Shown piece by piece: positions 1-64,000 of a DNA stretch of 64,000 nucleotides (position 1 is the stretch's first letter; every line of letters starts with the position of its first letter). The DNA is from Metabacillus rhizolycopersici (GTDB lineage: Bacteria; Bacillota; Bacilli; Bacillales; Bacillaceae): positions 1-64,000 of the forward strand of contig NZ_JAIQUM010000012.1 of assembly GCF_020075705.1 (NCBI RefSeq), given 5' to 3'. Position numbers and translations under genes: made by a program. The notes below the pieces were generated by a model. That model did not search any database and was not told the DNA's origin. It saw nothing but the letters and a program-made list of their open reading frames with translations.

Positions 1-35
1 TCAATCTCTACATTTGAATAGGTGAAATACATACA

Positions 36-74
36 AAAATCCCTCGTTTTCATTTGATTTACGAGGGATTTTAT
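36..74 (-). terminator. Hairpin terminator, left edge
   Basis: A perfect 10-bp stem (AATCCCTCGT at 39-48 against ACGAGGGATT at 61-70) is followed on the minus strand by a run of T. It is the second hairpin met by transcripts leaving acuC, and it may also serve a convergent gene beyond the left edge. Confidence 0.6.
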
Positions 75-123
75 CGAGATTTTCGCATTTTGTCCATAGA
101 CAATTTTGTTTTTCAACAGTATG

Positions 124-155
124 AAAAGAGCTAACAGTCTATGTTAGCTCTTTTT
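124..155. terminator. Bidirectional terminator after acuC
   Basis: A perfect 13-bp stem (124-136 with 142-154) with a 5-base loop has A-rich and T-rich flanks, so it reads as a terminator on both strands. It closes the acuABC operon on the minus strand. The two-way design suggests that a convergent gene ends just outside the window. Confidence 0.75.
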
Positions 156-193
156 GATTGTTTGAAAATATAAGTAATGCTTGTCGCTTTTGT

Positions 194-1363
194 TCATTCA
201 TCCTCGTATTTAGTTCTTCGAATCGGATTAAGCGCTTTCGAAACAGTTAGAGCGTTTTTTTCTTCGATTTCTAGTTTACGAGGTATTGGTTTATATAAGT
301 CTTTAGGGTCGTACCAATGCTTTGGCAACTGTACAGGTGCTTGTTTTTGCCATTTTTCAATCCAGGATTTTGGCAGCTCATCAGGTACTTTCCAGTTATT
401 CATTTCAAGCCATATTAAACTCCAGGCCCTCGGGACAACTCGCCAAATATCATAGCCGCCACCACCGACTGCAATCCAGCGACCGTTACAATATTTATGG
501 GCAATTTGATGAGCAATTCTAGGGATTTCGTGATAAATACTCATTGTGGTTGATAAATGTGTTAATGGATCGTAGTAGTGTGCATCTGTACCATTTTGGG
601 TTAAGATTACATCTGGTTTAAAAAAAGCTGCGACTTCCTCAATTGATGCACGATAAGCATGCAGCCATGATTCGTCTTCTGTAAAAGCATCGAGAGGGAT
701 ATTAAATGAATAGCCATAACCTAAACCCGCCCCCCGTTCGGTAATGTTTCCGGTTCCGGGAAATAAATATCGCCCAGTTTCATGGATGGAGAGGGTGCAT
801 ACATTTGGTTCATCATAAAAAGTCCATTGCACACCATCTCCATGATGGGCGTCTGTATCAATGTATAATACCTTTGCGCCATATTTTTCTAGCATATATT
901 TAATTGCAACTGAGCTGTCGTTGTAAATACAGAACCCCGAAGCCTTTCCTTGAAATCCGTGATGTAACCCCCCGCCAAAGTTAGCAGCATGATTTGCTTT
1001 ACCCTCCATAACAAAGTCAACGGCAGTTAAGGTTGCCCCGACTAAGAGTGAACTCGCCTCATGCATTTGTGGGAAGATTGGTGTGTCCTCTGTTCCAATT
1101 CCGTAGTTAAGTGCCTCTTTTTGAGCTAATTGTCCATGTCCTGCTAATTGTACTGCCTTAATATATTTTTTATCATGGACAAGTGCTAATTCATCTACTG
1201 AAGCGAGTCTAGGTTCGATAATATCAATCTCATTTATTGCTTTCATTTCTTTTAATAAATCATATGTAAGTTCAACTCTTAACTGATTAAAAGGATGATC
1301 ATTCGTAAACTTGTATTGCTGAAAGTTTGGTGAATAAATAAAAACAGTATCCTTTTTTGTCAT
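194..1363 (-). CDS. acuC: AcuC, class I deacetylase of the acetoin/acetate operon
   Basis: 389 residues, the usual AcuC length (about 387). It has the histone-deacetylase fold signatures: a metal and charge-relay segment DTDAHHGDGVQ near residue 170, a GGGLHHG loop near 130, and QNGTDAHYYDPL near 255. In B. subtilis AcuC removes the acetyl group that AcuA places on the catalytic lysine of acetyl-CoA synthetase, so it re-activates AcsA. It is the last gene of acuABC; its ATG overlaps the acuB stop by 4 bases, which suggests translational coupling. Family and role are secure by sequence and by neighbours; activity on AcsA here is inferred. Confidence 0.95.
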   Translation of the reverse strand: MTKKDTVFIYSPNFQQYKFTNDHPFNQLRVELTYDLLKEMKAINEIDIIEPRLASVDELALVHDKKYIKAVQLAGHGQLAQKEALNYGIGTEDTPIFPQMHEASSLLVGATLTAVDFVMEGKANHAANFGGGLHHGFQGKASGFCIYNDSSVAIKYMLEKYGAKVLYIDTDAHHGDGVQWTFYDEPNVCTLSIHETGRYLFPGTGNITERGAGLGYGYSFNIPLDAFTEDESWLHAYRASIEEVAAFFKPDVILTQNGTDAHYYDPLTHLSTTMSIYHEIPRIAHQIAHKYCNGRWIAVGGGGYDIWRVVPRAWSLIWLEMNNWKVPDELPKSWIEKWQKQAPVQLPKHWYDPKDLYKPIPRKLEIEEKNALTVSKALNPIRRTKYEDE

Positions 1364-2004
1364 TTGTCATTCCCCAGTATATTTGGCCATAAAACTTCAA
1401 AGCCCTCAGTCTGTAAGTCATTGATAATCATCGTTAAATTCATTGTTTGTACTCGAAATACGAGGATTTTGTACTGATTTACAGAATCTGGATAAATCAG
1501 TACACTTGCGATATTTACGCCCCTTCTTTGAAAGATAGAAGAAACTTCAGCTAACATTCCGGCTACATTTGGTACTTTAATTTCGATATGTGAGGCAGGT
1601 TGGTCTGCACCAGTGAGTTTCACAAATGTATGCAATAGATCTGTCTCTGTTAGCAATCCTACTAGTCTACCATCTTGTAAAATTGGTAAACAGCCAATTT
1701 TATGTTCAATTAAAACAGCTGCTATTTCTTCTACAAAATCAAGTGGATGCCCAGTAATAAGATTAGTCGACATGATGCTTTTAATCGGTTTATTTAAAAA
1801 ATCTTCATTTAATCCGCGCTGGAATATAGATGGACTTGCATCTTTGACATCTCGTTCAGTAATAATTCCGACTAAACAATCATTCTCTTTTACGATGGGG
1901 ATATGGCGAATCCGATTCTGCTTCATCGTTTCTAATGCAAGTCTTATCGTATCTTTAGAACTAAGAGTGATCACGTTTTTGTTCATGATTTGTCTAACGA
2001 TCAT
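1360..2004 (-). CDS. acuB: AcuB, CBS-pair and ACT domain protein
   Basis: 214 residues. Two CBS motifs cover about residues 1-60 and 72-130 (the pattern IRHIPIV...GIITERDV is visible in the first), then an ACT domain from about 138 to 210 with the conserved NVAGMLAEVSSIF start. Such proteins sense nucleotides and small ligands; the exact role of AcuB in acetoin or acetate use is not settled. The start is supported by an AAGGGGG ribosome binding site at about 2011-2017. It lies in the middle of acuABC, 89 bases after acuA, and overlaps acuC. Confidence 0.93.
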   Translation of the reverse strand: MIVRQIMNKNVITLSSKDTIRLALETMKQNRIRHIPIVKENDCLVGIITERDVKDASPSIFQRGLNEDFLNKPIKSIMSTNLITGHPLDFVEEIAAVLIEHKIGCLPILQDGRLVGLLTETDLLHTFVKLTGADQPASHIEIKVPNVAGMLAEVSSIFQRRGVNIASVLIYPDSVNQYKILVFRVQTMNLTMIINDLQTEGFEVLWPNILGNDK

Positions 2005-2093
2005 AAATTTGCCCCCTTACCATAGTAAAGCCTGAACCAGTTAGTGACGAATCTATTAACTTCATAGAAATTGGTAGCATGAAAGAACATTGA

Positions 2094-2726
2094 TTAATAC
2101 ATAAATCGATTTTTAAAGCGTATTTGATCGAATTGTTGAACAGTCTCGGCCCTAATTCTATTACCGATTCTAGCCATTAAACAGTTAGCGGGATGTGAAC
2201 AAATTTCAGGATCATCTGTTGCATACCACACTAATCCGCCGACACTCATCATTTTTTCCATTACTTTTCGATATTCCCAAACATTTAAACCAGAACCTTT
2301 TAAGTCCCAATGCCAATAATATTCCGTTGTAATAATTATGTAGTCTTCCATTGCATCATCCATCATCGAAACGTTTAATAAATTTTTCCCTACTGAAAAG
2401 CCTCGAAATTCATGTGCTACTTCAATGGCACCTAGTTCAATTAACTCCGTAATATTTCCTTTAGACCATCTTTCTAATGGATCTGGATAAAGAAATGTAA
2501 CATAACCAATGACAGTATCATGATATCTTGCAATGATGACTCTCCCTTCTGGTAAACCGGCTATTTCCAATAGGGCTTTTCGTTGTTGTTCAGGTTGTCT
2601 AAATGCAACTAAACCATCATGGAATTCATAGTTTGCTAGTTTATCAGGAGGAATGGGTCCCTCGATAAAAATGTTGCCATTAGCTATTTGGATTTCTTTT
2701 GTATGATATGTTTTAGGGTGTTTCAT
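2094..2726 (-). CDS. acuA: AcuA, GNAT protein acetyltransferase acting on AcsA
   Basis: 210 residues with a GNAT core: an acetyl-CoA-binding RGFSVGKNLL motif near residue 100 after the strand ELGAIEVAHEF. In B. subtilis AcuA acetylates the conserved C-terminal lysine of AcsA and switches it off. An in-frame TTG lies one codon upstream (2727-2729), but the ATG at 2724-2726 has the better 7-base spacing from GGTGG. It is the first gene of acuABC and is transcribed away from acsA, its target, across a 289-base gap. Length and motifs match the family. Confidence 0.94.
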   Translation of the reverse strand: MKHPKTYHTKEIQIANGNIFIEGPIPPDKLANYEFHDGLVAFRQPEQQRKALLEIAGLPEGRVIIARYHDTVIGYVTFLYPDPLERWSKGNITELIELGAIEVAHEFRGFSVGKNLLNVSMMDDAMEDYIIITTEYYWHWDLKGSGLNVWEYRKVMEKMMSVGGLVWYATDDPEICSHPANCLMARIGNRIRAETVQQFDQIRFKNRFMY

Positions 2727-2774
2727 CAAATCACCACCTTTTTAAAAGTTAAGAATGTTGCGTTTCTAGTCCTG

Positions 2775-2844
2775 TTATAGGAAACTATAAAATTCTTGTA
2801 CTGTGGATAAGCGCACGACATCTAGCTTCAGCGCTTTTGTTCTT
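2775..2844 (+). repeat. Dispersed palindromic repeat, copy A (type I, body deleted)
   Basis: The copy keeps the type I head (TTATAGGAAACTATAAAATT... with TGTGGATAA at 2802-2810) and the tail GCGCTTTTGTTCTT. The central hairpin found in full copies such as 17751-17920 is missing. It lies in the shared promoter region between acuA and acsA. Confidence 0.85.
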
Positions 2845-2952
2845 TAAAGTCTTGTCCTAAAAGTAATTGAAGGCAATAACTATCTTCTATTATACTCGAT
2901 AATTCTGGTGATGAGGCGTTTCTATATTAGTTAAATCTTAATTTTATGAAAA

Positions 2953-2981
2953 TTGTGAAAAATCCATTGATGTTATATAAT
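2953..2981 (+). promoter_or_regulatory. Probable acsA promoter
   Basis: TTGTGA (2953-2958), a 17-base spacer and TATAAT (2976-2981), 34 bases before the acsA start. It fits a vegetative sigma-A promoter. No convincing CcpA (cre) site was found beside it. Confidence 0.65.
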
Positions 2982-3015
2982 AAAATAGTAATATCTTACA
3001 TAAGGGGGATTTAGG

Positions 3016-4728
3016 ATGAAACTAGAAGTGGTGCCATCAACGAAGGGGAGTTATAATTTAGCAAACTATGATACTGTCTATGAATCTTTCAACTGGTCGG
3101 AAGTTGAAGAGAATTTCACATGGTCAAAAACTGGTCGTGTTAATGCAGCTTTTGAAGCGATTGATAAGCATGCAGAAACATTTCGTAAAAATAAAATTGC
3201 CCTTTATTATCGAGACGCTGAACGGGAAGAAAAATACACATTTAAAGAAATGAAAGAACTCTCAAATAAAGCTGGTAATGTTTTAAAAAACTTAAGCAAT
3301 GTTGAAAAGGGCGATCGTCTTTTTGTTTTTATGCCAAGAACCCCTGAATTATATTTCGTGATATTAGGAGCAATTAAATTGGGGGCAATTGTGGGGCCAT
3401 TGTTTGAAGCCTTTATGGAAGGTGCTGTTAAGGATCGTTTAGAAGATAGTGAAGCAAAAGTAATTGTCACGACTCCTGAATTACTTGATCGCATTCCTGT
3501 TAATGAATTACCTTTATTAAAGCATATCGTTGTTGTGGGTAATTCTGTTGATGCCAAGTATATTGATTTTCTATCAGAAATGAAGACAGCAAGCAAGAAC
3601 CTTGAAATTGAGTGGGTTGATAAGACAGATGGATTACTTCTTCACTATACCTCTGGATCAACGGGAAGACCAAAGGGAGTTCTCCATGTCCATCAGGCAA
3701 TGGTCCAGCATTATCAAACTGGCAGGTGGGTATTAGATTTACAAGAAGATGATGTATATTGGTGTACTGCTGACCCAGGCTGGGTAACCGGTACGATATA
3801 TGGGATTTTTGCCCCATGGTTGTCGGGGGCAACGAATGTTATTGTCGGTGGCCGTTTTAAACCTGAAACGTGGTATCAAACAATTGAAGACTTTGGTGTA
3901 ACGGTTTGGTATAGTGCACCAACTGCATTTAGAATGCTGATGGGCGCTGGTGACGGGCTGGTGAAGCAATTTGATACAAGTTCACTTAGACATGTTCTAA
4001 GTGTCGGTGAACCATTAAACCCTGAAGTAGTCCGATGGGGCGTTAAGGTATTTAATAAACGTATTCATGATACATGGTGGATGACAGAAACGGGTGCACA
4101 GCTTATTTGTAATTATCCATGTATGGAAATTAAGCCTGGATCAATGGGGAAACCAATACCAGGAGTAAAAGCATCGATTGTCGATGATCAAGGGAATGAG
4201 CTACCGCCTTATCGAATGGGGAATTTAGCGATTAAAAAAGGTTGGCCAGCGATGATGCAGACGATTTGGAACAACCAAGAGAAATATGAATCCTATTTTC
4301 TACAAGGGGATTGGTATGTTTCAGGCGATTCAGCCTATATGGACGAAGACGGCTATTTTTGGTTTCAAGGAAGAATAGATGATGTCATTATGACTGCAGG
4401 TGAACGTGTCGGTCCATTTGAAGTGGAAAGTAAGCTTTTAGAGCATCCGGCGATTGCTGAAGCAGGCGTTATTGGTAAACCTGACCCAGTAAGAGGAGAA
4501 ATCATTAAAGCATTTGTTGCTCTACTTGAAGGCTATGAAGCTTCTGAGCAATTAAAAGAAGAGATTCGTACGTTTGTAAAAGTAGGATTAGCGGCACATG
4601 CAGCACCAAGAGAAATTGAATTCTGCGAAAAGCTTCCTAAAACTCGTAGTGGTAAAATTATGCGCCGAGTCCTAAAAGCGTGGGAACTTGATTTACCAAC
4701 TGGTGATCTTTCAACGATGGAAGATTAA
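3016..4728 (+). CDS. acsA: AcsA, acetyl-CoA synthetase (AMP-forming)
   Basis: 570 residues (the B. subtilis protein is about 572). It forms acetyl-CoA from acetate, ATP and CoA through acetyl-AMP. The adenylate-forming P-loop YTSGSTGRPKG lies near residue 213, the WWMTETGAQL motif near 356, the hinge region GRIDDVIMTAGERVGPFE near 455, and the C-terminal PKTRSGKIMRR places the catalytic lysine at residue 547, the site acetylated by AcuA in relatives. An AAGGGGG ribosome binding site precedes the ATG. It diverges from acuABC and ends at a shared terminator facing the PBP gene. A second, more distant family member lies at 21222-22823. Confidence 0.97.
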   Translation: MKLEVVPSTKGSYNLANYDTVYESFNWSEVEENFTWSKTGRVNAAFEAIDKHAETFRKNKIALYYRDAEREEKYTFKEMKELSNKAGNVLKNLSNVEKGDRLFVFMPRTPELYFVILGAIKLGAIVGPLFEAFMEGAVKDRLEDSEAKVIVTTPELLDRIPVNELPLLKHIVVVGNSVDAKYIDFLSEMKTASKNLEIEWVDKTDGLLLHYTSGSTGRPKGVLHVHQAMVQHYQTGRWVLDLQEDDVYWCTADPGWVTGTIYGIFAPWLSGATNVIVGGRFKPETWYQTIEDFGVTVWYSAPTAFRMLMGAGDGLVKQFDTSSLRHVLSVGEPLNPEVVRWGVKVFNKRIHDTWWMTETGAQLICNYPCMEIKPGSMGKPIPGVKASIVDDQGNELPPYRMGNLAIKKGWPAMMQTIWNNQEKYESYFLQGDWYVSGDSAYMDEDGYFWFQGRIDDVIMTAGERVGPFEVESKLLEHPAIAEAGVIGKPDPVRGEIIKAFVALLEGYEASEQLKEEIRTFVKVGLAAHAAPREIEFCEKLPKTRSGKIMRRVLKAWELDLPTGDLSTMED

Positions 4729-4768
4729 TACGTACGAAGTTTTAGAACATTAAGGGACTAGATAGTAA

Positions 4769-4820
4769 AAAAACCAGAGATGATCATTGGTTAATCCAAT
4801 GAGGTATCTCTGGTTTTTTG
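4769..4820. terminator. Shared terminator of acsA and the PBP gene
   Basis: A 13-bp outer stem (AAAAACCAGAGAT at 4769-4781 with ATCTCTGGTTTTT at 4806-4818) encloses an inner CATTGG/CCAATG stem. A and T tracts on the two sides make it work for the convergent genes on both strands. Confidence 0.85.
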
Positions 4821-4859
4821 TACTTTATTTTGTTGAGTACATCAAAGGCTTTTCTCTGT

Positions 4860-7604
4860 CTATTCACCAACTTTAATAATAGAAGATGGTGCTGATTCGC
4901 GACCGGCTACATCTACTGCAACAATATAATAGGCAGCAGGTGAATTTTCAATTGTTATAGCTAAATCACTAGATGCATGAATGCTTGCAGACTTTTTGTA
5001 GGATGTTGAATGATTAGTGGCTGCATAGACTCTATAGCCAATGACATCATTATCTTGGTTAGCGTTCCAACTTATTTTCGTTCCATTGACAGAAATACCA
5101 GTCACTTGATTTGGATTTGAACCATTATCGGTGATTTCTTTATCTTCCGTTAGGACAAGATTATCCCACTTCACGGTGTTAGGTAACAATCTTTTTAAAT
5201 CACTGACATTGTTAACGCCATATGTCTGAAGCAGATCCTTTTTCAACATAAAGCCTTGCTGCACAAACTCAGATGGTGCTGTTTCCGGGACTCTATAAGC
5301 TTGATCCTTTACAAAGACGAATTTCCCCTGTGATAAGCTGTTATCAACTTTTTTCGGAACATATTTCACATTGAATAGGTCTGTAGTTACTAATTCAGAC
5401 CCCTTGCAAAGATCTGATACAAGCTCACCTGTTACTGCACAATAAGAGCGTTGGACGATTCCATCTGGCATTTCAAAGCGTTTTTTTGGTGCCAATAACT
5501 CTGGACTGACATCATGAGCAGCATTCATTAGTTTTGACCATAAGAGAAGATTTCGCTTGCTATATGACATTCCTTTATAGTTTTGTTGGAGTGGTTTTGG
5601 TGTATCGTAACCAATCCATGTACCAAATGTAACATTAGGGTTTGAGGCTACAAACCAGGCATCTTCATAATCTTGAGTAGTTCCGGTTTTACCAGCCCAA
5701 TCAGTGCTAAATGATAAGTAGCCTTTGACTGATGCAGCTGTTCCACTATTAATGACATCACGCATCATATCGATGGTTAAATAAGCTGTTTGTGGAGCGA
5801 AGACTTCTGTCTCCTTCTGTTCATGTTGATAGACGATATCTCCGTCGCTTGTCTCAATTTTTTCAATCAAGTAACCATCATTAAACTTACCGCGATTGGC
5901 AAGGGTTGCGTATGCATTAACGTTTTCCTCAACTGTTACACCAGTTGTCATTCCTCCTAAACTTAACGAAGGTGCCCCGTAATCTCGTTCATGAAGACTT
6001 GTAAAGCCCATTTTTTCTAGGTAAGATAGAGGATTTTGGTCAATGATTTTCATATATGTTTTGACAGCTGGTACGTTATAAGAGTATTTCAATGCTGTTC
6101 TAGCACTTGTCAAGCCATGATAGCCGCCGCCATAGTTTTTTGGACTGTAGTTGCCGTAGGCTGTAAGTGTAAAAGGTGTGTCAGCTATAACTGATCCTGG
6201 TTGAACTTTACCTAATTCCATAGCAGGTGCATAGACAAGTAAAGGTTTCATTGTGGATCCATTAGGACGAAGTGAGCTTGTCGCATGGTTAAGATTTTCA
6301 CGGTCAAAGTCGCGACCACCGACAAAACTAATAATTTTTCCAGTGCTATTTTCGATTAACATCGCACCGACTTCAACAGGTTCTTGGATAGTAATTGTTT
6401 CTCCTGTATCAGGATCTTTTACTTCTTCAGGTTTATCATTCCCAAAATATTCATACTGTGCAACCACTTCTTGCATTTTGTCAAAAATACCTTTATTGAT
6501 TGTCGTATGAATGCGATAGCCATTATGTCTAATATAATCATCTGCAATCGCGTAGTACTGGTTAGAAAGATCATCGTTTTTGGTTAGTTCATCTTCAGTA
6601 TAACCATCCTCTTTGGCGAGCTCGACCATCACAATTTTCTTAGCTCGGTCTTCTACCTCAAATGTTAAATAAGGATATTGGTCAACTGAGGAAGGTTTTT
6701 TAGGAGTTAAATTTGCACGAATATCATAAGCGAGTGCTTCCTTATATTCGGCCTGTGTAATGTATCCACCAGAATACATCCGACTTAATACAATTTTCAT
6801 TCTGTTAATCCCTGGATCAAGGCTCTCTTTTACAGCACCTCCGTTATTAGAAAATGGAGTATATCGGAAAGGGCTTTGTGGTAATCCAGCGATAAAGGCT
6901 GATTGGGCAATGTTTAAGTCCTTCGCGTTAACACCAAATATACCTTTTGCAGCAGATTGAACGCCGGCAATATTTCGACCACTTGAGTTACGGCCAAAAT
7001 CAGTAACATTTAAATAGGCTTCGAGAATTTCATCCTTTTCAAAGAATTTCTCCAAACGTAAGGCGAGCAGAATTTCCTTTGCTTTACGATCAAATGAAAC
7101 CTCGTTTGTTAAAACTTGATTTTTAATTAATTGCTGTGTAAGTGTACTACCACCAGTTTGGACTGGGGCGTTTGTGAATTCCTGAAATAATGCACGCATG
7201 ATTGCTTTTGGTACAACACCATCATGTTCATAAAAAAGTTCATCTTCAGTTGCGATGATGGCATTAATTAAATGCTGCGATACATCTTCTAGTTTTACTT
7301 CTTCACGTTCGATGTCAGCGTTCAGTTTACCTAGATATACATTACTTGCAAAGTATACCTCTGAAGTTTCTTCATAATTGTATATATCACTTTTCATGAC
7401 TTCAAATGAACGAATCGGTTCATCCTTAACTAATGAAGCAAAATATCCGGCACCAATACCTCCTGCAAAGCATAAACCAATGAGGAAAATGATAAAGAAT
7501 AATAAAAGAAGATTCCCTATAACGTTATATGATATCTGAAAACCTCTGATTATATTTTTGTTAAAAGGTGAGAAGTGCCTGAGTTTTCCATCCTTTTTAT
7601 TCAT
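4860..7604 (-). CDS. Class A penicillin-binding protein with C-terminal FN3-like domain
   Basis: 914 residues from the ATG at 7604, which has GGGAGGGGA upstream; a longer frame to 7652 lacks such a site. Order: short basic N-terminus, membrane segment at about residues 25-52, glycosyltransferase family 51 domain (EDELFYEHDG, then GGSTLTQQLIKNQ), transpeptidase domain with active-site STMK (in PNGSTMKP), SYN and KTGTT motifs, and a C-terminal fibronectin III-like domain (about the last 90 residues). It polymerises and cross-links peptidoglycan at the outer membrane face. It is monocistronic and closest in architecture to PBP1A/1B-type enzymes; which paralogue it matches is not clear. B. subtilis has no such gene between acsA and tyrS. 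Confidence 0.9.
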   Translation of the reverse strand: MNKKDGKLRHFSPFNKNIIRGFQISYNVIGNLLLLFFIIFLIGLCFAGGIGAGYFASLVKDEPIRSFEVMKSDIYNYEETSEVYFASNVYLGKLNADIEREEVKLEDVSQHLINAIIATEDELFYEHDGVVPKAIMRALFQEFTNAPVQTGGSTLTQQLIKNQVLTNEVSFDRKAKEILLALRLEKFFEKDEILEAYLNVTDFGRNSSGRNIAGVQSAAKGIFGVNAKDLNIAQSAFIAGLPQSPFRYTPFSNNGGAVKESLDPGINRMKIVLSRMYSGGYITQAEYKEALAYDIRANLTPKKPSSVDQYPYLTFEVEDRAKKIVMVELAKEDGYTEDELTKNDDLSNQYYAIADDYIRHNGYRIHTTINKGIFDKMQEVVAQYEYFGNDKPEEVKDPDTGETITIQEPVEVGAMLIENSTGKIISFVGGRDFDRENLNHATSSLRPNGSTMKPLLVYAPAMELGKVQPGSVIADTPFTLTAYGNYSPKNYGGGYHGLTSARTALKYSYNVPAVKTYMKIIDQNPLSYLEKMGFTSLHERDYGAPSLSLGGMTTGVTVEENVNAYATLANRGKFNDGYLIEKIETSDGDIVYQHEQKETEVFAPQTAYLTIDMMRDVINSGTAASVKGYLSFSTDWAGKTGTTQDYEDAWFVASNPNVTFGTWIGYDTPKPLQQNYKGMSYSKRNLLLWSKLMNAAHDVSPELLAPKKRFEMPDGIVQRSYCAVTGELVSDLCKGSELVTTDLFNVKYVPKKVDNSLSQGKFVFVKDQAYRVPETAPSEFVQQGFMLKKDLLQTYGVNNVSDLKRLLPNTVKWDNLVLTEDKEITDNGSNPNQVTGISVNGTKISWNANQDNDVIGYRVYAATNHSTSYKKSASIHASSDLAITIENSPAAYYIVAVDVAGRESAPSSIIKVGE

Positions 7605-7689
7605 TAAGTAATCCCCTCCCAGAATCAAAATTATTATACCATAGGAAAACACAAAAATTGTATGGTTTTGTCATTGGATACAGCCTCTC

Positions 7690-7719
7690 TTGACAATCAT
7701 TCGGCTTTATGGTTAAAAT
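7690..7719 (+). promoter_or_regulatory. Probable tyrS leader promoter
   Basis: A consensus TTGACA at 7690-7695 and TAAAAT at 7714-7719, 18 bases apart, just upstream of the T-box RNA. Confidence 0.7.
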
Positions 7720-7734
7720 TGCTTATAGCAAAAT

Positions 7735-7990
7735 AATATACGAAATCGCTAAGATTGGGTTCAGTAGTGGAGATCTCCCTGTTATAGAGAGCTGATGGTT
7801 GGTGGAAATCAGCATATAGATTCTTCGTGAATTACGTCCATGAGCTTCTTTTTTGAAAAGATCATCTGCATCTAAGTAGAAAAGGACGGTTTAACCGTTA
7901 AATTACCGAGTGAGGATTTGTAGCTTACATAATCCTAAGTAGGGTGGTACCGCGAATATTTCGCCCCTTCAGTGATGAAGGGGCTTTTTG
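7735..7990 (+). promoter_or_regulatory. Tyrosine T-box riboswitch
   Basis: The leader has stem I with the conserved GAGAGCTGATGGTTGGTGGAA region (about 7786-7806), a specifier loop that exposes TAC, the tyrosine codon, at 7833-7835 (in GAATTACGTCC), the invariant T-box AGGGTGGTACCGCG at 7941-7954, and a GCCCCTTC/GAAGGGGC terminator with a T tract at 7963-7987. Uncharged tRNA-Tyr binding would form the antiterminator and let transcription reach tyrS. The specifier fits the downstream gene. Confidence 0.95.
7963..7987 (+). terminator. Conditional terminator of the tyrS T-box
   Basis: GCCCCTTC, a short loop, GAAGGGGC and then TTTTT. The 5' arm overlaps the sequence that pairs with the T-box motif in the antiterminator form. 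Confidence 0.9.
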
Positions 7991-8037
7991 GTGTCCAATT
8001 TACCCTCGCTATAAGTAATATATGAAAAAGATAAGGA

Positions 8038-8203
8038 TAAAAGCGCAAGCACCTTGATCAGCCTCAGGCAAACAAGACGCTCATGAATAGAAGGGGAAGG
8101 GTGTTCTTTACTTTCAATTCATGAGTGGGTGTCGACCCAAGATGGGATAAGCGCTGGATATCGAGCGCTTATCCACAGTACAAAAAATTTATAAATTCCT
8201 AAA
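8038..8203 (-). repeat. Dispersed palindromic repeat, copy B (type I)
   Basis: A complete inverted copy lying between the T-box terminator and tyrS. Read on the minus strand it has the type I head with TGTGGATAA (8169-8177 as TTATCCACA), the variable hairpin with CTCATG/CATGAG arms, and the GCTTGCGCTTTT tail. An extra palindrome unique to this copy, GGATAAGCGCT with AGCGCTTATCC, duplicates the head. Confidence 0.9.
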
Positions 8204-8223
8204 CGACGAGAAAAGGAGAACAA

Positions 8224-9489
8224 ATGATGAGTGAACTATTAAATGATTTACAATTTAGAGGTCTAGTAAACCAAATAACAGATGAAGAGGGCTTAACGAA
8301 AGTTCTTGAGGAAGAAAAAATAAAACTTTATGGTGGTTTTGATCCAACAGCAGATAGCCTTCATATTGGCCATTTATTACCAGTGTTAGTACTTAAACGT
8401 TTCCAACTACACGGACATCATCCAATCGCTCTAGTTGGAGGTGCGACGGGATTAATCGGGGACCCAAGTGGTAAAAAGGCAGAGCGTACGCTAAATACTG
8501 CTGATATTGTACAGGATTGGTCTGATCGAATTAAAGGGCAATTATCAAGATTCCTTGATTTTGAAGCGGAAGAGAATCCTGCAATTATCGCAAATAACTA
8601 TGACTGGATTGGTAGCCTAGATGTCATTTCTTTCCTTCGTGATGTTGGGAAAAACTTTGGTATCAATTACATGCTTGCAAAGGACTCAGTAAAGACCCGG
8701 ATTGAATCTGGTATATCATTTACTGAATTTAGTTACATGATTTTACAATCTTTTGATTTTCTCAAGCTTTACCAAAATAACGATTGTAAACTGCAAATCG
8801 GTGGCAGTGATCAATGGGGGAACATTACTTCAGGACTAGAGTTAATTCGTAAATCGGAAGAAAATGCAAAGGCATACGGATTGACAATTCCACTTGTTAC
8901 GAAAGCTGATGGGACAAAGTTTGGTAAAACCGAAGGGGGAGCGATTTGGTTAGATCGTGAAAAGACATCACCATATGAGTTTTACCAATTTTGGATTAAT
9001 ACAGATGACCGTGATGTTGTGAAATATTTGAAATACTTTACTTTCTTATCTCAGGCAGAAATTGAGCAATTTGAGCAGGAAGTAATCAATGCACCTGAAA
9101 AACGAATGGCTCAAAAGGCGCTTGCAGAAGAAGTAACGAAATTGGTACATGGTGAAGATGCCTTAGAACAAGCAATTAAAATTTCTGCAGCACTTTTCAG
9201 TGGGGATATTAAACAGTTAACGGGTAATGAAATTTTAGAAGGATTCAAAGATGTACCTTCTACGAAAATCGAAGAAGCTGAAATTAATCTAGTAGATCTG
9301 CTAATCGAGGCAAAGATTGCTCCATCGAAACGTCAAGCACGTGAAGATATTACGAATGGTGCTATCTATATTAACGGAGATCGTGTTCAAGAATTGGATA
9401 AGGTTATTTCAAATGAAGATAAAATTGATGGACAGTTTACTGTCGTTCGTCGAGGGAAAAAGAAGTATTTCCTAATTCGTTATGCATAA
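8224..9489 (+). CDS. tyrS: Tyrosyl-tRNA synthetase
   Basis: 421 residues, normal for bacterial TyrS. It charges tRNA-Tyr. The class I HIGH motif appears as LHIGH near residue 48 and the KMSKS equivalent as KFGKT near 232. The tyrosine-binding GGSDQWGN segment is near 193, and a C-terminal S4 RNA-binding domain starts at APSKRQARE. Two adjacent ATG codons (8224 and 8227) can both serve; AGGAG at 8214-8218 is nearer ideal spacing for the second. Expression is controlled by the upstream tyrosine T-box. A repeat element is lodged in the untranslated leader between the riboswitch and the gene. Confidence 0.97.
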   Translation: MMSELLNDLQFRGLVNQITDEEGLTKVLEEEKIKLYGGFDPTADSLHIGHLLPVLVLKRFQLHGHHPIALVGGATGLIGDPSGKKAERTLNTADIVQDWSDRIKGQLSRFLDFEAEENPAIIANNYDWIGSLDVISFLRDVGKNFGINYMLAKDSVKTRIESGISFTEFSYMILQSFDFLKLYQNNDCKLQIGGSDQWGNITSGLELIRKSEENAKAYGLTIPLVTKADGTKFGKTEGGAIWLDREKTSPYEFYQFWINTDDRDVVKYLKYFTFLSQAEIEQFEQEVINAPEKRMAQKALAEEVTKLVHGEDALEQAIKISAALFSGDIKQLTGNEILEGFKDVPSTKIEEAEINLVDLLIEAKIAPSKRQAREDITNGAIYINGDRVQELDKVISNEDKIDGQFTVVRRGKKKYFLIRYA

Positions 9490-9503
9490 TAGCTAGTTGT
9501 AAG

Positions 9504-9540
9504 AAAAGAGGAGAATGAAATTTCGTTCTCCTCTTTTTTA
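9504..9540 (+). terminator. tyrS terminator
   Basis: A 12-bp stem AAAAGAGGAGAA (9504-9515) with TTCTCCTCTTTT (9526-9537), followed by T residues. Confidence 0.85.
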
Positions 9541-9705
9541 TGGATAAGCTCTGTTTTATTCCACTGTTGATATTTGATTTTTATGAACGGTTGTTCTTGG
9601 GAATGTTTGTAAAGTAATAATGTATAATGAAAGAAAAACAAGTTGTCTTAGTTTAAAAAAGGTCGTTAAATACGATAAAAAACGTATTTAGAGAGGGGGG
9701 ATAAG

Positions 9706-10359
9706 ATGATAAGGAATAAAGGAGCACTCATTGGTTCAGCTATTATTTTATGTATATGTATGTATTTATATTTCCCGTTTCCTAATAATGTAATGTTAAA
9801 TGCACGTTCCACATTCATGTCGTTTCCAATCAGCAATCAAGATGGATATATTATTCTTGGTATAATTGGGTCCGTTTTGTTTATCATCGCCATGACTTTA
9901 CTTGTCAGTGGAATAAAAAAATATTATTTTCGAACAATCGTAATGGTTCTAATAGTATACGCATTTTTACCAATGCTTCTCATTACGATGTACCAAGAAA
10001 CGTTAGCAAGTAGCATTACAGCAATTTCATATGATGGCAATGGCGAATGCAATTTTGAGCATGTGAACGAAGACTTATTGAATGGAGAATGTAATTTTGT
10101 GCTACATAATCGTAGCAATGAACCTGTGTCATTTCAGTTAGAATTTTTAGATTCATTTTTCATGGAAGATGAAGTGCGAATGGAGTCACTCATGAATTTA
10201 GCTGGTCCATATAGTATTACAATAGAAGCAAATCGTAAAAAGTCTATTCGTTTGAAGGAATTACTCGAATTATCAGATGTTCCCAAGCATATTCACGGAG
10301 GAACATCGTTTAATATTCACTTTAAATTAATTGACGGGGAGACTACACGCACTTTATGA
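9706..10359 (+). CDS. Membrane protein of unknown function
   Basis: 217 residues, not recognised. Three hydrophobic segments lie in the N-terminal half (about residues 6-25, 48-69 and 74-94), followed by a soluble domain of about 120 residues that starts with two Cys-Asn-Phe repeats (ECNFEHVNEDLL, ECNFVLHN) and looks beta-rich. The C-terminal part resembles an extracytoplasmic beta-sandwich, perhaps outside the membrane; that is inference. A strong GAGGGGGGA ribosome binding site precedes the ATG, and TATAAT at 9623-9628 may be its -10 box. It stands alone between tyrS and rpsD and has its own terminator, so it is probably a real single-gene unit. Confidence 0.7.
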   Translation: MIRNKGALIGSAIILCICMYLYFPFPNNVMLNARSTFMSFPISNQDGYIILGIIGSVLFIIAMTLLVSGIKKYYFRTIVMVLIVYAFLPMLLITMYQETLASSITAISYDGNGECNFEHVNEDLLNGECNFVLHNRSNEPVSFQLEFLDSFFMEDEVRMESLMNLAGPYSITIEANRKKSIRLKELLELSDVPKHIHGGTSFNIHFKLIDGETTRTL

Positions 10360-10361
10360 GA

Positions 10362-10399
10362 AATAAACGTATTCGAGTTTCGTTTCGAATACGTTTATT
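10362..10399 (+). terminator. Terminator of the 9706-10359 gene
   Basis: A perfect 15-bp stem AATAAACGTATTCGA with TCGAATACGTTTATT directly after the stop codon. The T tract is short and lies within the 3' arm. Confidence 0.65.
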
Positions 10400-10450
10400 G
10401 ATTTGAAAAAATAACAATTAAGTTAAATAAAGCTTATAGTGAGCAACAAA

Positions 10451-10484
10451 AAAATCCTGGACCCATAAGGCCAGGATTTTTCTA
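10451..10484 (-). terminator. rpsD terminator
   Basis: Read on the minus strand, ATCCTGG (10477-10471) pairs with CCAGGAT (10460-10454) and is followed by a T run. It starts immediately after the rpsD stop codon. Confidence 0.8.
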
Positions 10485-11087
10485 TTAACGAGAGTAGAAC
10501 TCAACGATAAGAGCTTCGTTAATTTCTGCAGGTAATTCTGAACGTTCAGGTAAACGAGTGAATGTACCTTCTAATTTATCTGCGTCGAAAGTTAGATAAT
10601 CAGGAACGAAGTTGTTTACTTCGATTGCTTCCTTAACGATGTCAAGGTTGCGAGATTTTTCACGTAAAGTGATTGTTTGACCTGGTTTTACTTTGTAAGA
10701 TGGGATATCAACACGTCCACCATCTACTACGATATGACCATGGTTAACTAATTGACGAGCTTGGCGACGAGTGCGCGCTAAACCTAAACGGTAAACGATG
10801 TTATCAAGACGAGCATCAAGAAGAATCATGAAGTTCTCACCATGAACACCAGCCATTTTACCAGCTCTATCAAATAAGTTACGGAATTGGCGTTCGTTTA
10901 CACCATACATGTGACGAAGTTTTTGCTTCTCTTGTAATTGTAAACCGTACTCAGAGATTTTTTTGCGTTGTCCTGGACCATGTTGTCCTGGAGCGTATGG
11001 ACGCTTCTCTAATTCTTTACCTGAACCACTTAATGAAATACCTAATCGACGAGAGAGTTTCCAGCTAGAGCCTGTATAACGAGCCAT
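10485..11087 (-). CDS. rpsD: Small-subunit ribosomal protein S4
   Basis: 200 residues, the typical Bacillus S4 length. The N-terminus [19 protein letters not shown] and the S4 RNA-binding domain ([19 protein letters not shown] at about residues 92-110, then [10 protein letters not shown]) are clear. S4 starts 30S assembly by binding 16S rRNA. A GGAGGAGT ribosome binding site precedes the ATG. The gene is monocistronic with a long structured leader, as in B. subtilis, where S4 represses its own translation through that leader. Confidence 0.98.
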
Positions 11088-11094
11088 GCTAACT

Positions 11095-11275
11095 CCTCCT
11101 TTATGTTTTTATTTTTGCATAAAATAAAAACCAGACTGACTGACAATTATGCACATTTTGTTTTCATGTATCCTCGCTCCAGCAGCATAGAGTTACTCGA
11201 TACACCTCCTTATACATAAGGGGAACAAAATGAAATCAAAACTGCTACACCAATAGGCTGCATATTTTATACACA
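11095..11275 (-). promoter_or_regulatory. Candidate S4 autoregulatory leader of rpsD
   Basis: The roughly 180-base untranslated region between the promoter and rpsD can fold extensively, for example GAGTAACTC and GCTGCTGGAGC segments before the ribosome binding site, and it holds TAAGGAGGTGTATC upstream of the true start. B. subtilis rpsD has an S4-binding leader in this position. The identification rests on position and length; I did not align it to the known motif. Confidence 0.55.
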
Positions 11276-11281
11276 ACGAAC

Positions 11282-11310
11282 ATTATATGATCTAACATGA
11301 ATAAAGTCAA
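11282..11310 (-). promoter_or_regulatory. rpsD promoter
   Basis: On the minus strand TTGACT, a 17-base spacer and TATAAT: a near-perfect sigma-A promoter, as expected for a ribosomal protein gene. Confidence 0.85.
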
Positions 11311-11789
11311 GAAGCTTTATTCAGGATTATCGGGTAGTACTATCTACCCTCTTTCTAAGCCGTTCGTGAATAAAAGAAGCGAATGGCTTAAGGGAACTGT
11401 TCGTAAAAGCTAAAATAAGTCTCACTAACAATCTGTGTAGGATAAGGAAAAAAACCGCTAATAGTGGTCTTGCTTGATCATATAGCATGGCTAAATGGTC
11501 ATGTTGAAAACTACTTTTCAGTGCATAATATGGGAAAAAACTTTTACATCTACATCAATATAAATAGCTTTTATGATATAATGAATGAGAGAAAAGTCTT
11601 ATTTTTAAAAAGGGAAGGAAACAGACCCTGCTTCACCTAATCACCCTTTCCGAAATAGTTAAAAAATGGTTAAATTTTGGTAGGGGATGGTAATTTGACG
11701 AGCTGGTCGTAAGATTCAGTTTTGTTAAATTTACATAATGGAATGGGCAGTCTTGCCTGAATTGTAACATGATAGTGTGGGTGAATGAT
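11311..11789 (+). other. Intergenic region before dgcP
   Basis: No gene is visible. It holds a GGGTAG/CTACCC hairpin near 11333-11350 and an AAGCCGTTCG/CGAATGGCTT hairpin (11357-11391). At 11574-11582 the extended -10 sequence TGATATAAT is the likely dgcP promoter, giving a leader of about 200 bases. No cyclic-di-GMP riboswitch core was recognised. Confidence 0.4.
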
Positions 11790-13589
11790 ATGAGTGATCA
11801 ATTAGTTGTTATGGCGATTAAGGGTGCTTTTTTTGAGTTTTTAAGTAACAATCAAAAGCAACGTACAATAAAAGAAATAGTAGATATGCTTACAAGTGTG
11901 TTGAAAAAGGAGCTGTGTTTGAGTCATACGGTTTTTTATTCATACAATGAAGATCTGGATTCTCTAACGCCATTTATGAACGTAAAATGTTATTCGTTCC
12001 AAGTAGACCCACACGACCTTCATTCTGGAAAGCTTTATCACTTTGGGGAGCAAACTTTCATTCCAATTATTCAAAATGATAAGATACATGGTCTAATAGA
12101 ATGTAAAGAGTTTGATACGAATCGATTTTCTAGCTCAATATTAGAGGAAATAATCAAGACTTGTACATCTTTTTACACGCACGGCTTAAAATTGGTTCAA
12201 CTAACTGAAAATGAACAGAAATATGAGCGATTATATGGATTAACAGAAAAATTACATTCTTTTATGAATAAAGATGATGTACTTGTCGGTTTAATTACGA
12301 CTTTACAATCCTTGTTTCAAGAATATATATTTTATTTGTTTTTATCGCAAGATAGTGAAAAACATGAGGATTTACCTATAAAAGACTGGAGATTCGATTA
12401 TCAAGATGGCAATGAGATGGCAATGGAGGCCTATGTGACTGGTAAGGCCCAACGCTCGATTGATAAAGAAAATTTACAAACAGTGCTATATTCTCCATTA
12501 AAGGGTAAGCAAGGGGTATATGGTGTTCTCCAAGTTGTTGCGAATCACGGTGTTGAACTTAGGGATGAACAAACGAATTTTATTACATTGCTAGCAAACG
12601 CTGCAGGAACGGCACTAGAAAATGCTCAATTATATGAGCAATCAAAAAGGTTAATAAAAGATTTGCAACTTATTAATGAAGCCTCCCATCAATTAAATAA
12701 GAATTTGAGATTGACAGATACAATGACATATATAACATCAAGGATTATGGATGCTTTTAAAGCGGACGAAGTTGGATTTTTCTATGTAAATCAAGATGGT
12801 TCGATTCAAGTTTTCCCAGGTAGTACAAGCTTCTTTCATACCGATGAGGTTAAGGTTTATATACAGTATATCCAAGAGAAAGTTGAGATGGATTTAGAAG
12901 GGCGAATTATGGGTGATATTACGTCAGCCTTAAAGAACGTGCTATATCCATCTGTAATGGCTGTTCCGATGATACAAAGTGAAAGTCTTATAGGATGTGC
13001 TTTAATACTCCATAAAAAACCTTATCACTTTTCCTTTGATATGTTTAAATTGCTTCAATCATTAATTCATCATTCAACGCTTGCTTTAACAAACTCATTG
13101 TTAAGAGAAGAGTTAGAGACATTAGTGAATACAGACCCTTTAACCCAATTATTCTCTCGGAGTTACTTAAAGAATCGAATTGAAAACGCAATGGAGATGA
13201 ACCAGAAAGGAACTTTTGTGTTGATTGATATTGATAATTTCAAGAAAATCAATGACACGTACGGCCATCAAATTGGTGATGAAGTCCTCGTCCAAGTTGC
13301 AAATATAATAAAAAGTAGTATACGAGAAAATGATATAGGGGCACGATGGGGTGGAGAAGAGCTTGCCATTTATTTACCACATGTAGAACTTGGAGTAGGG
13401 GTTGCTATTGCTGAGAGAATACTTAAGCGCGTAAGAGAAAATACAAGCCCAATTGTTACAATTTCCTGTGGGATTGCCAATTGGAATGCAGAAATAAATA
13501 TTAATTTTAATCAGTTATTTAGTAGAGCAGATAAAGCATTATATTCTGCTAAAGGTGATGGGAAAAATCAAGTAGTAATACATGCATAA
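11790..13589 (+). CDS. dgcP: DgcP-like diguanylate cyclase (GAF-GGDEF)
   Basis: 599 residues from the ATG at 11790, which follows GTGGGTGA; an ATG 21 bases earlier lacks a site. GAF-type sensory regions fill roughly residues 1-430. The C-terminal GGDEF domain (about 440-598) has the active-site variant GGEEL, and REND five residues before it matches the RxxD inhibitory site. It should make cyclic di-GMP from two GTP and be feedback-inhibited. It matches B. subtilis YtrP/DgcP, also beside rpsD. No transmembrane segment is seen, so the sensor is cytoplasmic. Confidence 0.88.
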   Translation: MSDQLVVMAIKGAFFEFLSNNQKQRTIKEIVDMLTSVLKKELCLSHTVFYSYNEDLDSLTPFMNVKCYSFQVDPHDLHSGKLYHFGEQTFIPIIQNDKIHGLIECKEFDTNRFSSSILEEIIKTCTSFYTHGLKLVQLTENEQKYERLYGLTEKLHSFMNKDDVLVGLITTLQSLFQEYIFYLFLSQDSEKHEDLPIKDWRFDYQDGNEMAMEAYVTGKAQRSIDKENLQTVLYSPLKGKQGVYGVLQVVANHGVELRDEQTNFITLLANAAGTALENAQLYEQSKRLIKDLQLINEASHQLNKNLRLTDTMTYITSRIMDAFKADEVGFFYVNQDGSIQVFPGSTSFFHTDEVKVYIQYIQEKVEMDLEGRIMGDITSALKNVLYPSVMAVPMIQSESLIGCALILHKKPYHFSFDMFKLLQSLIHHSTLALTNSLLREELETLVNTDPLTQLFSRSYLKNRIENAMEMNQKGTFVLIDIDNFKKINDTYGHQIGDEVLVQVANIIKSSIRENDIGARWGGEELAIYLPHVELGVGVAIAERILKRVRENTSPIVTISCGIANWNAEININFNQLFSRADKALYSAKGDGKNQVVIHA

Positions 13590-13624
13590 AAAGTGAGTTG
13601 GCTCTTGTCAACTCACTTTTTATT
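13588..13624 (+). terminator. dgcP terminator
   Basis: A perfect 13-bp stem, AAAAAGTGAGTTG with CAACTCACTTTTT, overlapping the stop codon. Confidence 0.88.
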
Positions 13625-13626
13625 GT

Positions 13627-13902
13627 TGTTTAGCGAAACGATAAAATTCATCTATATATGTTAAGCCTTTTCCTTGTGAAATTTAGGAAGCTCTTATAAG
13701 TAAGCAATATTATCTCATTCTTCAACTTCAATTTCTGATATCGGATTACTACATTGTGAAGGCTATTCTTCCATACCGACTATGCGAAATTCGACAAAAA
13801 CCACTTTCATTCCCATTCGTTAGTTAAGAAATAACAAACACTAATGAAGATTGTCGAGCGATTGATAAAGGATTCTTGCTACTTATCATTGAATGTATAA
13901 AT
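13627..13902 (+). other. Intergenic region after dgcP, nothing recognised
   Basis: About 275 bases with stops in all frames and no clear promoter, hairpin or repeat. In B. subtilis ytsP lies near here; no trace of it is legible. Confidence 0.3.
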
Positions 13903-14057
13903 TAAGAAAAGCGCAAGCACCTTGTTTAGCCTCGGGCAAATAAGCCACTCAGGAATAGACGGTGTTCTTTACCTTCTATTCCTGAGTGGCTTAGACCCAA
14001 GAGGGGCTTGGCGCTTGCGCTGGACACGAAAACTAAGTAAAAAAACTTATACTTTCC
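13903..14057 (-). repeat. Dispersed palindromic repeat, copy C (type III)
   Basis: Inverted copy. Read on the minus strand it has the type III head GAAAGTATAAGTTTTTTTAC... ending TTTTCGTGTCCAGC, an outer GCGCTTGCGC segment, an 18-bp hairpin with arms AAGCCACTCAGGAATAGA and its complement, and the tail GCGCTTTTCTTAA. It ends 27 bases before refZ. Confidence 0.9.
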
Positions 14058-14084
14058 TTTTAAAAAGAAAAGGTGGTGAATCGA

Positions 14085-14726
14085 ATGACAAAAAATGAAA
14101 CAAAACAAAAGATACTAGACGCTGCGATTTATTTATTTACCTCAAAGGGATTTACTGGTACATCTGTAAGAGAAATTGCGAGTCGTGCAAATGTGAATAT
14201 TGCGCATATTTCTTATTACTTCAAAGGAAAAGGTGGGCTACTAGAGCATCTTGTATCTTCTTATTACGAAGAATATCTAAAGTTAATAGAAAAGAAGTAT
14301 TCCCAACTTAAATATGGAAATACTCATGTCATTTTAAGTGAAATTATTTTAGAACTGTTAAATTATCAACATGAGAATCGTCAGCTTTCTAGATTAGTTT
14401 ATCGAGAAGTCACATTGGACTCGGTCCTAATACGTGAAGTTATGACGACTTATTTAACAAAAGAAAAATACTATCTTAAGACGATTATCGAAAAAGGGAT
14501 TGCGGAAGGATATTATCGAAAAGGATTTGTACCACATATGATTATTCAGCTAAGAAGTCTTTTGCAGATGCCGTATTTGCAACCACAGTATATGAGTGAA
14601 GTACTTCACATCCAAACACATGAAGCTTATTTCGTTCATCAATATTATAAAGAGTTAAAAATTTGGCTGAATTCAATGTTGGTAGTGAATCAATTCCGAG
14701 ATGAAAAGTTAGCTTCCGCTCGTTAA
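14085..14726 (+). CDS. refZ: RefZ, TetR-family DNA-binding regulator of division
   Basis: 213 residues. The N-terminal helix-turn-helix shows the RefZ-typical string TSVREIASRANVNIAHISYY followed by FKGKGGLLEHLV, distinct from ordinary TetR repressors. In B. subtilis RefZ (YttP) binds sites around the origin and terminus and inhibits FtsZ during sporulation, placing the polar septum. The ATG at 14085 is 8 bases from AGGTGG; a GTG at 14073 lies inside that site and is not used. The 3' end overlaps the convergent hisJ by 18 bases. Confidence 0.9.
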   Translation: MTKNETKQKILDAAIYLFTSKGFTGTSVREIASRANVNIAHISYYFKGKGGLLEHLVSSYYEEYLKLIEKKYSQLKYGNTHVILSEIILELLNYQHENRQLSRLVYREVTLDSVLIREVMTTYLTKEKYYLKTIIEKGIAEGYYRKGFVPHMIIQLRSLLQMPYLQPQYMSEVLHIQTHEAYFVHQYYKELKIWLNSMLVVNQFRDEKLASAR

Positions 14727-15518
14727 TTGATCATAATTTGAATAATTCTTTCCAACATCCCTTGCACTGTGGGCATCTGAACCATAGATAAGAGGGATTT
14801 TTTGTTTTTTTGCCATTTTTGCAATCCATTCACCTGGATATGTTTCACCACAATACTCCTTGCGTAAACCAGCAACATTAAAATCAATTTCTAACTTTTG
14901 TTCTTTTATTGCTTGAAGTACGTTTAAGATAGTAGATTCAGTCGGAAATGTGACTGGATAGATTTTTTGGAATTTATTCACAAGTGTAATATGACCAATC
15001 CTACGTGGCTTAAAGTTTCCTAAGTCACTATTAATAGAATGGATCAGCTCTCTATAATACATAGAATGGAGGTTTTGTAATGATCCTGCAACATCAATCA
15101 TCAGCCCAAACGTTTTTTCGTCATAATCCATACAGAAGTATTGTTCATCTAACTTTAAAAAATGAACAGAGAGAATACTATCATCTAGGAACTTTCCATA
15201 TTTGTTTAAAAATTGTGTTGTTTCTTTCTCGAATTCCTTTATATAATCCACTTCTAATCCAGTGTGTATTGTAATATGGTTGCGGTATTTATCTTTTAAC
15301 GATTGTATTTCACTAATATAAGAATCTATGTCAACTAGTTTCATTGCACTGTTTTCTGAAGGGGTGGGGTCTTTAAAACCTAAAGGGAGTGGGGCGTGTT
15401 CAGTGAAAGTTAAGCTGTCAAAGTTTTCTTTAATTGCTTGCTCAACATATGCTTCTAGTTCATCAGTTGTTCCGTGTGGACAAAAAGGTGTATGTACATG
15501 GCCATCCTTTTTCTTCAT
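14709..15518 (-). CDS. hisJ: Histidinol-phosphatase, PHP family
   Basis: 269 residues from the ATG at 15518, preceded by AAGGAAG; the frame continues upstream to 15575 without a site. PHP metal ligands are visible: DGHVHTPFCPHG at the N-terminus, FTEHAPL near residue 40, TGLEVDY near 92 and YGSDAH near 253. It removes phosphate from L-histidinol phosphate, the next-to-last step of histidine synthesis. As in B. subtilis it lies apart from the his operon, next to refZ and ezrA. Convergent overlap with refZ means the two 3' ends are antisense to each other. Confidence 0.93.
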   Translation of the reverse strand: MKKKDGHVHTPFCPHGTTDELEAYVEQAIKENFDSLTFTEHAPLPLGFKDPTPSENSAMKLVDIDSYISEIQSLKDKYRNHITIHTGLEVDYIKEFEKETTQFLNKYGKFLDDSILSVHFLKLDEQYFCMDYDEKTFGLMIDVAGSLQNLHSMYYRELIHSINSDLGNFKPRRIGHITLVNKFQKIYPVTFPTESTILNVLQAIKEQKLEIDFNVAGLRKEYCGETYPGEWIAKMAKKQKIPLIYGSDAHSARDVGKNYSNYDQLTSGS

Positions 15519-15950
15519 CTTCAACTTCCTTTCGAAAAAATAATATTTGCAAGTACCCACTGAATAAGTTATCACCCATTAAAACTTCTTAAAAAGATCA
15601 TCATTTTCCAATAGAAGTGTAAACCTGTCAATGGTTGATAATTAATGTAAAAAAATAAAAAATTACTGGTCAAAAATTGTCGTATACATGGTATCATAAA
15701 TACAATGAAATCACATTAATAAATTGTTCTTGCAATTTAGGACCATTTTTTCGTAAACGATTGCTTCTTTATGAGAAAAGGTGGTCCATTCACTAATTCT
15801 ACATAAGTAAAACTTATATATAAACATGAATATAGATGAATGATAGATATTTGAACAAAGCGCTTATCAGCATGATATTCTGAAACTTTCATCAGTGGGG
15901 AGTTTTTTTTCCTGTCATGAGGATTTTGTGTAACAACGAGGGGGCTCATT
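15519..15950 (+). other. Intergenic region between hisJ and ezrA
   Basis: AT-rich divergent region that must hold promoters for both genes. I see no repeat, strong hairpin or convincing extra gene; frames here break often. Confidence 0.3.
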
Positions 15951-17648
15951 ATGGAAGTTATAATTGTATTAATCCTTCTTTTATGTATTCTATTCGGTGC
16001 AGGATACATGTTAAGAAGAAGGATTTATAAAGATGTGGATCGGTTAGAGGCATGGAAGATTGAAATCAGGAACCGATCTATAATAGATGAATTATCAAAA
16101 GTGAAAGAATTAAAAATGATTGGACAGACAGAAAAGTTGTTCGAGCAATGGAGAAACGAATGGGATGAGATTTTGACGACCCAGCTTCCAAAAGTTGAGG
16201 AACTTCTCTTTGATGCAGAAGGCTTCTCTGATAAATATCGATTTAAAAAGGCTCAAAATGTTCTCAGGCATATTGAAGATGTCCTAAAAACGGTTGATGA
16301 AAATATTGAGAAAATCATTTTAGAAATAAATGAGTTAGTTACTAGTAAAGAAAAGAACATGGTCGAAAGCGTACAGATAAAAGAACAATTCAAAAAAGTA
16401 AAAAAGACGCTGCTTGCTCATGGACATCAGTTCGGGAAGGCGCATGGTAATTTAGAAGAAAAACTTGCTGAACTTACTACTGCGTTTAAACAGTTTGATT
16501 CTGAAACTGAAGAAGGTAACTACTTATCCGCTAGAGAAATATTAGTAAAGATAAAGACAGAGCTTGGTCGACTTCAAAATAAAATTAATGACATTCCTAA
16601 GTTGCTTACTGAGTGCAATATCACAATACCCAATCTTCTGAAAGAATTAGAAGAAGGATATAAAGATATGATAGATAATGGTTATTACTTAGAGCATCTC
16701 CAAGTCGATGTAGAAATTGAAAAAATAAACAAGCAGCTGACAGTATATCGCCAACAACTTGAAGGATCAGAAATTGAAGATGTTGTGGAAGATCTACAAG
16801 TAACACAAGAATCAATCGATGCGATTTACGATCTCTTGGAAAAGGAAGTTGAAGCAAGTCTATTTGTCAGACAAGCAAAAGAAACAATTAATAGAAAGTT
16901 AGTGGAATTAACAGAGCAAAAACTAGAAACATTAGAAGAGACGGCTTTGGTTAAACAAAGTTATCAATTATCTGAAGCAGAGTTAGGAAGACAGAAGCTT
17001 ATCGAAAAACAACTTGCACAAGTTGAAAAGAAATTTGCGCACATAGATCAAAATATACAAAGTGAGCATGTTGCACATTCATTTATTAAGGAAGAACTTA
17101 TAGAAATTGAACAGCAGGTTGAACAGCTTTTTGATGAACATAATCAATATCGTGATATGCTGCAAACGCTTAGGAAAGATGAACTTCAAGCACGGGAACG
17201 ATTATCTCAATTGAAACGAATATTACTCAATACAATAAGAGTTATCCAGCAAAGTAATATTCCAGGCTTACCTCCTGAATTCCTGGGACTAATTGACGAA
17301 TCTAAAAAGGATGTACAGTTAGTTTCATTAAAATTAGATGAAATACCTCTAAATATGATGATTGTTAATCAACTACTAGATGATGCGATACAATCTGTAG
17401 AATCGTTAGAAGGCCATGCTAATGAATTAATTGAGCAAGTAAAATTGGTTGAACATGTTATTCAATATGGTAATAGATATCGCAGTCGAAATACGCAGCT
17501 TGACGAAAAATTTATTGAGGCCGAAGAATTGTTCCGTGAAACGAAATATAATAAATCATTAGAAGTTGCAGCAGCAGCACTTGAACATATTGAACCAAAT
17601 TCAATAACAAAGATACAAGAAATAGTTAACTCAAAGCAACATTCATAA
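15951..17648 (+). CDS. ezrA: EzrA, septation ring regulator
   Basis: 565 residues (B. subtilis about 562). An N-terminal membrane anchor at residues 3-20 is followed by a long, charged, helical cytoplasmic region with repeated coiled-coil heptads (spectrin-like repeats), starting with the basic RRRIYKDVDRLEAWK. EzrA links FtsZ to the membrane, prevents extra Z rings and helps recruit PBP1. Ribosome binding site GAGGGGG at about 15939. It is a single-gene unit closed by its own terminator. Confidence 0.95.
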   Translation: MEVIIVLILLLCILFGAGYMLRRRIYKDVDRLEAWKIEIRNRSIIDELSKVKELKMIGQTEKLFEQWRNEWDEILTTQLPKVEELLFDAEGFSDKYRFKKAQNVLRHIEDVLKTVDENIEKIILEINELVTSKEKNMVESVQIKEQFKKVKKTLLAHGHQFGKAHGNLEEKLAELTTAFKQFDSETEEGNYLSAREILVKIKTELGRLQNKINDIPKLLTECNITIPNLLKELEEGYKDMIDNGYYLEHLQVDVEIEKINKQLTVYRQQLEGSEIEDVVEDLQVTQESIDAIYDLLEKEVEASLFVRQAKETINRKLVELTEQKLETLEETALVKQSYQLSEAELGRQKLIEKQLAQVEKKFAHIDQNIQSEHVAHSFIKEELIEIEQQVEQLFDEHNQYRDMLQTLRKDELQARERLSQLKRILLNTIRVIQQSNIPGLPPEFLGLIDESKKDVQLVSLKLDEIPLNMMIVNQLLDDAIQSVESLEGHANELIEQVKLVEHVIQYGNRYRSRNTQLDEKFIEAEELFRETKYNKSLEVAAAALEHIEPNSITKIQEIVNSKQHS

Positions 17649-17655
17649 TATAGCT

Positions 17656-17748
17656 AAAACAGGGATGACTACTAGAAATGGTTCTGACCATGTAACTAGA
17701 CAGAAGGTTTAGTACATGATCAATTCACCTAGTCATACCTGTTTTTTA
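17656..17748 (+). terminator. ezrA terminator
   Basis: AACAGGGATGACT pairs with AGTCATACCTGTT around a large branched loop, followed by a T tract ending at 17747. The repeat element starts three bases after it. Confidence 0.75.
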
Positions 17749-17750
17749 TG

Positions 17751-17920
17751 TTATAGGAAACTATAAAATTCTTGTACTGTGGATAAGCGCACGGCATCCA
17801 GCGTAAGCGTCAGGCCCCTCTTGGGTCTAAGTTACTTTTGAATTGAAGGCAAAAAACACCTTCTGTTCAAAAGCGTCTTATTTGCCTGAGGCTGACCAAG
17901 GCGCTTGCGCTTTTGTTCTT
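17751..17920 (+). repeat. Dispersed palindromic repeat, copy D (type I, complete)
   Basis: A full-length example. Head TTATAGGAAACTATAAAATT..., TGTGGATAA at 17778-17786, GCGTAAGCGTC, GGCCCCTCTTGGGTCTAAG, hairpin arms containing CTTTTG and CAAAAG, GCCTGAGGCTGACCAAGG, GCGCTTGCGCTTTTGTTCTT. Confidence 0.92.
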
Positions 17921-18246
17921 TGCAATTTTTCAATTAAGTCGTGAGTAAACTATTTTAAATTTGCATTTTGGTATGTTATTATTACACCTTGATAAGGGTA
18001 AGGAAACGAAATTTGCATGATCACATTAGTGAAATTAAGAAAGTTTAGTCATTATTATTCTAGCCCAAATACTTTGGCCTTAGCTCACATTGTGCGAGAA
18101 AATAGTGATAGTTACTGCCAGTAGCTTATGGTCACAGATGAATGGAAGGTAAAGAATATCTACGTTTGTTATGTATCCTTTTCGTCCGACGGCTAATTAA
18201 TAAGAGTTACTGAATTACTAATATAAAGATAGAAAGAGGAAATAGT
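17921..18246 (+). other. Intergenic region before nifZ
   Basis: About 325 bases. The nifZ promoter should lie here, but no clear -35/-10 pair, riboswitch or small gene was identified. Confidence 0.3.
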
Positions 18247-19392
18247 ATGTTGTATATTGACAACAGTGCAACAACAAAACCTTATCCAGAGGTTATATCA
18301 ACATATGTTAAAGTAACAGAAGATTACTTTGCAAACCCATCATCATTACATACACTTGGTAGTGAAGCGGAGTCGCTTTTAAATCAGTCTAGAAAACAGG
18401 TTGCATCGCTCTTAGGAGTGCAGCCCCAGGAGGTTATTTTCACTTCTGGTGGTACAGAGGGCAATAATCTTGCTATTAAGGGGACTGCACTTTTTAATCG
18501 GCATAAAGGAAATCATATTATCACATCAATGATTGAGCATCCATCTGTTTTGGAATCGGTTAAACAACTGGAATTAATTCATGATTTCGAAGTTACCTAT
18601 CTCCCAGTAGATGATAACGGCATTGTCTCGCTCGAACACTTGAAAAAGGAATTGCGCAACGATACGATTCTCGTTTCAATCATGCATGTTAATAATGAAG
18701 TGGGAACGATTCAGCCGGTTACGGAAATTGGTCAGTTGCTTAAGCAATATCCGAATGCGTTGTTTCATGTTGACAATGTTCAAGGAATAACGAAAGTGCC
18801 ACTCGATTTAAACAAGGCGAATATTGATCTCTGTACCATTTCAGGTCACAAATTTCATGGATTGAATGGGACTGGTGCATTGTTTGTGAGGACAGGAGTT
18901 GACCTTCTTCCTCTTTTTTCAGGTGGCTCGCAAGAAAAGCAATTGCGGTCAGGGACAGAAAGTCTTGCAGGAAATGTCGCATTGGCGAAAGCACTTAGAA
19001 TGGCGTCTGAAAAATTTAAACAACAACATTCGATTTTAAATGCCACACATACTAAATTACGTTCTGAATTAATGAAGATTGATGGTGTCATTGTTAACAC
19101 TCCAGAGGAAAATGCAGCACCCCACATTATGAATTTTTCAGTACCAACAGTGAAAGCTGAAGTGCTGGTTCACTTTTTTGGTGAGCATAATATATTTGTT
19201 TCAACAACATCTGCTTGTTCTTCTAGAAGTAAAGCAATCAGCAATACTTTGCTAGCTATGAATAAACATCAAGATATAGCGAAAAGTGCAATTCGAATCA
19301 GTTTGTCACTAGAACATAATGAAGAAATGATTACTCCTTTTATCCAGATTCTTAAAAAAGGGTTAGAAAAATTAAAGAAGGTAATGAGGTAG
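18247..19392 (+). CDS. nifZ: Cysteine desulfurase dedicated to ThiI
   Basis: 381 residues, a NifS/IscS-family PLP enzyme. The N-terminus YIDNSATTKP, the TSGGTEGNN motif near residue 74, the PLP lysine in SGHKFHG (near 203) and the persulfide cysteine in TSACSSRS (near 322) are all present. It takes sulfur from cysteine. It sits 5 bases before thiI, and in B. subtilis the NifZ-ThiI pair supplies sulfur for 4-thiouridine at position 8 of tRNA; the pairing supports the same job here over iron-sulfur assembly. Confidence 0.92.
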   Translation: MLYIDNSATTKPYPEVISTYVKVTEDYFANPSSLHTLGSEAESLLNQSRKQVASLLGVQPQEVIFTSGGTEGNNLAIKGTALFNRHKGNHIITSMIEHPSVLESVKQLELIHDFEVTYLPVDDNGIVSLEHLKKELRNDTILVSIMHVNNEVGTIQPVTEIGQLLKQYPNALFHVDNVQGITKVPLDLNKANIDLCTISGHKFHGLNGTGALFVRTGVDLLPLFSGGSQEKQLRSGTESLAGNVALAKALRMASEKFKQQHSILNATHTKLRSELMKIDGVIVNTPEENAAPHIMNFSVPTVKAEVLVHFFGEHNIFVSTTSACSSRSKAISNTLLAMNKHQDIAKSAIRISLSLEHNEEMITPFIQILKKGLEKLKKVMR

Positions 19393-19397
19393 AAAAA

Positions 19398-20597
19398 ATG
19401 AAATTTGACCACATATTAATTCGATTTGGGGAAATATCTACAAAGGGACGAAATCGCAAAATATTTGTTGATAGATTAAAAAATAACATAAGGGATGTAC
19501 TAACAGATTATCCTAGCCTAGTTTTTCAAGGTACACGTGATCGAATTTATATCCACCTAAATGGGGAGGACCATGATGTAATTGTTGAAAGGTTAAAAGC
19601 TATATTTGGAATTCAATCATTTAGTTTAGCAACTAAATGTGAAAGTGAAATAACGAAAATAAAAGAACAGGCGTTACAAGCGATTAAAAGTTTATCACAA
19701 CCGAATGACACATTTAAAGTAACAGCAAAACGAGCAGATAAACAATTCCCACTTAATACGAACGAACTAAATTATCAAATTGGGAGCCACGTTCTCATCA
19801 ATACGGAGGACTTGACTGTAGATGTAAAGAATCCAACGATTAACCTTCGTGTTGAAGTTCGCAGTGAAGCTACATATCTTACGTGTTACGATTATAAAGG
19901 TGCTGGAGGTCTACCTGTAGGCTCAGGTGGTAAGGCAATGTTACTGTTATCAGGTGGAATCGACAGTCCTGTTGCTGGTTATCTCTCCCTCAAAAGAGGA
20001 GTAGCGCTAGAGGTGATTCACTTTTTTAGTCCGCCATACACAAGTGAACGTGCTAAACAAAAGGTCATTGATTTAACGAAAGAATTAACGGCATTCGGTG
20101 GGAAAATAAAACTTCATATCATCCCATTTACTGCTATTCAGGAAAAAATCCAAGCACAAGTTCCAGAAAATTATACGATGACATCGACACGTAGAATGAT
20201 GCTTAAAATTGCAGATGAATTGCGAGAAAAGCAGCAAATTCTTGCGTTGATCACAGGGGAAAGTCTTGGACAAGTAGCAAGTCAAACTTTGGAAAGCATG
20301 GTAGCAATAAACGACGTAACAAGCACACCAATTATTCGTCCCCTCATCACAATGGACAAAGAAGAAATTATTGATATTGCCAAAAAAATTGGCACACATG
20401 AAATATCTATTCGCCCATATGAGGATTGCTGTACGATTTTTACTCCTGCAAGCCCGAAAACAAAACCAAAGCTTGAAAAGGTATCTCGTTTTGAAAGCTA
20501 CGTCGATTTTGATGAGCTTGTTACAGATGCAGTCAACAATGTAGAAACAATCATCGTAACGAAAGAAAAAAGGGATGAATTCAATAGCTTATTTTAA
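19398..20597 (+). CDS. thiI: ThiI, tRNA 4-thiouridine synthetase
   Basis: 399 residues. An N-terminal ferredoxin-like and THUMP region (about 1-165, with RIYIHLNGE) precedes a PP-loop adenylation domain with LLSGGIDSPVAG near residue 183. There is no C-terminal rhodanese domain, as in other Bacillus ThiI proteins, where NifZ acts directly. It adenylates U8 of tRNA and installs sulfur. Co-transcribed with nifZ. Confidence 0.95.
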   Translation: MKFDHILIRFGEISTKGRNRKIFVDRLKNNIRDVLTDYPSLVFQGTRDRIYIHLNGEDHDVIVERLKAIFGIQSFSLATKCESEITKIKEQALQAIKSLSQPNDTFKVTAKRADKQFPLNTNELNYQIGSHVLINTEDLTVDVKNPTINLRVEVRSEATYLTCYDYKGAGGLPVGSGGKAMLLLSGGIDSPVAGYLSLKRGVALEVIHFFSPPYTSERAKQKVIDLTKELTAFGGKIKLHIIPFTAIQEKIQAQVPENYTMTSTRRMMLKIADELREKQQILALITGESLGQVASQTLESMVAINDVTSTPIIRPLITMDKEEIIDIAKKIGTHEISIRPYEDCCTIFTPASPKTKPKLEKVSRFESYVDFDELVTDAVNNVETIIVTKEKRDEFNSLF

Positions 20598-20632
20598 TGA
20601 ATAATATGTTAAAATTTACTAAATAATAATAT

Positions 20633-20662
20633 GAATGAAGCCATGTGTATTTACACATTCTA
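20633..20662 (+). promoter_or_regulatory. Sigma-G-like forespore promoter of the SASP gene
   Basis: GAATG (20633-20637), an exact 18-base spacer and CATTCTA (20656-20662) match the sigma-G pattern GNATR-N18-CATNNTA, 22 bases before the SASP ATG. It implies expression in the forespore. Confidence 0.75.
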
Positions 20663-20684
20663 TACTCACAAGGAGGTGATACAC

Positions 20685-20888
20685 ATGGCACAAAGTAACA
20701 ATTCAAATCAACTTGTTGTACCAGGTGCACAACAAGCTATCGATCAAATGAAATATGAAATTGCTTCAGAGTTTGGTGTTAACTTAGGAGCAGAAACTAC
20801 TTCACGCGCTAACGGTTCTGTTGGTGGTGAGATTACGAAACGTCTCGTTTCTTTAGCTCAACAACAACTTGGTGGCGGTGCTTACTAA
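20685..20888 (+). CDS. sspA: Small acid-soluble spore protein, alpha/beta type
   Basis: 67 residues from the ATG at 20685, directly after an ideal AAGGAGGTGA; a longer frame from 20631 runs through the promoter and is not real. The family motifs are present: [11 protein letters not shown] containing the germination-protease cleavage site, and [17 protein letters not shown]. It coats spore DNA, turning it to an A-like form and protecting against UV and heat. It matches B. subtilis sspA by position beside thiI; the exact paralogue letter is inferred. Confidence 0.95.
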
Positions 20889-20917
20889 CAACAAAAATTT
20901 AATAAATTATGGCTACT

Positions 20918-20946
20918 AGGGTGGGGATAAAACCCCTCCCTTTTTA
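20918..20946 (+). terminator. SASP gene terminator
   Basis: AGGGTGGGG and CCCCTCCCT form a GC-rich stem followed by five T residues. Confidence 0.85.
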
Positions 20947-21221
20947 TGTGAAGAATTATAAGGTTTTTTTTGTTCACAATCTTTTGCCATGATTATTTAA
21001 TAATAGGATCTTTTGGTAGACTAGATGAAAGAGGGGGAAATCTCCTACTTCAAGGTGTAGAGGAAACGTAGACCAATAAAACGACATAGATGTTCAACTT
21101 ATACAAACGATCTATGAGGATTTAATAAAATTAATGTGATGAAAATTTCACTTAATTAATGTTTAAAAAGGTATTATGTTCAGGTACACTATTGAAGTAC
21201 TTAAATGAAGGAGGGGGAAAC
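20947..21221 (+). other. Intergenic region before ytcI
   Basis: No gene or recognised regulatory motif. The frame of ytcI stays open back to 21159 but the strong ribosome binding site supports the start at 21222. Confidence 0.3.
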
Positions 21222-22823
21222 ATGGTAAGAGAAGAACTAATTGCCCCATTAAACTATAACCTTGTCGAAGAGATAGAAAAGCATGCGACTGATGCAACAA
21301 GAATCGCATTAAAGTGGGAAAATCAGCAAGGTGGGAAAAGTGAGATTACCTATCAAGCATTGATAGAAAAGGCAAACAAGATAGGAAATGGTTTACATAG
21401 TCAAGGGTTAAAAAAAGGTGATAAAGTACTTATTGTTATTCCAAGGGTCATAGATGCATACGCAATTTATCTAGGCGCATTAAAAGCAGGCTTAGTGGTG
21501 ATTCCTAGCTCTGAAATGTTACGAACGAAAGATCTGCAGTTTCGTGTGACACATGGCGATGTAAAAGCGGTTATTAGCTATGGACTATACACTGGTGAAT
21601 TTAGAGGGATTAGTGAATTTAATCAATTAATAAAAATAGTTGTCGATGGAAATGAACAAGATTGGCTTTCATTGGAAGAGTTAATTAATAATCAAAGTGC
21701 AGCAATGGAGATAGCAGAAACGAAATCCGATAGTATGGCATTCATATCATACACTTCAGGAACAACAGGAAATCCAAAGGGTGTCGTACATACTCATGGC
21801 TGGGCATTCGCTCACATAAGAACATCAGCAAAAAATTGGTTAGGCGTTGAAGAAAACGATATCGTTTGGGCAACTGCAGGCCCTGGATGGCAAAAATGGG
21901 TTTGGAGTCCATTTTTATCTGTATTAGGGTCAGGCGCAACAGGATTTATTTATCAGGGGAAATTTGACCCTAATAAATATTTACAACTTTTAGATGAGTA
22001 CAAAGTCAATGTATTATGCTGTACACCGACTGAATACCGTTTAATGGCAAAGGTTGAGCAACTTGGAAACTATTCACTTTCACATTTACACAGTGCAGTA
22101 TCTGCTGGTGAACCACTGAATCGTGAAGTAATTGATACGTTTTCGAATCATTTTAATGTGATGGTACGTGATGGGTATGGACAAACAGAAAGCACATTAC
22201 TAGTTGGTGTGATGAAAGGGATGGAAATTAAACCAGGTTCGATGGGGAAACCGACACCAGGTAATGAAGTCATTATCATCGATGATGAAGGTCAACCATG
22301 TTCTGTTGGTGTCGTAGGGGACATTGCTGTGCATAAGGACACACCAGCTTTGTTTAAAGAATACTATAAAGATTCTGAACGAACTGCAATGCAATATAGA
22401 GGGGATTATTTTGTTACAGGTGACAGAGCGAAGATGGATGAAGACGGCTACTTTTGGTTTGAAGGCAGAAATGATGATATTATCATTAGCTCTGGTTACA
22501 CGATTGGACCCTTTGAAGTTGAAGATGCACTTGTTAAACATCCATTAGTCAAGGAGTGTGCGGTTGTTGCCAGCCCTGATGATGTAAGAGGTAATATTGT
22601 TAAGGCATATATCATTTTAACGGACCCTTCGATTCCAAAGGATCGAGAGCTAGTTAAAACACTGCAAGACCATGTGAAAAATTATACAGCTCCGTACAAA
22701 TATCCGCGTGAAATCGAGTTTGTTGATGAGTTACCTAAAACGAGCTCAGGAAAAATTCGCCGGATTGAACTAAGACAGCGTGAAATTGATCGAAAATTAA
22801 GTTCAAATCAAATCGATTCTTAA
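21222..22823 (+). CDS. ytcI: YtcI-like acyl-CoA synthetase (AMP-forming)
   Basis: 533 residues from the ATG at 21222, which follows AAGGAGGGGG. Adenylate-forming motifs: YTSGTTGNPKG near residue 178, DGYGQTE near 317, and C-terminal PKTSSGKIRR with the catalytic lysine. It resembles medium-chain or acetate-type acyl-CoA synthetases and B. subtilis YtcI; the acid it uses is not known. It is clearly related to AcsA at 3016-4728 (shared KPGSMGKP, MDEDGYFWF and GPFEVE strings). It is monocistronic and followed by ytcJ. Confidence 0.85.
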   Translation: MVREELIAPLNYNLVEEIEKHATDATRIALKWENQQGGKSEITYQALIEKANKIGNGLHSQGLKKGDKVLIVIPRVIDAYAIYLGALKAGLVVIPSSEMLRTKDLQFRVTHGDVKAVISYGLYTGEFRGISEFNQLIKIVVDGNEQDWLSLEELINNQSAAMEIAETKSDSMAFISYTSGTTGNPKGVVHTHGWAFAHIRTSAKNWLGVEENDIVWATAGPGWQKWVWSPFLSVLGSGATGFIYQGKFDPNKYLQLLDEYKVNVLCCTPTEYRLMAKVEQLGNYSLSHLHSAVSAGEPLNREVIDTFSNHFNVMVRDGYGQTESTLLVGVMKGMEIKPGSMGKPTPGNEVIIIDDEGQPCSVGVVGDIAVHKDTPALFKEYYKDSERTAMQYRGDYFVTGDRAKMDEDGYFWFEGRNDDIIISSGYTIGPFEVEDALVKHPLVKECAVVASPDDVRGNIVKAYIILTDPSIPKDRELVKTLQDHVKNYTAPYKYPREIEFVDELPKTSSGKIRRIELRQREIDRKLSSNQIDS

Positions 22824-22863
22824 AAACAAAACCCAGGCGATCATCGCTTGGGTTTTGTTTTTG
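22822..22863 (+). terminator. ytcI terminator
   Basis: A long stem, AAACAAAACCCAGGCGA with TCGCTTGGGTTTTGTTT, loop of three bases, then T residues. Confidence 0.88.
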
Positions 22864-22928
22864 GGGAAATAAGTATATATGGTAACATTCAGATATGAAT
22901 TTTGTTGATCTAAATGGAGGAATGAAGT

Positions 22929-24515
22929 GTGGGGACATTATGGTTTGGTGGGAAAATCTATACATTAGAAAAAGAAGGTCGTCATGTTGAAGCGGTATTT
23001 GTCAAAAAGGGCTTTATTATAGAAACAGGTCGCTACAAGGATTTAACCAATAAATATAAAACAGAAATAAACAAAACGTATGATTTAAAAGGGAAAACAA
23101 TGATTCCTGGTCTTGTCGACAGCCATGTTCATTTAATAGGACATGGGGAAAAGCTTTCGCGATTAGATTTTTCTCTGACAACCAGTGCAGAACAACTGTT
23201 AGAAATGATCAAAAATCGCGTAAATAATAGTAAGCAAGGAAGTTGGATTATAGGCGAGGGATGGAATGAAAACCAACTGGTGGACCAAAGGATTATCCAT
23301 AAAATAGAAATAGATCAAATTGCACCAGACCATCCAGTATTGTTAAGAAGGGTTTGTAGACATGCGGTTATCGCGAATTCAAAAGCGTTAGAACTTGCTA
23401 ATATTACTAGGGATACACCTGACCCAATAGGTGGGGTTATTGTGAAAGATGAAAAAAATGAACCAACTGGTTATTTACTTGACCAAGCGCAAGAGTTTTT
23501 GCTCGACATTGCTCCATCTCCAACTCAAAAAGAATTAGAGCATTCACTTGAGGTATCGATAAAGGAGTGTTACCAAAAAGGTTTAGTAGGTGCCCATTCT
23601 GAGGATTTGTCCTATTTTGGAAGCTTAGATCAGACATTAGGTGCTTTTCATCATGTATTAAATAAAGGGCTAAAATTTCGCACTCATTTACTCATTCATC
23701 ATCAAATCGTGGATGAATTTCATCAGAAAAAAAGGGATTTAGGGAGGAACGGTGAGTTTGGTGCGATGAAGATCTTTGCCGATGGGGCTCTAGGAGGAAG
23801 AACGGCTTTGTTAAGTTTTCCATATCACGATGCTCCCAATACTACTGGTGTAGCAATTCATTCAAAATCTGAATTAGCCACACTCATTTCAAAAGCGAGA
23901 GGGTATCGTATGGAGGTAGCGATCCATGTAATTGGCGATTTAGCATTCGAATGGGCGCTTGATGCAATATGTGCAAATCCACCGCAAAAAGGCCAACACG
24001 ATCGTCTGATTCATGGACAAGTTTTACGAAAAGACTTAATTGAAAAGGCGAAGCAACTTCCTATTATCATGGATATTCAACCGCGTTTCGTAGCAAGTGA
24101 TTTTCCTTGGGTAATTGAAAGAATTGGGGAGGAACATATGGATATGTGCTATGCATGGAAAACGTTGCTTCAAGAAGGAATACATTGCGCCGGTGGTTCT
24201 GATGCACCAATTGAATCAATTGATCCGCTATTAGGCATTTATGCAGCCGTAACAAGGACTAGTTCTTATGAAAACTCCGGGATGAGCTATTATCCAGAGC
24301 AAAAACTATCAGTTTACGAAGCGGTCGAACTGTATACGAAAGGAAGTGCATATGCTATTCATCATTCACATGATCGCGGAATGATTAGACAAGGGTACAC
24401 GGCAGATTTTACAATATTTGATCAAGATATTTTTGAAATAGAACACGACGAGCTATTACATACAAAAGTTATGTTGACTGTAATAGACAATGACATTATG
24501 TATAAATATGAGTAG
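22929..24515 (+). CDS. ytcJ: YtcJ-like metal-dependent amidohydrolase
   Basis: 528 residues, amidohydrolase family 3. The metal-binding DSHVHLIGHG lies near residue 65, GEGWNENQL near 114, FADGALGGRTA near 283 and SDAPIESIDPL near 420. It probably hydrolyses a C-N bond in an unknown small substrate; B. subtilis YtcJ is uncharacterised. The start is GTG at 22929, 8 bases after GGAGG; no ATG in frame lies nearby. It follows ytcI in the same order as in B. subtilis. Confidence 0.83.
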   Translation: MGTLWFGGKIYTLEKEGRHVEAVFVKKGFIIETGRYKDLTNKYKTEINKTYDLKGKTMIPGLVDSHVHLIGHGEKLSRLDFSLTTSAEQLLEMIKNRVNNSKQGSWIIGEGWNENQLVDQRIIHKIEIDQIAPDHPVLLRRVCRHAVIANSKALELANITRDTPDPIGGVIVKDEKNEPTGYLLDQAQEFLLDIAPSPTQKELEHSLEVSIKECYQKGLVGAHSEDLSYFGSLDQTLGAFHHVLNKGLKFRTHLLIHHQIVDEFHQKKRDLGRNGEFGAMKIFADGALGGRTALLSFPYHDAPNTTGVAIHSKSELATLISKARGYRMEVAIHVIGDLAFEWALDAICANPPQKGQHDRLIHGQVLRKDLIEKAKQLPIIMDIQPRFVASDFPWVIERIGEEHMDMCYAWKTLLQEGIHCAGGSDAPIESIDPLLGIYAAVTRTSSYENSGMSYYPEQKLSVYEAVELYTKGSAYAIHHSHDRGMIRQGYTADFTIFDQDIFEIEHDELLHTKVMLTVIDNDIMYKYE

Positions 24516-24579
24516 CAAGAAAAAGGTTTTTAACCTATACAGTTTTGAACTTAGAGTTAATGACTATTTATCCTAATTG

Positions 24580-24664
24580 ACCAGAAGTTGAAGGTATAGG
24601 ACATCTTCAACCTCTGGATTGGATTATTTGCCTAGGCTGATCAAGGCACTTCCGCTTTTGTTCT
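24580..24664 (+). repeat. Dispersed palindromic repeat, copy E1 (head missing)
   Basis: A hairpin of CCAGAAGTTGAAG with CTTCAACCTCTGG is followed by TTATTTGCCTAGGCTGATCAAGG and the CCGCTTTTGTTCT tail. The head is absent or diverged. It abuts copy E2 head to tail. Confidence 0.75.
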
Positions 24665-24665
24665 G

Positions 24666-24783
24666 TTATAGGAAACTATAAAACTCTTGTACTGTGGATA
24701 AGCGCACGACATCCAGCTCCAGCGCCTAGCCCCTCGGGGTCATAAGCCACGCATGAATTGAAGGCACTTCCGCTTTTGTTCTT
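24666..24783 (+). repeat. Dispersed palindromic repeat, copy E2 (type I, one arm lost)
   Basis: Type I head with TGTGGATAA at 24693-24701, then CAGCTCCAGCGCCTAGCCCC, ATAAGCCACGCATGAATTGAAGG, and directly the tail CACTTCCGCTTTTGTTCTT. The second hairpin arm and the GAGGCTGA block are deleted. Its last base falls in the stop codon of the NAD kinase gene on the other strand. Confidence 0.85.
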
Positions 24784-25583
24784 TACAAAAACGTTCTTTT
24801 TACTTTATCCCAATATGAATTATCCTTTAGCTTCACCGTTTTAATTGGATTTTGGCTAAGGTTAAATTCTAGATTTTGTACATTTCGTATACTTAGTGCT
24901 TCGTTATCTATACCGATAAGAGGATAATTATTTCCGTCTTGTGCAATTTTTAAGTAGAGCTTTCTTGTGGAGCTTAAAATAAATGAAGAGCCGAGTGTAC
25001 GATATAAGTTGTTGTTTAAGGAAGCTAATTCACTTACCTGCATGGAAGCCAGAAGCGGGTCAACCACGGCTCCATTTACTGATTTATTATAAGCTGTACT
25101 ACCAGTAGGTGTCGAAACAAGCATTCCATCGCCTCTAAATGTTTCAAAATGTAGATCATCGATAAAAACATCGAGGACAAATGTTTTAATAATACTAGAC
25201 TGTATTGAACATTCATTTAAGCATTTAAATGTTGCTCTATCATTGATCGTTACTTCTAATACGGGATAGCGTCTAACCTCAAGTAGTGATTCAGTTATGG
25301 ATTGAAGCATTCTTTCGTGTTCATCAAGGTGGAAATCACAATACAAGCCAATTGTTTCATCGGTTCTAATCCCGACGTATAGACAGTCTGAACGGAAATT
25401 TGTTTTCTGAACTGCTTGTAAAAATGCCCCATCTCCTCCAATACTTACAATAATATTTGCAAGAGCATGATCTTCTACGACTTGAAATCCATTTTCCTTT
25501 GTCATTTCGATTAAGGAAATGATTTTCTTCACTAATTTTTCCTCTTTTGTGTAATAAAAGTATAGATTACGACGAGCTGACAT
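24783..25583 (-). CDS. nadK: NAD kinase (PpnKB/NadG type)
   Basis: 266 residues from the ATG at 25583, preceded by GGGGAGG; the frame upstream to 25646 has no such site. It phosphorylates NAD to NADP. The family GGDG motif appears as VSIGGDGAFLQA near residue 47, the NE-type segment as CLNECSI near 119, and the GDGMLVSTPTGSTAYNKS loop near 146. B. subtilis has two NAD kinases; this matches ytdI (PpnKB) by position before sppA. The 3' end borders a repeat copy. Confidence 0.92.
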   Translation of the reverse strand: MSARRNLYFYYTKEEKLVKKIISLIEMTKENGFQVVEDHALANIIVSIGGDGAFLQAVQKTNFRSDCLYVGIRTDETIGLYCDFHLDEHERMLQSITESLLEVRRYPVLEVTINDRATFKCLNECSIQSSIIKTFVLDVFIDDLHFETFRGDGMLVSTPTGSTAYNKSVNGAVVDPLLASMQVSELASLNNNLYRTLGSSFILSSTRKLYLKIAQDGNNYPLIGIDNEALSIRNVQNLEFNLSQNPIKTVKLKDNSYWDKVKRTFL

Positions 25584-25742
25584 GATAATTCCTCCCCTTG
25601 ATAAGGTAATTTCTCCACTTTTTACCTTGGAAATGATACAATACACTATGTTATTAAGTTTACCACTTTTACATAATGTAATGGTTTATTAGCTACAAAA
25701 TTCATAGAATAACGATATTTGAAAAAGGAGGAGGCAAATTTA

Positions 25743-26747
25743 ATGAATGGTAAACGCTGGGGAGCAATTGCAATTGCAGGTGTTTTATTCGTGTTCTCGA
25801 TCATTTTTAGCTCAGCAATGATGTTTATAAATCAAAGTAAGCTATTTACAGATGCATTTGCATCAAGTTCTGAATTCTCGGAGGAGGTTATTGAAGAAGG
25901 TACTTCTCTTGATAAAATCCTTGTTTTAAACGTAAATGGTGTTATTCAAGACACTGGAGAAGATGTTACGTCTTTTTTTAGTACTGCAGGTTATCATCAT
26001 CAAACCTTTTTAGATATGGTTGAGGCAGCAGGTGAAGATAACAATGTAAAGGGAATCATCCTTAGAGTAAACTCACCTGGTGGGGGAGTTGTGGAAAGTG
26101 CTGAAATACATAAAAAACTAATGGAATTAAAAGCGAAAAGCGAAAAGCCACTGTATGTTTCTATGGGTACCACAGCTGCATCAGGTGGTTATTACATAGC
26201 TACTGCAGCTGACAAAATTTTTGCAGCACCAGATACACTTACTGGTTCTCTTGGCGTTATTATGCAGTCAATCAATTATGGGGAATTAGCTGAAAAATAT
26301 GGTGTAAAGGTTGAAACAATTAAGAGTGGTCCATACAAGGATATTTTCTCACCTACTCGTGAGATGACAGCGGAAGAAAGAAAGATTCTTCAATCGATGG
26401 TAGACAATGCTTATAAAGGATTTGTAAATGTCATATCAGAGGGGCGTCAATTATCTGAACAAGAGGTTCGTACTATTGCGGATGGTCGAATATATGATGG
26501 TAGACAGGCAAAAGAAAAGAAACTGATTGATGAGCTTGGTTATTTTGATGAAGCGGTAGATGCAATGAGAAAGGACTTCGATTTAAAGGACGCACAGGTC
26601 GTTGAATATGGTGATTCATTAGGACTAAGCTCCTTCCTAACGATGAGTGCTAGTAAAGTATTTAAAGATGATATTGAATTATCTAATCTTTACAAGCTGC
26701 TTTCTCACCAAGGTTCTCCAAGACTTATGTACTTGTATTCAGAATAA
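25743..26747 (+). CDS. sppA: Signal peptide peptidase SppA
   Basis: 334 residues (B. subtilis 335). One N-terminal membrane segment at about residues 6-28 is followed by a ClpP-fold serine protease domain. The catalytic Ser is in AASGGYY near residue 147 and the Lys in SGPYKDIF near 199, the Ser-Lys dyad of short SppA proteins. It degrades cleaved signal peptides in the membrane and in B. subtilis aids resistance to lantibiotics. Start chosen from GGAGGAGG just upstream. Probably an operon with yteJ, 12 bases downstream. Confidence 0.94.
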   Translation: MNGKRWGAIAIAGVLFVFSIIFSSAMMFINQSKLFTDAFASSSEFSEEVIEEGTSLDKILVLNVNGVIQDTGEDVTSFFSTAGYHHQTFLDMVEAAGEDNNVKGIILRVNSPGGGVVESAEIHKKLMELKAKSEKPLYVSMGTTAASGGYYIATAADKIFAAPDTLTGSLGVIMQSINYGELAEKYGVKVETIKSGPYKDIFSPTREMTAEERKILQSMVDNAYKGFVNVISEGRQLSEQEVRTIADGRIYDGRQAKEKKLIDELGYFDEAVDAMRKDFDLKDAQVVEYGDSLGLSSFLTMSASKVFKDDIELSNLYKLLSHQGSPRLMYLYSE

Positions 26748-26759
26748 GGGGGGATAAAC

Positions 26760-27287
26760 GTGGATGCTACTATTGAAGATTCAAATACGATCGAACGCGC
26801 GCATGAGTCTATAGAAAACAAAAATACAATTGATTATAACTATTTACCAGCAGGATTTTGGATCCGCTTTTGGGCTTATTTAGTTGATTTGATTGTCATT
26901 GGTAGTGTGAATCGAATCGTTATCTACCCTCTATTTGGACTGATGGGACTAAATAACAGTGATTCATTTATGTTTTCTCCTGTCTCCATTGCAACTACTA
27001 TTATCTTTTTTGCCTATTTTGTTTTAATGACAAAGTACCTTGAACAAACATTAGGAAAAATGATATTCGGAATAAAAGTAGTTTCGCTAAAAGGGGATCG
27101 GTTAAATTGGGGTACAATTTTATTTAGGGAATTAATCGGACGCTACATCTCTAAAATCATTTGGATTGCCTATGTTGTTGTTGCATTTACCCCTAAAAAG
27201 CAAGGATTGCATGATATTTTTGCAGATACACAGGTTATACATGAGAAATTATTTATCGAAAAGTTAGAAGAAAAGTCTGCTGAATAA
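26760..27287 (+). CDS. yteJ: YteJ, RDD-family membrane protein
   Basis: 175 residues, GTG start after AAGGGGGGA. The RDD signature is visible: LPAGFWIRFWAYLVDLIVIG (first membrane segment, about residues 30-55), a second hydrophobic span at about 75-97, and LGKMIFGIKVVS followed by a third hydrophobic stretch at 128-150. Function is unknown; in B. subtilis it is co-transcribed with sppA and modulates SppA activity. The gene order is the same here. Confidence 0.9.
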   Translation: MDATIEDSNTIERAHESIENKNTIDYNYLPAGFWIRFWAYLVDLIVIGSVNRIVIYPLFGLMGLNNSDSFMFSPVSIATTIIFFAYFVLMTKYLEQTLGKMIFGIKVVSLKGDRLNWGTILFRELIGRYISKIIWIAYVVVAFTPKKQGLHDIFADTQVIHEKLFIEKLEEKSAE

Positions 27288-27304
27288 ATCAGCAGGCTTT
27301 TTTT
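27275..27304 (+). terminator. sppA-yteJ terminator
   Basis: GTCTGCTGA with TCAGCAGGC around the stop codon, then a T7 tract. Confidence 0.85.
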
Positions 27305-27419
27305 GATGAATAATAGTGCGAGACTTATCTTAACTTTTACTGCAAGCTGACGCGGGAAATGTTGTGTACTTAGTTTAAATGACTAGTTTTAAAGAATAGC
27401 ACGGTCTATATGCCCGAGA

Positions 27420-27530
27420 ATGAAAAAAGTGAGAAAACGGTAATGAAAGCCGATCAAAGTTGCCCGTCACTCAAGTGAAAAGAAGATTGCGGTACCAAAA
27501 GGATACACCGTTGTTACGCGTAATCTGTAA
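27420..27530 (+). pseudogene. Broken small gene of unknown function
   Basis: A single frame reads MKKVRKR, then two stop codons in a row (TAA TGA at 27441-27446), then KPIKVARHSSEKKIAVPKGY followed by TVVTRNL and a stop. The second part has normal protein composition and could be the C-terminus of a small basic protein of about 35 residues. No good ribosome binding site precedes the ATG, and no alternative start lies after the stops. It looks like a recently inactivated small gene; I cannot name its family. Confidence 0.4.
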
Positions 27531-27675
27531 AATTACGAACATTATTCAGCTTTCCTTATTACAGAACAAGAACAATAATCGAGGAAATTAAAAAAAACTT
27601 CAAAATCAATGCATACTTACTATGTAAAAAACATGTCATTGCTTCTGGAATTTTAACAAAAGCGCTCCAAAACGG

Positions 27676-27712
27676 AACCCTACTTAATAAATCAGTAGGT
27701 TTATTTTGTTTT
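27676..27712 (+). terminator. Hairpin before ytfI
   Basis: AACCCTACT with AGTAGGTT (one bulge) and a T-rich tail (TTATTTTGTTTTT). It may be the terminator of the broken gene upstream; it directly precedes the ytfI ribosome binding site. Confidence 0.55.
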
Positions 27713-27729
27713 TAGAGGGGTGATAATGG

Positions 27730-28443
27730 ATGATTGAAAGGGTGTGGGGCTATTTGAATTGGTTAATTATCATCTTATTGCTTTTATTCATCCTCTTTTT
27801 CCTTATCCTTTTTACAAAAGTGACTGTTACACTCGACTTAAATCATGTCGGTGATAACGACCAGTTTAAAGTGAAATTTCGCGCATGGTTTGGATTACTA
27901 CGCTATACGATCAACATACCATTAGTGAAGATAGATGATGATGGGCCAAATCTTATTGTAAAGGAAGAGCAAAAAGTCGGAAGTGAAAATGCAATTCATA
28001 ATGCAAATCCTAAAGGAAAAGAAAAAAAGGTAACACCTGAAGACGTACTTAATGGCATAAGGGATATAAAAGAGATTATAGAACATATCGTTGGGTTACA
28101 TAAAATTATTCGTCGATTTTTAAAGAAAATAAAAATAAAAAAACTTGAGTGGCATTCGCAATTTGGGGTTGGTGATGCAGCACATACTGGCTTGTTAACA
28201 GGTGCTGCATGGGCAATTAAAGGAAGCGTTATCGGGATAATTAGCCAATATTTGAGGTTAATTGCTAAGCCTGTTGTTACCATTACACCTGAATTTAACC
28301 AATACTGTTCAAGAACAAAATTACAGTGTATTTTTCAATTTCGAATCGGGCAGACTATATTGGCAGGTATTCAAATCATTAAATATTGGAAAGGTGGAAT
28401 TCCAAAGTTGAAAAATAAACCATTCTCACTTTTTACAAATTAA
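27730..28443 (+). CDS. ytfI: YtfI, DUF2953 membrane-anchored protein
   Basis: 237 residues. A strong hydrophobic segment at about residues 8-29 (WLIIILLLLFILFFLILF) anchors it, followed by a soluble domain with FRAWFGLLRYTINIP and a central basic helix region. It matches the DUF2953 family (YtfI), whose role is unknown but which is linked to ytfJ in spore formers. AGGGGTGA precedes the ATG by 6 bases. Gene order ytfI-ytfJ-tpx follows B. subtilis. Confidence 0.87.
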   Translation: MIERVWGYLNWLIIILLLLFILFFLILFTKVTVTLDLNHVGDNDQFKVKFRAWFGLLRYTINIPLVKIDDDGPNLIVKEEQKVGSENAIHNANPKGKEKKVTPEDVLNGIRDIKEIIEHIVGLHKIIRRFLKKIKIKKLEWHSQFGVGDAAHTGLLTGAAWAIKGSVIGIISQYLRLIAKPVVTITPEFNQYCSRTKLQCIFQFRIGQTILAGIQIIKYWKGGIPKLKNKPFSLFTN

Positions 28444-28477
28444 CTAGGATGGGGATACATTTGGAGACACTTTTTTA

Positions 28478-28505
28478 GTATGAGATGCAAATGACCGGTT
28501 ACATT
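28478..28505 (+). promoter_or_regulatory. Possible sigma-F promoter of ytfJ
   Basis: GTATG (28478-28482), 14 bases, then GGTTACATT (28497-28505), which fits the sigma-F -10 pattern GGNNANANT. B. subtilis ytfJ is a forespore gene, which supports it. Confidence 0.5.
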
Positions 28506-28532
28506 TAATATGATTGAAGGAGGCTACATAGA

Positions 28533-28982
28533 ATGAGTGATCATCCAATTCAGGGACTAATGAAAACAGCCATGGAAAATTTAAAGCAAATGATTGACGT
28601 TAATACAATCATAGGGGATCCTGTAGAAACACCAGACGGGAGTGTTATTTTAACTGTATCAAAAGTAGGATTTGGATTTGCGGCAGGAGGTAGTGAATTC
28701 AATTCTACAGGTGCAGAAGAGGGTGATGCTCAAAAATCACCAAAACTACCGTTCGGCGGTGGAAGTGGTGGTGGAGTTTCAATTACGCCGATTGCGTTTT
28801 TAATCGTATCTTCTTCCGGTGTGAAAATACTACATTTAGATGAAAGTACTCATCTTTATGAAAAAATATTAGAAGCAGCCCCACAAACGTTTGAGAAAAT
28901 ACAAGGAATGTTCAAAAAAGATAAAAATAATACGAACAGCAAAGATGAATACAATCAACCAAAACATGACTTAGACATTTAA
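28533..28982 (+). CDS. ytfJ: YtfJ (GerW family) sporulation protein
   Basis: 149 residues, family length. The conserved start IQGLMKTAMENLKQMIDVNT and the GFGFAAGGSEF segment are present, followed by a glycine-rich stretch FGGGSGGGVSITPIAFLIV. The C-terminal third is charged and disordered. Made in the forespore in B. subtilis and needed for normal germination of spores; biochemical function unknown. GAAGGAGG ribosome binding site. Closed by its own terminator. Confidence 0.92.
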   Translation: MSDHPIQGLMKTAMENLKQMIDVNTIIGDPVETPDGSVILTVSKVGFGFAAGGSEFNSTGAEEGDAQKSPKLPFGGGSGGGVSITPIAFLIVSSSGVKILHLDESTHLYEKILEAAPQTFEKIQGMFKKDKNNTNSKDEYNQPKHDLDI

Positions 28983-29008
28983 CTGCCCTATTGGCAGTTA
29001 AATTTTTG
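28981..29008 (+). terminator. ytfJ terminator
   Basis: AACTGCC with GGCAGTT, loop CTATT, then AAATTTTT, overlapping the stop codon. Confidence 0.8.
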
Positions 29009-29168
29009 TGTTGGTTCAGCAATTATATGCTAATGGGAAAGCGTGTAAGAAAAACTGAGCTGAATTTAGATGGAAGGTTGCGTATTTCTAACAGTTTAAA
29101 ATAATTGATTAATTCGGAAAGCTAGTCTATATTTACACTGTACATATATTAAAAAGGAGGAATTTGGT

Positions 29169-29669
29169 ATGGCTTCTATTACGTTTAAAAACAGTCCAGT
29201 TACATTGTTAGGAAATGAAGTAAAGGTAGGGGACAATGCACCTGATTTTACTGTGCTTTCGAACGATTTAGCTCCTGTTACACTTGCTGATTCAAAAGGA
29301 AAGGTTCGTCTCATCTCCGTGGTACCATCAATTGATACTGGGGTTTGTGATGCTCAAACACGTCGTTTTAACGAAGAAGCATCTGCTCTAGGTAATGTTG
29401 AAGTATTAACGATTAGCATGGACTTACCATTTGCTCAAAAAAGATGGTGTGCTGCAAATGGGATTGAAAATGTACAAACACTTTCTGATCACCGTGATGC
29501 ATCATTTGGTGAAGCTTATGGCGTTCATATTCAAGAATTGCGCTTATTAGCACGTGCGGTATTTGTTGTTGATGCAAATGATAAAGTAACTTATGTAGAG
29601 TATGTGAGTGAAGCAACAAATCATCCTAACTACGAAGCTGCAATCGAAGCTGCTAAATCTGCACAATAA
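29169..29669 (+). CDS. tpx: Thiol peroxidase, atypical 2-Cys peroxiredoxin
   Basis: 166 residues. The peroxidatic cysteine is Cys60 in [12 protein letters not shown] and the resolving cysteine is Cys94 in QKRWCAANG, the exact Tpx spacing. It reduces hydrogen peroxide and organic peroxides with electrons from thioredoxin, in the cytoplasm. AAAGGAGG precedes the ATG. Single-gene unit with a terminator; position after ytfJ matches B. subtilis. Confidence 0.97.
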
Positions 29670-29705
29670 AAGGAACCTTTAACAAACAATGATAACGATG
29701 AATGA

Positions 29706-29731
29706 GACTGTCCTAATTGGGCAGTCTTTTT
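29706..29731 (+). terminator. tpx terminator
   Basis: GACTGTCC with GGGCAGTC and five T residues. A repeat fragment starts six bases later. Confidence 0.85.
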
Positions 29732-29736
29732 GCGTG

Positions 29737-29920
29737 TCCAAGGCGCTTGCGCTTTTGTTCTCGTATCAGAATTTATAAGTTTAGGCTTCGAGAAATGTCC
29801 AGCTCCAGCGCCTAGCCCCTCTTGGGTCTAAGCCGCTCTTGAATAGAAGGTGAAAAACACCTTCTATTCAAGAGCGGCTTATGCTTGTCGGGGCTGACCA
29901 AGGCGCTTGCGCTTTTCTTA
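29737..29920 (+). repeat. Dispersed palindromic repeat, copy F (type II) behind a type I tail fragment
   Basis: 29737-29761 is a lone type I tail (CAAGGCGCTTGCGCTTTTGTTCT). At 29762 a type II copy begins with ATCAGAATTTATAAGTTTAGG and CTTCGAGAAATGTCCAGC. It holds a perfect 24-bp hairpin (29829-29852 with 29858-29881, loop AAAAA) and ends GCGCTTTTCTTA. Confidence 0.92.
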
Positions 29921-29967
29921 ATCAATGTCTAAAATAATAAGAGGTAATACGGCGAGGAGGAAAAGGG

Positions 29968-30957
29968 ATGAAAACAGTTTCTAAGATAGAGAACCTATTT
30001 GCAGTAATAAATGAAACAGCAGATCTCATTGCTAAGGAATGTCAATTATCATACATAGAAGCAGTTGCTGAAACAGGTGAAAATATTTTCCATGGTTCTA
30101 TTTTGCAAGAAGATCTTAGTGAAATTACAGTAAAAAGTATAAAACGTAAATATGAATCCGTAAAAATAGACACATTTGAAAAAGAGGAACTACGTAAAGC
30201 ATATCAGTTGGCAATTTTAAAAGGATTAAAAGAGGGTGCACACCCTAACCATCAAATGACGCCGGATACAATTGGGTTATTTTTAGGTTATTTAGTAAGT
30301 AAATTTGTAGGAAGTCAAAATGAGATTTCTGTATTAGATCCTGCGGTTGGGACAGGTAACCTACTTACAACAATTTTAAATTATTTAGCGTCAAAACAAG
30401 TCGAGAGCTATGGTGTAGATGTTGATGATTTACTTATAAAATTATCATATATTAATGCGAACCTTCAGGAGCATCCGGTCAAATTTTTCAACCAAGATAG
30501 TTTAGAGCGTTTATTTATTGATCCAGTTGATGTGGTTGTATGTGATTTACCAGTTGGCTATTATCCTAATGATATTGAGGCCTCTAAATATGTGCTTAAG
30601 GCAGATGAAGGACATTCGTATTCACATCATCTTTTCATTGAGCAGAGCATAAAGCATACGAAGGAAAATGGGTATTTGTTTTTTATTGTGCCTAATTCTC
30701 TATTTGAAACGAAAGAAGCACCGAAGCTTAATCGATATTTAAGAGAAGTGGCAATCATTCAAGGGTTTATTCAATTACCAATTTCATTATTTAAACATGA
30801 AAAACATGGGAAAAGCATCTTAGTTCTTCAAAAAAAGGATGAAAATAGCATCCCTCCTAAGCAGGCGTTGCTTGTTGACTTACCGAAATTTTCAGATAAA
30901 GTAGCAATGAGTTCAATTATGAAGAAAATAGATCAATGGTTTAAAGAGAACAAATAA
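29968..30957 (+). CDS. ytxK: YtxK, N6-adenine-type methyltransferase-like protein
   Basis: 329 residues, the same length as B. subtilis YtxK. The SAM-binding motif VLDPAVGTGNLL lies near residue 124 and the catalytic-loop equivalent is DLPVGYYP near 192, a departure from the NPPY/NPPF of active DNA adenine methylases. An all-helical N-terminal domain resembles that of type I HsdM subunits. The substrate is unknown; no restriction partner is nearby, so this is an orphan, probably housekeeping, enzyme. It precedes ackA as in B. subtilis. Ribosome binding site GAGGAGG. Confidence 0.88.
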   Translation: MKTVSKIENLFAVINETADLIAKECQLSYIEAVAETGENIFHGSILQEDLSEITVKSIKRKYESVKIDTFEKEELRKAYQLAILKGLKEGAHPNHQMTPDTIGLFLGYLVSKFVGSQNEISVLDPAVGTGNLLTTILNYLASKQVESYGVDVDDLLIKLSYINANLQEHPVKFFNQDSLERLFIDPVDVVVCDLPVGYYPNDIEASKYVLKADEGHSYSHHLFIEQSIKHTKENGYLFFIVPNSLFETKEAPKLNRYLREVAIIQGFIQLPISLFKHEKHGKSILVLQKKDENSIPPKQALLVDLPKFSDKVAMSSIMKKIDQWFKENK

Positions 30958-30977
30958 GTTTTCTGAATGATGGAAGG

Positions 30978-31009
30978 AGAGGCTCTCATATTAGGGGGTC
31001 TCTATTTTT
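30978..31009 (+). terminator. ytxK terminator
   Basis: AGAGGCTC with GGGTCTCT (two G-T pairs), then ATTTTT. Confidence 0.6.
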
Positions 31010-31095
31010 GTATTTTAAATGGATGAATCCTTACTAAATGGCTTGAACAATACACCTTTTAACTACCTAAATTTTTCGAATAATAAGACTTTGTG

Positions 31096-31110
31096 TTGAA
31101 AGCGGTTTAA
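31096..31110 (+). promoter_or_regulatory. Candidate cre (CcpA site) upstream of ackA
   Basis: TTGAAAGCGGTTTAA matches the consensus WTGNAANCGNWNNCW with one mismatch. It lies 15 bases upstream of a possible -35 box, the placement used for CcpA activation of ackA in B. subtilis. Confidence 0.5.
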
Positions 31111-31124
31111 TTTAATTCATTTCC

Positions 31125-31153
31125 TTGAAATGTCGAAAATGCAATGTTTAAAT
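31125..31153 (+). promoter_or_regulatory. Possible ackA promoter
   Basis: TTGAAA, 17 bases and TTAAAT. It would give a leader of nearly 290 bases that contains two hairpins (31227-31252 and 31361-31384). The -10 box is weak. Confidence 0.35.
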
Positions 31154-31447
31154 GGTAATGGCAGATAATAATCGGTCGCATTTTGTAAAGAATAAAGATG
31201 TTAACATTCAGCAAAATGAGAAAGTTTAGCAGGAAATTTGGGTTTCCTACTAAAAACTGGTCGGAGGCTATCGTTTTTCATATCCTATCTTTCAATGGGA
31301 AATAAACTTTGATCGTACAAATAGAGAATGAACAATTGCAAAAAAATATGACGTTAAGATAGTCGGAGGATTCGTGCTCTGACTGTTCGCATGCCGCTGC
31401 ATGTTTGACAAAAACAGTTGGAACGGAATAAAAAGGAGAGTAAAATA

Positions 31448-32635
31448 ATGGCAAAAATAATTGCGATTAATGCTGGTAGTTCATCATTGAAATTTCAACT
31501 TTTTGAAATGCCTAGTGAGACAGTTTTAACAAAGGGTTTAGTCGAGAGAATAGGTATTAAAGATTCTGTATTTTCAATTACCGTAAATGGTGAGAAACAA
31601 ACAGAGGTGGCAGACCTAGCTGACCATGCTGTTGCAGTAAAAATTCTTTTATCAAAATTAACTGATTTAGGAATTATCGATTCACTAGATGAAATTGAGG
31701 GAATTGGTCACCGTGTCGTACATGGTGGGGAAATCTTCAGTGATTCTACACTAATAACGGATGAAACGTTAAAACAGATGGAGGAGCTTTCTGAATTAGC
31801 ACCGCTTCACAATCCAGCGAACATTGTTGGAATTAAGGCATTTAGAGAGGTATTACCAAATGTAGTTTCAGTAGCTGTGTTTGATACTGCATTCCACCAA
31901 ACAATGCCTGAAAAGTCGTTTTTATATAGCCTTCCATATGAATATTATGAGAAATTTGGCATCCGTAAATACGGTTTTCACGGGACTTCACATAAATATG
32001 TATCAGAGCGTGCAGCAGAAATTTTGGGAAGACCAATTGAACACTTACGTTTGATTTCTTGTCACTTAGGGAACGGAGCAAGTATCGCTGCAATTGAAGG
32101 TGGCAAATCGATTGATACATCAATGGGATTCACTCCACTTGCAGGTGTTGCAATGGGGACGCGTTCAGGCAACATAGACCCAGCTCTTATTCCATACATT
32201 ATGGAAAAAACCGACAAATCTGTTGATGAAGTATTAGACGTTTTAAATAAAAAGAGTGGGATTTTAGGAATTTCCGGGATATCAAGCGACTTACGCGATA
32301 ATATCCAAGCAGAAAAAGAAGGCGATGAAAGAGCTAAGTTGGCTCTTGATGTATTTGCAAGCCGTATTCACAAATACATCGGTTCTTATGCTGCAAGAAT
32401 GTCTGGTGTAGATGCGATTATTTTTACTGCGGGAATCGGTGAAAACAGTTCGGAAATTCGTGAGCGGGTATTAAAAGGCTTAGAATTTATGGGTGTTTAT
32501 TGGGATCCATCACTTAATAAAGTACGCGGTGAGGAAACATATATCAGTTACCCACATTCACCAGTAAAAGTATTAGTAATTCCTACGAATGAAGAAGTTA
32601 TGATTGCACGTGATGTTGTTCGCTTAGCGAAGTAA
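31448..32635 (+). CDS. ackA: Acetate kinase
   Basis: 395 residues, identical in length to B. subtilis AckA; start at [10 protein letters not shown] after AAAAGGAGAG (the frame upstream is not used). ASKHA-fold motifs are all present: [20 protein letters not shown] near residue 149, [12 protein letters not shown] near 178, LGNGAS near 208 and FTAGIGENS near 324. It converts acetyl phosphate and ADP to acetate and ATP during overflow growth, the reverse flow to AcsA. A candidate cre site upstream suggests CcpA control. Confidence 0.97.
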
Positions 32636-32746
32636 TTTAACTAAAGTGAGCAGGTTGTTCGGGCTAAGGACATAAGGTGCCCGTTAATTCTCTTTTAGAG
32701 AGGACAAAGTGATAGCAGACACACATAAACCTAAACGAAGAACAAA

Positions 32747-32776
32747 GACAGTCGAGGAGAAATCGACTGTCTTTTT
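32747..32776 (+). terminator. ackA terminator
   Basis: GACAGTCGA with TCGACTGTC, seven-base loop, then TTTTT. Confidence 0.85.
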
Positions 32777-32852
32777 GTGTTATGATTTACATGTAACGAG
32801 ATTCAGCTGTTAGTAACTACTTATTACGTCGAAGGAATAAGGAGATAATAGG

Positions 32853-33695
32853 ATGAATGATACTGAATATCGGAAGGTGATTTTAAAAGAAATCGCATTA
32901 TGGGAAAATGAATTACGAACTGATGTCCGTACCGATTTAGAGAGGGCATTTAATAGATGGATGAATCGGAAAATTGATGCTCTTCCAGGTTCCGTAAAGC
33001 AAATATTCTTTAGGAAAATAGATGAAAGTCTTTTTAATTTACATTCTTTTATTCAAAATTCTTTATTTCAACAAGATGTTAAAAAACAAATACTCTTATC
33101 GGCAAAGATATTGAACGAACACATTGTTCAAATTGATGATTTACATATGCTTTCTATTGATCAACTCCATTATTTAGCAGACCTTCAAACAGCAAAGCAC
33201 CGCCTATATTCATTTATTCAAGGCGGTATAACTGGGACAGGTGGAATTCTCCTGACAGGTGTTGATATACCAGCACAAACGATACTTAATCTGCGCTCTA
33301 TTCAGATGGTAGCTATGTGTTATGGATATGAAATTAATAATCCATTTGAAATGATGCTATCCTTAAAAGTTTATTATGCTTCACTCATGCCAAGACATCT
33401 TCAATATCAGCAATGGCAAGAATTGAAAAAGGAAATAGATGAAAGGGATAGCATGTACTATTTCTATGAAGGAAAAGATGATCTTGCTGATTCAACTAGC
33501 TTGGAATTCATCTTAAAACAAGTGACAAAGCTTTCTGTATTAAGCTTTTTAAAAAGAAAGATTGTTGCTGGGTTGCCCCTTTTTAGTATCATGATTGGAG
33601 CAGGGGCTAATTACCAGCTTACACGGCAAGTAACGGAATTTGCCAATAAATTTTATCAATATAGATTAATTAACGAAAAATCAAATGGGATCTAG
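32853..33695 (+). CDS. EcsC-family protein
   Basis: 280 residues, mostly helical. The family features are a charged N-terminal half, a central glycine-rich hydrophobic segment (IQGGITGTGGILLTGVDIPA at about residues 125-144) followed by LNLRSIQMVAMCYGYE, and a second hydrophobic stretch with GAGANY near 257. It resembles EcsC, the third protein of the Ecs ABC exporter locus in B. subtilis, but no transporter genes are adjacent. Function unknown. Ribosome binding site AAGGAG-like at about 32840. It ends 10 bases before moaB. Confidence 0.8.
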   Translation: MNDTEYRKVILKEIALWENELRTDVRTDLERAFNRWMNRKIDALPGSVKQIFFRKIDESLFNLHSFIQNSLFQQDVKKQILLSAKILNEHIVQIDDLHMLSIDQLHYLADLQTAKHRLYSFIQGGITGTGGILLTGVDIPAQTILNLRSIQMVAMCYGYEINNPFEMMLSLKVYYASLMPRHLQYQQWQELKKEIDERDSMYYFYEGKDDLADSTSLEFILKQVTKLSVLSFLKRKIVAGLPLFSIMIGAGANYQLTRQVTEFANKFYQYRLINEKSNGI

Positions 33696-33705
33696 GAGGG
33701 ATGTT

Positions 33706-34224
33706 ATGAGTAATATTGAGCATAAGCTTGAAGCCCCGCATTCTGTTAAGTGTAAGGTTATTACAATTAGCGATACGAGAGATAAAGAAACGGATAAGAG
33801 TGGGAAGCTAATCAAAAAGTTATTAGAAGAGAACGGACATCAAGTGAGTGAATATGAAATTGTAAGAGATGAAAAAACATTAATCCGTACTTCTATCACC
33901 GAAGGATGTGAAGCTCGTGATATTGATGTTGTTCTTACAAATGGAGGAACAGGTATTGCAAAACGTGATGTCACAATCGAGGCTGTTCAATCGTTAATTG
34001 AAAAAGAGATTCCCGGATTTGGAGAAATCTTTCGTATGTTAAGTTTTCAGGAGGATATTGGCTCTGCAGCTATTTTAAGCAGAGCTTTAGCGGGAGTTGC
34101 GATGGACACAGCTGTTTTTGCCATGCCAGGTTCGTCAGGCGCTGTCAAATTGGCCATGGAAAAACTGATCCTTCCAGAACTAGGTCACGTAGTAAGAGAA
34201 ATAAGAAAAGATCTATCTCATTAA
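33706..34224 (+). CDS. moaB: MoaB, molybdenum cofactor biosynthesis protein
   Basis: 172 residues from the ATG at 33706, 7 bases after AGGAGGG, which overlaps the end of the preceding gene. The molybdopterin-binding fold motif TNGGTGIAKRDVTIEA lies near residue 78 and MPGSSGAVKLAM near 143. It belongs to the MoaB/MogA family that adenylates molybdopterin. No other moa gene lies nearby, as in B. subtilis, where moaB sits alone beside the ackA and argGH genes. Confidence 0.93.
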   Translation: MSNIEHKLEAPHSVKCKVITISDTRDKETDKSGKLIKKLLEENGHQVSEYEIVRDEKTLIRTSITEGCEARDIDVVLTNGGTGIAKRDVTIEAVQSLIEKEIPGFGEIFRMLSFQEDIGSAAILSRALAGVAMDTAVFAMPGSSGAVKLAMEKLILPELGHVVREIRKDLSH

Positions 34225-34230
34225 GTGGAA

Positions 34231-34276
34231 CACATAAGAAAAGAGGGCTGCCAGTGTAGCCTTCTTTTCTTATGTG
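34231..34276 (+). terminator. moaB terminator
   Basis: A 19-bp stem (34231-34249 with 34258-34276, one wobble pair) with an A-rich 5' and T-rich 3' arm. Confidence 0.85.
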
Positions 34277-34558
34277 AGTATGTTCATTGTAGACTCACAC
34301 TCTCAACCAAATTCTGAACTCTTTGCATGCAATTGACAAGAGAGGGGAAAGCATCCTTCTTCATTCTGTGAAGATTATTCCTTTTTATTCCAATATCTCC
34401 CGCGCTAAAAAGATAAAACGAACAAAATAAGTTCCAGATCCGTTCAATGCAGCAATTCCCATTCATGATTTGAGGTGGGAAGGTTAAAATATTGAATAGC
34501 ATCGTTACCTCAATTGACCTTCTAATCAAACTACTTGGTTGGGATAAAAAAGGTTGAA
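34277..34558 (+). other. Intergenic region before argG
   Basis: About 280 bases with no convincing gene. A minus-strand frame of about 72 codons (34284-34502) has a weak GAGG site but no recognisable domain and was not accepted. Confidence 0.3.
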
Positions 34559-34681
34559 TTAATTTTTATACAAATATTCTGCAAAAATATACAGTTTTCT
34601 ATTGACGAAATAGTAGAACGTTGGTAAAGTGATACTTACATAGAAAATGTATTTTTATAAACATATATTAATTTTTATACA
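34559..34681 (+). promoter_or_regulatory. Pair of ARG-box-like operators flanking the argG promoter
   Basis: TTAATTTTTATACA occurs twice exactly, at 34559-34572 and 34668-34681, 109 bases apart. Its complement TGTATAAAAATTAA resembles the AhrC/ArgR consensus CATGAATAAAAATTCAAG. A related AATGTATTTTTATAAA lies between them at about 34646-34661. Binding of both sites could loop out the promoter. Confidence 0.65.
34602..34630 (+). promoter_or_regulatory. argG promoter
   Basis: TTGACG (34602-34607), 17 bases, TAAAGT (34625-34630), between the two ARG-like boxes. Confidence 0.65.
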
Positions 34682-34700
34682 TTCAAGGGGGAACACATAG

Positions 34701-35900
34701 ATGAAAAAAGTAGTGTTAGCATATTCTGGAGGATTAGATACCTCTGTTGCAATTAAATGGTTACAAGAACAAGGTTATTCAGTTGTTGCATGTTGTTTAG
34801 ATGTAGGTGAAGGAAAAGATACAGCATTCGTTCAACAAAAGGCTCTTCAAGTAGGTGCAGTAGAATCATATATGATTGATGCAAAAGAAGAGTATGCGAA
34901 AGATTTCGCATTAGTTGCTTTACAAGCTCATGCATTATATGAAGGGAAATATCCACTTGTTTCAGCATTATCTCGTCCATTGATTGCCAAGAAACTTGTG
35001 GAAATCGCTGAAAAAGAAAATGCTGTAGCTATTGCTCATGGTTGTACAGGAAAAGGAAACGACCAGGTTCGTTTCGAAGTATCGATTAAAGCTTTAAACC
35101 CTGATCTTGAAGTTCTTGCGCCAGTTAGAGAATGGGGCTGGTCACGTGAAGAAGAAATCGAATATGCAATGAAACACGATATTCCAATTCCAATCAATTT
35201 AGACAGCCCATATTCAATTGACCAAAACCTTTGGGGAAGAAGTAATGAATGTGGTATTTTAGAAGACCCATGGGCTGCGCCGCCAGAAGGTGCATACGAT
35301 TTAACTGTACCATTAGAAAAAACACCTGACGAAGCAGAAATAATTGAACTTCATTTTGAACAAGGTGTACCAGTGAAAATCAATGATAAAGCATATCCAC
35401 TTCATGAGTTGATTCTAGAGCTTAATGAAATTGCAGGTAAGCACGGTGTTGGACGTATTGACCATGTTGAAAATCGTCTAGTTGGGATCAAATCACGTGA
35501 AGTTTATGAATGTCCTGGTGCAATGACACTAATTAAAGCACATAAAGAGCTTGAAGATTTAACATTAGTAAAAGAAGTTGCTCACTTTAAACCAATGATT
35601 GAGCAAAAGCTAACTGAATTAATTTATAACGGATTATGGTTCTCACCATTAAAGAATGCATTACATGCTTTCTTACAAGAAACACAAAAATATGTTACTG
35701 GTACGGTTCGCGTAAAATTATTTAAAGGTCATGCCATTGTTGAAGGCAGAAAATCTGAGTATTCTTTATATGATGAGAAGCTTGCAACATATACAAAAGA
35801 TGATGCATTTGATCACAATGCAGCAATCGGTTTTATTGAATTATGGGGACTTCCAACGAAAGTGAACAGCATGGTGAAAAACAAGAAGGTAGAAGTATGA
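34701..35900 (+). CDS. argG: Argininosuccinate synthase
   Basis: 399 residues. It joins citrulline and aspartate with ATP to make argininosuccinate. The PP-loop [15 protein letters not shown] is at residues 7-21, the [10 protein letters not shown] motif near 118, and [13 protein letters not shown] near 173. GGGGG precedes the ATG. It forms an operon with argH (4-base ATGA overlap) and probably the small gene after it, and ARG-type operators surround the promoter, so repression by arginine through AhrC/ArgR is likely. Confidence 0.97.
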
Positions 35901-37270
35901 AAAAACTTTGGGGTGGACGTTTTCAAAAAACCCCTGAACAATGGGTGGATGAGTTCGGCGCATCCATCCATTTTGATCAGGAATTAGTTGAGGAGGACAT
36001 AACAGGTAGTCTTGCTCATGTGGATATGTTAGGTAAATGTGGGATTATTAGCAACGAAGAAGCGGAGCAAATCACCAAGGGTTTAACGACGCTTTTAGAA
36101 AAAGCAAAGAAGAATGAGCTTACCTTTTCAGTTAACTATGAGGATATTCATTTAAACATTGAAAAGATGTTAATTGATGAAATTGGTCCTGTAGGAGGAA
36201 AATTACATACAGGAAGAAGTCGAAACGATCAAGTTGCAACAGATATGCACTTATATTTACGTAAGCATGTAGTGATGGCTGTTGAGTTAATCGAAGGGCT
36301 TCAAAAATCTCTTTTAGCTAAGGCTGAAGAGCATGTAGAAACAATCTTACCGGGCTATACACATCTTCAACGGGCACAACCAATTTCATTTGCCCATCAT
36401 TTAATGGCTTATTTTTGGATGCTTGACCGTGATAAACAAAGATTTACCGAATCAATTAAACGAATTAACATTTCACCACTTGGAAGTGCTGCCCTTGCAG
36501 GAACAACCTTTCCGATTGATCGTGAGTATACGGCAGAAAAACTCGATTTTGACGGAATTTATGAAAATAGCCTAGATGGTGTAAGTGATCGAGATTTCAT
36601 CATTGAATTTTTAGGTAACAGTTCTTTGTTAATGATGCATCTATCACGTTTCTGTGAAGAAATCATTTTATGGTGCTCTCAAGAATTTCAATTTATTGAG
36701 CTTGATGATACGTACGCAACTGGAAGTAGTATCATGCCACAGAAAAAGAATCCTGACATGGCAGAACTAATTAGAGGGAAAACAGGAAGAGTCTATGGTA
36801 ATTTAATGTCTTTATTAACGATATTAAAAGGACTTCCGTTAGCATATAATAAAGACCTTCAGGAAGATAAAGAAGGAATGTTTGATACTGTCAAAACAAT
36901 TGAAGGCAGTCTTCAAATATTTATCGGTATGATTGATTCATTAAAAGTGAACAAAGAAAAGATGGAAAAGGCTACAAACGAAGACTTTTCGAATGCAACT
37001 GAACTCGCTGATTATCTTTCTACTAAAGGAATGCCTTTTAGAGAAGCGCATGAGGTTGTAGGAACTCTTGTTTATCAGTGCATTCAAAAAGGTATTTACT
37101 TAAAAGATTTACCATTTGAAGACTACAAACAATCTTCTGAACTGTTTCAGGAGGATTTATATGAAATTATTAGTCCTTATGAAGCCGTTAGAAAGCGGAT
37201 GAGCGCTGGTGGGACAGGCTTCATAATGGTGAGAAACGCAATCGAAAAAGCGAAAGCGACTTTAAACTAA
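35897..37270 (+). CDS. argH: Argininosuccinate lyase
   Basis: 457 residues from the ATG that overlaps the argG stop; a longer frame from 35843 lies inside argG. The fumarase/aspartase superfamily signature [20 protein letters not shown] is at about residues 277-296, with the catalytic Ser in its first part, and [12 protein letters not shown] near 108. It splits argininosuccinate to arginine and fumarate, the last step of arginine synthesis. The start GAAGGTAGAAGT site lies in the argG end. Confidence 0.97.
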
Positions 37271-37292
37271 GTCTACAATAGTGAGTGAATAA

Positions 37293-37341
37293 GCTTCTTA
37301 TTTTCAGAGACACTAATCGCGAGTAAATGAAAATAAGGAGC
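37293..37341 (+). promoter_or_regulatory. Hairpin masking the ribosome binding site of the small gene after argH
   Basis: GCTTCTTATTTTCA (37293-37306) pairs with TGAAAATAAGGAGC (37328-37341) over 14 bp with one G-T pair. The 3' arm contains the AAGGAG that serves the TTG start at 37350. No T tract follows, so it is unlikely to be a terminator and may control translation. Confidence 0.6.
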
Positions 37342-37349
37342 TGACTGTT

Positions 37350-37511
37350 TTGGAAGAAAAACGAGTAACAAGACAAACATATTATTATGATCATCAAGGT
37401 GAACTTGAAACGATTCAGCAAATAGCTGATGCTTATTCAGGTGGTTTCGTTGATCAGCAATTTCACCAAAATTTTGGTATTAATGAGCAATTCCAAGCGA
37501 GAGAAGAATAG
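37350..37511 (+). CDS. Small protein after argH, unknown function
   Basis: 53 residues from a TTG start, 9 bases after AAGGAG; too short for most gene finders. It starts MEEKRVTRQTYYYDHQG and ends GINEQFQAREE; it is hydrophilic, rich in Gln and Tyr, with no membrane segment or cysteine. B. subtilis has a similarly placed small gene, ytzD, in the argGH operon as I recall, but I cannot confirm homology. It lies 79 bases after argH before the first clear terminator, so it is likely co-transcribed. Its ribosome binding site is inside a strong hairpin. Confidence 0.65.
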   Translation: MEEKRVTRQTYYYDHQGELETIQQIADAYSGGFVDQQFHQNFGINEQFQAREE

Positions 37512-37530
37512 TCTGAGTGTGAATACAAAA

Positions 37531-37562
37531 AATGGCTGGCTGATAGTTGTCGGTCTTTTTTT
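37531..37562 (+). terminator. Terminator of the argGH operon
   Basis: GGCTGGC pairs with GTCGGTC (several G-T pairs), flanked by A6 and T7 tracts. Confidence 0.6.
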
Positions 37563-37766
37563 GTATGCAAATTTTATGAATTCAATTCCGTTTTTACAAA
37601 ATGTTACAAGATCTTAAATAAGCTTATTGTAAAATGGGAGTAATGTTAGGTGGGGGAACTTCCCTGTGTATCACCATCTTGAAGTAAATTTGCAGTGAAA
37701 TCAAACGATAGATTAGGGCAATATTGGAAAAATCAAGAGTCATCAATAATACGAGGAGGATTTAGG

Positions 37767-38888
37767 ATGAAAATTGGTATTCCTACAGAGATAAAAAATA
37801 ATGAAAATCGTGTTGCCATGACTCCCGCAGGTGCATTCCAGCTCGTGAAATCTGGACACGAAGTCTATATTGAATCAAATGCAGGTGTAGAGTCAGGATT
37901 TTCAGATGAGCAATATACAGAAGCTGGTGCCAAAATAGTTGGAAATGCTCAGCAAGCATGGGCTACTGATATGGTTATGAAGGTAAAGGAGCCGGTAAAA
38001 GAGGAATATCAATATTTCCGTGAGGGATTAATTTTATTTACGTATTTACATCTTGCAGCAGAGCCTGAGCTAACATTAGCATTAATTGATCATAAAGTAA
38101 TTGCTATCGCTTATGAAACCGTTCAGCTTACGAATGGCTCTCTACCACTTCTAACGCCAATGAGCGAAGTTGCTGGTCGAATGGCTTCTCAAATTGGTGC
38201 GCAATTTTTAGAGAAACCAAGAGGAGGTAAGGGCATTTTATTGGCTGGAGTACCAGGAACTAAGCGGGGGAAAGTTACAATTATTGGCGGTGGAGTTGCG
38301 GGTACAAACGCAGCCAAAATCGCGATTGGACTAGGTGCTGAGGTAACCATTTTAGATGTCAATCCTGAAAGACTAAGACAATTAGATGATATTTATGGTA
38401 AAGACATTTCAACTCTAATGTCTAACTCTTTTAATATTTCTGAATCTGTTCGCGAATCTGATTTAGTTATTGGTGCAGTATTAATTCCGGGAGCAAAAGC
38501 ACCGAAGCTTGTGTCAGAGGATGACGTACGGTCGATGTCAAAAGGTTCTGTCATTGTTGATATTGCCATTGATCAAGGGGGGATTTTTGCCACGACTGAC
38601 AAAATAACGACACATGATCATCCGACTTATGTGAAACATGGCGTTTTACATTATGCAGTGGCAAATATGCCAGGCGCTGTTCCGCGAACGTCAACCTTTG
38701 CGCTCACAAATGTCACAGTGCCTTATGCTGTGCAAATCGCATCAAAGGGTTATAAAAAGGCCTGCTTGGAAAATGAAGCGTTATTAAAAGGTGTAAATAC
38801 ATTAGATGGAAATGTAACGTATGAGGCTGTAGCAACAGCACATGGGCTCACTTACCTTGATCCACGTACTTTGTTACTAAGTACTTAA
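37767..38888 (+). CDS. ald: Alanine dehydrogenase
   Basis: 373 residues from the ATG at 37767 after GAGGAGGA; the frame to 37695 is not used. It interconverts L-alanine and pyruvate with NAD. The N-terminus [17 protein letters not shown], the [14 protein letters not shown] signature near residue 132 and the Rossmann loop [15 protein letters not shown] near 173 are clear. The enzyme feeds pyruvate metabolism and supports sporulation in B. subtilis. Monocistronic. Confidence 0.97.
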
Positions 38889-39007
38889 AATTGTTAAACG
38901 TAATTTTAAAAAGCTAAATGTTTTAATCTAACGTAGAAATAGGGTAAGATTTTTTATAGAAGTGATTGCTTCTGCTAGAAAAAATAAGATGAGAGCAGGT
39001 GGAGATA

Positions 39008-39688
39008 ATGCAAGTTTCTTATCATGGTCATTCAGCCGTGCAAGTTTCAACAGGAACGAAAAAGATTATTATTGACCCGTTTATTAATGGCAATGAGTTA
39101 TCAGATTTAGAAGTAGCTAATCTTGAAGTTGATGTGATTATATTAACACATGGTCACAATGATCATTTCGGTGACACGGTAGAAATTGCTAAGAAAAACA
39201 ATGCATTAGTGATTGCTCCTTATGAATTAGCAGTCTACATAGGTAAGAATGATATTAAGATTCATCCAATGAATATAGGTGGAGCTTATCAATTTGATTT
39301 TGGTACAGTAAAATTGACACAGGCTTTTCATGGATCAAGCTATGAAGAACAAGATGGAACTGTCGTCTATACTGGTATGCCTTCAGGAGTATTATTAACA
39401 GTTAACGGGCAAACAATTTATCATGCTGGTGATACTGCATTGTTTTCAGATATGAAAATGATTGGAGAACGAAATTCGATCGATCTAGCATTTTTACCAA
39501 TTGGGGATAATTTAACAATGGGTCCAGAGGATGCGGTAGCTGCTGCTGATTGGCTAAAGGCGAAAAAAGTCGTACCGATTCATTATAATACGTTTCCTGC
39601 GATTAAACAGGATCCGGTAAAGTTCACAGATATGTTACCGAAAGATGTGGGTGTTCCATTAAAGGTAGGAGAAAAGCTCGAACTATAA
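39008..39688 (+). CDS. ytkL: YtkL, metallo-beta-lactamase-fold hydrolase (UPF0173)
   Basis: 226 residues from the ATG at 39008, the B. subtilis length; a GTG three codons earlier lies inside the GGTGGAG site. The fold motif [10 protein letters not shown] (residues about 50-59) binds two metals, and [13 protein letters not shown] near 140 and [13 protein letters not shown] near 196 complete the ligand set. It is a predicted metal-dependent hydrolase of unknown substrate. Confidence 0.92.
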
Positions 39689-39770
39689 AGTGAAGCTTCT
39701 ATCAGTCGTGTGTATGTGTTCATCTATCTCTTTTGATGGATAGATGACCGTTAATTTGCGATAAACCCTA

Positions 39771-39818
39771 AAAAAGAAGTGGATGTGATTACTTACAATC
39801 ATCCACTTCTTTTTTTTT
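39771..39818 (+). terminator. ytkL terminator
   Basis: A perfect 15-bp stem AAAAAGAAGTGGATG with CATCCACTTCTTTTT and more T. A second perfect hairpin, CATCTATC/GATAGATG, lies upstream at 39721-39746. Confidence 0.88.
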
Positions 39819-39866
39819 AGTACATGCATAAACTATAGAAATGTTTAATTTGAAAGGATGATCCTT

Positions 39867-40112
39867 TTGAAAAATTTACTTTATGTCTTATTGGCCTTAA
39901 TGATGCTCTTTTTTGGATTAAGGTATATGACTTTATCAGGAAATCAGATGCAAACCGTTTTTGCGATGAGTTGGTTGTGTTTAGCGTTCTTTGTGATTGG
40001 AGGAAATTTCACACAATTTTTATATCGTCCAAAGAAACTGGTTCGTGTAAAACACGTACAGTCATACAGAAGAAATCGTCAAAAAAAAAGACAGCGTCAA
40101 ACCATGCGTTGA
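39867..40112 (+). CDS. Small membrane protein, unknown function
   Basis: 81 residues. Two hydrophobic segments (about 4-20 and 32-50) and a very basic C-terminus ending with RRNRQKKRQRQ. The start is TTG at 39867, 8 bases after AAAGGATGAT; the ATG at 39858 lies inside that site and is too close. The positive-inside rule puts both ends in the cytoplasm. Not recognised; it sits between ytkL and ytoI and may be co-transcribed with ytoI, 68 bases downstream. Confidence 0.6.
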   Translation: MKNLLYVLLALMMLFFGLRYMTLSGNQMQTVFAMSWLCLAFFVIGGNFTQFLYRPKKLVRVKHVQSYRRNRQKKRQRQTMR

Positions 40113-40180
40113 TATAAACTTGCACCACCCTTATAATAAAAGGGAGTAAACTATGGATATTATTTAAAGGGTGATGAAGC

Positions 40181-41491
40181 TTGGCTACTAAGCACGAGCA
40201 AATTTTACAATATATAACTTCACTTCCAGTAGGTGAAAAAATTTCAGTTCGACAAATTGCAAAGGATATTAACGTTAGTGAAGGGACTGCGTATCGCGCG
40301 ATTAAAGATGCGGAAAACAAAGGCTATGTAAGTACGATTGAACGTGTAGGAACAATTAGGATTGAAACAAAAAAGAAAGAAAACTTTGAGAAGCTAACCT
40401 ATGCGGAGGTCGTTAACATTGTTGATGGGCATGTTTTAGGTGGGCGAGCAGGACTACATAAAACCTTAAATAAGTTTGTCATTGGTGCTATGAAGATAGA
40501 TGCAATGATGCGATATACAGGGGCAGGGAACTTGTTAATAGTAGGAAACCGTACTAATGCTCATCAATATGCACTGGAGGCAGGCGCAGCTGTTTTAATA
40601 ACTGGCGGTTTTGATACTGATGACAGTGTGAAGAAACTCGCGGATGAGCTTGAATTGCCGATTATCTCAACAAGCTATGATACTTTCACTGTTGGAACGA
40701 TGATTAATCGAGCGATCTATGATCAATTAATCAAAAAGGAAGTTGTTCAAGTAGAAGATATTTTAACTCCCGTTGAAAAAACAATTAGCTTAAAAACATC
40801 AGATACAGTGGCTACATGGTATCAGCATAATTTTGACACAGGACATGGTCGTTTTCCAGTCATAGATCAAAATCTAAAGGTACAAGGGATTATAACATCA
40901 AAGGATATAATGGGGCATGACCATTCCACGTTGATTGAAAAAGTCATGACAAAAAATCCGGTTACGGTCATTGGGAAAACATCTGTTGCATCTGCTGCTC
41001 AGATGATGGTTTGGGAAGGAATTGAGGTACTTCCAGTTGTTGATCAACAAATTCGATTATTAGGGATGATCAGTCGTCAAGATGTCTTAAAAGCATTACA
41101 AATGATTCAACGGCAACCGCAAATAGGTGAAAAGTTAGATGATATTGTCACAAATCAATTTGTGACAATTGATGATGAATCAAAGCGAAGTAGTATTTTT
41201 CGCTGTGAAGTAACCCCACAAATGACAAACCACCTTGGGACGATTTCATATGGGGTTTTTACCACCCTTGTTACAGAATCAGCGAATCGATTTTTACGAG
41301 CGCAAAAAAAGGGTGATATGGTTGTTGAAAATATTACCATATACTTTATTAAGTCTGTTCAAATGGAAACAATGCTTGAGCTTCATCCGAAAGTATTAGA
41401 GGTTGGGAGAAAATTCGGAAAGATTGATATTGAAGCATATAGTGATGGAATGGTTGTGGGTAAAGCGATGATGATGGTTCAATTTATTTAA
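40181..41491 (+). CDS. ytoI: YtoI, HTH-DRTGG-CBS-hotdog protein
   Basis: 436 residues with four modules: an N-terminal winged helix (VRQIAKDINVSEGTAYRAIK), a DRTGG-like domain (about 70-190, with GNRTNAHQYALEAGAAVLIT), a CBS pair (about 195-310, with GRFPVIDQNLKVQGIITSKD), and a C-terminal thioesterase-like hotdog domain. The combination suggests a nucleotide-sensing transcription regulator; it is similar to B. subtilis YtoI, of unknown target. TTG start after AAAGGGTGATG. It ends at a terminator shared with convergent ytpI. Confidence 0.9.
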   Translation: MATKHEQILQYITSLPVGEKISVRQIAKDINVSEGTAYRAIKDAENKGYVSTIERVGTIRIETKKKENFEKLTYAEVVNIVDGHVLGGRAGLHKTLNKFVIGAMKIDAMMRYTGAGNLLIVGNRTNAHQYALEAGAAVLITGGFDTDDSVKKLADELELPIISTSYDTFTVGTMINRAIYDQLIKKEVVQVEDILTPVEKTISLKTSDTVATWYQHNFDTGHGRFPVIDQNLKVQGIITSKDIMGHDHSTLIEKVMTKNPVTVIGKTSVASAAQMMVWEGIEVLPVVDQQIRLLGMISRQDVLKALQMIQRQPQIGEKLDDIVTNQFVTIDDESKRSSIFRCEVTPQMTNHLGTISYGVFTTLVTESANRFLRAQKKGDMVVENITIYFIKSVQMETMLELHPKVLEVGRKFGKIDIEAYSDGMVVGKAMMMVQFI

Positions 41492-41496
41492 AGGAA

Positions 41497-41530
41497 AGAA
41501 GAGGCAAATTAAAGGCCTCTTCTTATTTTT
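41497..41530 (+). terminator. ytoI terminator
   Basis: AGAAGAGGC with GCCTCTTCT followed by TATTTTT. The 3' arm overlaps the stop codon of ytpI on the opposite strand. Confidence 0.8.
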
Positions 41531-41816
41531 GCTCTTCTTTTATTACATCAGGTAAGTATTGCTTATAAGCGCGAAACCCAGCCCAACTGCTGCTAAAACC
41601 AACGATTACAAAGATAATTCCGATAATGAATGATAAGCTAGACCGAAAGAGGAATAATTGATTAAGACCGTATAACGCAACAAATAAACCTAATGCAATA
41701 CTTGATTTTGCTGATATCCATTGTTTTACGATTGGCTTAGTTGATCTATATGCTTTTACCTTATAGAAGGCGTAAAAGGATAATGCAAAAACGATGAGGA
41801 TAACCAACACTGGCAT
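41523..41816 (-). CDS. ytpI: YtpI-like membrane protein
   Basis: 97 residues with three hydrophobic segments (about 2-18, 38-56 and 62-82). The strings WISAKSSIALG and GLNQLFLF and the end KQYLPDVI fit the YtpI family as I remember it. Function unknown. GGTGGTGG precedes the ATG by 9 bases. It is convergent with ytoI and divergent from nrnA, the same neighbourhood as in B. subtilis. Confidence 0.82.
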   Translation of the reverse strand: MPVLVILIVFALSFYAFYKVKAYRSTKPIVKQWISAKSSIALGLFVALYGLNQLFLFRSSLSFIIGIIFVIVGFSSSWAGFRAYKQYLPDVIKEEQK

Positions 41817-42002
41817 AGTAATAAGCCACCACCTATATTATTTATTCTTACATCTAGCTTTATAGTAACTGATAAATAATCCCTTTTATTTTACCATGTG
41901 GAATGAAAAATGTATTCATTTCTGATTTACAGAGTATTCTTTCTTTTTAAATACACCTATTTATGATTTAATATTCTATAAAGAATCTTAAAGGAGAGTC
42001 AA

Positions 42003-42941
42003 ATGAAACAACAAATTTTAGATGAAATCCACCAAAATGAAACAATTATTATTCATAGACATGTTCGTCCAGATCCAGATGCGTATGGTTCACAATGTGG
42101 TTTGGCCGAAATCTTAAAAGCGTCCTATCCAGATAAAAGAATTTACGTCGTCGGGGAAAGTGAGCCTAGTCTAGAATTTCTTTATAAAATGGATATTGTA
42201 GAAGATGACATGTATAAGGATGCGCTCGTAATCGTTTGTGATACTGCCAATCAGGCTCGTGTAAGTGATCAACGCTATAAAAATGGAAAAAAGCTTATTA
42301 AAATTGATCATCATCCAAATGATGATAAGTATGGAGACCTACTTTGGGTTGATACAACTGCGAGTGCAACAAGTGAAATGATTTATGATCTGTTTTTAGT
42401 CGGTAAAGAGAACCGCCTAATACTTCCAAAGAAAGCAGCACAGCTATTATATGCAGGAATTGTTGGAGATACTGGTCGATTCTTATTTAAAAGTACAACA
42501 GAAAAGACATTTCGTTATGCTAGTGCACTAATCTCTGAAGGAATTGAGTTTACCCCGTTATATGATGAACTTTACAAAACAAAACGTAATGTTGCTAAGT
42601 TAAGTGGCTATGTATTGCAAAATTTTAACTTAACATCATCCGGGGCGGCGTCTATGAATATTTCAAAGGAAATATTAAGAGAATATGAGGTAACTGCATC
42701 AGAGGCATCTCAATTAGTTGGATTGCTCGGAAATATCGAGGGTGTAAAATCATGGGTGTTTTTCGTTGAAGAAGAAAATCAAATTCGCGTAAGATTAAGA
42801 TCGAAAAGTCTAATTATTAATGGGCTAGCGAAAAAATATAAAGGTGGCGGACATCCATTAGCGTCAGGTGCATCTGTTGACAGTTGGGAAGAGGCTGACC
42901 ATGTTCTTAAGGATTTAGAGGCGCTTTGTCAGGGAAATTGA
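42003..42941 (+). CDS. nrnA: NrnA, oligoribonuclease and pAp phosphatase
   Basis: 312 residues (B. subtilis 313). DHH-family motifs: HRHVRPDPDAYGSQCG near residue 17, VCDTANQAR near 80, DHHPNDDKYGD near 103, and the C-terminal DHHA1 motif GGGHPLASGA near 281. It degrades 2- to 5-mer RNA to nucleotides and dephosphorylates pAp. AAAGGAGAG precedes the ATG. Single-gene unit with a terminator. Confidence 0.95.
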   Translation: MKQQILDEIHQNETIIIHRHVRPDPDAYGSQCGLAEILKASYPDKRIYVVGESEPSLEFLYKMDIVEDDMYKDALVIVCDTANQARVSDQRYKNGKKLIKIDHHPNDDKYGDLLWVDTTASATSEMIYDLFLVGKENRLILPKKAAQLLYAGIVGDTGRFLFKSTTEKTFRYASALISEGIEFTPLYDELYKTKRNVAKLSGYVLQNFNLTSSGAASMNISKEILREYEVTASEASQLVGLLGNIEGVKSWVFFVEEENQIRVRLRSKSLIINGLAKKYKGGGHPLASGASVDSWEEADHVLKDLEALCQGN

Positions 42942-42965
42942 GCAAATAAATTGACGATATGTATT

Positions 42966-43001
42966 GGTTCGGAAAGCCTGATTGCGATTCCGAACCTTTT
43001 T
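42966..43001 (+). terminator. nrnA terminator
   Basis: GGTTCGGAA with TTCCGAACC, then five T residues. A repeat copy begins about four bases later. Confidence 0.85.
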
Positions 43002-43004
43002 CAT

Positions 43005-43110
43005 GATATCAGAATTTATAAGTTTTGGCTTCGAGAATTGTCCAGCGCAAGCGTCCGGCCCCTCTTGGGTCTATGCCTGAGGCTGATCAAGGCGCTTGCG
43101 CTTTTCTTAA
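43005..43110 (+). repeat. Dispersed palindromic repeat, copy G (type II, hairpin deleted)
   Basis: Type II head (TATCAGAATTTATAAGTTTT, GGCTTCGAGAATTG), CAGCGCAAGCGTCCGG, CCCCTCTTGGGTCTA, then directly TGCCTGAGGCTGATCAAGG and GCGCTTGCGCTTTTCTTA. The whole variable hairpin is missing. Confidence 0.9.
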
Positions 43111-43213
43111 TTAAATTTGGTGAAAGAATGTCATGATAAATGAAAGACTAAATGATTGATTTTATGAGGTAGGACAAAATAGTTGGTGGTGTGATGCGGA
43201 AGGTTGATAACGC

Positions 43214-43402
43214 TTACTTTTTTCTGTTAGGGATAAACCAAAATCCAATATCTGTAGCATCCTCATATACATCGAGGTTTAATAGTTGTATCTCTTTTTT
43301 TATGAGATTTGCTAATTCTGGAGATTCAACATAAGCTGAAAAACCATTTTTAATATGTTCTATTTTTTCTTGTGCAAGTTTTTTAGAACTAAAAATATAC
43401 AA
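43214..43402 (-). CDS. Small cytoplasmic protein, unknown function
   Basis: 62 residues. It is supported by an excellent AAAGGAGGCGATAAC site right before the ATG. Sequence is mixed and charged (for example KKLAQEKIEHIKNG, then LANLIKKEIQLLNLD), predicted to form an alpha helix, a strand and a helix, ending with GFWFIPNRKK. No membrane segment. It is not a shadow of another gene, since it lies in open intergenic space between nrnA and ytrI. I do not recognise the family. Confidence 0.65.
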   Translation of the reverse strand: MYIFSSKKLAQEKIEHIKNGFSAYVESPELANLIKKEIQLLNLDVYEDATDIGFWFIPNRKK

Positions 43403-43745
43403 TGTTATCGCCTCCTTTTCAAATGAATTCGGGAAATCATCATTTTATTTAACTTCAAGTGCGAATTTGGGAATAGGTCATAGTTTGATATGTAGACAAG
43501 GGTCTACAAGTTGGTTAAGCTTGAGGTGTGTAGTGAATGGTGAGTTTTTACATAGTCGCATGGATGATGATTTGAAAATGTCTGACCCCAAATCACGCAA
43601 TTTGTAAAGCGAAATGTTACTTTGTTATGACGTCTAGTGTGATTGGGGCTCATTATTAAGTTTGAGTCAGTCTCTTATTCTACTTTATTCGCACTTTTGT
43701 TTCATTACGATTGTTTTCTACAAATAGTTTGAAAAACATTCAGTC
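43403..43745. repeat. Intergenic region with a 70-bp imperfect inverted repeat
   Basis: No gene is visible. At 43583-43652, TGACCCCAAATCACGC and GTGTGATTGGGGCTCA face each other as imperfect inverted repeats about 40 bases apart. It could be a decayed small mobile element or a hairpin; there is no T tract. Confidence 0.4.
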
Positions 43746-44249
43746 TTATTTTGAAAATGAGATTTCTACTTCAATATAAATAGTTGTATATAACATGAAT
43801 TTTGTCATCTCAAGCTTATATTCTTTCCCATCAATCGGAAAAATTTTGTTTTCAATCGTTTTTTCAATTAGTTTATGATTTGAGTAGACGCTTTCCATAT
43901 CCTTTGCAATTAGATCTGATAAATCTTTTTTAACATTTTCTTCAATACTTTTAATATAAAAATCTTTAGGTAGATATTTGTCCCCATTTGTTACATGTAC
44001 GTTAATCTCTTGTACGGTGACTTTTTGTTGAGCTTCTTTATTTAATTTTGAATATTCTTCTTGGTAAATTTCGATTTCTTTTTTTAACTTTTGAATAGTG
44101 ATATTCTGTTTATTTATAGTAGTTCGATGATCCTCTTGAATGACACCAAAAATAAAGAGAAAAACACCCCAGCTGATAATTGCTCCAATTGCAGCACCTG
44201 CAAAAAAACGTTGCCACGTTGGTTGTTGATAATGTGGTGGAATTCTCAT
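43746..44249 (-). CDS. ytrI: YtrI, sporulation membrane protein
   Basis: 167 residues from the ATG at 44249 (AGGAGC site), which overlaps the ytrH stop by 4 bases. MRIPPHYQQPTWQRFFAGA leads into one membrane segment (about 17-39), then a coiled coil (about 45-78) and an extracytoplasmic or intermembrane domain. In B. subtilis ytrH and ytrI are mother-cell genes needed for efficient sporulation; function at the molecular level is unknown. Confidence 0.88.
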   Translation of the reverse strand: MRIPPHYQQPTWQRFFAGAAIGAIISWGVFLFIFGVIQEDHRTTINKQNITIQKLKKEIEIYQEEYSKLNKEAQQKVTVQEINVHVTNGDKYLPKDFYIKSIEENVKKDLSDLIAKDMESVYSNHKLIEKTIENKIFPIDGKEYKLEMTKFMLYTTIYIEVEISFSK

Positions 44250-44581
44250 GATATATGCTCCTGCGTTAACCATATAATAAGGTGCCAGCCTGTTTGTGCC
44301 CCTCCCATAGCAGATATAATTAATAACACTTGTTTGACAATATCCCTTGTCTCGCCCTGAAAAATCCCACGTTCAAAGCTATAAAAAGCATCAAAGGTTC
44401 CACCGATTGCAGCAACGAGTGCCCATATTTTTAAGCGGTTCGCAAACTCAAACATTTTTGTTAATGGCGGCTCACCAGCCAAGAAGGCCCCAATTGCACC
44501 GATCAAGGTTCCACCTAAAAGTACACCTAAAGCAATAAAGAAGCTATGAATAAAAGCCGGAATAAAGGCCTCATTGTCCAT
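44246..44581 (-). CDS. ytrH: YtrH, sporulation membrane protein
   Basis: 111 residues from the ATG at 44581 after AGGAGG. Three hydrophobic segments (about 10-33, 50-66 and 80-104) with conserved glycines (LGVLLGGTLIGAIGAFLAGE) and the GGTFDAFYSFERGIF loop. Partner of YtrI in the same two-gene operon. A sigma-E-like promoter lies directly upstream. Confidence 0.9.
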   Translation of the reverse strand: MDNEAFIPAFIHSFFIALGVLLGGTLIGAIGAFLAGEPPLTKMFEFANRLKIWALVAAIGGTFDAFYSFERGIFQGETRDIVKQVLLIISAMGGAQTGWHLIIWLTQEHIS

Positions 44582-44603
44582 ACATATCAACCTCCTACTC
44601 TTA

Positions 44604-44631
44604 TGTATATGGACGACCTTTTTTAAGTATG
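44604..44631 (-). promoter_or_regulatory. Possible sigma-E promoter of ytrHI
   Basis: On the minus strand CATACTT, 13 bases, CATATACA. The -10 matches the sigma-E pattern CATAYAMT at seven of eight positions. Mother-cell expression of ytrHI is known in B. subtilis. Confidence 0.5.
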
Positions 44632-44893
44632 TTTTGATTTAATGGAAAATTTTAAAAGTAACGATGTAGCATTTGTTAACGGACAATTTATTCTTTCGTC
44701 GTAGAGTCCTCTGTGAATCTAAGAAGCGAAGATATGTCCTGCTCTATCCATTGACTTTGTGTTTCTTTGAATCTCTTATTTGTGAAGATAAAATTCTCGG
44801 AATATAATGAGGATATGGATATGCAAATTTCTAACGAAAGTTATTCATTCACATACATATTATTAACGATTATTTAGAAGGGAGGAAATTAGG

Positions 44894-47800
44894 TTGCCTT
44901 TCGTACACCTTCAAGTAAAAAGTGCGTTCAGTCTATTAACGAGTGCCGCAAAGCTAGATAGGCTTGTAAGTAAAGCGAAATCACTTCAATTTAAAGCATT
45001 AGCATTAACTGATTTTCAGGTTATGTATGGTACTGTTGCTTTTTATAAATTATGTAAACAACAAGGAATCAAGCCTATTATTGGTTTGACAATAAATGTA
45101 ATAGAAGAACAGGAGGAAGTAATTTCACCACTGATTTTATTGGCTGAAAATAATCAAGGATATCAAAATTTAGTAAAGATAAGTAGTGCATTGCAAACAA
45201 AAACTCCCGAGGGACTACCAGAAAGATGGCTGAAGAGCTATAGCCAAGGCCTAATTGCAATTATCCCTGGTCGTGAAGGGATCATAGAAAAATACGTAGT
45301 AGAAGGAAATCATCATAAAGCAAAAGAGTTCATAAAGAAATATGAAATGATTTTTGGTCGTCATTCTTTTTATCTCGGGATACAAAATCATTTGTCAGCT
45401 CAAGACGGTGAGCTCCTCTCCAAAATGATTTCATTAAGCGAAGAAATGAAAATACCGATCGTTGCAACAAATAATGTAGCTTACATAGAAAAAGAAGACT
45501 ATATTGCCCATAAATGTTTATTGGCAATAAAAAACGGCGATAAGCTTTCAGATGAACATATTGATTTACATACGCCAAATGAATATTATTTAAAATCGCC
45601 CCAGGAAATGGTCTCAATTTTTGAACAATATCCCGATGCGCTTGAAAATACATTACGCATAGCTGATCGCTGCCATGTTGATCTTGAATTAGGTGTTACT
45701 CATTTACCTAAGTTCCCCACGCCTAATCAAGAAAGCGCCAATGATTATTTAGAACAGCTTTGCTTAAAAGGATTACACGATCGATTTGTAGAACCGGAGA
45801 ACATATATAAGGAACGACTGCGATATGAATTAAATGTGATAAAAAGGATGAATTTCAGTGATTATTTTTTAATTGTCTGGGATTTTATGAAGTATGCACA
45901 TGAAAATGGAATTCTTACAGGTCCGGGACGTGGATCAGCGGCGGGTTCGCTTGTTTCATTTGTATTAAAGATTACTAATGTTGATCCAATTAAACATCGC
46001 CTCCTTTTTGAACGTTTTTTAAATCCTGAACGGATTACGATGCCAGATATCGATATCGATTTTCCAGATACGAGACGTGATGAGGTCATAGAGTATGTTG
46101 CAAACAAATATGGAAAAATCCATGTCGCACAAATTATTACGTTCGGGACATTGGCTGCTAAAGCTGCAATCCGCGATGTAGGTAGAGTAATGGGGGCTTT
46201 ACCAAAGGAAACAGAAATCCTTTCGAAACAGATTCCATCACGTCCTGGAATTACCCTTAAAGATGCAATAAAGGAGTCATCTACGTTAACAAAAGCAATT
46301 AATGAAAATGAGCTATACCAAAAAATAATGGAAACAGCATTAAAATTAGAAGGACTCCCACGACATGCTTCAACACATGCAGCAGGTGTTGTACTGAGTG
46401 ATCAGCCTTTAACGAATATTGTTCCAATTCAAAATGGGCAGCAGGACGTTTATTTAACTCAGTTTTCAATGGATTATTTAGAAGATTTAGGGCTATTGAA
46501 AATGGATTTTTTGGGCCTAAGAAATTTATCATTGATTGAAAATATTACAAAATTAATTAAGAGTAAAGAAGGAGATCCAGTTAACTTAACGAAGATATCT
46601 TATCAGGATGAAAAAACATTTTCCCTTCTTTCACAAGGTGATACAACTGGGGTATTTCAATTAGAGTCGGAAGGGATGAGAAGCGTATTAAAGCGGCTTA
46701 AACCCACCCGTTTTGAGGATATTGTTGCTGTTAATGCACTATACCGTCCAGGTCCAATGGAGAATATCCCTCTCTATATCGAAAGAAAGCATAAACGACA
46801 TCCAGTGCATTACCTCCATCCTGATCTTGAGCCAATCTTACAAACAACTTATGGTGTCATTGTATACCAAGAGCAAATTATGGAGATTGCCTCAACAATT
46901 GCAGGCTTTACGTTAGGAGAAGCTGATTTGTTAAGAAGAGCAGTAGGGAAAAAAAAGAAGGAAGTACTTGATGAAGAAAGGGAGCATTTTGTAAAAGGTT
47001 GTATAGCAAATGGATACGATGAACAAATTGCGAATCAGATGTACGATTTAATTGTGAAATTTGCTAATTATGGTTTTAATCGATCTCATGCAGTAGCATA
47101 TAGTATGATTGCCTACCAATTAGCTTACTTAAAGGCAAATTATCCGTTATATTTTATGACAGCATTATTCACAAGTGTTAGTGGAAATGATAATAAAGTT
47201 TCGCAGTATATACGTGAGGCGAAACAAAAAGGTATGACAGTCTTACCTCCTTCCGTAAACAACAGTGCTTACCCATTTTTAGTTGAGGATGGTTGTATCC
47301 GCTATAGTTTAGTTGCCATAAAAAACGTAGGGATTGCCGCAATTAAAGAAATATTTCAAGCTCGGAAAAAGAAACAATTTACGGATTTATTTGATTTTTG
47401 TATCCGAGTATCAATGAAAATTGTTAACCGTCGAACGATGGAGCAGCTTATCTTTTCAGGTGCTATGGATGATTTTGGGGCAGATCGTGCAACCTTACTT
47501 GCAAGTTTAGACGTTGCGATTGAGCACGCTGAATTACTTAAGCCTGCAGATGATAGTCAATTCGATTTCTTTATCGAAGAAGAGTTTACCCTTAAGCCTA
47601 AATATATTGAGGTAGAACCGTTCAAAATAGAAGAAAAATTAAAATTTGAAAAAGAATCACTCGGCTTTTATTTTTCAAGGCATCCGGTGGAATTACATCG
47701 AAGGAAATTCCAATTGGCTGGCGCAGTAACAATTTTAGATATAGGTTCAAAACTTGAAAAAAGTGCTTCGATTGGTGCAACGGTTGTAAATGTTCGAACA

Positions 47801-48256
47801 ATCCGTACTAAAAAAGGTGAAGTTATGGCATTTTTAAGTATTGGTGATGAAACCGGAGAGATGGATGCAGTTGTTTTTCCACAAATCTATTCTAAGTTTA
47901 GCGGTATGATGACCCAAGGGAGTATTCTTTATCTAGAGGGAAAAGTTGAACGACGTCAAGACAAACTACAGTTTATTGTCCAACGTGCTAGTTTGCCTAA
48001 CATGCTATTTAATGGGGATGAGCAAGCTCGACTTTTTATAAAAATCGATAAAAATTCACTTGAACAGCATAAGCTAGTAGAAGTAAAGGAACTTCTTAAA
48101 GATTTTCATGGGGAAACACCAGTAGTTCTTTATTATGAAACCGAAAAAAGAACCGTTCAACTGCCAAAGGAATACTTTGTTTCACCAACTAAAACATGTA
48201 TGAATGTATTAATTCAATTACTTGGAAAAGATAATGTTGTGTTAAGGAATCACTAA
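44894..48256 (+). CDS. dnaE: DnaE, DNA polymerase III alpha subunit
   Basis: 1120 residues (B. subtilis about 1115). Order: PHP domain (about 1-200), palm with GPGRGSAAGSLVSF near 343 and the catalytic MPDIDIDFPDTRRDE near 383, fingers, helix-hairpin region, and a C-terminal OB fold (about 930-1040, with GEVMAFLSIGDETGEMDAVV). In low-GC Gram-positives DnaE extends RNA primers before handing over to PolC. TTG start 7 bases after GGGAGG; no ATG competes. It lacks a proofreading exonuclease domain, as expected. Confidence 0.97.
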   Translation: MPFVHLQVKSAFSLLTSAAKLDRLVSKAKSLQFKALALTDFQVMYGTVAFYKLCKQQGIKPIIGLTINVIEEQEEVISPLILLAENNQGYQNLVKISSALQTKTPEGLPERWLKSYSQGLIAIIPGREGIIEKYVVEGNHHKAKEFIKKYEMIFGRHSFYLGIQNHLSAQDGELLSKMISLSEEMKIPIVATNNVAYIEKEDYIAHKCLLAIKNGDKLSDEHIDLHTPNEYYLKSPQEMVSIFEQYPDALENTLRIADRCHVDLELGVTHLPKFPTPNQESANDYLEQLCLKGLHDRFVEPENIYKERLRYELNVIKRMNFSDYFLIVWDFMKYAHENGILTGPGRGSAAGSLVSFVLKITNVDPIKHRLLFERFLNPERITMPDIDIDFPDTRRDEVIEYVANKYGKIHVAQIITFGTLAAKAAIRDVGRVMGALPKETEILSKQIPSRPGITLKDAIKESSTLTKAINENELYQKIMETALKLEGLPRHASTHAAGVVLSDQPLTNIVPIQNGQQDVYLTQFSMDYLEDLGLLKMDFLGLRNLSLIENITKLIKSKEGDPVNLTKISYQDEKTFSLLSQGDTTGVFQLESEGMRSVLKRLKPTRFEDIVAVNALYRPGPMENIPLYIERKHKRHPVHYLHPDLEPILQTTYGVIVYQEQIMEIASTIAGFTLGEADLLRRAVGKKKKEVLDEEREHFVKGCIANGYDEQIANQMYDLIVKFANYGFNRSHAVAYSMIAYQLAYLKANYPLYFMTALFTSVSGNDNKVSQYIREAKQKGMTVLPPSVNNSAYPFLVEDGCIRYSLVAIKNVGIAAIKEIFQARKKKQFTDLFDFCIRVSMKIVNRRTMEQLIFSGAMDDFGADRATLLASLDVAIEHAELLKPADDSQFDFFIEEEFTLKPKYIEVEPFKIEEKLKFEKESLGFYFSRHPVELHRRKFQLAGAVTILDIGSKLEKSASIGATVVNVRTIRTKKGEVMAFLSIGDETGEMDAVVFPQIYSKFSGMMTQGSILYLEGKVERRQDKLQFIVQRASLPNMLFNGDEQARLFIKIDKNSLEQHKLVEVKELLKDFHGETPVVLYYETEKRTVQLPKEYFVSPTKTCMNVLIQLLGKDNVVLRNH

Positions 48257-48368
48257 AGGAAATGATGAAGCCCTATTTTACAAAACAACGAATTATGCTA
48301 TCATTTAGAATTGATTATAGGTGATCAGATCACTTTTGGGTGTAAACTTTACAAGGGGAGTGTTTTTA

Positions 48369-49598
48369 ATGTCATTGCGAGAAGAAGCATTACATATTCA
48401 CCGTGTTCATAAAGGAAAGCTCGAATCGAAATCAAAAATACCAGTAAAAAATGCATCTGATCTTAGTCTGGTCTATTCACCTGGAGTGGCCGAACCTTGT
48501 AAAGAAATTTATGATGATAAAAACAAAGTATTTGATTATACGATGAAAGGTAACATGGTCGCAGTTGTTACCGATGGCACTGCCGTATTAGGTCTAGGGA
48601 ATATTGGACCTGAGGCTGCTTTACCAGTTATGGAAGGAAAAGCGGTTCTGTTTAAAAGCTTCGCAGGGGTGGATGCTTTTCCTATTTGCTTAAATACAAC
48701 AGATGTAGATCAAATTGTTAATACCGTCAAACTACTAGAACCAACATTTGGTGGTGTTAACTTAGAAGATATTGCTGCACCAAACTGTTTTGTAATCGAA
48801 GAACGTCTAAAAAAAGAAACGAATATTCCTGTTTTTCATGATGACCAGCATGGTACGGCAATTGTGACAGTAGCAGGATTAGTAAATGCGTTGAAATTAG
48901 CTGGGAAAAGTATGTCAAATATTCGCATAGTAGCGAGTGGTGCTGGTGCAGCTGGTATCGCGATTATTAAGTTGCTATATACGTACGGTGTTAGAGACAT
49001 TATTATGTGTGACTCCAGAGGAGCAATCTTTGAAAACCGCCCATATGGAATGAATGATGTGAAATCAGCAGTAGCAAAATTTACAAATCGTGATCGCTTG
49101 GAAGGCTCGCTTGCAGATGTAATCAAAGAGGCAGATGTGTTTATCGGAGTTTCAGTAGAAGGTGCCTTAACAAAAGAAATGGTTCAGTCAATGAAAGCCA
49201 ATCCGATCATTTTTGCCATGGCAAATCCTGCGCCAGAAATTATGCCTAATGATGCGAAAGATGCCGGTGCAATGGTCGTTGGAACAGGGCGTTCAGATTT
49301 TCCAAACCAAGTTAATAATGTTCTTGCTTTTCCAGGGATTTTTCGAGGTGCATTAGATGTAAGAGCGACTCACATCAATGAAAAAATGAAAATAGCTGCA
49401 GTTGAAGCAATTGCATCACTTATTCCTGAAAGTGAGTTAACCACAGAATATGTAATACCTGCTCCATTCGATCCCCGTGTTGCTCCCGCAGTAGCTCAAG
49501 CAGTCGCAAAAGCGGCAATGGAAACTGGTGTGGCAAGAATTAAGGTCGATCCAAAGGAAGTTGCGGAGAAAACAAGGCAGCTAGCCATAATTGAGTAA
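48369..49598 (+). CDS. ytsJ: YtsJ, NADP-linked malic enzyme
   Basis: 409 residues from the ATG at 48369 after AAGGGGAGTG. Malic-enzyme motifs: [12 protein letters not shown] near residue 36 with the catalytic Tyr, [21 protein letters not shown] near 88 with the catalytic Lys, [11 protein letters not shown] with metal ligands near 157, and a Rossmann loop [11 protein letters not shown] near 192. It decarboxylates malate to pyruvate; B. subtilis YtsJ is the main NADP-dependent form and balances NADPH. No ACT or phosphotransacetylase extension. Same order, dnaE-ytsJ-accD, as B. subtilis. Confidence 0.93.
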
Positions 49599-49617
49599 AA
49601 GTAAGTAGTTCTTTTTT

Positions 49618-49774
49618 GAAAGTATAAATTTTTTGACTTAGTTTTCGTGTCTAGCTCCAGGCGCCATCGGTTCGAGGTCATAAGCCAATGCGACAAAAAA
49701 AGTTAAAGAACAACCTTTCCGGCCGGCTCGTCTTGTGCTTGTCGCCGATAGGCGGACGCCTTGCGCTTTTCTCA
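49618..49774 (+). repeat. Dispersed palindromic repeat, copy H (type III, diverged middle)
   Basis: Type III head GAAAGTATAAATTTTTTGAC and TTAGTTTTCGTG, then CTAGCTCCAGGCGCCATCGG. The central part (about 49670-49755) is unlike other copies, with GGCCGGCTCGTCTTGTGCTT and TAGGCGGACGCC. The tail is TTGCGCTTTTCTCA. Confidence 0.8.
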
Positions 49775-49855
49775 GTATGTTTCCTTCGTTTGTAAAAGCT
49801 ATCAAGGGAAGGTTTATCAAAATGAGAAAATAGAAATGCTAGTATGAGCCTTATT

Positions 49856-49893
49856 AAAGAAACAACAATGTGAAATTTTGGTGTTTCTTTTAA
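49856..49893 (+). terminator. Hairpin between repeat copies H and I
   Basis: AAAGAAACAACA with TGGTGTTTCTTTT, imperfect, ending in T residues. It may be a displaced terminator of ytsJ. Copy I starts about seven bases later. Confidence 0.4.
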
Positions 49894-49899
49894 AAGATA

Positions 49900-50056
49900 A
49901 GAAAGTATAAATTTTTTGACTTAGTTTTCTTGTTCAGCTCAAGCGTCCAGTCCCTCTTGGGTCTACAGCCACTCAGGAATTGAAGGCAAAGAACACCTTC
50001 TATTCCTGAGCGTCTTATTTGCCCGAGGCTGAACAAGGCGCTTGCGCATTTCTTAA
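49900..50056 (+). repeat. Dispersed palindromic repeat, copy I (type III)
   Basis: The same type III head as copy H (identical over GAAAGTATAAATTTTTTGAC). The hairpin arms carry CTCAGG and CCTGAG, followed by CGAGGCTGAACAAGG and GCGCTTGCGCATTTCTTAA. Confidence 0.9.
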
Positions 50057-50339
50057 TAAGGTATCCTAACAGAAAAATATCGAATTGGTCATGGTGAATA
50101 ATCCCACCACGATTAGCAAGCATTCCAACGAAAAGGAACGAAGCAATTTAATTTTATCGGGCAATAACTCCCTACCTAAAAGATCCAAGAACAACAAGGA
50201 AAGTAGGGGGGATAGTTGCCTGTAAAGATTAAATGTAATTCTCGCGATATAAAATAAAAAAAGAAATATAGAGATGTTACACATATTTAAAAAGAAGATT
50301 TGTAGAGATTCAGCTTTAGAAAAAAGGGGAGGTACCGTT

Positions 50340-51215
50340 TTGTTAAAAGATTTGTTTACGAAACCGAAACCGAAGAAAAAAAAATATGCCCAGATACCGT
50401 CAGAACAGGCAAAGCAGGATTTACCTGAAGGAATTGTTAGTAAATGTCCTGACTGCAAAAAGATTATCTATTCGAAAGAACTAAATAAAAATAGTAAAGT
50501 ATGTACGAATTGTGGTTATCATTATCAAATGAATGCAAGTGAACGTATTAATAGCTTATTTGATGAGGATAGTTTTATTGAGTATGATCGTGACATGATC
50601 TCAGAAAATCCTTTGCAATTTCCAGGCTATGAAGAAAAACTTGAAAAAGACCGTCAGAAAACGAAGCTAAACGAGGCTGTTGTTACAGGTGAAGGTACGA
50701 TAAACGGCTTTAGAACAACGATTGCCATTATGGATGCAAGCTTTAGAATGGGAAGTATGGGTTCTGTCGTCGGAGAAAAAATAACCCGTGCTATCGAAAA
50801 AGCAGGTGAGCAAGGCTTACCTTTTATTATTTTTACTGCCTCTGGTGGTGCAAGAATGCAGGAGGGTGTTTTGAGTTTAATGCAAATGGCAAAAACCAGC
50901 TCTGCGCTCAAGCTTTATAGTGATAATGATGGCTTAATTATTTCTGTCATGACACATCCAACTACAGGCGGAGTTTCCGCGAGTTTTGCTTCATTAGGTG
51001 ATTATAATTTTGCGGAGCCAGGTGCACTTATCGGATTTGCGGGGAGAAGAATTATTGAACAAACAATTCGAGAAGAGCTACCTGAAGATTTTCAGACTTC
51101 TGAATTTTTATTAAAGCACGGTCAGTTAGATGCTGTTATTAATCGGCAGGAATTAAAGGAAACTCTTAGTAATATTCTTGATATTCATCAACCAGGAGGT
51201 GAGATAACATGGTAA
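50340..51215 (+). CDS. accD: Acetyl-CoA carboxylase carboxyltransferase beta subunit
   Basis: 291 residues from TTG at 50340, 7 bases after GGGGAGG; the ATG at 50274 has no site. [20 protein letters not shown] matches AccD N-termini. A four-cysteine zinc ribbon (CPDC near 40 and CTNC near 59) precedes the crotonase-fold domain with [11 protein letters not shown] near 166 and [14 protein letters not shown] near 206. With AccA it moves the carboxyl group from biotin to acetyl-CoA to make malonyl-CoA. It overlaps accA by 7 bases. Confidence 0.96.
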
Positions 51216-52186
51216 GTGAATTAGAGTTTGAAAAGCCTGTAACTGAACTTAGAAAAAAAATCAGTGAGCTGAGAGAGTTTACAAAAGGGTCAGAAGTTGA
51301 TTTAACCTCTGAAATTGAGAAGTTAGAAGAACGATTAGAAAAGCTAGAAAATGAGATTTATACAAACATAAAGCCTTGGGATAGAGTTCAAATCGCAAGA
51401 CATCCCAATAGACCGACTACTTTAGACTATATTGAACATATTTTTACGAATTTCTTTGAATGTCATGGGGATCGATTCTATGGTGATGATGATGCAATCG
51501 TAAGTGGCATTGCAAAGTTTAGAGGCCTTCCTGTTACTGTCATAGGACATCAGCGAGGAAAGGATACAAAGGAAAATATTCGTAGGAATTTTGGTATGCC
51601 ACATCCAGAAGGCTATCGTAAAGCGCTAAGATTGATGAAGCAAGCGGATAAATTTAACCGACCGATTATTTGCTTTATCGATACCAAGGGTGCATATCCA
51701 GGGAAAGCTGCGGAAGAGCGTGGTCAAAGTGAAGCAATTGCTAAAAATTTGTTTGAAATGGCTGGTTTGTCAGTTCCTGTTATTTGTATTGTGATTGGTG
51801 AAGGCGGTAGTGGAGGAGCTCTAGCGCTAGGGGTTGGAAACTATATCCATATGTTGGAGAATTCAACCTATTCTGTGATCTCACCTGAAGGCGCAGCAGC
51901 ATTATTGTGGAAAGATGCTAGTTTAGCGAAAAAGGCAGCTGAAACGATGAAAATAACTGCTCCAGATCTAAAAGAACTTGGTGTTATAGATGAAATAATC
52001 TCTGAGGTAAAAGGTGGAGCGCATAAAGATATTGCTAAACAAGCGGGTTTCATTGAAGATGTATTGGCAGACTCACTAAAAAAACTTAAAACAATGAATG
52101 GTCAGGAACTCATTCAACATCGTTACAATAAGTATAAAAAAATTGGTCAAGTATCAGTTACCGATGAGTTACTTGGAATGAAATAA
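51209..52186 (+). CDS. accA: Acetyl-CoA carboxylase carboxyltransferase alpha subunit
   Basis: 325 residues. The N-terminal helical hairpin (about 1-60) and the crotonase-fold domain with [20 protein letters not shown] near 113, [18 protein letters not shown] near 152 and [14 protein letters not shown] near 197 are typical. GAGGTGAG precedes the ATG within the end of accD. Translational overlap secures equal amounts of the two subunits. Commits acetyl-CoA to fatty acid synthesis. Confidence 0.97.
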
Positions 52187-52237
52187 AAATGATGAGCCCG
52201 CTTATATCATAAGTTTAAACTTAGTTTGTTTATCCTA

Positions 52238-52292
52238 TCGCTCATGGAGGATACATTCTATACATGAGCGACTTATTTGCTTAGGTAGCTAC
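52238..52292 (+). repeat. Degenerate copy M of the dispersed repeat
   Basis: Only the hairpin and following block survive: TCGCTCATG, a loop GAGGATACATTCTATA, CATGAGCGACTTATTTGCTTAGG, then decay. The arms are CGCTCATG and CATGAGCG. Confidence 0.6.
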
Positions 52293-52393
52293 TGTAATTT
52301 TTATAGGATAGACAATTATTTTTTAAATTTACATAAATCCCTAACCAATGAGGATAATTTATTGTATAATGATAGAGGCTTACAATAAGGATA

Positions 52394-52428
52394 TTCGACA
52401 AAAGTTGACTCTTTCGACATTTGTTGAA
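52394..52428 (+). promoter_or_regulatory. Tandem dyad motif upstream of pfkA
   Basis: TTCGACAAAAGTTGAC (52394-52409) and TTCGACATTTGTTGAA (52413-52428) are two copies, 19 bases apart, of an imperfect palindrome TTCRACA-N3-TGTYGAA type. A TATAAT at 52365-52370 lies just upstream, so a bound protein would sit at or after the transcription start. The regulator is not known. Confidence 0.45.
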
Positions 52429-52492
52429 TTGTTATTACTTTCATGTTATTTTTTAATAAAATCAATATTGCTATTTCATTATAGTGGGGTGA

Positions 52493-53458
<966 letters not shown>

Positions 53459-53478
53459 CGTGATAAGATAAGTGTGGA

Positions 53479-53520
53479 ATCGTTTTCGATAACAGTGTGA
53501 AATCTGTTATCGAAAACGAT
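53479..53520. repeat. Perfect 16-bp inverted repeat between pfkA and pyk
   Basis: ATCGTTTTCGATAACA (53479-53494) and TGTTATCGAAAACGAT (53505-53520) with a 10-base loop. No T tract follows on either strand, so it is not a standard terminator. Each arm weakly resembles a cre site (TGTTATCGAAAACG). Confidence 0.7.
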
Positions 53521-53671
53521 CAGCTTGGTAACAACTTTAAAGAGAATAAAAGAGTATTTAGGATGATGAAAATCAAATTCTGCATGTGAAATAAAAGTTG
53601 GGACTAGCTATTTGAAATAAGTTATTAATCAAACTGTCCCCTTTTCACAAAATCCGTAGGAGGAAATGAAA

Positions 53672-55432
53672 ATGCGTAAAACTAAGATTGTTTGTACTAT
53701 TGGACCAGCAAGTGAATCGATTGAAAAATTATCAGATTTAATGGAAGCAGGAATGAATGTTTCACGTTTGAATTTTTCTCATGGAGATTATGAAGAGCAT
53801 GGGGTTAGAATCAAAAACATTAGAGAAGCTGCTGGAAAACTAAATAAAAACATTGCGATTCTATTGGATACGAAGGGACCTGAAATTCGTACAAATACAA
53901 TGGAAAATGGAGCAATTGAGCTAGAAGTAGGAAATGAAATTATCATTTCTATGACAGAAGTTGTTGGTACAGCTGACAAATTCTCTGTAACATACGAAGG
54001 GTTAATTGATGATATACATATTGGTTCAATTATTTTATTAGATGATGGGCTTATCGAGCTAGAAGTAATCGGTATCGACCAATCAAAAGGTGAAATTAAT
54101 ACGAAAATTAACAACAGTGGTACATTGAAAAATAAAAAAGGTGTAAACGTACCAGGTGTAAGTGTTAAGCTTCCTGGCATTACAGAAAAAGACGCTCAAG
54201 ATATCGTGTTTGGTATAGAGCAAGACGTTGATTTTATTGCTGCGTCATTTGTTCGACGTGCATCAGATGTTCTTGAAATTCGTGAATTACTAGAAGAGCA
54301 TAACGCTACCCACATTCAAATCATTCCTAAAATTGAAAACCAAGAGGGCGTTGACAATATCGACGAAATTCTTGAAGTTTCAGATGGTTTAATGGTTGCT
54401 CGTGGAGACCTTGGTGTTGAAATCCCTGCTGAAGAAGTACCATTAGTTCAGAAGGAATTAATTAGAAAATGTAATGCGTTAGGTAAGCCTGTTATCACAG
54501 CAACACAAATGCTTGATAGCATGCAACGTAATCCAAGACCAACACGTGCAGAAGCAAGTGACGTAGCCAATGCAATTTTTGATGGTACGGATGCCATCAT
54601 GTTATCTGGTGAAACTGCAGCTGGAATATATCCAGTAGAAGCAGTAAAAACAATGCATAACATTGCTTCAAGAGCTGAACAAGCTTTAGATTACAAGCAA
54701 ATTCTTTCAAAACGTAGTGCACAAGTAGGAACAACAATTACAGATGCAATTGGTCAATCTACTGCCCATACAGCATTAAATTTAGGTGTGTCAGCAATTA
54801 TTACACCAACTGAAAGTGGACATACTGCAAGAATGATCTCGAAATATCGTCCACAAGCTCCAATTGTAGCTGTGACAGCTAGTGAGTCAGTGGCACGGAA
54901 ATTAGCACTTGTTTGGGGTGTTTATTCAAGAAGTGGTGACCACTCAACATCGACAGATGAAATGCTTGAGAATTCTATTGCTGCAGCAATAAACACTGGA
55001 CTTGTTTCACATGGTGATTTAGTTGTTATTACTGCAGGTGTTCCAGTAGGTGAAGCAGGAACAACAAACATAATGAAAGTTCACGTAATTGGTGATGTAC
55101 TTGCAAAGGGACAAGGAATTGGCCGTAAATCTGCTTATGGTAAAGTCATTGTTGCGAACACAGCTGCGGAAGCACAAGATAAAATGACAAAAGGTGCAAT
55201 TCTTGTATCTCAAAGTACAGACCGCGATATGATGGGGGCACTTGAACAAGCTTCTGCTATTATCACAGAAGAAGGTGGTCTAACTTGTCATGCAGCAGTT
55301 GTTGGATTAAGCCTTGGAGTTCCTGTAATTGTAGGAATTGAAAATGCAACGACTATTTTAAAAGACGGTCAAGATATTACAGTTGATTCTGTAAGTGGAG
55401 TAATTTACAAAGGCTGTGCAAGTGTACTTTAA
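53672..55432 (+). CDS. pyk: Pyruvate kinase
   Basis: 586 residues from the second of two close ATG codons (53672, 9 bases from AGGAGGA). [25 protein letters not shown] near 38, the substrate motif [17 protein letters not shown] near 216 and TATQMLDSM near 272 are typical. A C-terminal PEP-utilising-like domain with [11 protein letters not shown] near 536 is the extra domain of Bacillus and Geobacillus pyruvate kinases. It makes pyruvate and ATP from PEP. Probably co-transcribed with pfkA; ends at a strong terminator. Confidence 0.97.
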
Positions 55433-55460
55433 TTAATAAAATCTGATTGGCTTTTAACAA

Positions 55461-55488
55461 AAAAAAGGAGGGAACCCCCTCCTTTTTT
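55461..55488 (+). terminator. pyk terminator
   Basis: AAAAAAGGAGGG with CCCTCCTTTTTT around a four-base loop, a textbook intrinsic terminator. Confidence 0.93.
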
Positions 55489-55626
55489 GTATTTATCCCA
55501 TTCTTATTGTGAAGTTTTGCATTTGCGGGCAGTACAAGGTCCAAGTGAAGACTTTGGAGATGTTGAAGTATAGGGTTGGGAGATAATCTGTTTTAATAAA
55601 AGATAAGGTAACTCTAGCTTTGTTTA

Positions 55627-55686
55627 TAATATAAGGATTTATAAGTTTTGGCTTCGAGAATTGCCCAGCTCCAGCGTTTTTCTTAG
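55627..55686 (+). repeat. Dispersed palindromic repeat, copy J (type II, body deleted)
   Basis: Type II head (GGATTTATAAGTTTTGGCTT, CGAGAATTGCCCAGC) joined directly to a short tail, CAGCGTTTTTCTTA. The rest of 55490-55732 holds nothing else recognisable before fxsA. Confidence 0.8.
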
Positions 55687-55732
55687 GTAAAGCTTTGCGA
55701 TTTGTACATTTCCTCTTGGAAGGGTTGAAAAG

Positions 55733-56119
55733 ATGCGGTTATTACTATTTTTGATTATTGTCGTACCAGCATTAGAAATAGGTGTTCTTCTCCTCTCTGG
55801 TAAGACCATTGGTGTCATACCAACTGTTTTATTGATCATATTAACAGGTGTTTGTGGGGCCTGGCTTGCAAAAAAACAGGGAATTGAAACATTAAGAAAA
55901 GCCCAGCAACAGATGCAATCTGGTCAAATCCCTGGTGAGACACTTATTGATGGACTTTGTATTTTAGTCGGTGGGGTATTTTTACTATCTCCTGGGTTTT
56001 TATCTGATGTCGTAGGTGTTTTACTGCTAGTACCGATAAGTAGAAACTTACTAAAGCCATTTCTTTTAAGGGTCATTCGCAAAATGATTGACAGGAATCG
56101 GTTTACAATTATTCGGTAA
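55733..56119 (+). CDS. fxsA: FxsA-family membrane protein
   Basis: 128 residues. Hydrophobic segments at about 2-20, 25-45 and 75-100, with the family strings PALEIGVLLLSGK, GAWLAKKQG and LLSPGFLSDVVGVLLLVP. FxsA of Escherichia coli affects exclusion of phage T7 when overproduced; the normal role is unknown. In B. subtilis the homologue is ytzA, in the same place after pyk. GGAAGGGTTG precedes the ATG. Confidence 0.9.
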   Translation: MRLLLFLIIVVPALEIGVLLLSGKTIGVIPTVLLIILTGVCGAWLAKKQGIETLRKAQQQMQSGQIPGETLIDGLCILVGGVFLLSPGFLSDVVGVLLLVPISRNLLKPFLLRVIRKMIDRNRFTIIR

Positions 56120-56310
56120 TAACCGTGGACTGTTTCTATTTGGATGTAATTTTAGAAGATGATTAAAGTTGATACGATAGAAAAGTACTTCACCATTCAG
56201 CTCCAATCTCTTCATAGCCAACCACATGTGAATGTTCAGAAAGGACGCTTTCCATTCGTGTGTGGTGATATGAAGGAGCCTGAACAAGTCGTTTGAGCTT
56301 TCGGTTTGAA

Positions 56311-57426
56311 TTATTTTCCCTTTCCTACGACGAAGTTCCATAGTTCCTCATACACTCCTGCACTATGCAGGGTTCTCAGAACAACTAAAGCTACTGGTCC
56401 AGCAGCAAGACCTAAAAATCCTAATAATTTGTACCCGATAAATAGAGAGATTAATGTGGCGAGTGGATCTAGACCAATGCTTTCCGATAGTACTTTTGGT
56501 TCCATAACTTGACGTTGAATTAAAACGATGAGATAAAGTACACCAAGCCCAATGGCAAGAGGGAGACTGTCACTAAACGCTAAGTAAATAATCCAGGGAA
56601 CAAACACCAATCCAGTACCTATATAGGGAAGAATATCAACTAATCCAATTAACAGCGCAATCGTGATAGCGTAATCTACTCGAAGAATAAGTAATCCAAT
56701 CAATACGATTGTGGTAGTAATAGAGATAAGCGTTGCTTGCGCACGGATAAACCCCAAAAGAGCCTTTTTTAATTCTTCAGAAATTGTTTGACCACTCGTT
56801 CTTACTTTTTGAGGGAGTATGGTTTTTAGTGTAACTTTAAATTTATACCAATCCTTGCTAATGAAAAAAGTGGCTAGCAATGAAAAAATAATGACGGTTG
56901 CTGTATTAGGAAGCCAACTAAAGATTACTGGGATATTTTCTAAAAATTTCTTAATGAAATCTCCAACACTGAAGGCAATTTGTTCACCGATATTTTGTAT
57001 GTTTACAATAATTGATTGCTGTTGATTTGATTCAAGAGTATTGAAAAGATAAGTTAGCTGACTATACATCGGCATTATCTTATTTACAAAAAAATCTTCA
57101 ATATACATAGCCAACAAGTTTAAATGGCCAGGCACTACTTTTGCTAAATAGGTGGTGCCTGTTACAATTTCTGCAACTAAAAGAATAAGGATACCAGAAA
57201 TTAAGCTAATTAATAGGAAAATTGCGAACATGACTGCAAAACTTCTAGGGAGTCTGGCCTTTTTTTCCATGAAGTTGACTAAAGGATTTATTAATAGTGC
57301 GATAAAGATAGCGATGATGAATGGGTAGGTCAATGAAAAAAGGTAGTAAATAACAAAAACACTTAGGGTAATGAGGACGAAAATTAATATTAATCTTAAT
57401 ACGCTATATAAGTAATTCAAGCTCAA
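56311..57426 (-). CDS. ytvI: YtvI, AI-2E/PerM-family membrane transporter
   Basis: 371 residues from a TTG at 57426, 8 bases after GGGAGG. The longer frame to an ATG at 57462 has no ribosome binding site and contains this one. At least seven membrane segments, with the family signature GLVDILPYIGTGLVFVPW near residue 265 and PKVLSESIGLDPLATLISLF near 312. Members of the family export small molecules or ions; the substrate here is unknown. It converges on fxsA and diverges from ytwI, as in B. subtilis. Confidence 0.9.
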   Translation of the reverse strand: MSLNYLYSVLRLILIFVLITLSVFVIYYLFSLTYPFIIAIFIALLINPLVNFMEKKARLPRSFAVMFAIFLLISLISGILILLVAEIVTGTTYLAKVVPGHLNLLAMYIEDFFVNKIMPMYSQLTYLFNTLESNQQQSIIVNIQNIGEQIAFSVGDFIKKFLENIPVIFSWLPNTATVIIFSLLATFFISKDWYKFKVTLKTILPQKVRTSGQTISEELKKALLGFIRAQATLISITTTIVLIGLLILRVDYAITIALLIGLVDILPYIGTGLVFVPWIIYLAFSDSLPLAIGLGVLYLIVLIQRQVMEPKVLSESIGLDPLATLISLFIGYKLLGFLGLAAGPVALVVLRTLHSAGVYEELWNFVVGKGK

Positions 57427-57567
57427 CTTGATTTCCTCCCGAAGTTCCTCGTTATATAGCATGTTTATTAAAGGTAAAGCTTGTTTATGTAAGAAAACTT
57501 CTCTTAATTGGAATTATAACGATAAAGTCAGTGGAAAAAAGTAGTGGTAGAATTGGAGGTATACATC

Positions 57568-58032
57568 ATGTTTAGTCAACCGATGTTATTTTTAGTAATA
57601 TTGTTAGGAATAGGATTGCTTGCAAAAAATCAATCATTAATCATTGCTGTAGCATGTTTAATTATCATCAAACTAATCGGGATGGAATCAAAGATATTAC
57701 CAACAATTGGATCGAAGGGGATTAATTGGGGGGTAACCATTATCACAATAGCAGTCCTCGTTCCAATTGCAACAGGCGATATTGGATTTAAACAACTTAT
57801 AGATGCAGTAAAATCTACATATGCTTGGATCGCATTGGGTGCAGGTATTGCAGTTGCCATAATCGCAAAAAACGGATTGATTCTTTTAACAGAAGATCCC
57901 CACATTACGACAGCGCTTGTTTTTGGAACAATTTTGGCAGTGGCTTTGTTTAATGGAGTTGCGGTTGGTCCCTTGATTGGTGCGGGTATTGCTTATTTAG
58001 CAATGCAGATTGTTAAGCTCTTCAGCTCTTAA
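57568..58032 (+). CDS. ytwI: YtwI, DUF441 membrane protein
   Basis: 154 residues from the ATG at 57568, 8 bases after GGAGG; the same length as B. subtilis YtwI. Four or five hydrophobic segments (about 5-17, 22-42, 55-73, 86-104, 113-150) with GINWGVTIITIAVLVPIATG and the glycine-rich end GVAVGPLIGAGIAYLA. DUF441 family, function unknown. Position before citZ is conserved. Confidence 0.9.
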   Translation: MFSQPMLFLVILLGIGLLAKNQSLIIAVACLIIIKLIGMESKILPTIGSKGINWGVTIITIAVLVPIATGDIGFKQLIDAVKSTYAWIALGAGIAVAIIAKNGLILLTEDPHITTALVFGTILAVALFNGVAVGPLIGAGIAYLAMQIVKLFSS

Positions 58033-58796
58033 TTTTGTCGTAAAAGAGTTAGGTGGGCACTATTAGGATGACTTTGCGAAGGCGGTCAGTTCTATCCCTG
58101 TTGTTTCTGTAATATATCAGTAGTAAGGCTTGAGAATCATTTGGTTTACGTATTGATTTAGCCTAATTTACTTTGCATAAGAAGAAAAGATTACGTAAGC
58201 AGAAATGTACACTAATATAACAATTTTATGATAAGATATTAATAATACGATAGAGTGAAGCGATAAAACTCCTAAAAAAAAGTTTTTCTAACAAATTTTT
58301 GATGTGGAATGAAGTATTTTCATTTCCAAAAGTCTGAAAATTGTTTATAATGGGATTAGGTCCATTACTCCAACCTGTATTTTGGAAATATCAACTTAAG
58401 TCCTTATGGCAGAGCCTTAGCTTTTCTTTCCCTATCATTCACAGAATATCAATTCCGTGAATGATAGGGGAAAATGTCAGTATGAAAATAAAACCGTTTT
58501 ATTATTTTAAAACCTAGAAATGTAAGCATTTACTTTATTGAGGTGCTTACATATGAGCAAGCGCTCAATCAACTAAAAGTTTAAATGAAAGAGCATAGAA
58601 ATACATACACTTATAAATAAATTCAGAATATTTTGTGTGATTTGCTCGATTAAAAAATATCTAATTCCACAGATATCTTTGTATACATATATAGACTAAA
58701 TGGAAAAATGTGTGTTGCACAAATTTTTTGTGGTTGATATTATTAGACTTTTAAGATGATTCTAATGGGGAATAAAAGGTAAAGGAGAGGATTTAT
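58033..58796 (+). promoter_or_regulatory. Long intergenic region upstream of citZ
   Basis: 764 bases without a gene. It holds TATAAT at 58346-58351 with no clear -35, a perfect 13-bp hairpin (58430-58442 with 58457-58469) without a T tract, a CcpC-type dyad at 58488-58502, the inverted repeat GTAAGCA/TGCTTAC (58522-58528 and 58544-58550), and TGAGC/GCTCA (58554-58567). The citZ promoter must lie within it but was not placed with confidence. Confidence 0.45.
58488..58502 (+). promoter_or_regulatory. Candidate CcpC box
   Basis: ATAAAACCGTTTTAT fits the CcpC dyad ATAA-N7-TTAT exactly. CcpC represses citZ and citB in B. subtilis when citrate is low. The site is about 295 bases before citZ, farther than usual, and the downstream half-site was not identified. 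Confidence 0.45.
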
Positions 58797-59915
58797 ATGA
58801 CATCCACAAGCGGTCTTGAAGGAATCGTCGCTACTACTTCAGCTGTCAGTTCAATTATTGATGACACATTAACATATGCAGGCTATAACATTGATGACTT
58901 AGCAGAAAACGCAAGTTTTGAAGAAGTGGTATATTTACTATGGCACCAAAAGCTTCCAAATGTAGATCAGCTAAATGAAATTAAGAAGCAACTTGCGGAA
59001 AATGCAAAAATTCCACAGCAAGTCATCGACCACTTCAAAACATATCCTATCAATAATGTGCATCCAATGGCGGCTCTGCGCACAGCTGTTTCATTACTTG
59101 GCTTATTTGATGATGAAGCAGATGTGATGGATACAGAAGCAAATTATAGAAAAGCAATCCGTCTGCAAGCACAGCTTCCAACAGTCGTATCAACATTTGC
59201 ACGTATCCGCAAAGGACTTGATCCAGTCGAACCTAGAACAGACTTATCTATGGCAGCTAACTTCCTATTTACATTAACTGCTCAAGAACCAAATGAAGTT
59301 GCAGTTGAGGCCATGAATAAAGCTCTAGTCTTACATGCTGATCATGAATTAAATGCGTCAACTTTTACTGCACGCGTATGTGTTGCAACTCTTTCTGATG
59401 TTTATTCAGGGATTACAGCAGCAATTGGTGCGTTAAAAGGTCCTTTACATGGCGGAGCAAATGAAGCTGTCATGAAAATGCTTACTGAAATTGGAAAAGT
59501 AGAGAATGCAGAAAGCTACATTAACGAAAAGTTAAATAACAAAGAAAAAATTATGGGCTTTGGCCATCGAGTCTATCGTCAAGGTGATCCACGGGCGAAA
59601 CACTTGAAGGAAATGTCTGAAAAGCTTTCAAAAATTACAGGTGAGTCTAAATGGTATGAAATATCAACGAAAGTGGAAGAACTTGTAACAGCTCAAAAAC
59701 CACTTCCACCTAATGTTGATTTCTATTCAGCATCTATGTATCACAGCTTAGGAATTGATCATGACTTGTTCACACCAATTTTTGCTGTTAGTCGCGTTTC
59801 AGGTTGGTTAGCTCATATTTTAGAACAATATGATAACAACCGCTTAATTCGCCCGCGTGCTGAATACGTAGGACCTGACAAACAAATATATATACCACTA
59901 GAATTACGAGGCTAA
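58797..59915 (+). CDS. citZ: Citrate synthase
   Basis: 372 residues, the B. subtilis CitZ size. Catalytic residues are visible in GPLHGGANEAV near 219, MGFGHRVYRQGDPRA near 258 and PPNVDFYSASMY near 305. It condenses acetyl-CoA and oxaloacetate. AAAGGAGAGG precedes the ATG. First gene of a citZ-icd-mdh cluster; the wide spacing and internal promoter signs suggest that icd and mdh are also expressed on their own. Confidence 0.96.
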   Translation: MTSTSGLEGIVATTSAVSSIIDDTLTYAGYNIDDLAENASFEEVVYLLWHQKLPNVDQLNEIKKQLAENAKIPQQVIDHFKTYPINNVHPMAALRTAVSLLGLFDDEADVMDTEANYRKAIRLQAQLPTVVSTFARIRKGLDPVEPRTDLSMAANFLFTLTAQEPNEVAVEAMNKALVLHADHELNASTFTARVCVATLSDVYSGITAAIGALKGPLHGGANEAVMKMLTEIGKVENAESYINEKLNNKEKIMGFGHRVYRQGDPRAKHLKEMSEKLSKITGESKWYEISTKVEELVTAQKPLPPNVDFYSASMYHSLGIDHDLFTPIFAVSRVSGWLAHILEQYDNNRLIRPRAEYVGPDKQIYIPLELRG

Positions 59916-59967
59916 TATTACTTCGTATGGAAATGGTATAACTAGCTTCTGAATATCCATATTATGT

Positions 59968-59996
59968 AATCCTCCCTGTTAGATCAGGGGAGGGTT
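59968..59996 (+). other. Stem-loop between citZ and icd
   Basis: AATCCTCCC with GGGAGGGTT and a short loop, one G-T pair. It has no T tract, so it may act as a weak attenuator or an mRNA-stabilising end and not a full terminator. Confidence 0.55.
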
Positions 59997-60049
59997 GCTG
60001 TGTAGAGTCACTCCTTTTTCATAAAAAAAATGTAAAAGGCTATGATAAT

Positions 60050-60078
60050 CTGCAAAAATGTTCAAAATCTATTATAAT
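60050..60078 (+). promoter_or_regulatory. Possible icd promoter
   Basis: TATAAT at 60073-60078 with a weak CTGCAA 17 bases upstream. It is followed by a small TATCTAT/ATAGATA hairpin (60091-60111) before the icd ribosome binding site. Confidence 0.45.
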
Positions 60079-60141
60079 TAATCATGTAATTATCTATTAT
60101 AAAAATAGATAAAGATGATACATAATCTGGGAGGTTTTCTT

Positions 60142-61413
60142 GTGACACAAGGTGAAAAAATTACAGTTGCTAATGGAGTATTAAATGTACCAAATAATCC
60201 AGTTATCCCATTTATTGAAGGAGACGGAATTGGTCCAGATATTTGGGCATCAGCATCACGAGTTTTAGAAGCTGCTGTTGAAAAGGCGTACGACGGTGAG
60301 AAAAGCATTGTTTGGAAAGAAGTTTTAGCGGGTGAAAAAGCCTTCAATCAAACAGGTGAGTGGCTACCAAAAGAAACATTAGACGTAATTAATGAATATT
60401 TAATTGCGATCAAAGGGCCTTTAACAACACCAATCGGTGGAGGGATTCGTTCTCTAAACGTGGCACTTCGTCAAGAATTGGATCTATTTACATGCTTACG
60501 CCCTGTTCGTTATTTCCAAGGTGTACCTTCACCAGTTAAGCGTCCAGAAGACACGGATATGGTTATCTTCCGTGAAAACACTGAAGATATTTATGCTGGT
60601 ATTGAGTATGCGCAAGGTTCTGAAGAAGTAGAAAAATTAATCAACTTCTTGAAAAATGAATTAGGTGTTAATAAAATCCGTTTCCCAGAGACATCTGGAC
60701 TTGGTATCAAACCAGTTTCCCAAGAAGGGACAAGCCGACTTGTAAGAGCTGCAATCAATTATGCAATCGAGCATGGACGTAAGTCAGTAACACTTGTTCA
60801 TAAAGGAAATATCATGAAATTTACTGAAGGGGCCTTCAAAAATTGGGGTTATGAGCTAGCGGAAAAAGAATTCGGTGATAAAGTGTTTACTTGGGCAGAA
60901 TTCGATCGTATTGTTGAAAAAGACGGTAAAGACGCTGCAAACAAAGCACAAGCTGATGCGGAAGCAGCTGGTAAAATTATTGTAAAAGATTCAATTGCTG
61001 ATATCTTCTTACAACAAATCTTAACACGACCTCGTGAGTTTGATGTTGTAGCAACAATGAATTTAAACGGTGATTACATTTCTGATGCACTTGCTGCACA
61101 GGTTGGTGGAATTGGTATTGCACCTGGAGCGAATATCAACTATGAGACAGGACATGCCATCTTTGAAGCTACTCATGGAACAGCACCAAAATATGCTGGT
61201 CTTGACAAAGTAAATCCATCTTCAGTTATTCTTTCTGGTGTACTTATGCTTGAACATTTAGGATGGAATGAAGCAGCAGAATTAGTTATGAATTCAATTG
61301 AAAAAACAATTGCTTCGAAGGTTGTAACATACGACTTTGCCCGTTTGATGGAAGGGGCAACTGAAGTAAAATGCTCTGAATTCGGTGATGAACTTATTAA
61401 AAACATGAGTTAA
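60142..61413 (+). CDS. icd: Isocitrate dehydrogenase (NADP)
   Basis: 423 residues from GTG at 60142, 7 bases after GGGAGG; the ATG at 60115 is upstream of that site. 423 is the exact B. subtilis Icd length. Motifs: [18 protein letters not shown] with the substrate serine near 104, [14 protein letters not shown] near 151, and the C-terminal [19 protein letters not shown] near 302 with Mg ligands. It oxidises isocitrate to 2-oxoglutarate. Downstream of citZ and upstream of mdh. Confidence 0.97.
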
Positions 61414-61436
61414 TTAGAAGAGCATAAGTTTTTTAG

Positions 61437-61477
61437 CAATCATGCCGTTTCCTCCTTATTAGGAAACGGCATGATTG
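61437..61477. other. Perfect 17-bp stem-loop between icd and mdh
   Basis: CAATCATGCCGTTTCCT pairs with AGGAAACGGCATGATTG around a 7-base loop. No T tract follows on either strand. The rest of the 351-base gap holds a second small hairpin (AAGC-T-CTCTT with AAGAG-T-GCTT, 61681-61705) and no gene. Confidence 0.7.
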
Positions 61478-61764
61478 TATAAGACGTTAAATGTGGTGTT
61501 AATCGACTGGATTGCGTTTGCCTGTACGTGCTTCGAGAGTAGTTGTTGCAGCTAGAAAAGAAATCTAAGGATATAAAACGTAAACTTTCTTCTTAGGATT
61601 CAAAACCTATAATCTTTATCAATTACAGTTTTTTAGCTAGTTGAATGGGAGTGTCTGTTCCTTTTAGTGAAAGCTATCACAAGCTCTCTTTTAAAAAGAG
61701 TGCTTGCGGCTTTGAATTGGAACTGATTTTCTTCTCCAAACCTACAATTAAGGGGATGTTATCT

Positions 61765-62703
61765 ATGGCAATTAAGCGTAAAAAAGTATCTGTTATTGGC
61801 AGTGGTTTTACAGGAGCAACAACGGCGTTTCTATTAGCTCAAAAAGAACTTTCAGATGTAGTACTAGTTGATATTCCACAAATGGAAAACTCTACAAAAG
61901 GAAAAGCTTTAGATATGTTAGAAGCAAGTCCTGTTCAAGGGTTTGATGCGAATATTACGGGTACATCAAACTATGAAGATACAGTGAATTCTGATATCGT
62001 TGTTATTACAGCAGGTATTGCAAGGAAGCCTGGTATGAGCCGTGATGATCTCGTATCAACAAATGCAGCTATTATGAAAAGTGTAACACAAGAAATAGTA
62101 AAATATTCACCTGAATGTACAATCATCGTTCTAACAAACCCTGTTGATGCAATGACATACACTGTATTTAAAGAGTCGGGGTTCCCTAAACATCGTGTAA
62201 TTGGACAATCAGGAGTTCTTGATACAGCACGTTTCCGTACGTTTGTTGCTCAAGAATTAAATCTTTCTGTTAAAGATGTGACAGGCTTTGTATTAGGCGG
62301 CCATGGTGATGATATGGTACCTCTAGTGCGATATTCATATGCAGGTGGAATTCCATTAGAAACCTTAATTCCGAAGGATCGACTAGATGCAATTGTTGAA
62401 AGAACACGCAAAGGTGGCGGAGAAATCGTTAACTTGCTTGGAAATGGAAGTGCATACTATGCACCTGCTGCATCACTAGTAGAGATGGTTGAGGCGATTC
62501 TTAAAGATCAACGACGTGTTATTCCATCAATCGTATATTTAGAAGGTGAGTATGGTTTTGACGGTATCTATTTAGGTGTTCCTACAGTTCTTGGCGGTAA
62601 TGGTTTGGAGCAGATTATTGAGCTTGAATTAACAGATGATGAAAAATCAGCACTTCAAAAATCAGCAGATTCAGTTAAAAATGTGATGAAGGTATTAGCA
62701 TAA
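61765..62703 (+). CDS. mdh: Malate dehydrogenase
   Basis: 312 residues from the ATG at 61765, 8 bases after AAGGGGA; the 40-codon extension to 61645 is not used. LDH-like malate dehydrogenase: NAD loop [13 protein letters not shown] near 11, the arginine pair in [10 protein letters not shown] near 86, NPVDAMTY near 124 and the catalytic His in [10 protein letters not shown] near 179. It oxidises malate to oxaloacetate and completes the citZ-icd-mdh TCA cluster. Confidence 0.97.
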
Positions 62704-62736
62704 GAAGAACGCCCTAAGCGTTTAGGTGAAAGATAG

Positions 62737-62776
62737 AAAAAAGGAAAGTTGGGGGAAACCTCAATTTTCTTTTTTA
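62737..62776 (+). terminator. mdh terminator
   Basis: AAAAAAGGAAAGTTGGGG with CCTCAATTTTCTTTTTT, two G-T pairs, ending in T6. The next repeat copy starts within three bases. Confidence 0.8.
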
Positions 62777-62778
62777 TC

Positions 62779-63006
62779 GTTTAGAAAACTATAAAAATCT
62801 TGAACTGTGGATAAGTGCACGACATCCAGCGCAAGCGTCCGGCCCCGAAGCACAAGGACGTGCAAGTGCAGTCAATGCGACAGGACGTAGCGTTCTTGAC
62901 TGCCTTTTGGGTCTAAGTCAATCAGGAATTGAAGGTAAAAAACACCTTCAATTCCTGATTGACTTATTTGTACGAGGCTGATCAAGGCGCTTGCGCTTTT
63001 GTTCTT
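62779..63006 (+). repeat. Dispersed palindromic repeat, copy K (type I, with extra insert)
   Basis: Type I head with TGTGGATAA at 62806-62814. After GGCCCC an extra segment of about 60 bases (62846-62907) appears, itself carrying GCAGTCAA and TTGACTGC as inverted repeats. Then comes a perfect 23-bp hairpin (62914-62936 with 62944-62966) and the tail GCGCTTGCGCTTTTGTTCTTA. Confidence 0.9.
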
Positions 63007-63040
63007 AAAAATTCCTTCAAATAAATAAGGTGGTGCGAAG

Positions 63041-63517
63041 ATGCTTCTTGATAAAAAGCGAAAGCCTGGCAGGCATATTGAAGAAATTACTGTTGGAGAA
63101 AAATTATCATTAACTGAAAAAATTGAGGATAAAGATTTATTACTTTATCTTGGACTAACAAACGACGCCAATCCTCTTTATATCCAACATGATTATGCAT
63201 CTCAAACTCCATATGAAAAACCGCTTGTTCCAAGTTTATTGTTAACCGGAATTATTACTTCTGCCGTTTCGAAATATTTACCGGGCCCTGGAAGTCATAT
63301 TGTTAAACAAAACTTGACATTCGTTAAGCCATTATATCATTATAGTATTGTACAATTCTTATTTGAAGTTAGTGAAATAAATATTTCAGAAAATAAAATT
63401 GTGGTCGATGTACAAGCAGTTAATGTAGAAGAGGAAGTTGTTTTGGAAGGAAATATTACTGTATGTCCACCTAGTACAATGAACCTATTGGAAGATAAAG
63501 AATTAGATAACTTTTAA
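63041..63517 (+). CDS. MaoC-like hotdog-fold dehydratase
   Basis: 158 residues. The hydratase-2 motif appears as TNDANPLYIQHDYA near residue 45, with GRHIEEITVGEKLSLTEKI before it and VKQNLTFVKPLY near 98. Members hydrate enoyl-CoA or dehydrate 3-hydroxyacyl groups; the substrate is unknown. AAGGTGG precedes the ATG. The gene is not part of the B. subtilis locus, where mdh is followed by phoP. It is bracketed by two same-direction repeat copies and has its own terminator, so it forms a separate unit. Confidence 0.85.
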   Translation: MLLDKKRKPGRHIEEITVGEKLSLTEKIEDKDLLLYLGLTNDANPLYIQHDYASQTPYEKPLVPSLLLTGIITSAVSKYLPGPGSHIVKQNLTFVKPLYHYSIVQFLFEVSEINISENKIVVDVQAVNVEEEVVLEGNITVCPPSTMNLLEDKELDNF

Positions 63518-63556
63518 TCAATACCTAACTTTTCAACAGGTAATATTATTTTCGAG

Positions 63557-63582
63557 CTGACTCAATTTGAGCCAGTTTTTTA
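63557..63582 (+). terminator. Terminator of the MaoC-like gene
   Basis: CTGACTCA with TGAGCCAG (one mismatch) and six T residues; repeat copy L follows immediately. Confidence 0.75.
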
Positions 63583-63584
63583 TT

Positions 63585-63744
63585 GTATAGGAAATTATAA
63601 AATTCATGTACTGTGGATAAGCGCGCGACATTCAGTGCAAGCGTCCGGCCCCTTGGGGTTATAAGCCACGCATGAATTGGTCTTCTATTCATGCGTGGCT
63701 TATGCCTGCCTTAGGCTGATCAAGGCGCTTCCGCTTTTGTGCTA
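63585..63744 (+). repeat. Dispersed palindromic repeat, copy L (type I)
   Basis: Head TATAGGAAATTATAAAATTC..., TGTGGATAA at 63612-63620, GCAAGCGTCCGGCCCC, a perfect 17-bp hairpin (ATAAGCCACGCATGAAT with its complement), CTTAGGCTGATCAAGG and GCGCTTCCGCTTTTGTGCT. Confidence 0.9.
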
Positions 63745-63901
63745 TTATTCAGAAATTTCTCTTTTTGGAAGTTCCCCAAAGAATAAAGAGAATTGGAGAA
63801 CTTCTAGGAAGCACCGAATAAATTAAATAATACCTACATAAACAAGTATTTTTCACTTATAACTATAATTGCGGGTTATTAAGAAGGATAAATGAGGAGA
63901 A

Positions 63902-63998
63902 ACTGCCAGTAAAAGTCCGATTAAGTTCAACTAACCTTTCGTGGGGAAAAATCCCCCCACGAAAGGAAGTTTCACTATGCCCCACTTAAACTGGCAGT
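63902..63998. mobile_element. MITE-like 97-bp inverted-repeat element
   Basis: Terminal inverted repeats begin ACTGCCAGT at both ends. The first 33 or so bases are similar (left ACTGCCAGTAAAAGTCCGAT, right ACTGCCAGTTTAAGTGGGGC read inward). A perfect 12-bp core stem CCTTTCGTGGGG/CCCCACGAAAGG lies at the centre. It has no coding capacity. Target-site duplication cannot be judged because the window ends two bases later. 63745-63901 before it holds nothing else recognised. Confidence 0.55.
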
Positions 63999-64000
63999 AA

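Follow-up and report, generated by a model that had tools for sequence, protein, structure and literature searches.

A modular palindromic repeat family in the window

The copy under study lies on the plus strand at positions 17749 to 17918 of the window, by which we mean the whole 64-kb stretch of Metabacillus rhizolycopersici DNA (64,000 nt) analyzed here, whose accA product shares 91% identity with its counterparts in Metabacillus bambusae and an uncultured Metabacillus. It belongs to a family of short, non-coding DNA repeats, ∼160–175 nt in length and up to ∼230 nt where a nested module is present. A repeat search and inspection of the printed copies confirmed that this family is dispersed through the window and palindromic, as the original prediction had proposed. 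Three types of head can be distinguished, namely type A (TAGGAAACTATAAAATTC..TGTGGATAAGCGC), type B (GAAAGTATAAATTTTTTGAC), and type C (TATCAGAATTTATAAG), and the copies and remnants, with their parts, are as follows:

2773..2842, plus strand: type A copy with the hairpin deleted; head–tail junction CAGCGC/TTTTGTTC
8035..8206, minus strand: type A, with head, hairpin, and tail, arms CTCATG/CATGAG and an altered 5' outer arm; antisense to tyrS, between the T-box leader and tyrS
13903..14064, minus strand: complete type B, arms CTCAGG/CCTGAG; the head abuts the refZ ribosome-binding region
17749..17918, plus strand: complete type A, the copy under study, arms CTTTTG/CAAAAG
24580..24663, plus strand: partial copy, with divergent hairpin and tail, head not recognizable
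24664..24781, plus strand: type A directly behind the tail of the preceding copy; hairpin without its 3' half
29738..29760, plus strand: tail remnant of an earlier copy
29761..29920, plus strand: complete type C directly behind that tail remnant, with a perfect 24-bp inner stem
29829..29881, plus strand: inner hairpin of the preceding copy, 24 bp, perfect, with a 5-nt loop
43004..43109, plus strand: type C without inner hairpin, directly behind the terminator-like hairpin of an nrnA-like gene (a call with an NCBIfam score under the curated cut-off)
49610..49774, plus strand: type B head and tail around a divergent, poorly paired core
49893..50055, plus strand: complete type B, arms CTCAGG/CCTGAG
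52236..52288, plus strand: inner-hairpin remnant without head or tail, arms CTCATG/CATGAG
55627..55677, plus strand: type C remnant, head only
62777..63004, plus strand: complete type A with a nested module, arms ATCAGG/CCTGAT
62847..62903, plus strand: nested 57-nt module of the preceding copy, two small hairpins of the ACAGGACGT kind
62914..62966, plus strand: inner hairpin of the same copy, 23 bp, perfect, with a 7-nt loop
63583..63742, plus strand: type A with a shortened loop, arms CGCATG/CATGCG, directly behind a terminator-like hairpin

The prediction had given 14 coordinates and described the copies as sharing a head, an outer stem, and a long central hairpin, and this held for about half of them: sorted by eye, seven have a family head, inner hairpin, and tail (8038, 13903, 17751, 29762, 49900, 62779, and 63585), one (49618) has head and tail around the divergent core, and six are partial (2775, 24580, 24666, 43005, 52238, and 55627), while a perfect outer stem is confined to some of the copies and the heads fall into three types. 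The two perfect stems, 24 bp at 29829–29881 and 23 bp at 62914–62966, were exactly as described, and all six matched arm variants (those listed above and CTCTTG/CAAGAG) could be read from the printed copies. The type C copy at 43004–43109 has no element at the corresponding place in two other loci (L002 and L003). Rfam searched at the gathering threshold returned only the T-box (RF00230) in the window, with no match of the element to any curated family. The T-box leader occupies 7742–7971 and tyrS starts at 8224, and read-through of the T-box would transcribe the antisense strand of the 8035–8206 copy.

The family occurs in many Bacillus-like bacteria. A model built from ten window copies gave at least 150 matches in M. 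bambusae (G003; 150 of 4810 candidates scored), 111 in Bacillus sp. J37 (G005), and 100 in M. halosaccharovorans (G006), with 150 candidates scored in each of the latter two. Of 44 genomes of accA relatives, 28 contained the exact 17-mer of the tail, as did 63 of 299 genomes sampled from the order, and the reversed 17-mer, used as a control, occurred in none; the expectation of related repeats elsewhere was thus borne out by the tail motif. Tandem copies of this motif at regular spacing were seen at G143:C1:1027438-1027694 (∼120 nt) and G179:C1:656089-656421 (∼157 nt). No match to the 17749–17918 copy was found among plasmids and phages.

Mobility and insertion behind intrinsic terminators

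Flanking sequences of 15 copies from M. halosaccharovorans and 15 from J37 were used to locate orthologous stretches in these two genomes and in that of M. niabensis (G010). Such stretches were obtained for 28 of the 30 copies and provided 63 comparisons, of which 37 were empty (a gap of ≤75 nt), 20 were filled (a longer gap, in some cases with another core), and six had no right-hand match. At least one empty counterpart exists for 23 of the 28 copies, two pairs among these 23 being orthologous to each other, and four J37 insertions (L138, L140, L154, and L158) are absent from both other species. The direct repeat at the junctions, counted automatically for the 37 filled/empty comparisons at 23 loci, measured 0 nt in 12, 1 nt in 10, 2 nt in 9, 3 nt in 3, and 4, 8, and 9 nt in one each (0–2 nt in 31 of 37, 3–4 nt in four, and 8–9 nt in two), with ∼10 of the 37 counts blurred because divergence or tandem copies place the gap inside the element or its tail (e.g., L132, L136, L137, L157, and one comparison each of L131, L141, and L145). 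The junction at L155 can be read as a 9-nt duplication, and those at L151, L148, L158, L149, and L154 are clean to the base. At clean junctions, type A begins TCGTCTAGG or a close variant and finishes GTTC, for example, filled CTTTTTAA/TCGTCC...GTTC/AGAAATT versus empty CTTTTTAAAGAAATT (slashes mark junctions); across the type, copies usually begin T[C/T]GTYTAGGAAAT and finish GGCGCTTGCGCTTTTGTTC, and the ends of types B and C are unlike these. The elements are mobile, their ends are well defined, and a target duplication of fixed length is absent.

Two further observations concern the class of mobile DNA involved. We rejected a miniature inverted-repeat element (MITE) of a DDE transposon, both because the junctions show no target-site duplication of constant length and because terminal inverted repeats are lacking, TCGTYTAGGAAAT and GCGCTTTTGTTC being, by inspection, not inverted copies of each other. 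An autonomous partner was sought among M. bambusae heads that had no counterpart among the 150 model matches listed, and those inspected (six and some others, from the listed part of 119 head matches) had no gene between head and tail in the 420–960 nt viewed; all were hairpin-deleted, shortened, or fitted with another core. At L087 the head continues into the leader of a gene, and no tail was seen.

The place of insertion is strongly patterned. Upstream of 104 heads of the type A class (∼9 of which carry type B sequence, with a few boxes false), we found a strict terminator in 57 cases, the tail of a previous copy in 19, and neither in 28, so that a terminator or previous tail stood directly upstream in 76 of 104 heads, compared with 75 of 4000 positions picked at random in those loci, without matching for nearness to gene ends. 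Many of the 28 remaining heads have, by eye, a weaker hairpin followed by a T-run. Among 20 type B heads, several of which are false box matches, the corresponding numbers were eight, one, and 11, and among nine type C heads, three, one, and five; in the antisense control, the detector was positive in 39 of 133 cases (three positions in the upstream 70 nt). Insertion is mostly 4–6 nt from the end of the terminator stem, directly behind a T-run that is often followed by A (as in TTTTTTA, TTTTTAA, or CTTTA), with no constant tetramer, and most elements take the orientation of the upstream terminator. In a separate count, for which genes were called by ORF length alone and copies of any type were taken if flanked by genes on either side, 91 of 104 followed a same-strand gene, and none lay inside an ORF of >400 nt. 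Two copies in the window are exceptions: those at 8035–8206 and 13903–14064 are antisense and immediately precede the tyrS and refZ ribosome-binding regions. The tail itself consists of a small hairpin and a T-run. Beyond what had been predicted from the window, then, these are mobile elements that insert without fixed duplication, mostly directly behind intrinsic terminators.

Such a position could also be occupied by 3'-end structures selected by the host, that is, by accessory terminators or stabilizers of mRNA 3' ends, each kept in place for its hairpin. The location behind gene ends and the terminator-like make-up of the tail are compatible with this explanation, as is the smaller number of terminal-branch changes in the hairpin described below. 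However, the empty sites in close relatives (23 of 28 copies) are difficult to reconcile with it, a terminator is usually present upstream already, hairpin-deleted copies occur, and the contrast in changes is 0.4–0.7-fold in the anchored alignment and can be caused by module exchange as well. We therefore consider selection of each copy by the host an unlikely account of the family.

Structure and exchange of the palindromic core

The cores fold better than expected by chance. RNA folds of two window copies were far below those of shuffled sequences (z −9.1 and −8.3), a third copy folded as DNA gave z −3.6, and 134 cores had a median z of −4.9, with 117 below −2. Cores of other loci, many of them in other genera, have a different sequence and still fold (24 cores, median z −4.2, 21 below −2). 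When 102 cores were aligned plainly, misalignment of the outer modules left RNAalifold with a weak consensus, and an anchored alignment took its place. A variable hexamer adjoins conserved parts in the inner helix of the 96 copies that carry the family hairpin. For the count of arms, these 96 were retained out of 104 full-length copies; the hairpin motif could not be located in the other eight, among which are at least three with a divergent or different core (window 49611, L097, and L086).

The hexamer is perfectly matched in 84 of the 96 copies; counted by distinct arm combination, 11 of 23 match perfectly. Counting each of the 14 hexamer types a single time, against the partner that it most often has, gives 5.64 paired positions out of 6, compared with a mean of 3.07 and a maximum of 4.64 in 20,000 permutations. 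Five of the six hexamer pairs (pairs 2–6) covary above every value of 40 tree-based null replicates for the 96 copies; the sixth (pair 7) hardly varies. Weaker values were obtained for pair 16 (E 0.3) and pair 0 (E 2), and pairs 1, 7, and 15 gave no signal. The same table includes strong pairs outside the helix in nearby columns (138–149 and 221–228), a mark of block exchange, and because exchange of blocks or modules inflates covariation, covariation alone overstates the number of single compensatory steps. The compensatory change read from the window copies is thus upheld for five inner-helix pairs, with the reservation that exchange contributes to it and that fewer than half of the arm combinations are perfect. 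Paired arms are also not universal, since hairpin-less forms in which head meets tail at GCGC occur both in the window (2773–2842) and elsewhere (L219, L221, and L224), which goes partly against the proposal that structure is what persists.

A second proposal, that one arm serves as template for the other, was not supported by the mismatches. Template-switch repair of quasi-palindromes is a known process, and by copying one arm of an imperfect palindrome onto the other it could generate matched arms without any selection for structure; the perfect stems of 23–24 bp that lack the usual mismatches are what it would leave behind. However, the variable hexamer is flanked by two mismatches that most copies keep, A.C in 84 of 96 and T.T in 90 of 96, and copying of an entire arm would have erased them. 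A minority of copies lack them, the first being replaced by A-T in eight of the 96, and both are missing from the perfect stem at 29762, a copy that is not among the 96. Further, a wobble intermediate was found at an orthologous site, where L153 has a single-arm G.T variant relative to L152 and L166. A template-switch origin of the matched arms is consequently disfavored, and we regard it as very improbable.

Exchange of whole modules can be followed at orthologous insertions. The 57-nt module of two small hairpins, which take the form GCACAGGACGTGC and CGACAGGACGTCG (window 62847–62903, L148, L156, L165, and L180), is present in one species and absent from another in three pairs of loci (L148/L151, L155/L180, and L144/L198), and differs together with other changes in L156/L200 and L147/L165. 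The L156/L200 pair shows joint differences in two blocks, one on either side of the stem (CTCTAGGGTCT with TTTGCCCGAGG, CTCGAGGTCATA with GCTTGTCGGG). Core modules are therefore acquired, lost, or swapped while their site stays fixed. At L097:6102-6299, L089:11147-11340, L099:4584-4869, and L086:7290-7477, as well as in L125 and L220, the same head and tail enclose a core of quite different sequence (GATAAGTCAACATCG...CGTGTTTCCTTTATCTC).

Changes on terminal branches of the tree were fewer in the hairpin than in the remainder of the element. For 48 type A copies of M. bambusae, there were 21 changes in the 43 columns of hairpin and loop versus 205 in the 122 others (columns beyond the tail excluded); we prefer the weaker contrast (0.4–0.7-fold) of the anchored alignment, in which the hairpin had 72 changes in 59 columns versus 79 in 44 for M. 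bambusae (p 0.02), 31 in 59 versus 52 in 43 for J37 and M. halosaccharovorans together (p 0.0002), and 151 in 59 versus 165 in 43 for all 96 copies (p 0.0003). Either constraint on each copy or recent module exchange would produce such a deficit, and constraint after insertion is accordingly uncertain. Two functions suggested by short motifs were set aside. Titration of DnaA by TGTGGATAA, which is found in most type A heads (e.g., window 17749–17800) and which we take to be the complement of a DnaA box, was rejected because its columns are about as changeable as the rest of the head (1.56 vs. 1.89 terminal-branch changes per column). We also dropped the idea that the ACAGGAYGT module, presumably one base short of the published CsrA consensus, mediates CsrA-like binding.

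Candidate routes of transposition and relation to known elements

Strand-specific insertion with defined ends and no fixed duplication, together with hairpins ahead of the target and at the element's right end, fits either single-strand transposition by a Y1 (HUH) transposase or retrohoming of the kind practiced by group IIC introns. The IS200 elements of related bacteria served as a comparison. IS200 elements are described in PMC7290912 as inserting without duplication, 3' of a short target, by means of terminal hairpins. We compared 27 IS200 loci (including L102–L104, L108, L231, L233–L235, L239–L250, L253, and L254), which gave 27 left-end matches (none at two loci, two at some), three of them judged false (L104 minus, L236, and L249 at 397). 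Directly behind terminators were 22 of the 24 remaining left ends, two of these 22 following element-like tails (L104 and L254), and copies of the element adjoin two IS200 loci, L103 and L104. The ends are similar as well: The left end of the G037 IS200 reads ..TTTA/TCGAAAAG and its right end CAAA-hairpin-TTTTGACTT, whereas the element has ..TTTA/TCGTCTAGG and TCAA-GGCGCTTGCGC-TTTTGTTC, in which GGCGCTTGCGC is the hairpin, so that the layout CAA-hairpin-TTTTG recurs at both right ends, although this likeness extends over just a few bases and the IS200 boundaries were judged by eye, on features common to its copies rather than on empty sites. The IS200 subtype of G040 (right end TCGTTATTT) is less similar.

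Because IS200 shares both the niche and the likeness at the ends, we favor, with moderate confidence, a Y1 enzyme acting in trans. From the mobility, ends, and target observed here, we infer a non-autonomous, non-coding mobile element that is inserted through single-stranded DNA, strand-specifically, by a Y1 (HUH) transposase and that has kept a palindromic core, and we assign this reading a probability of roughly 0.55. The candidate enzyme would be of the IS200 or the TnpA-REP type and would recognize hairpins; the long hairpin may have been retained because hairpin-forming copies are those that spread, and the matched arms would result from module exchange together with compensation one base pair at a time. 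The element is like IS200/IS605 in having no fixed target duplication, in strand specificity, in a hairpin near the right end, in its niche behind terminators, and in the left junction and right-end layout of one subtype, but it differs in having no tnpA and no evident IS200-like hairpin at the left end, and in its long exchangeable palindromic core.

Y1 matches were present in 36 of 44 genomes, many of RAYT-like length. J37, a draft genome with insertions absent from both relatives, had no intact Y1 match, only one broken Y1 gene; G002, G017, and G025 had no Y1 match despite nine, four, and 11 tail matches; and, by eye, tail matches were missing from several genomes that do have Y1 genes. Group II reverse transcriptase, Y1, and IS110 families were each tried as the mobilizer, and none tracks copy number by eye, IS110 being uninformative since it matched in all 13 genomes examined.

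The group IIC-like alternative holds that an RNA reverse-inserts behind the terminator hairpin and is copied by a reverse transcriptase supplied in trans. The position behind terminators, the absence of fixed duplication, and the strand specificity fit this route as well, and RVT_1 matches were found in 10 of 11 genomes examined. However, the richest genome, that of M. bambusae, has only two partial RVT_1 matches, the J37 draft has none in spite of its own insertions absent from M. halosaccharovorans and M. niabensis, the T-box was the only Rfam match at the gathering threshold in the window, with no group II ribozyme among the elements there, and the element ends are without what we take to be the group II 5' consensus. 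We hold this route to be improbable, even though the target is alike, as group IIC introns insert at intrinsic terminators (PMC4424553).

If the Y1 enzyme were a resident TnpA-REP (RAYT) protein, the family could be a classical REP/REPIN set. Like REPs, the elements are non-coding palindromes, intergenic, of high copy number, and amplified by subfamily; Y1 genes of RAYT-like length are common, as noted above; and the type A left end TCGTC contains the CGTC tag named in the title of PMC3733652. Yet at 160–175 nt, with a long head and a location behind terminators, the element differs from these repeats, Y1 presence does not track copy number by eye, and a search around four RAYT-like loci (L105 of M. 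halosaccharovorans, L106 and L109 of M. bambusae, and L107 of J37) revealed no element. The RAYT-like gene at L106 sits instead among six GGGAC[A/T]GTCCC palindromes, possibly its own REP family. A classical REP/REPIN origin thus appears unlikely.

Other short repeats of Bacillus genomes invite comparison by description. The bcr1–bcr18 repeats of the Bacillus cereus group are likewise intergenic, some of them MITE-like, and their mobility has been linked to a TTTAT motif (PMC6542083, PMC3446304) that is reminiscent of the TTTTTTA/T junctions of the element; bcr1 differs in being described there as restricted to the B. cereus group. Bhal-1 and Bant-1 are also short stem-loop repeats, set apart by a length of 72–74 nt as tabulated in PMC2267715. 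A literature search that included full-text strings recognized no paper on the present family; most subscription papers were outside its scope, so this is no proof that the family is unpublished.

A bolder interpretation is that the family constitutes a distinct class of modular, non-coding single-strand element, in which the head and tail form a constant shell that seeks out the T-run of a terminator, the tail hairpin in turn offers a landing site to a further copy, letting head-to-tail arrays build up, and the palindromic core is an exchangeable cassette. We offer this tentatively, as a possibility somewhat on the doubtful side. If it were true, >100 gene ends in the richest genomes would have gained a second 3' hairpin. 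Terminators were already known as landing sites of group IIC introns, and here a non-coding element without a recognized ribozyme uses the same place; the niche common to the element and resident IS200 suggests that terminators are a general harbor for single-strand or RNA-based mobile DNA in these bacteria. Because filled and empty sites define the ends, a direct search for the enzyme that moves the element becomes possible, and the abundance of copies in a single genome provides a natural series in which to ask why a mobile element keeps a long hairpin as its sequence changes.
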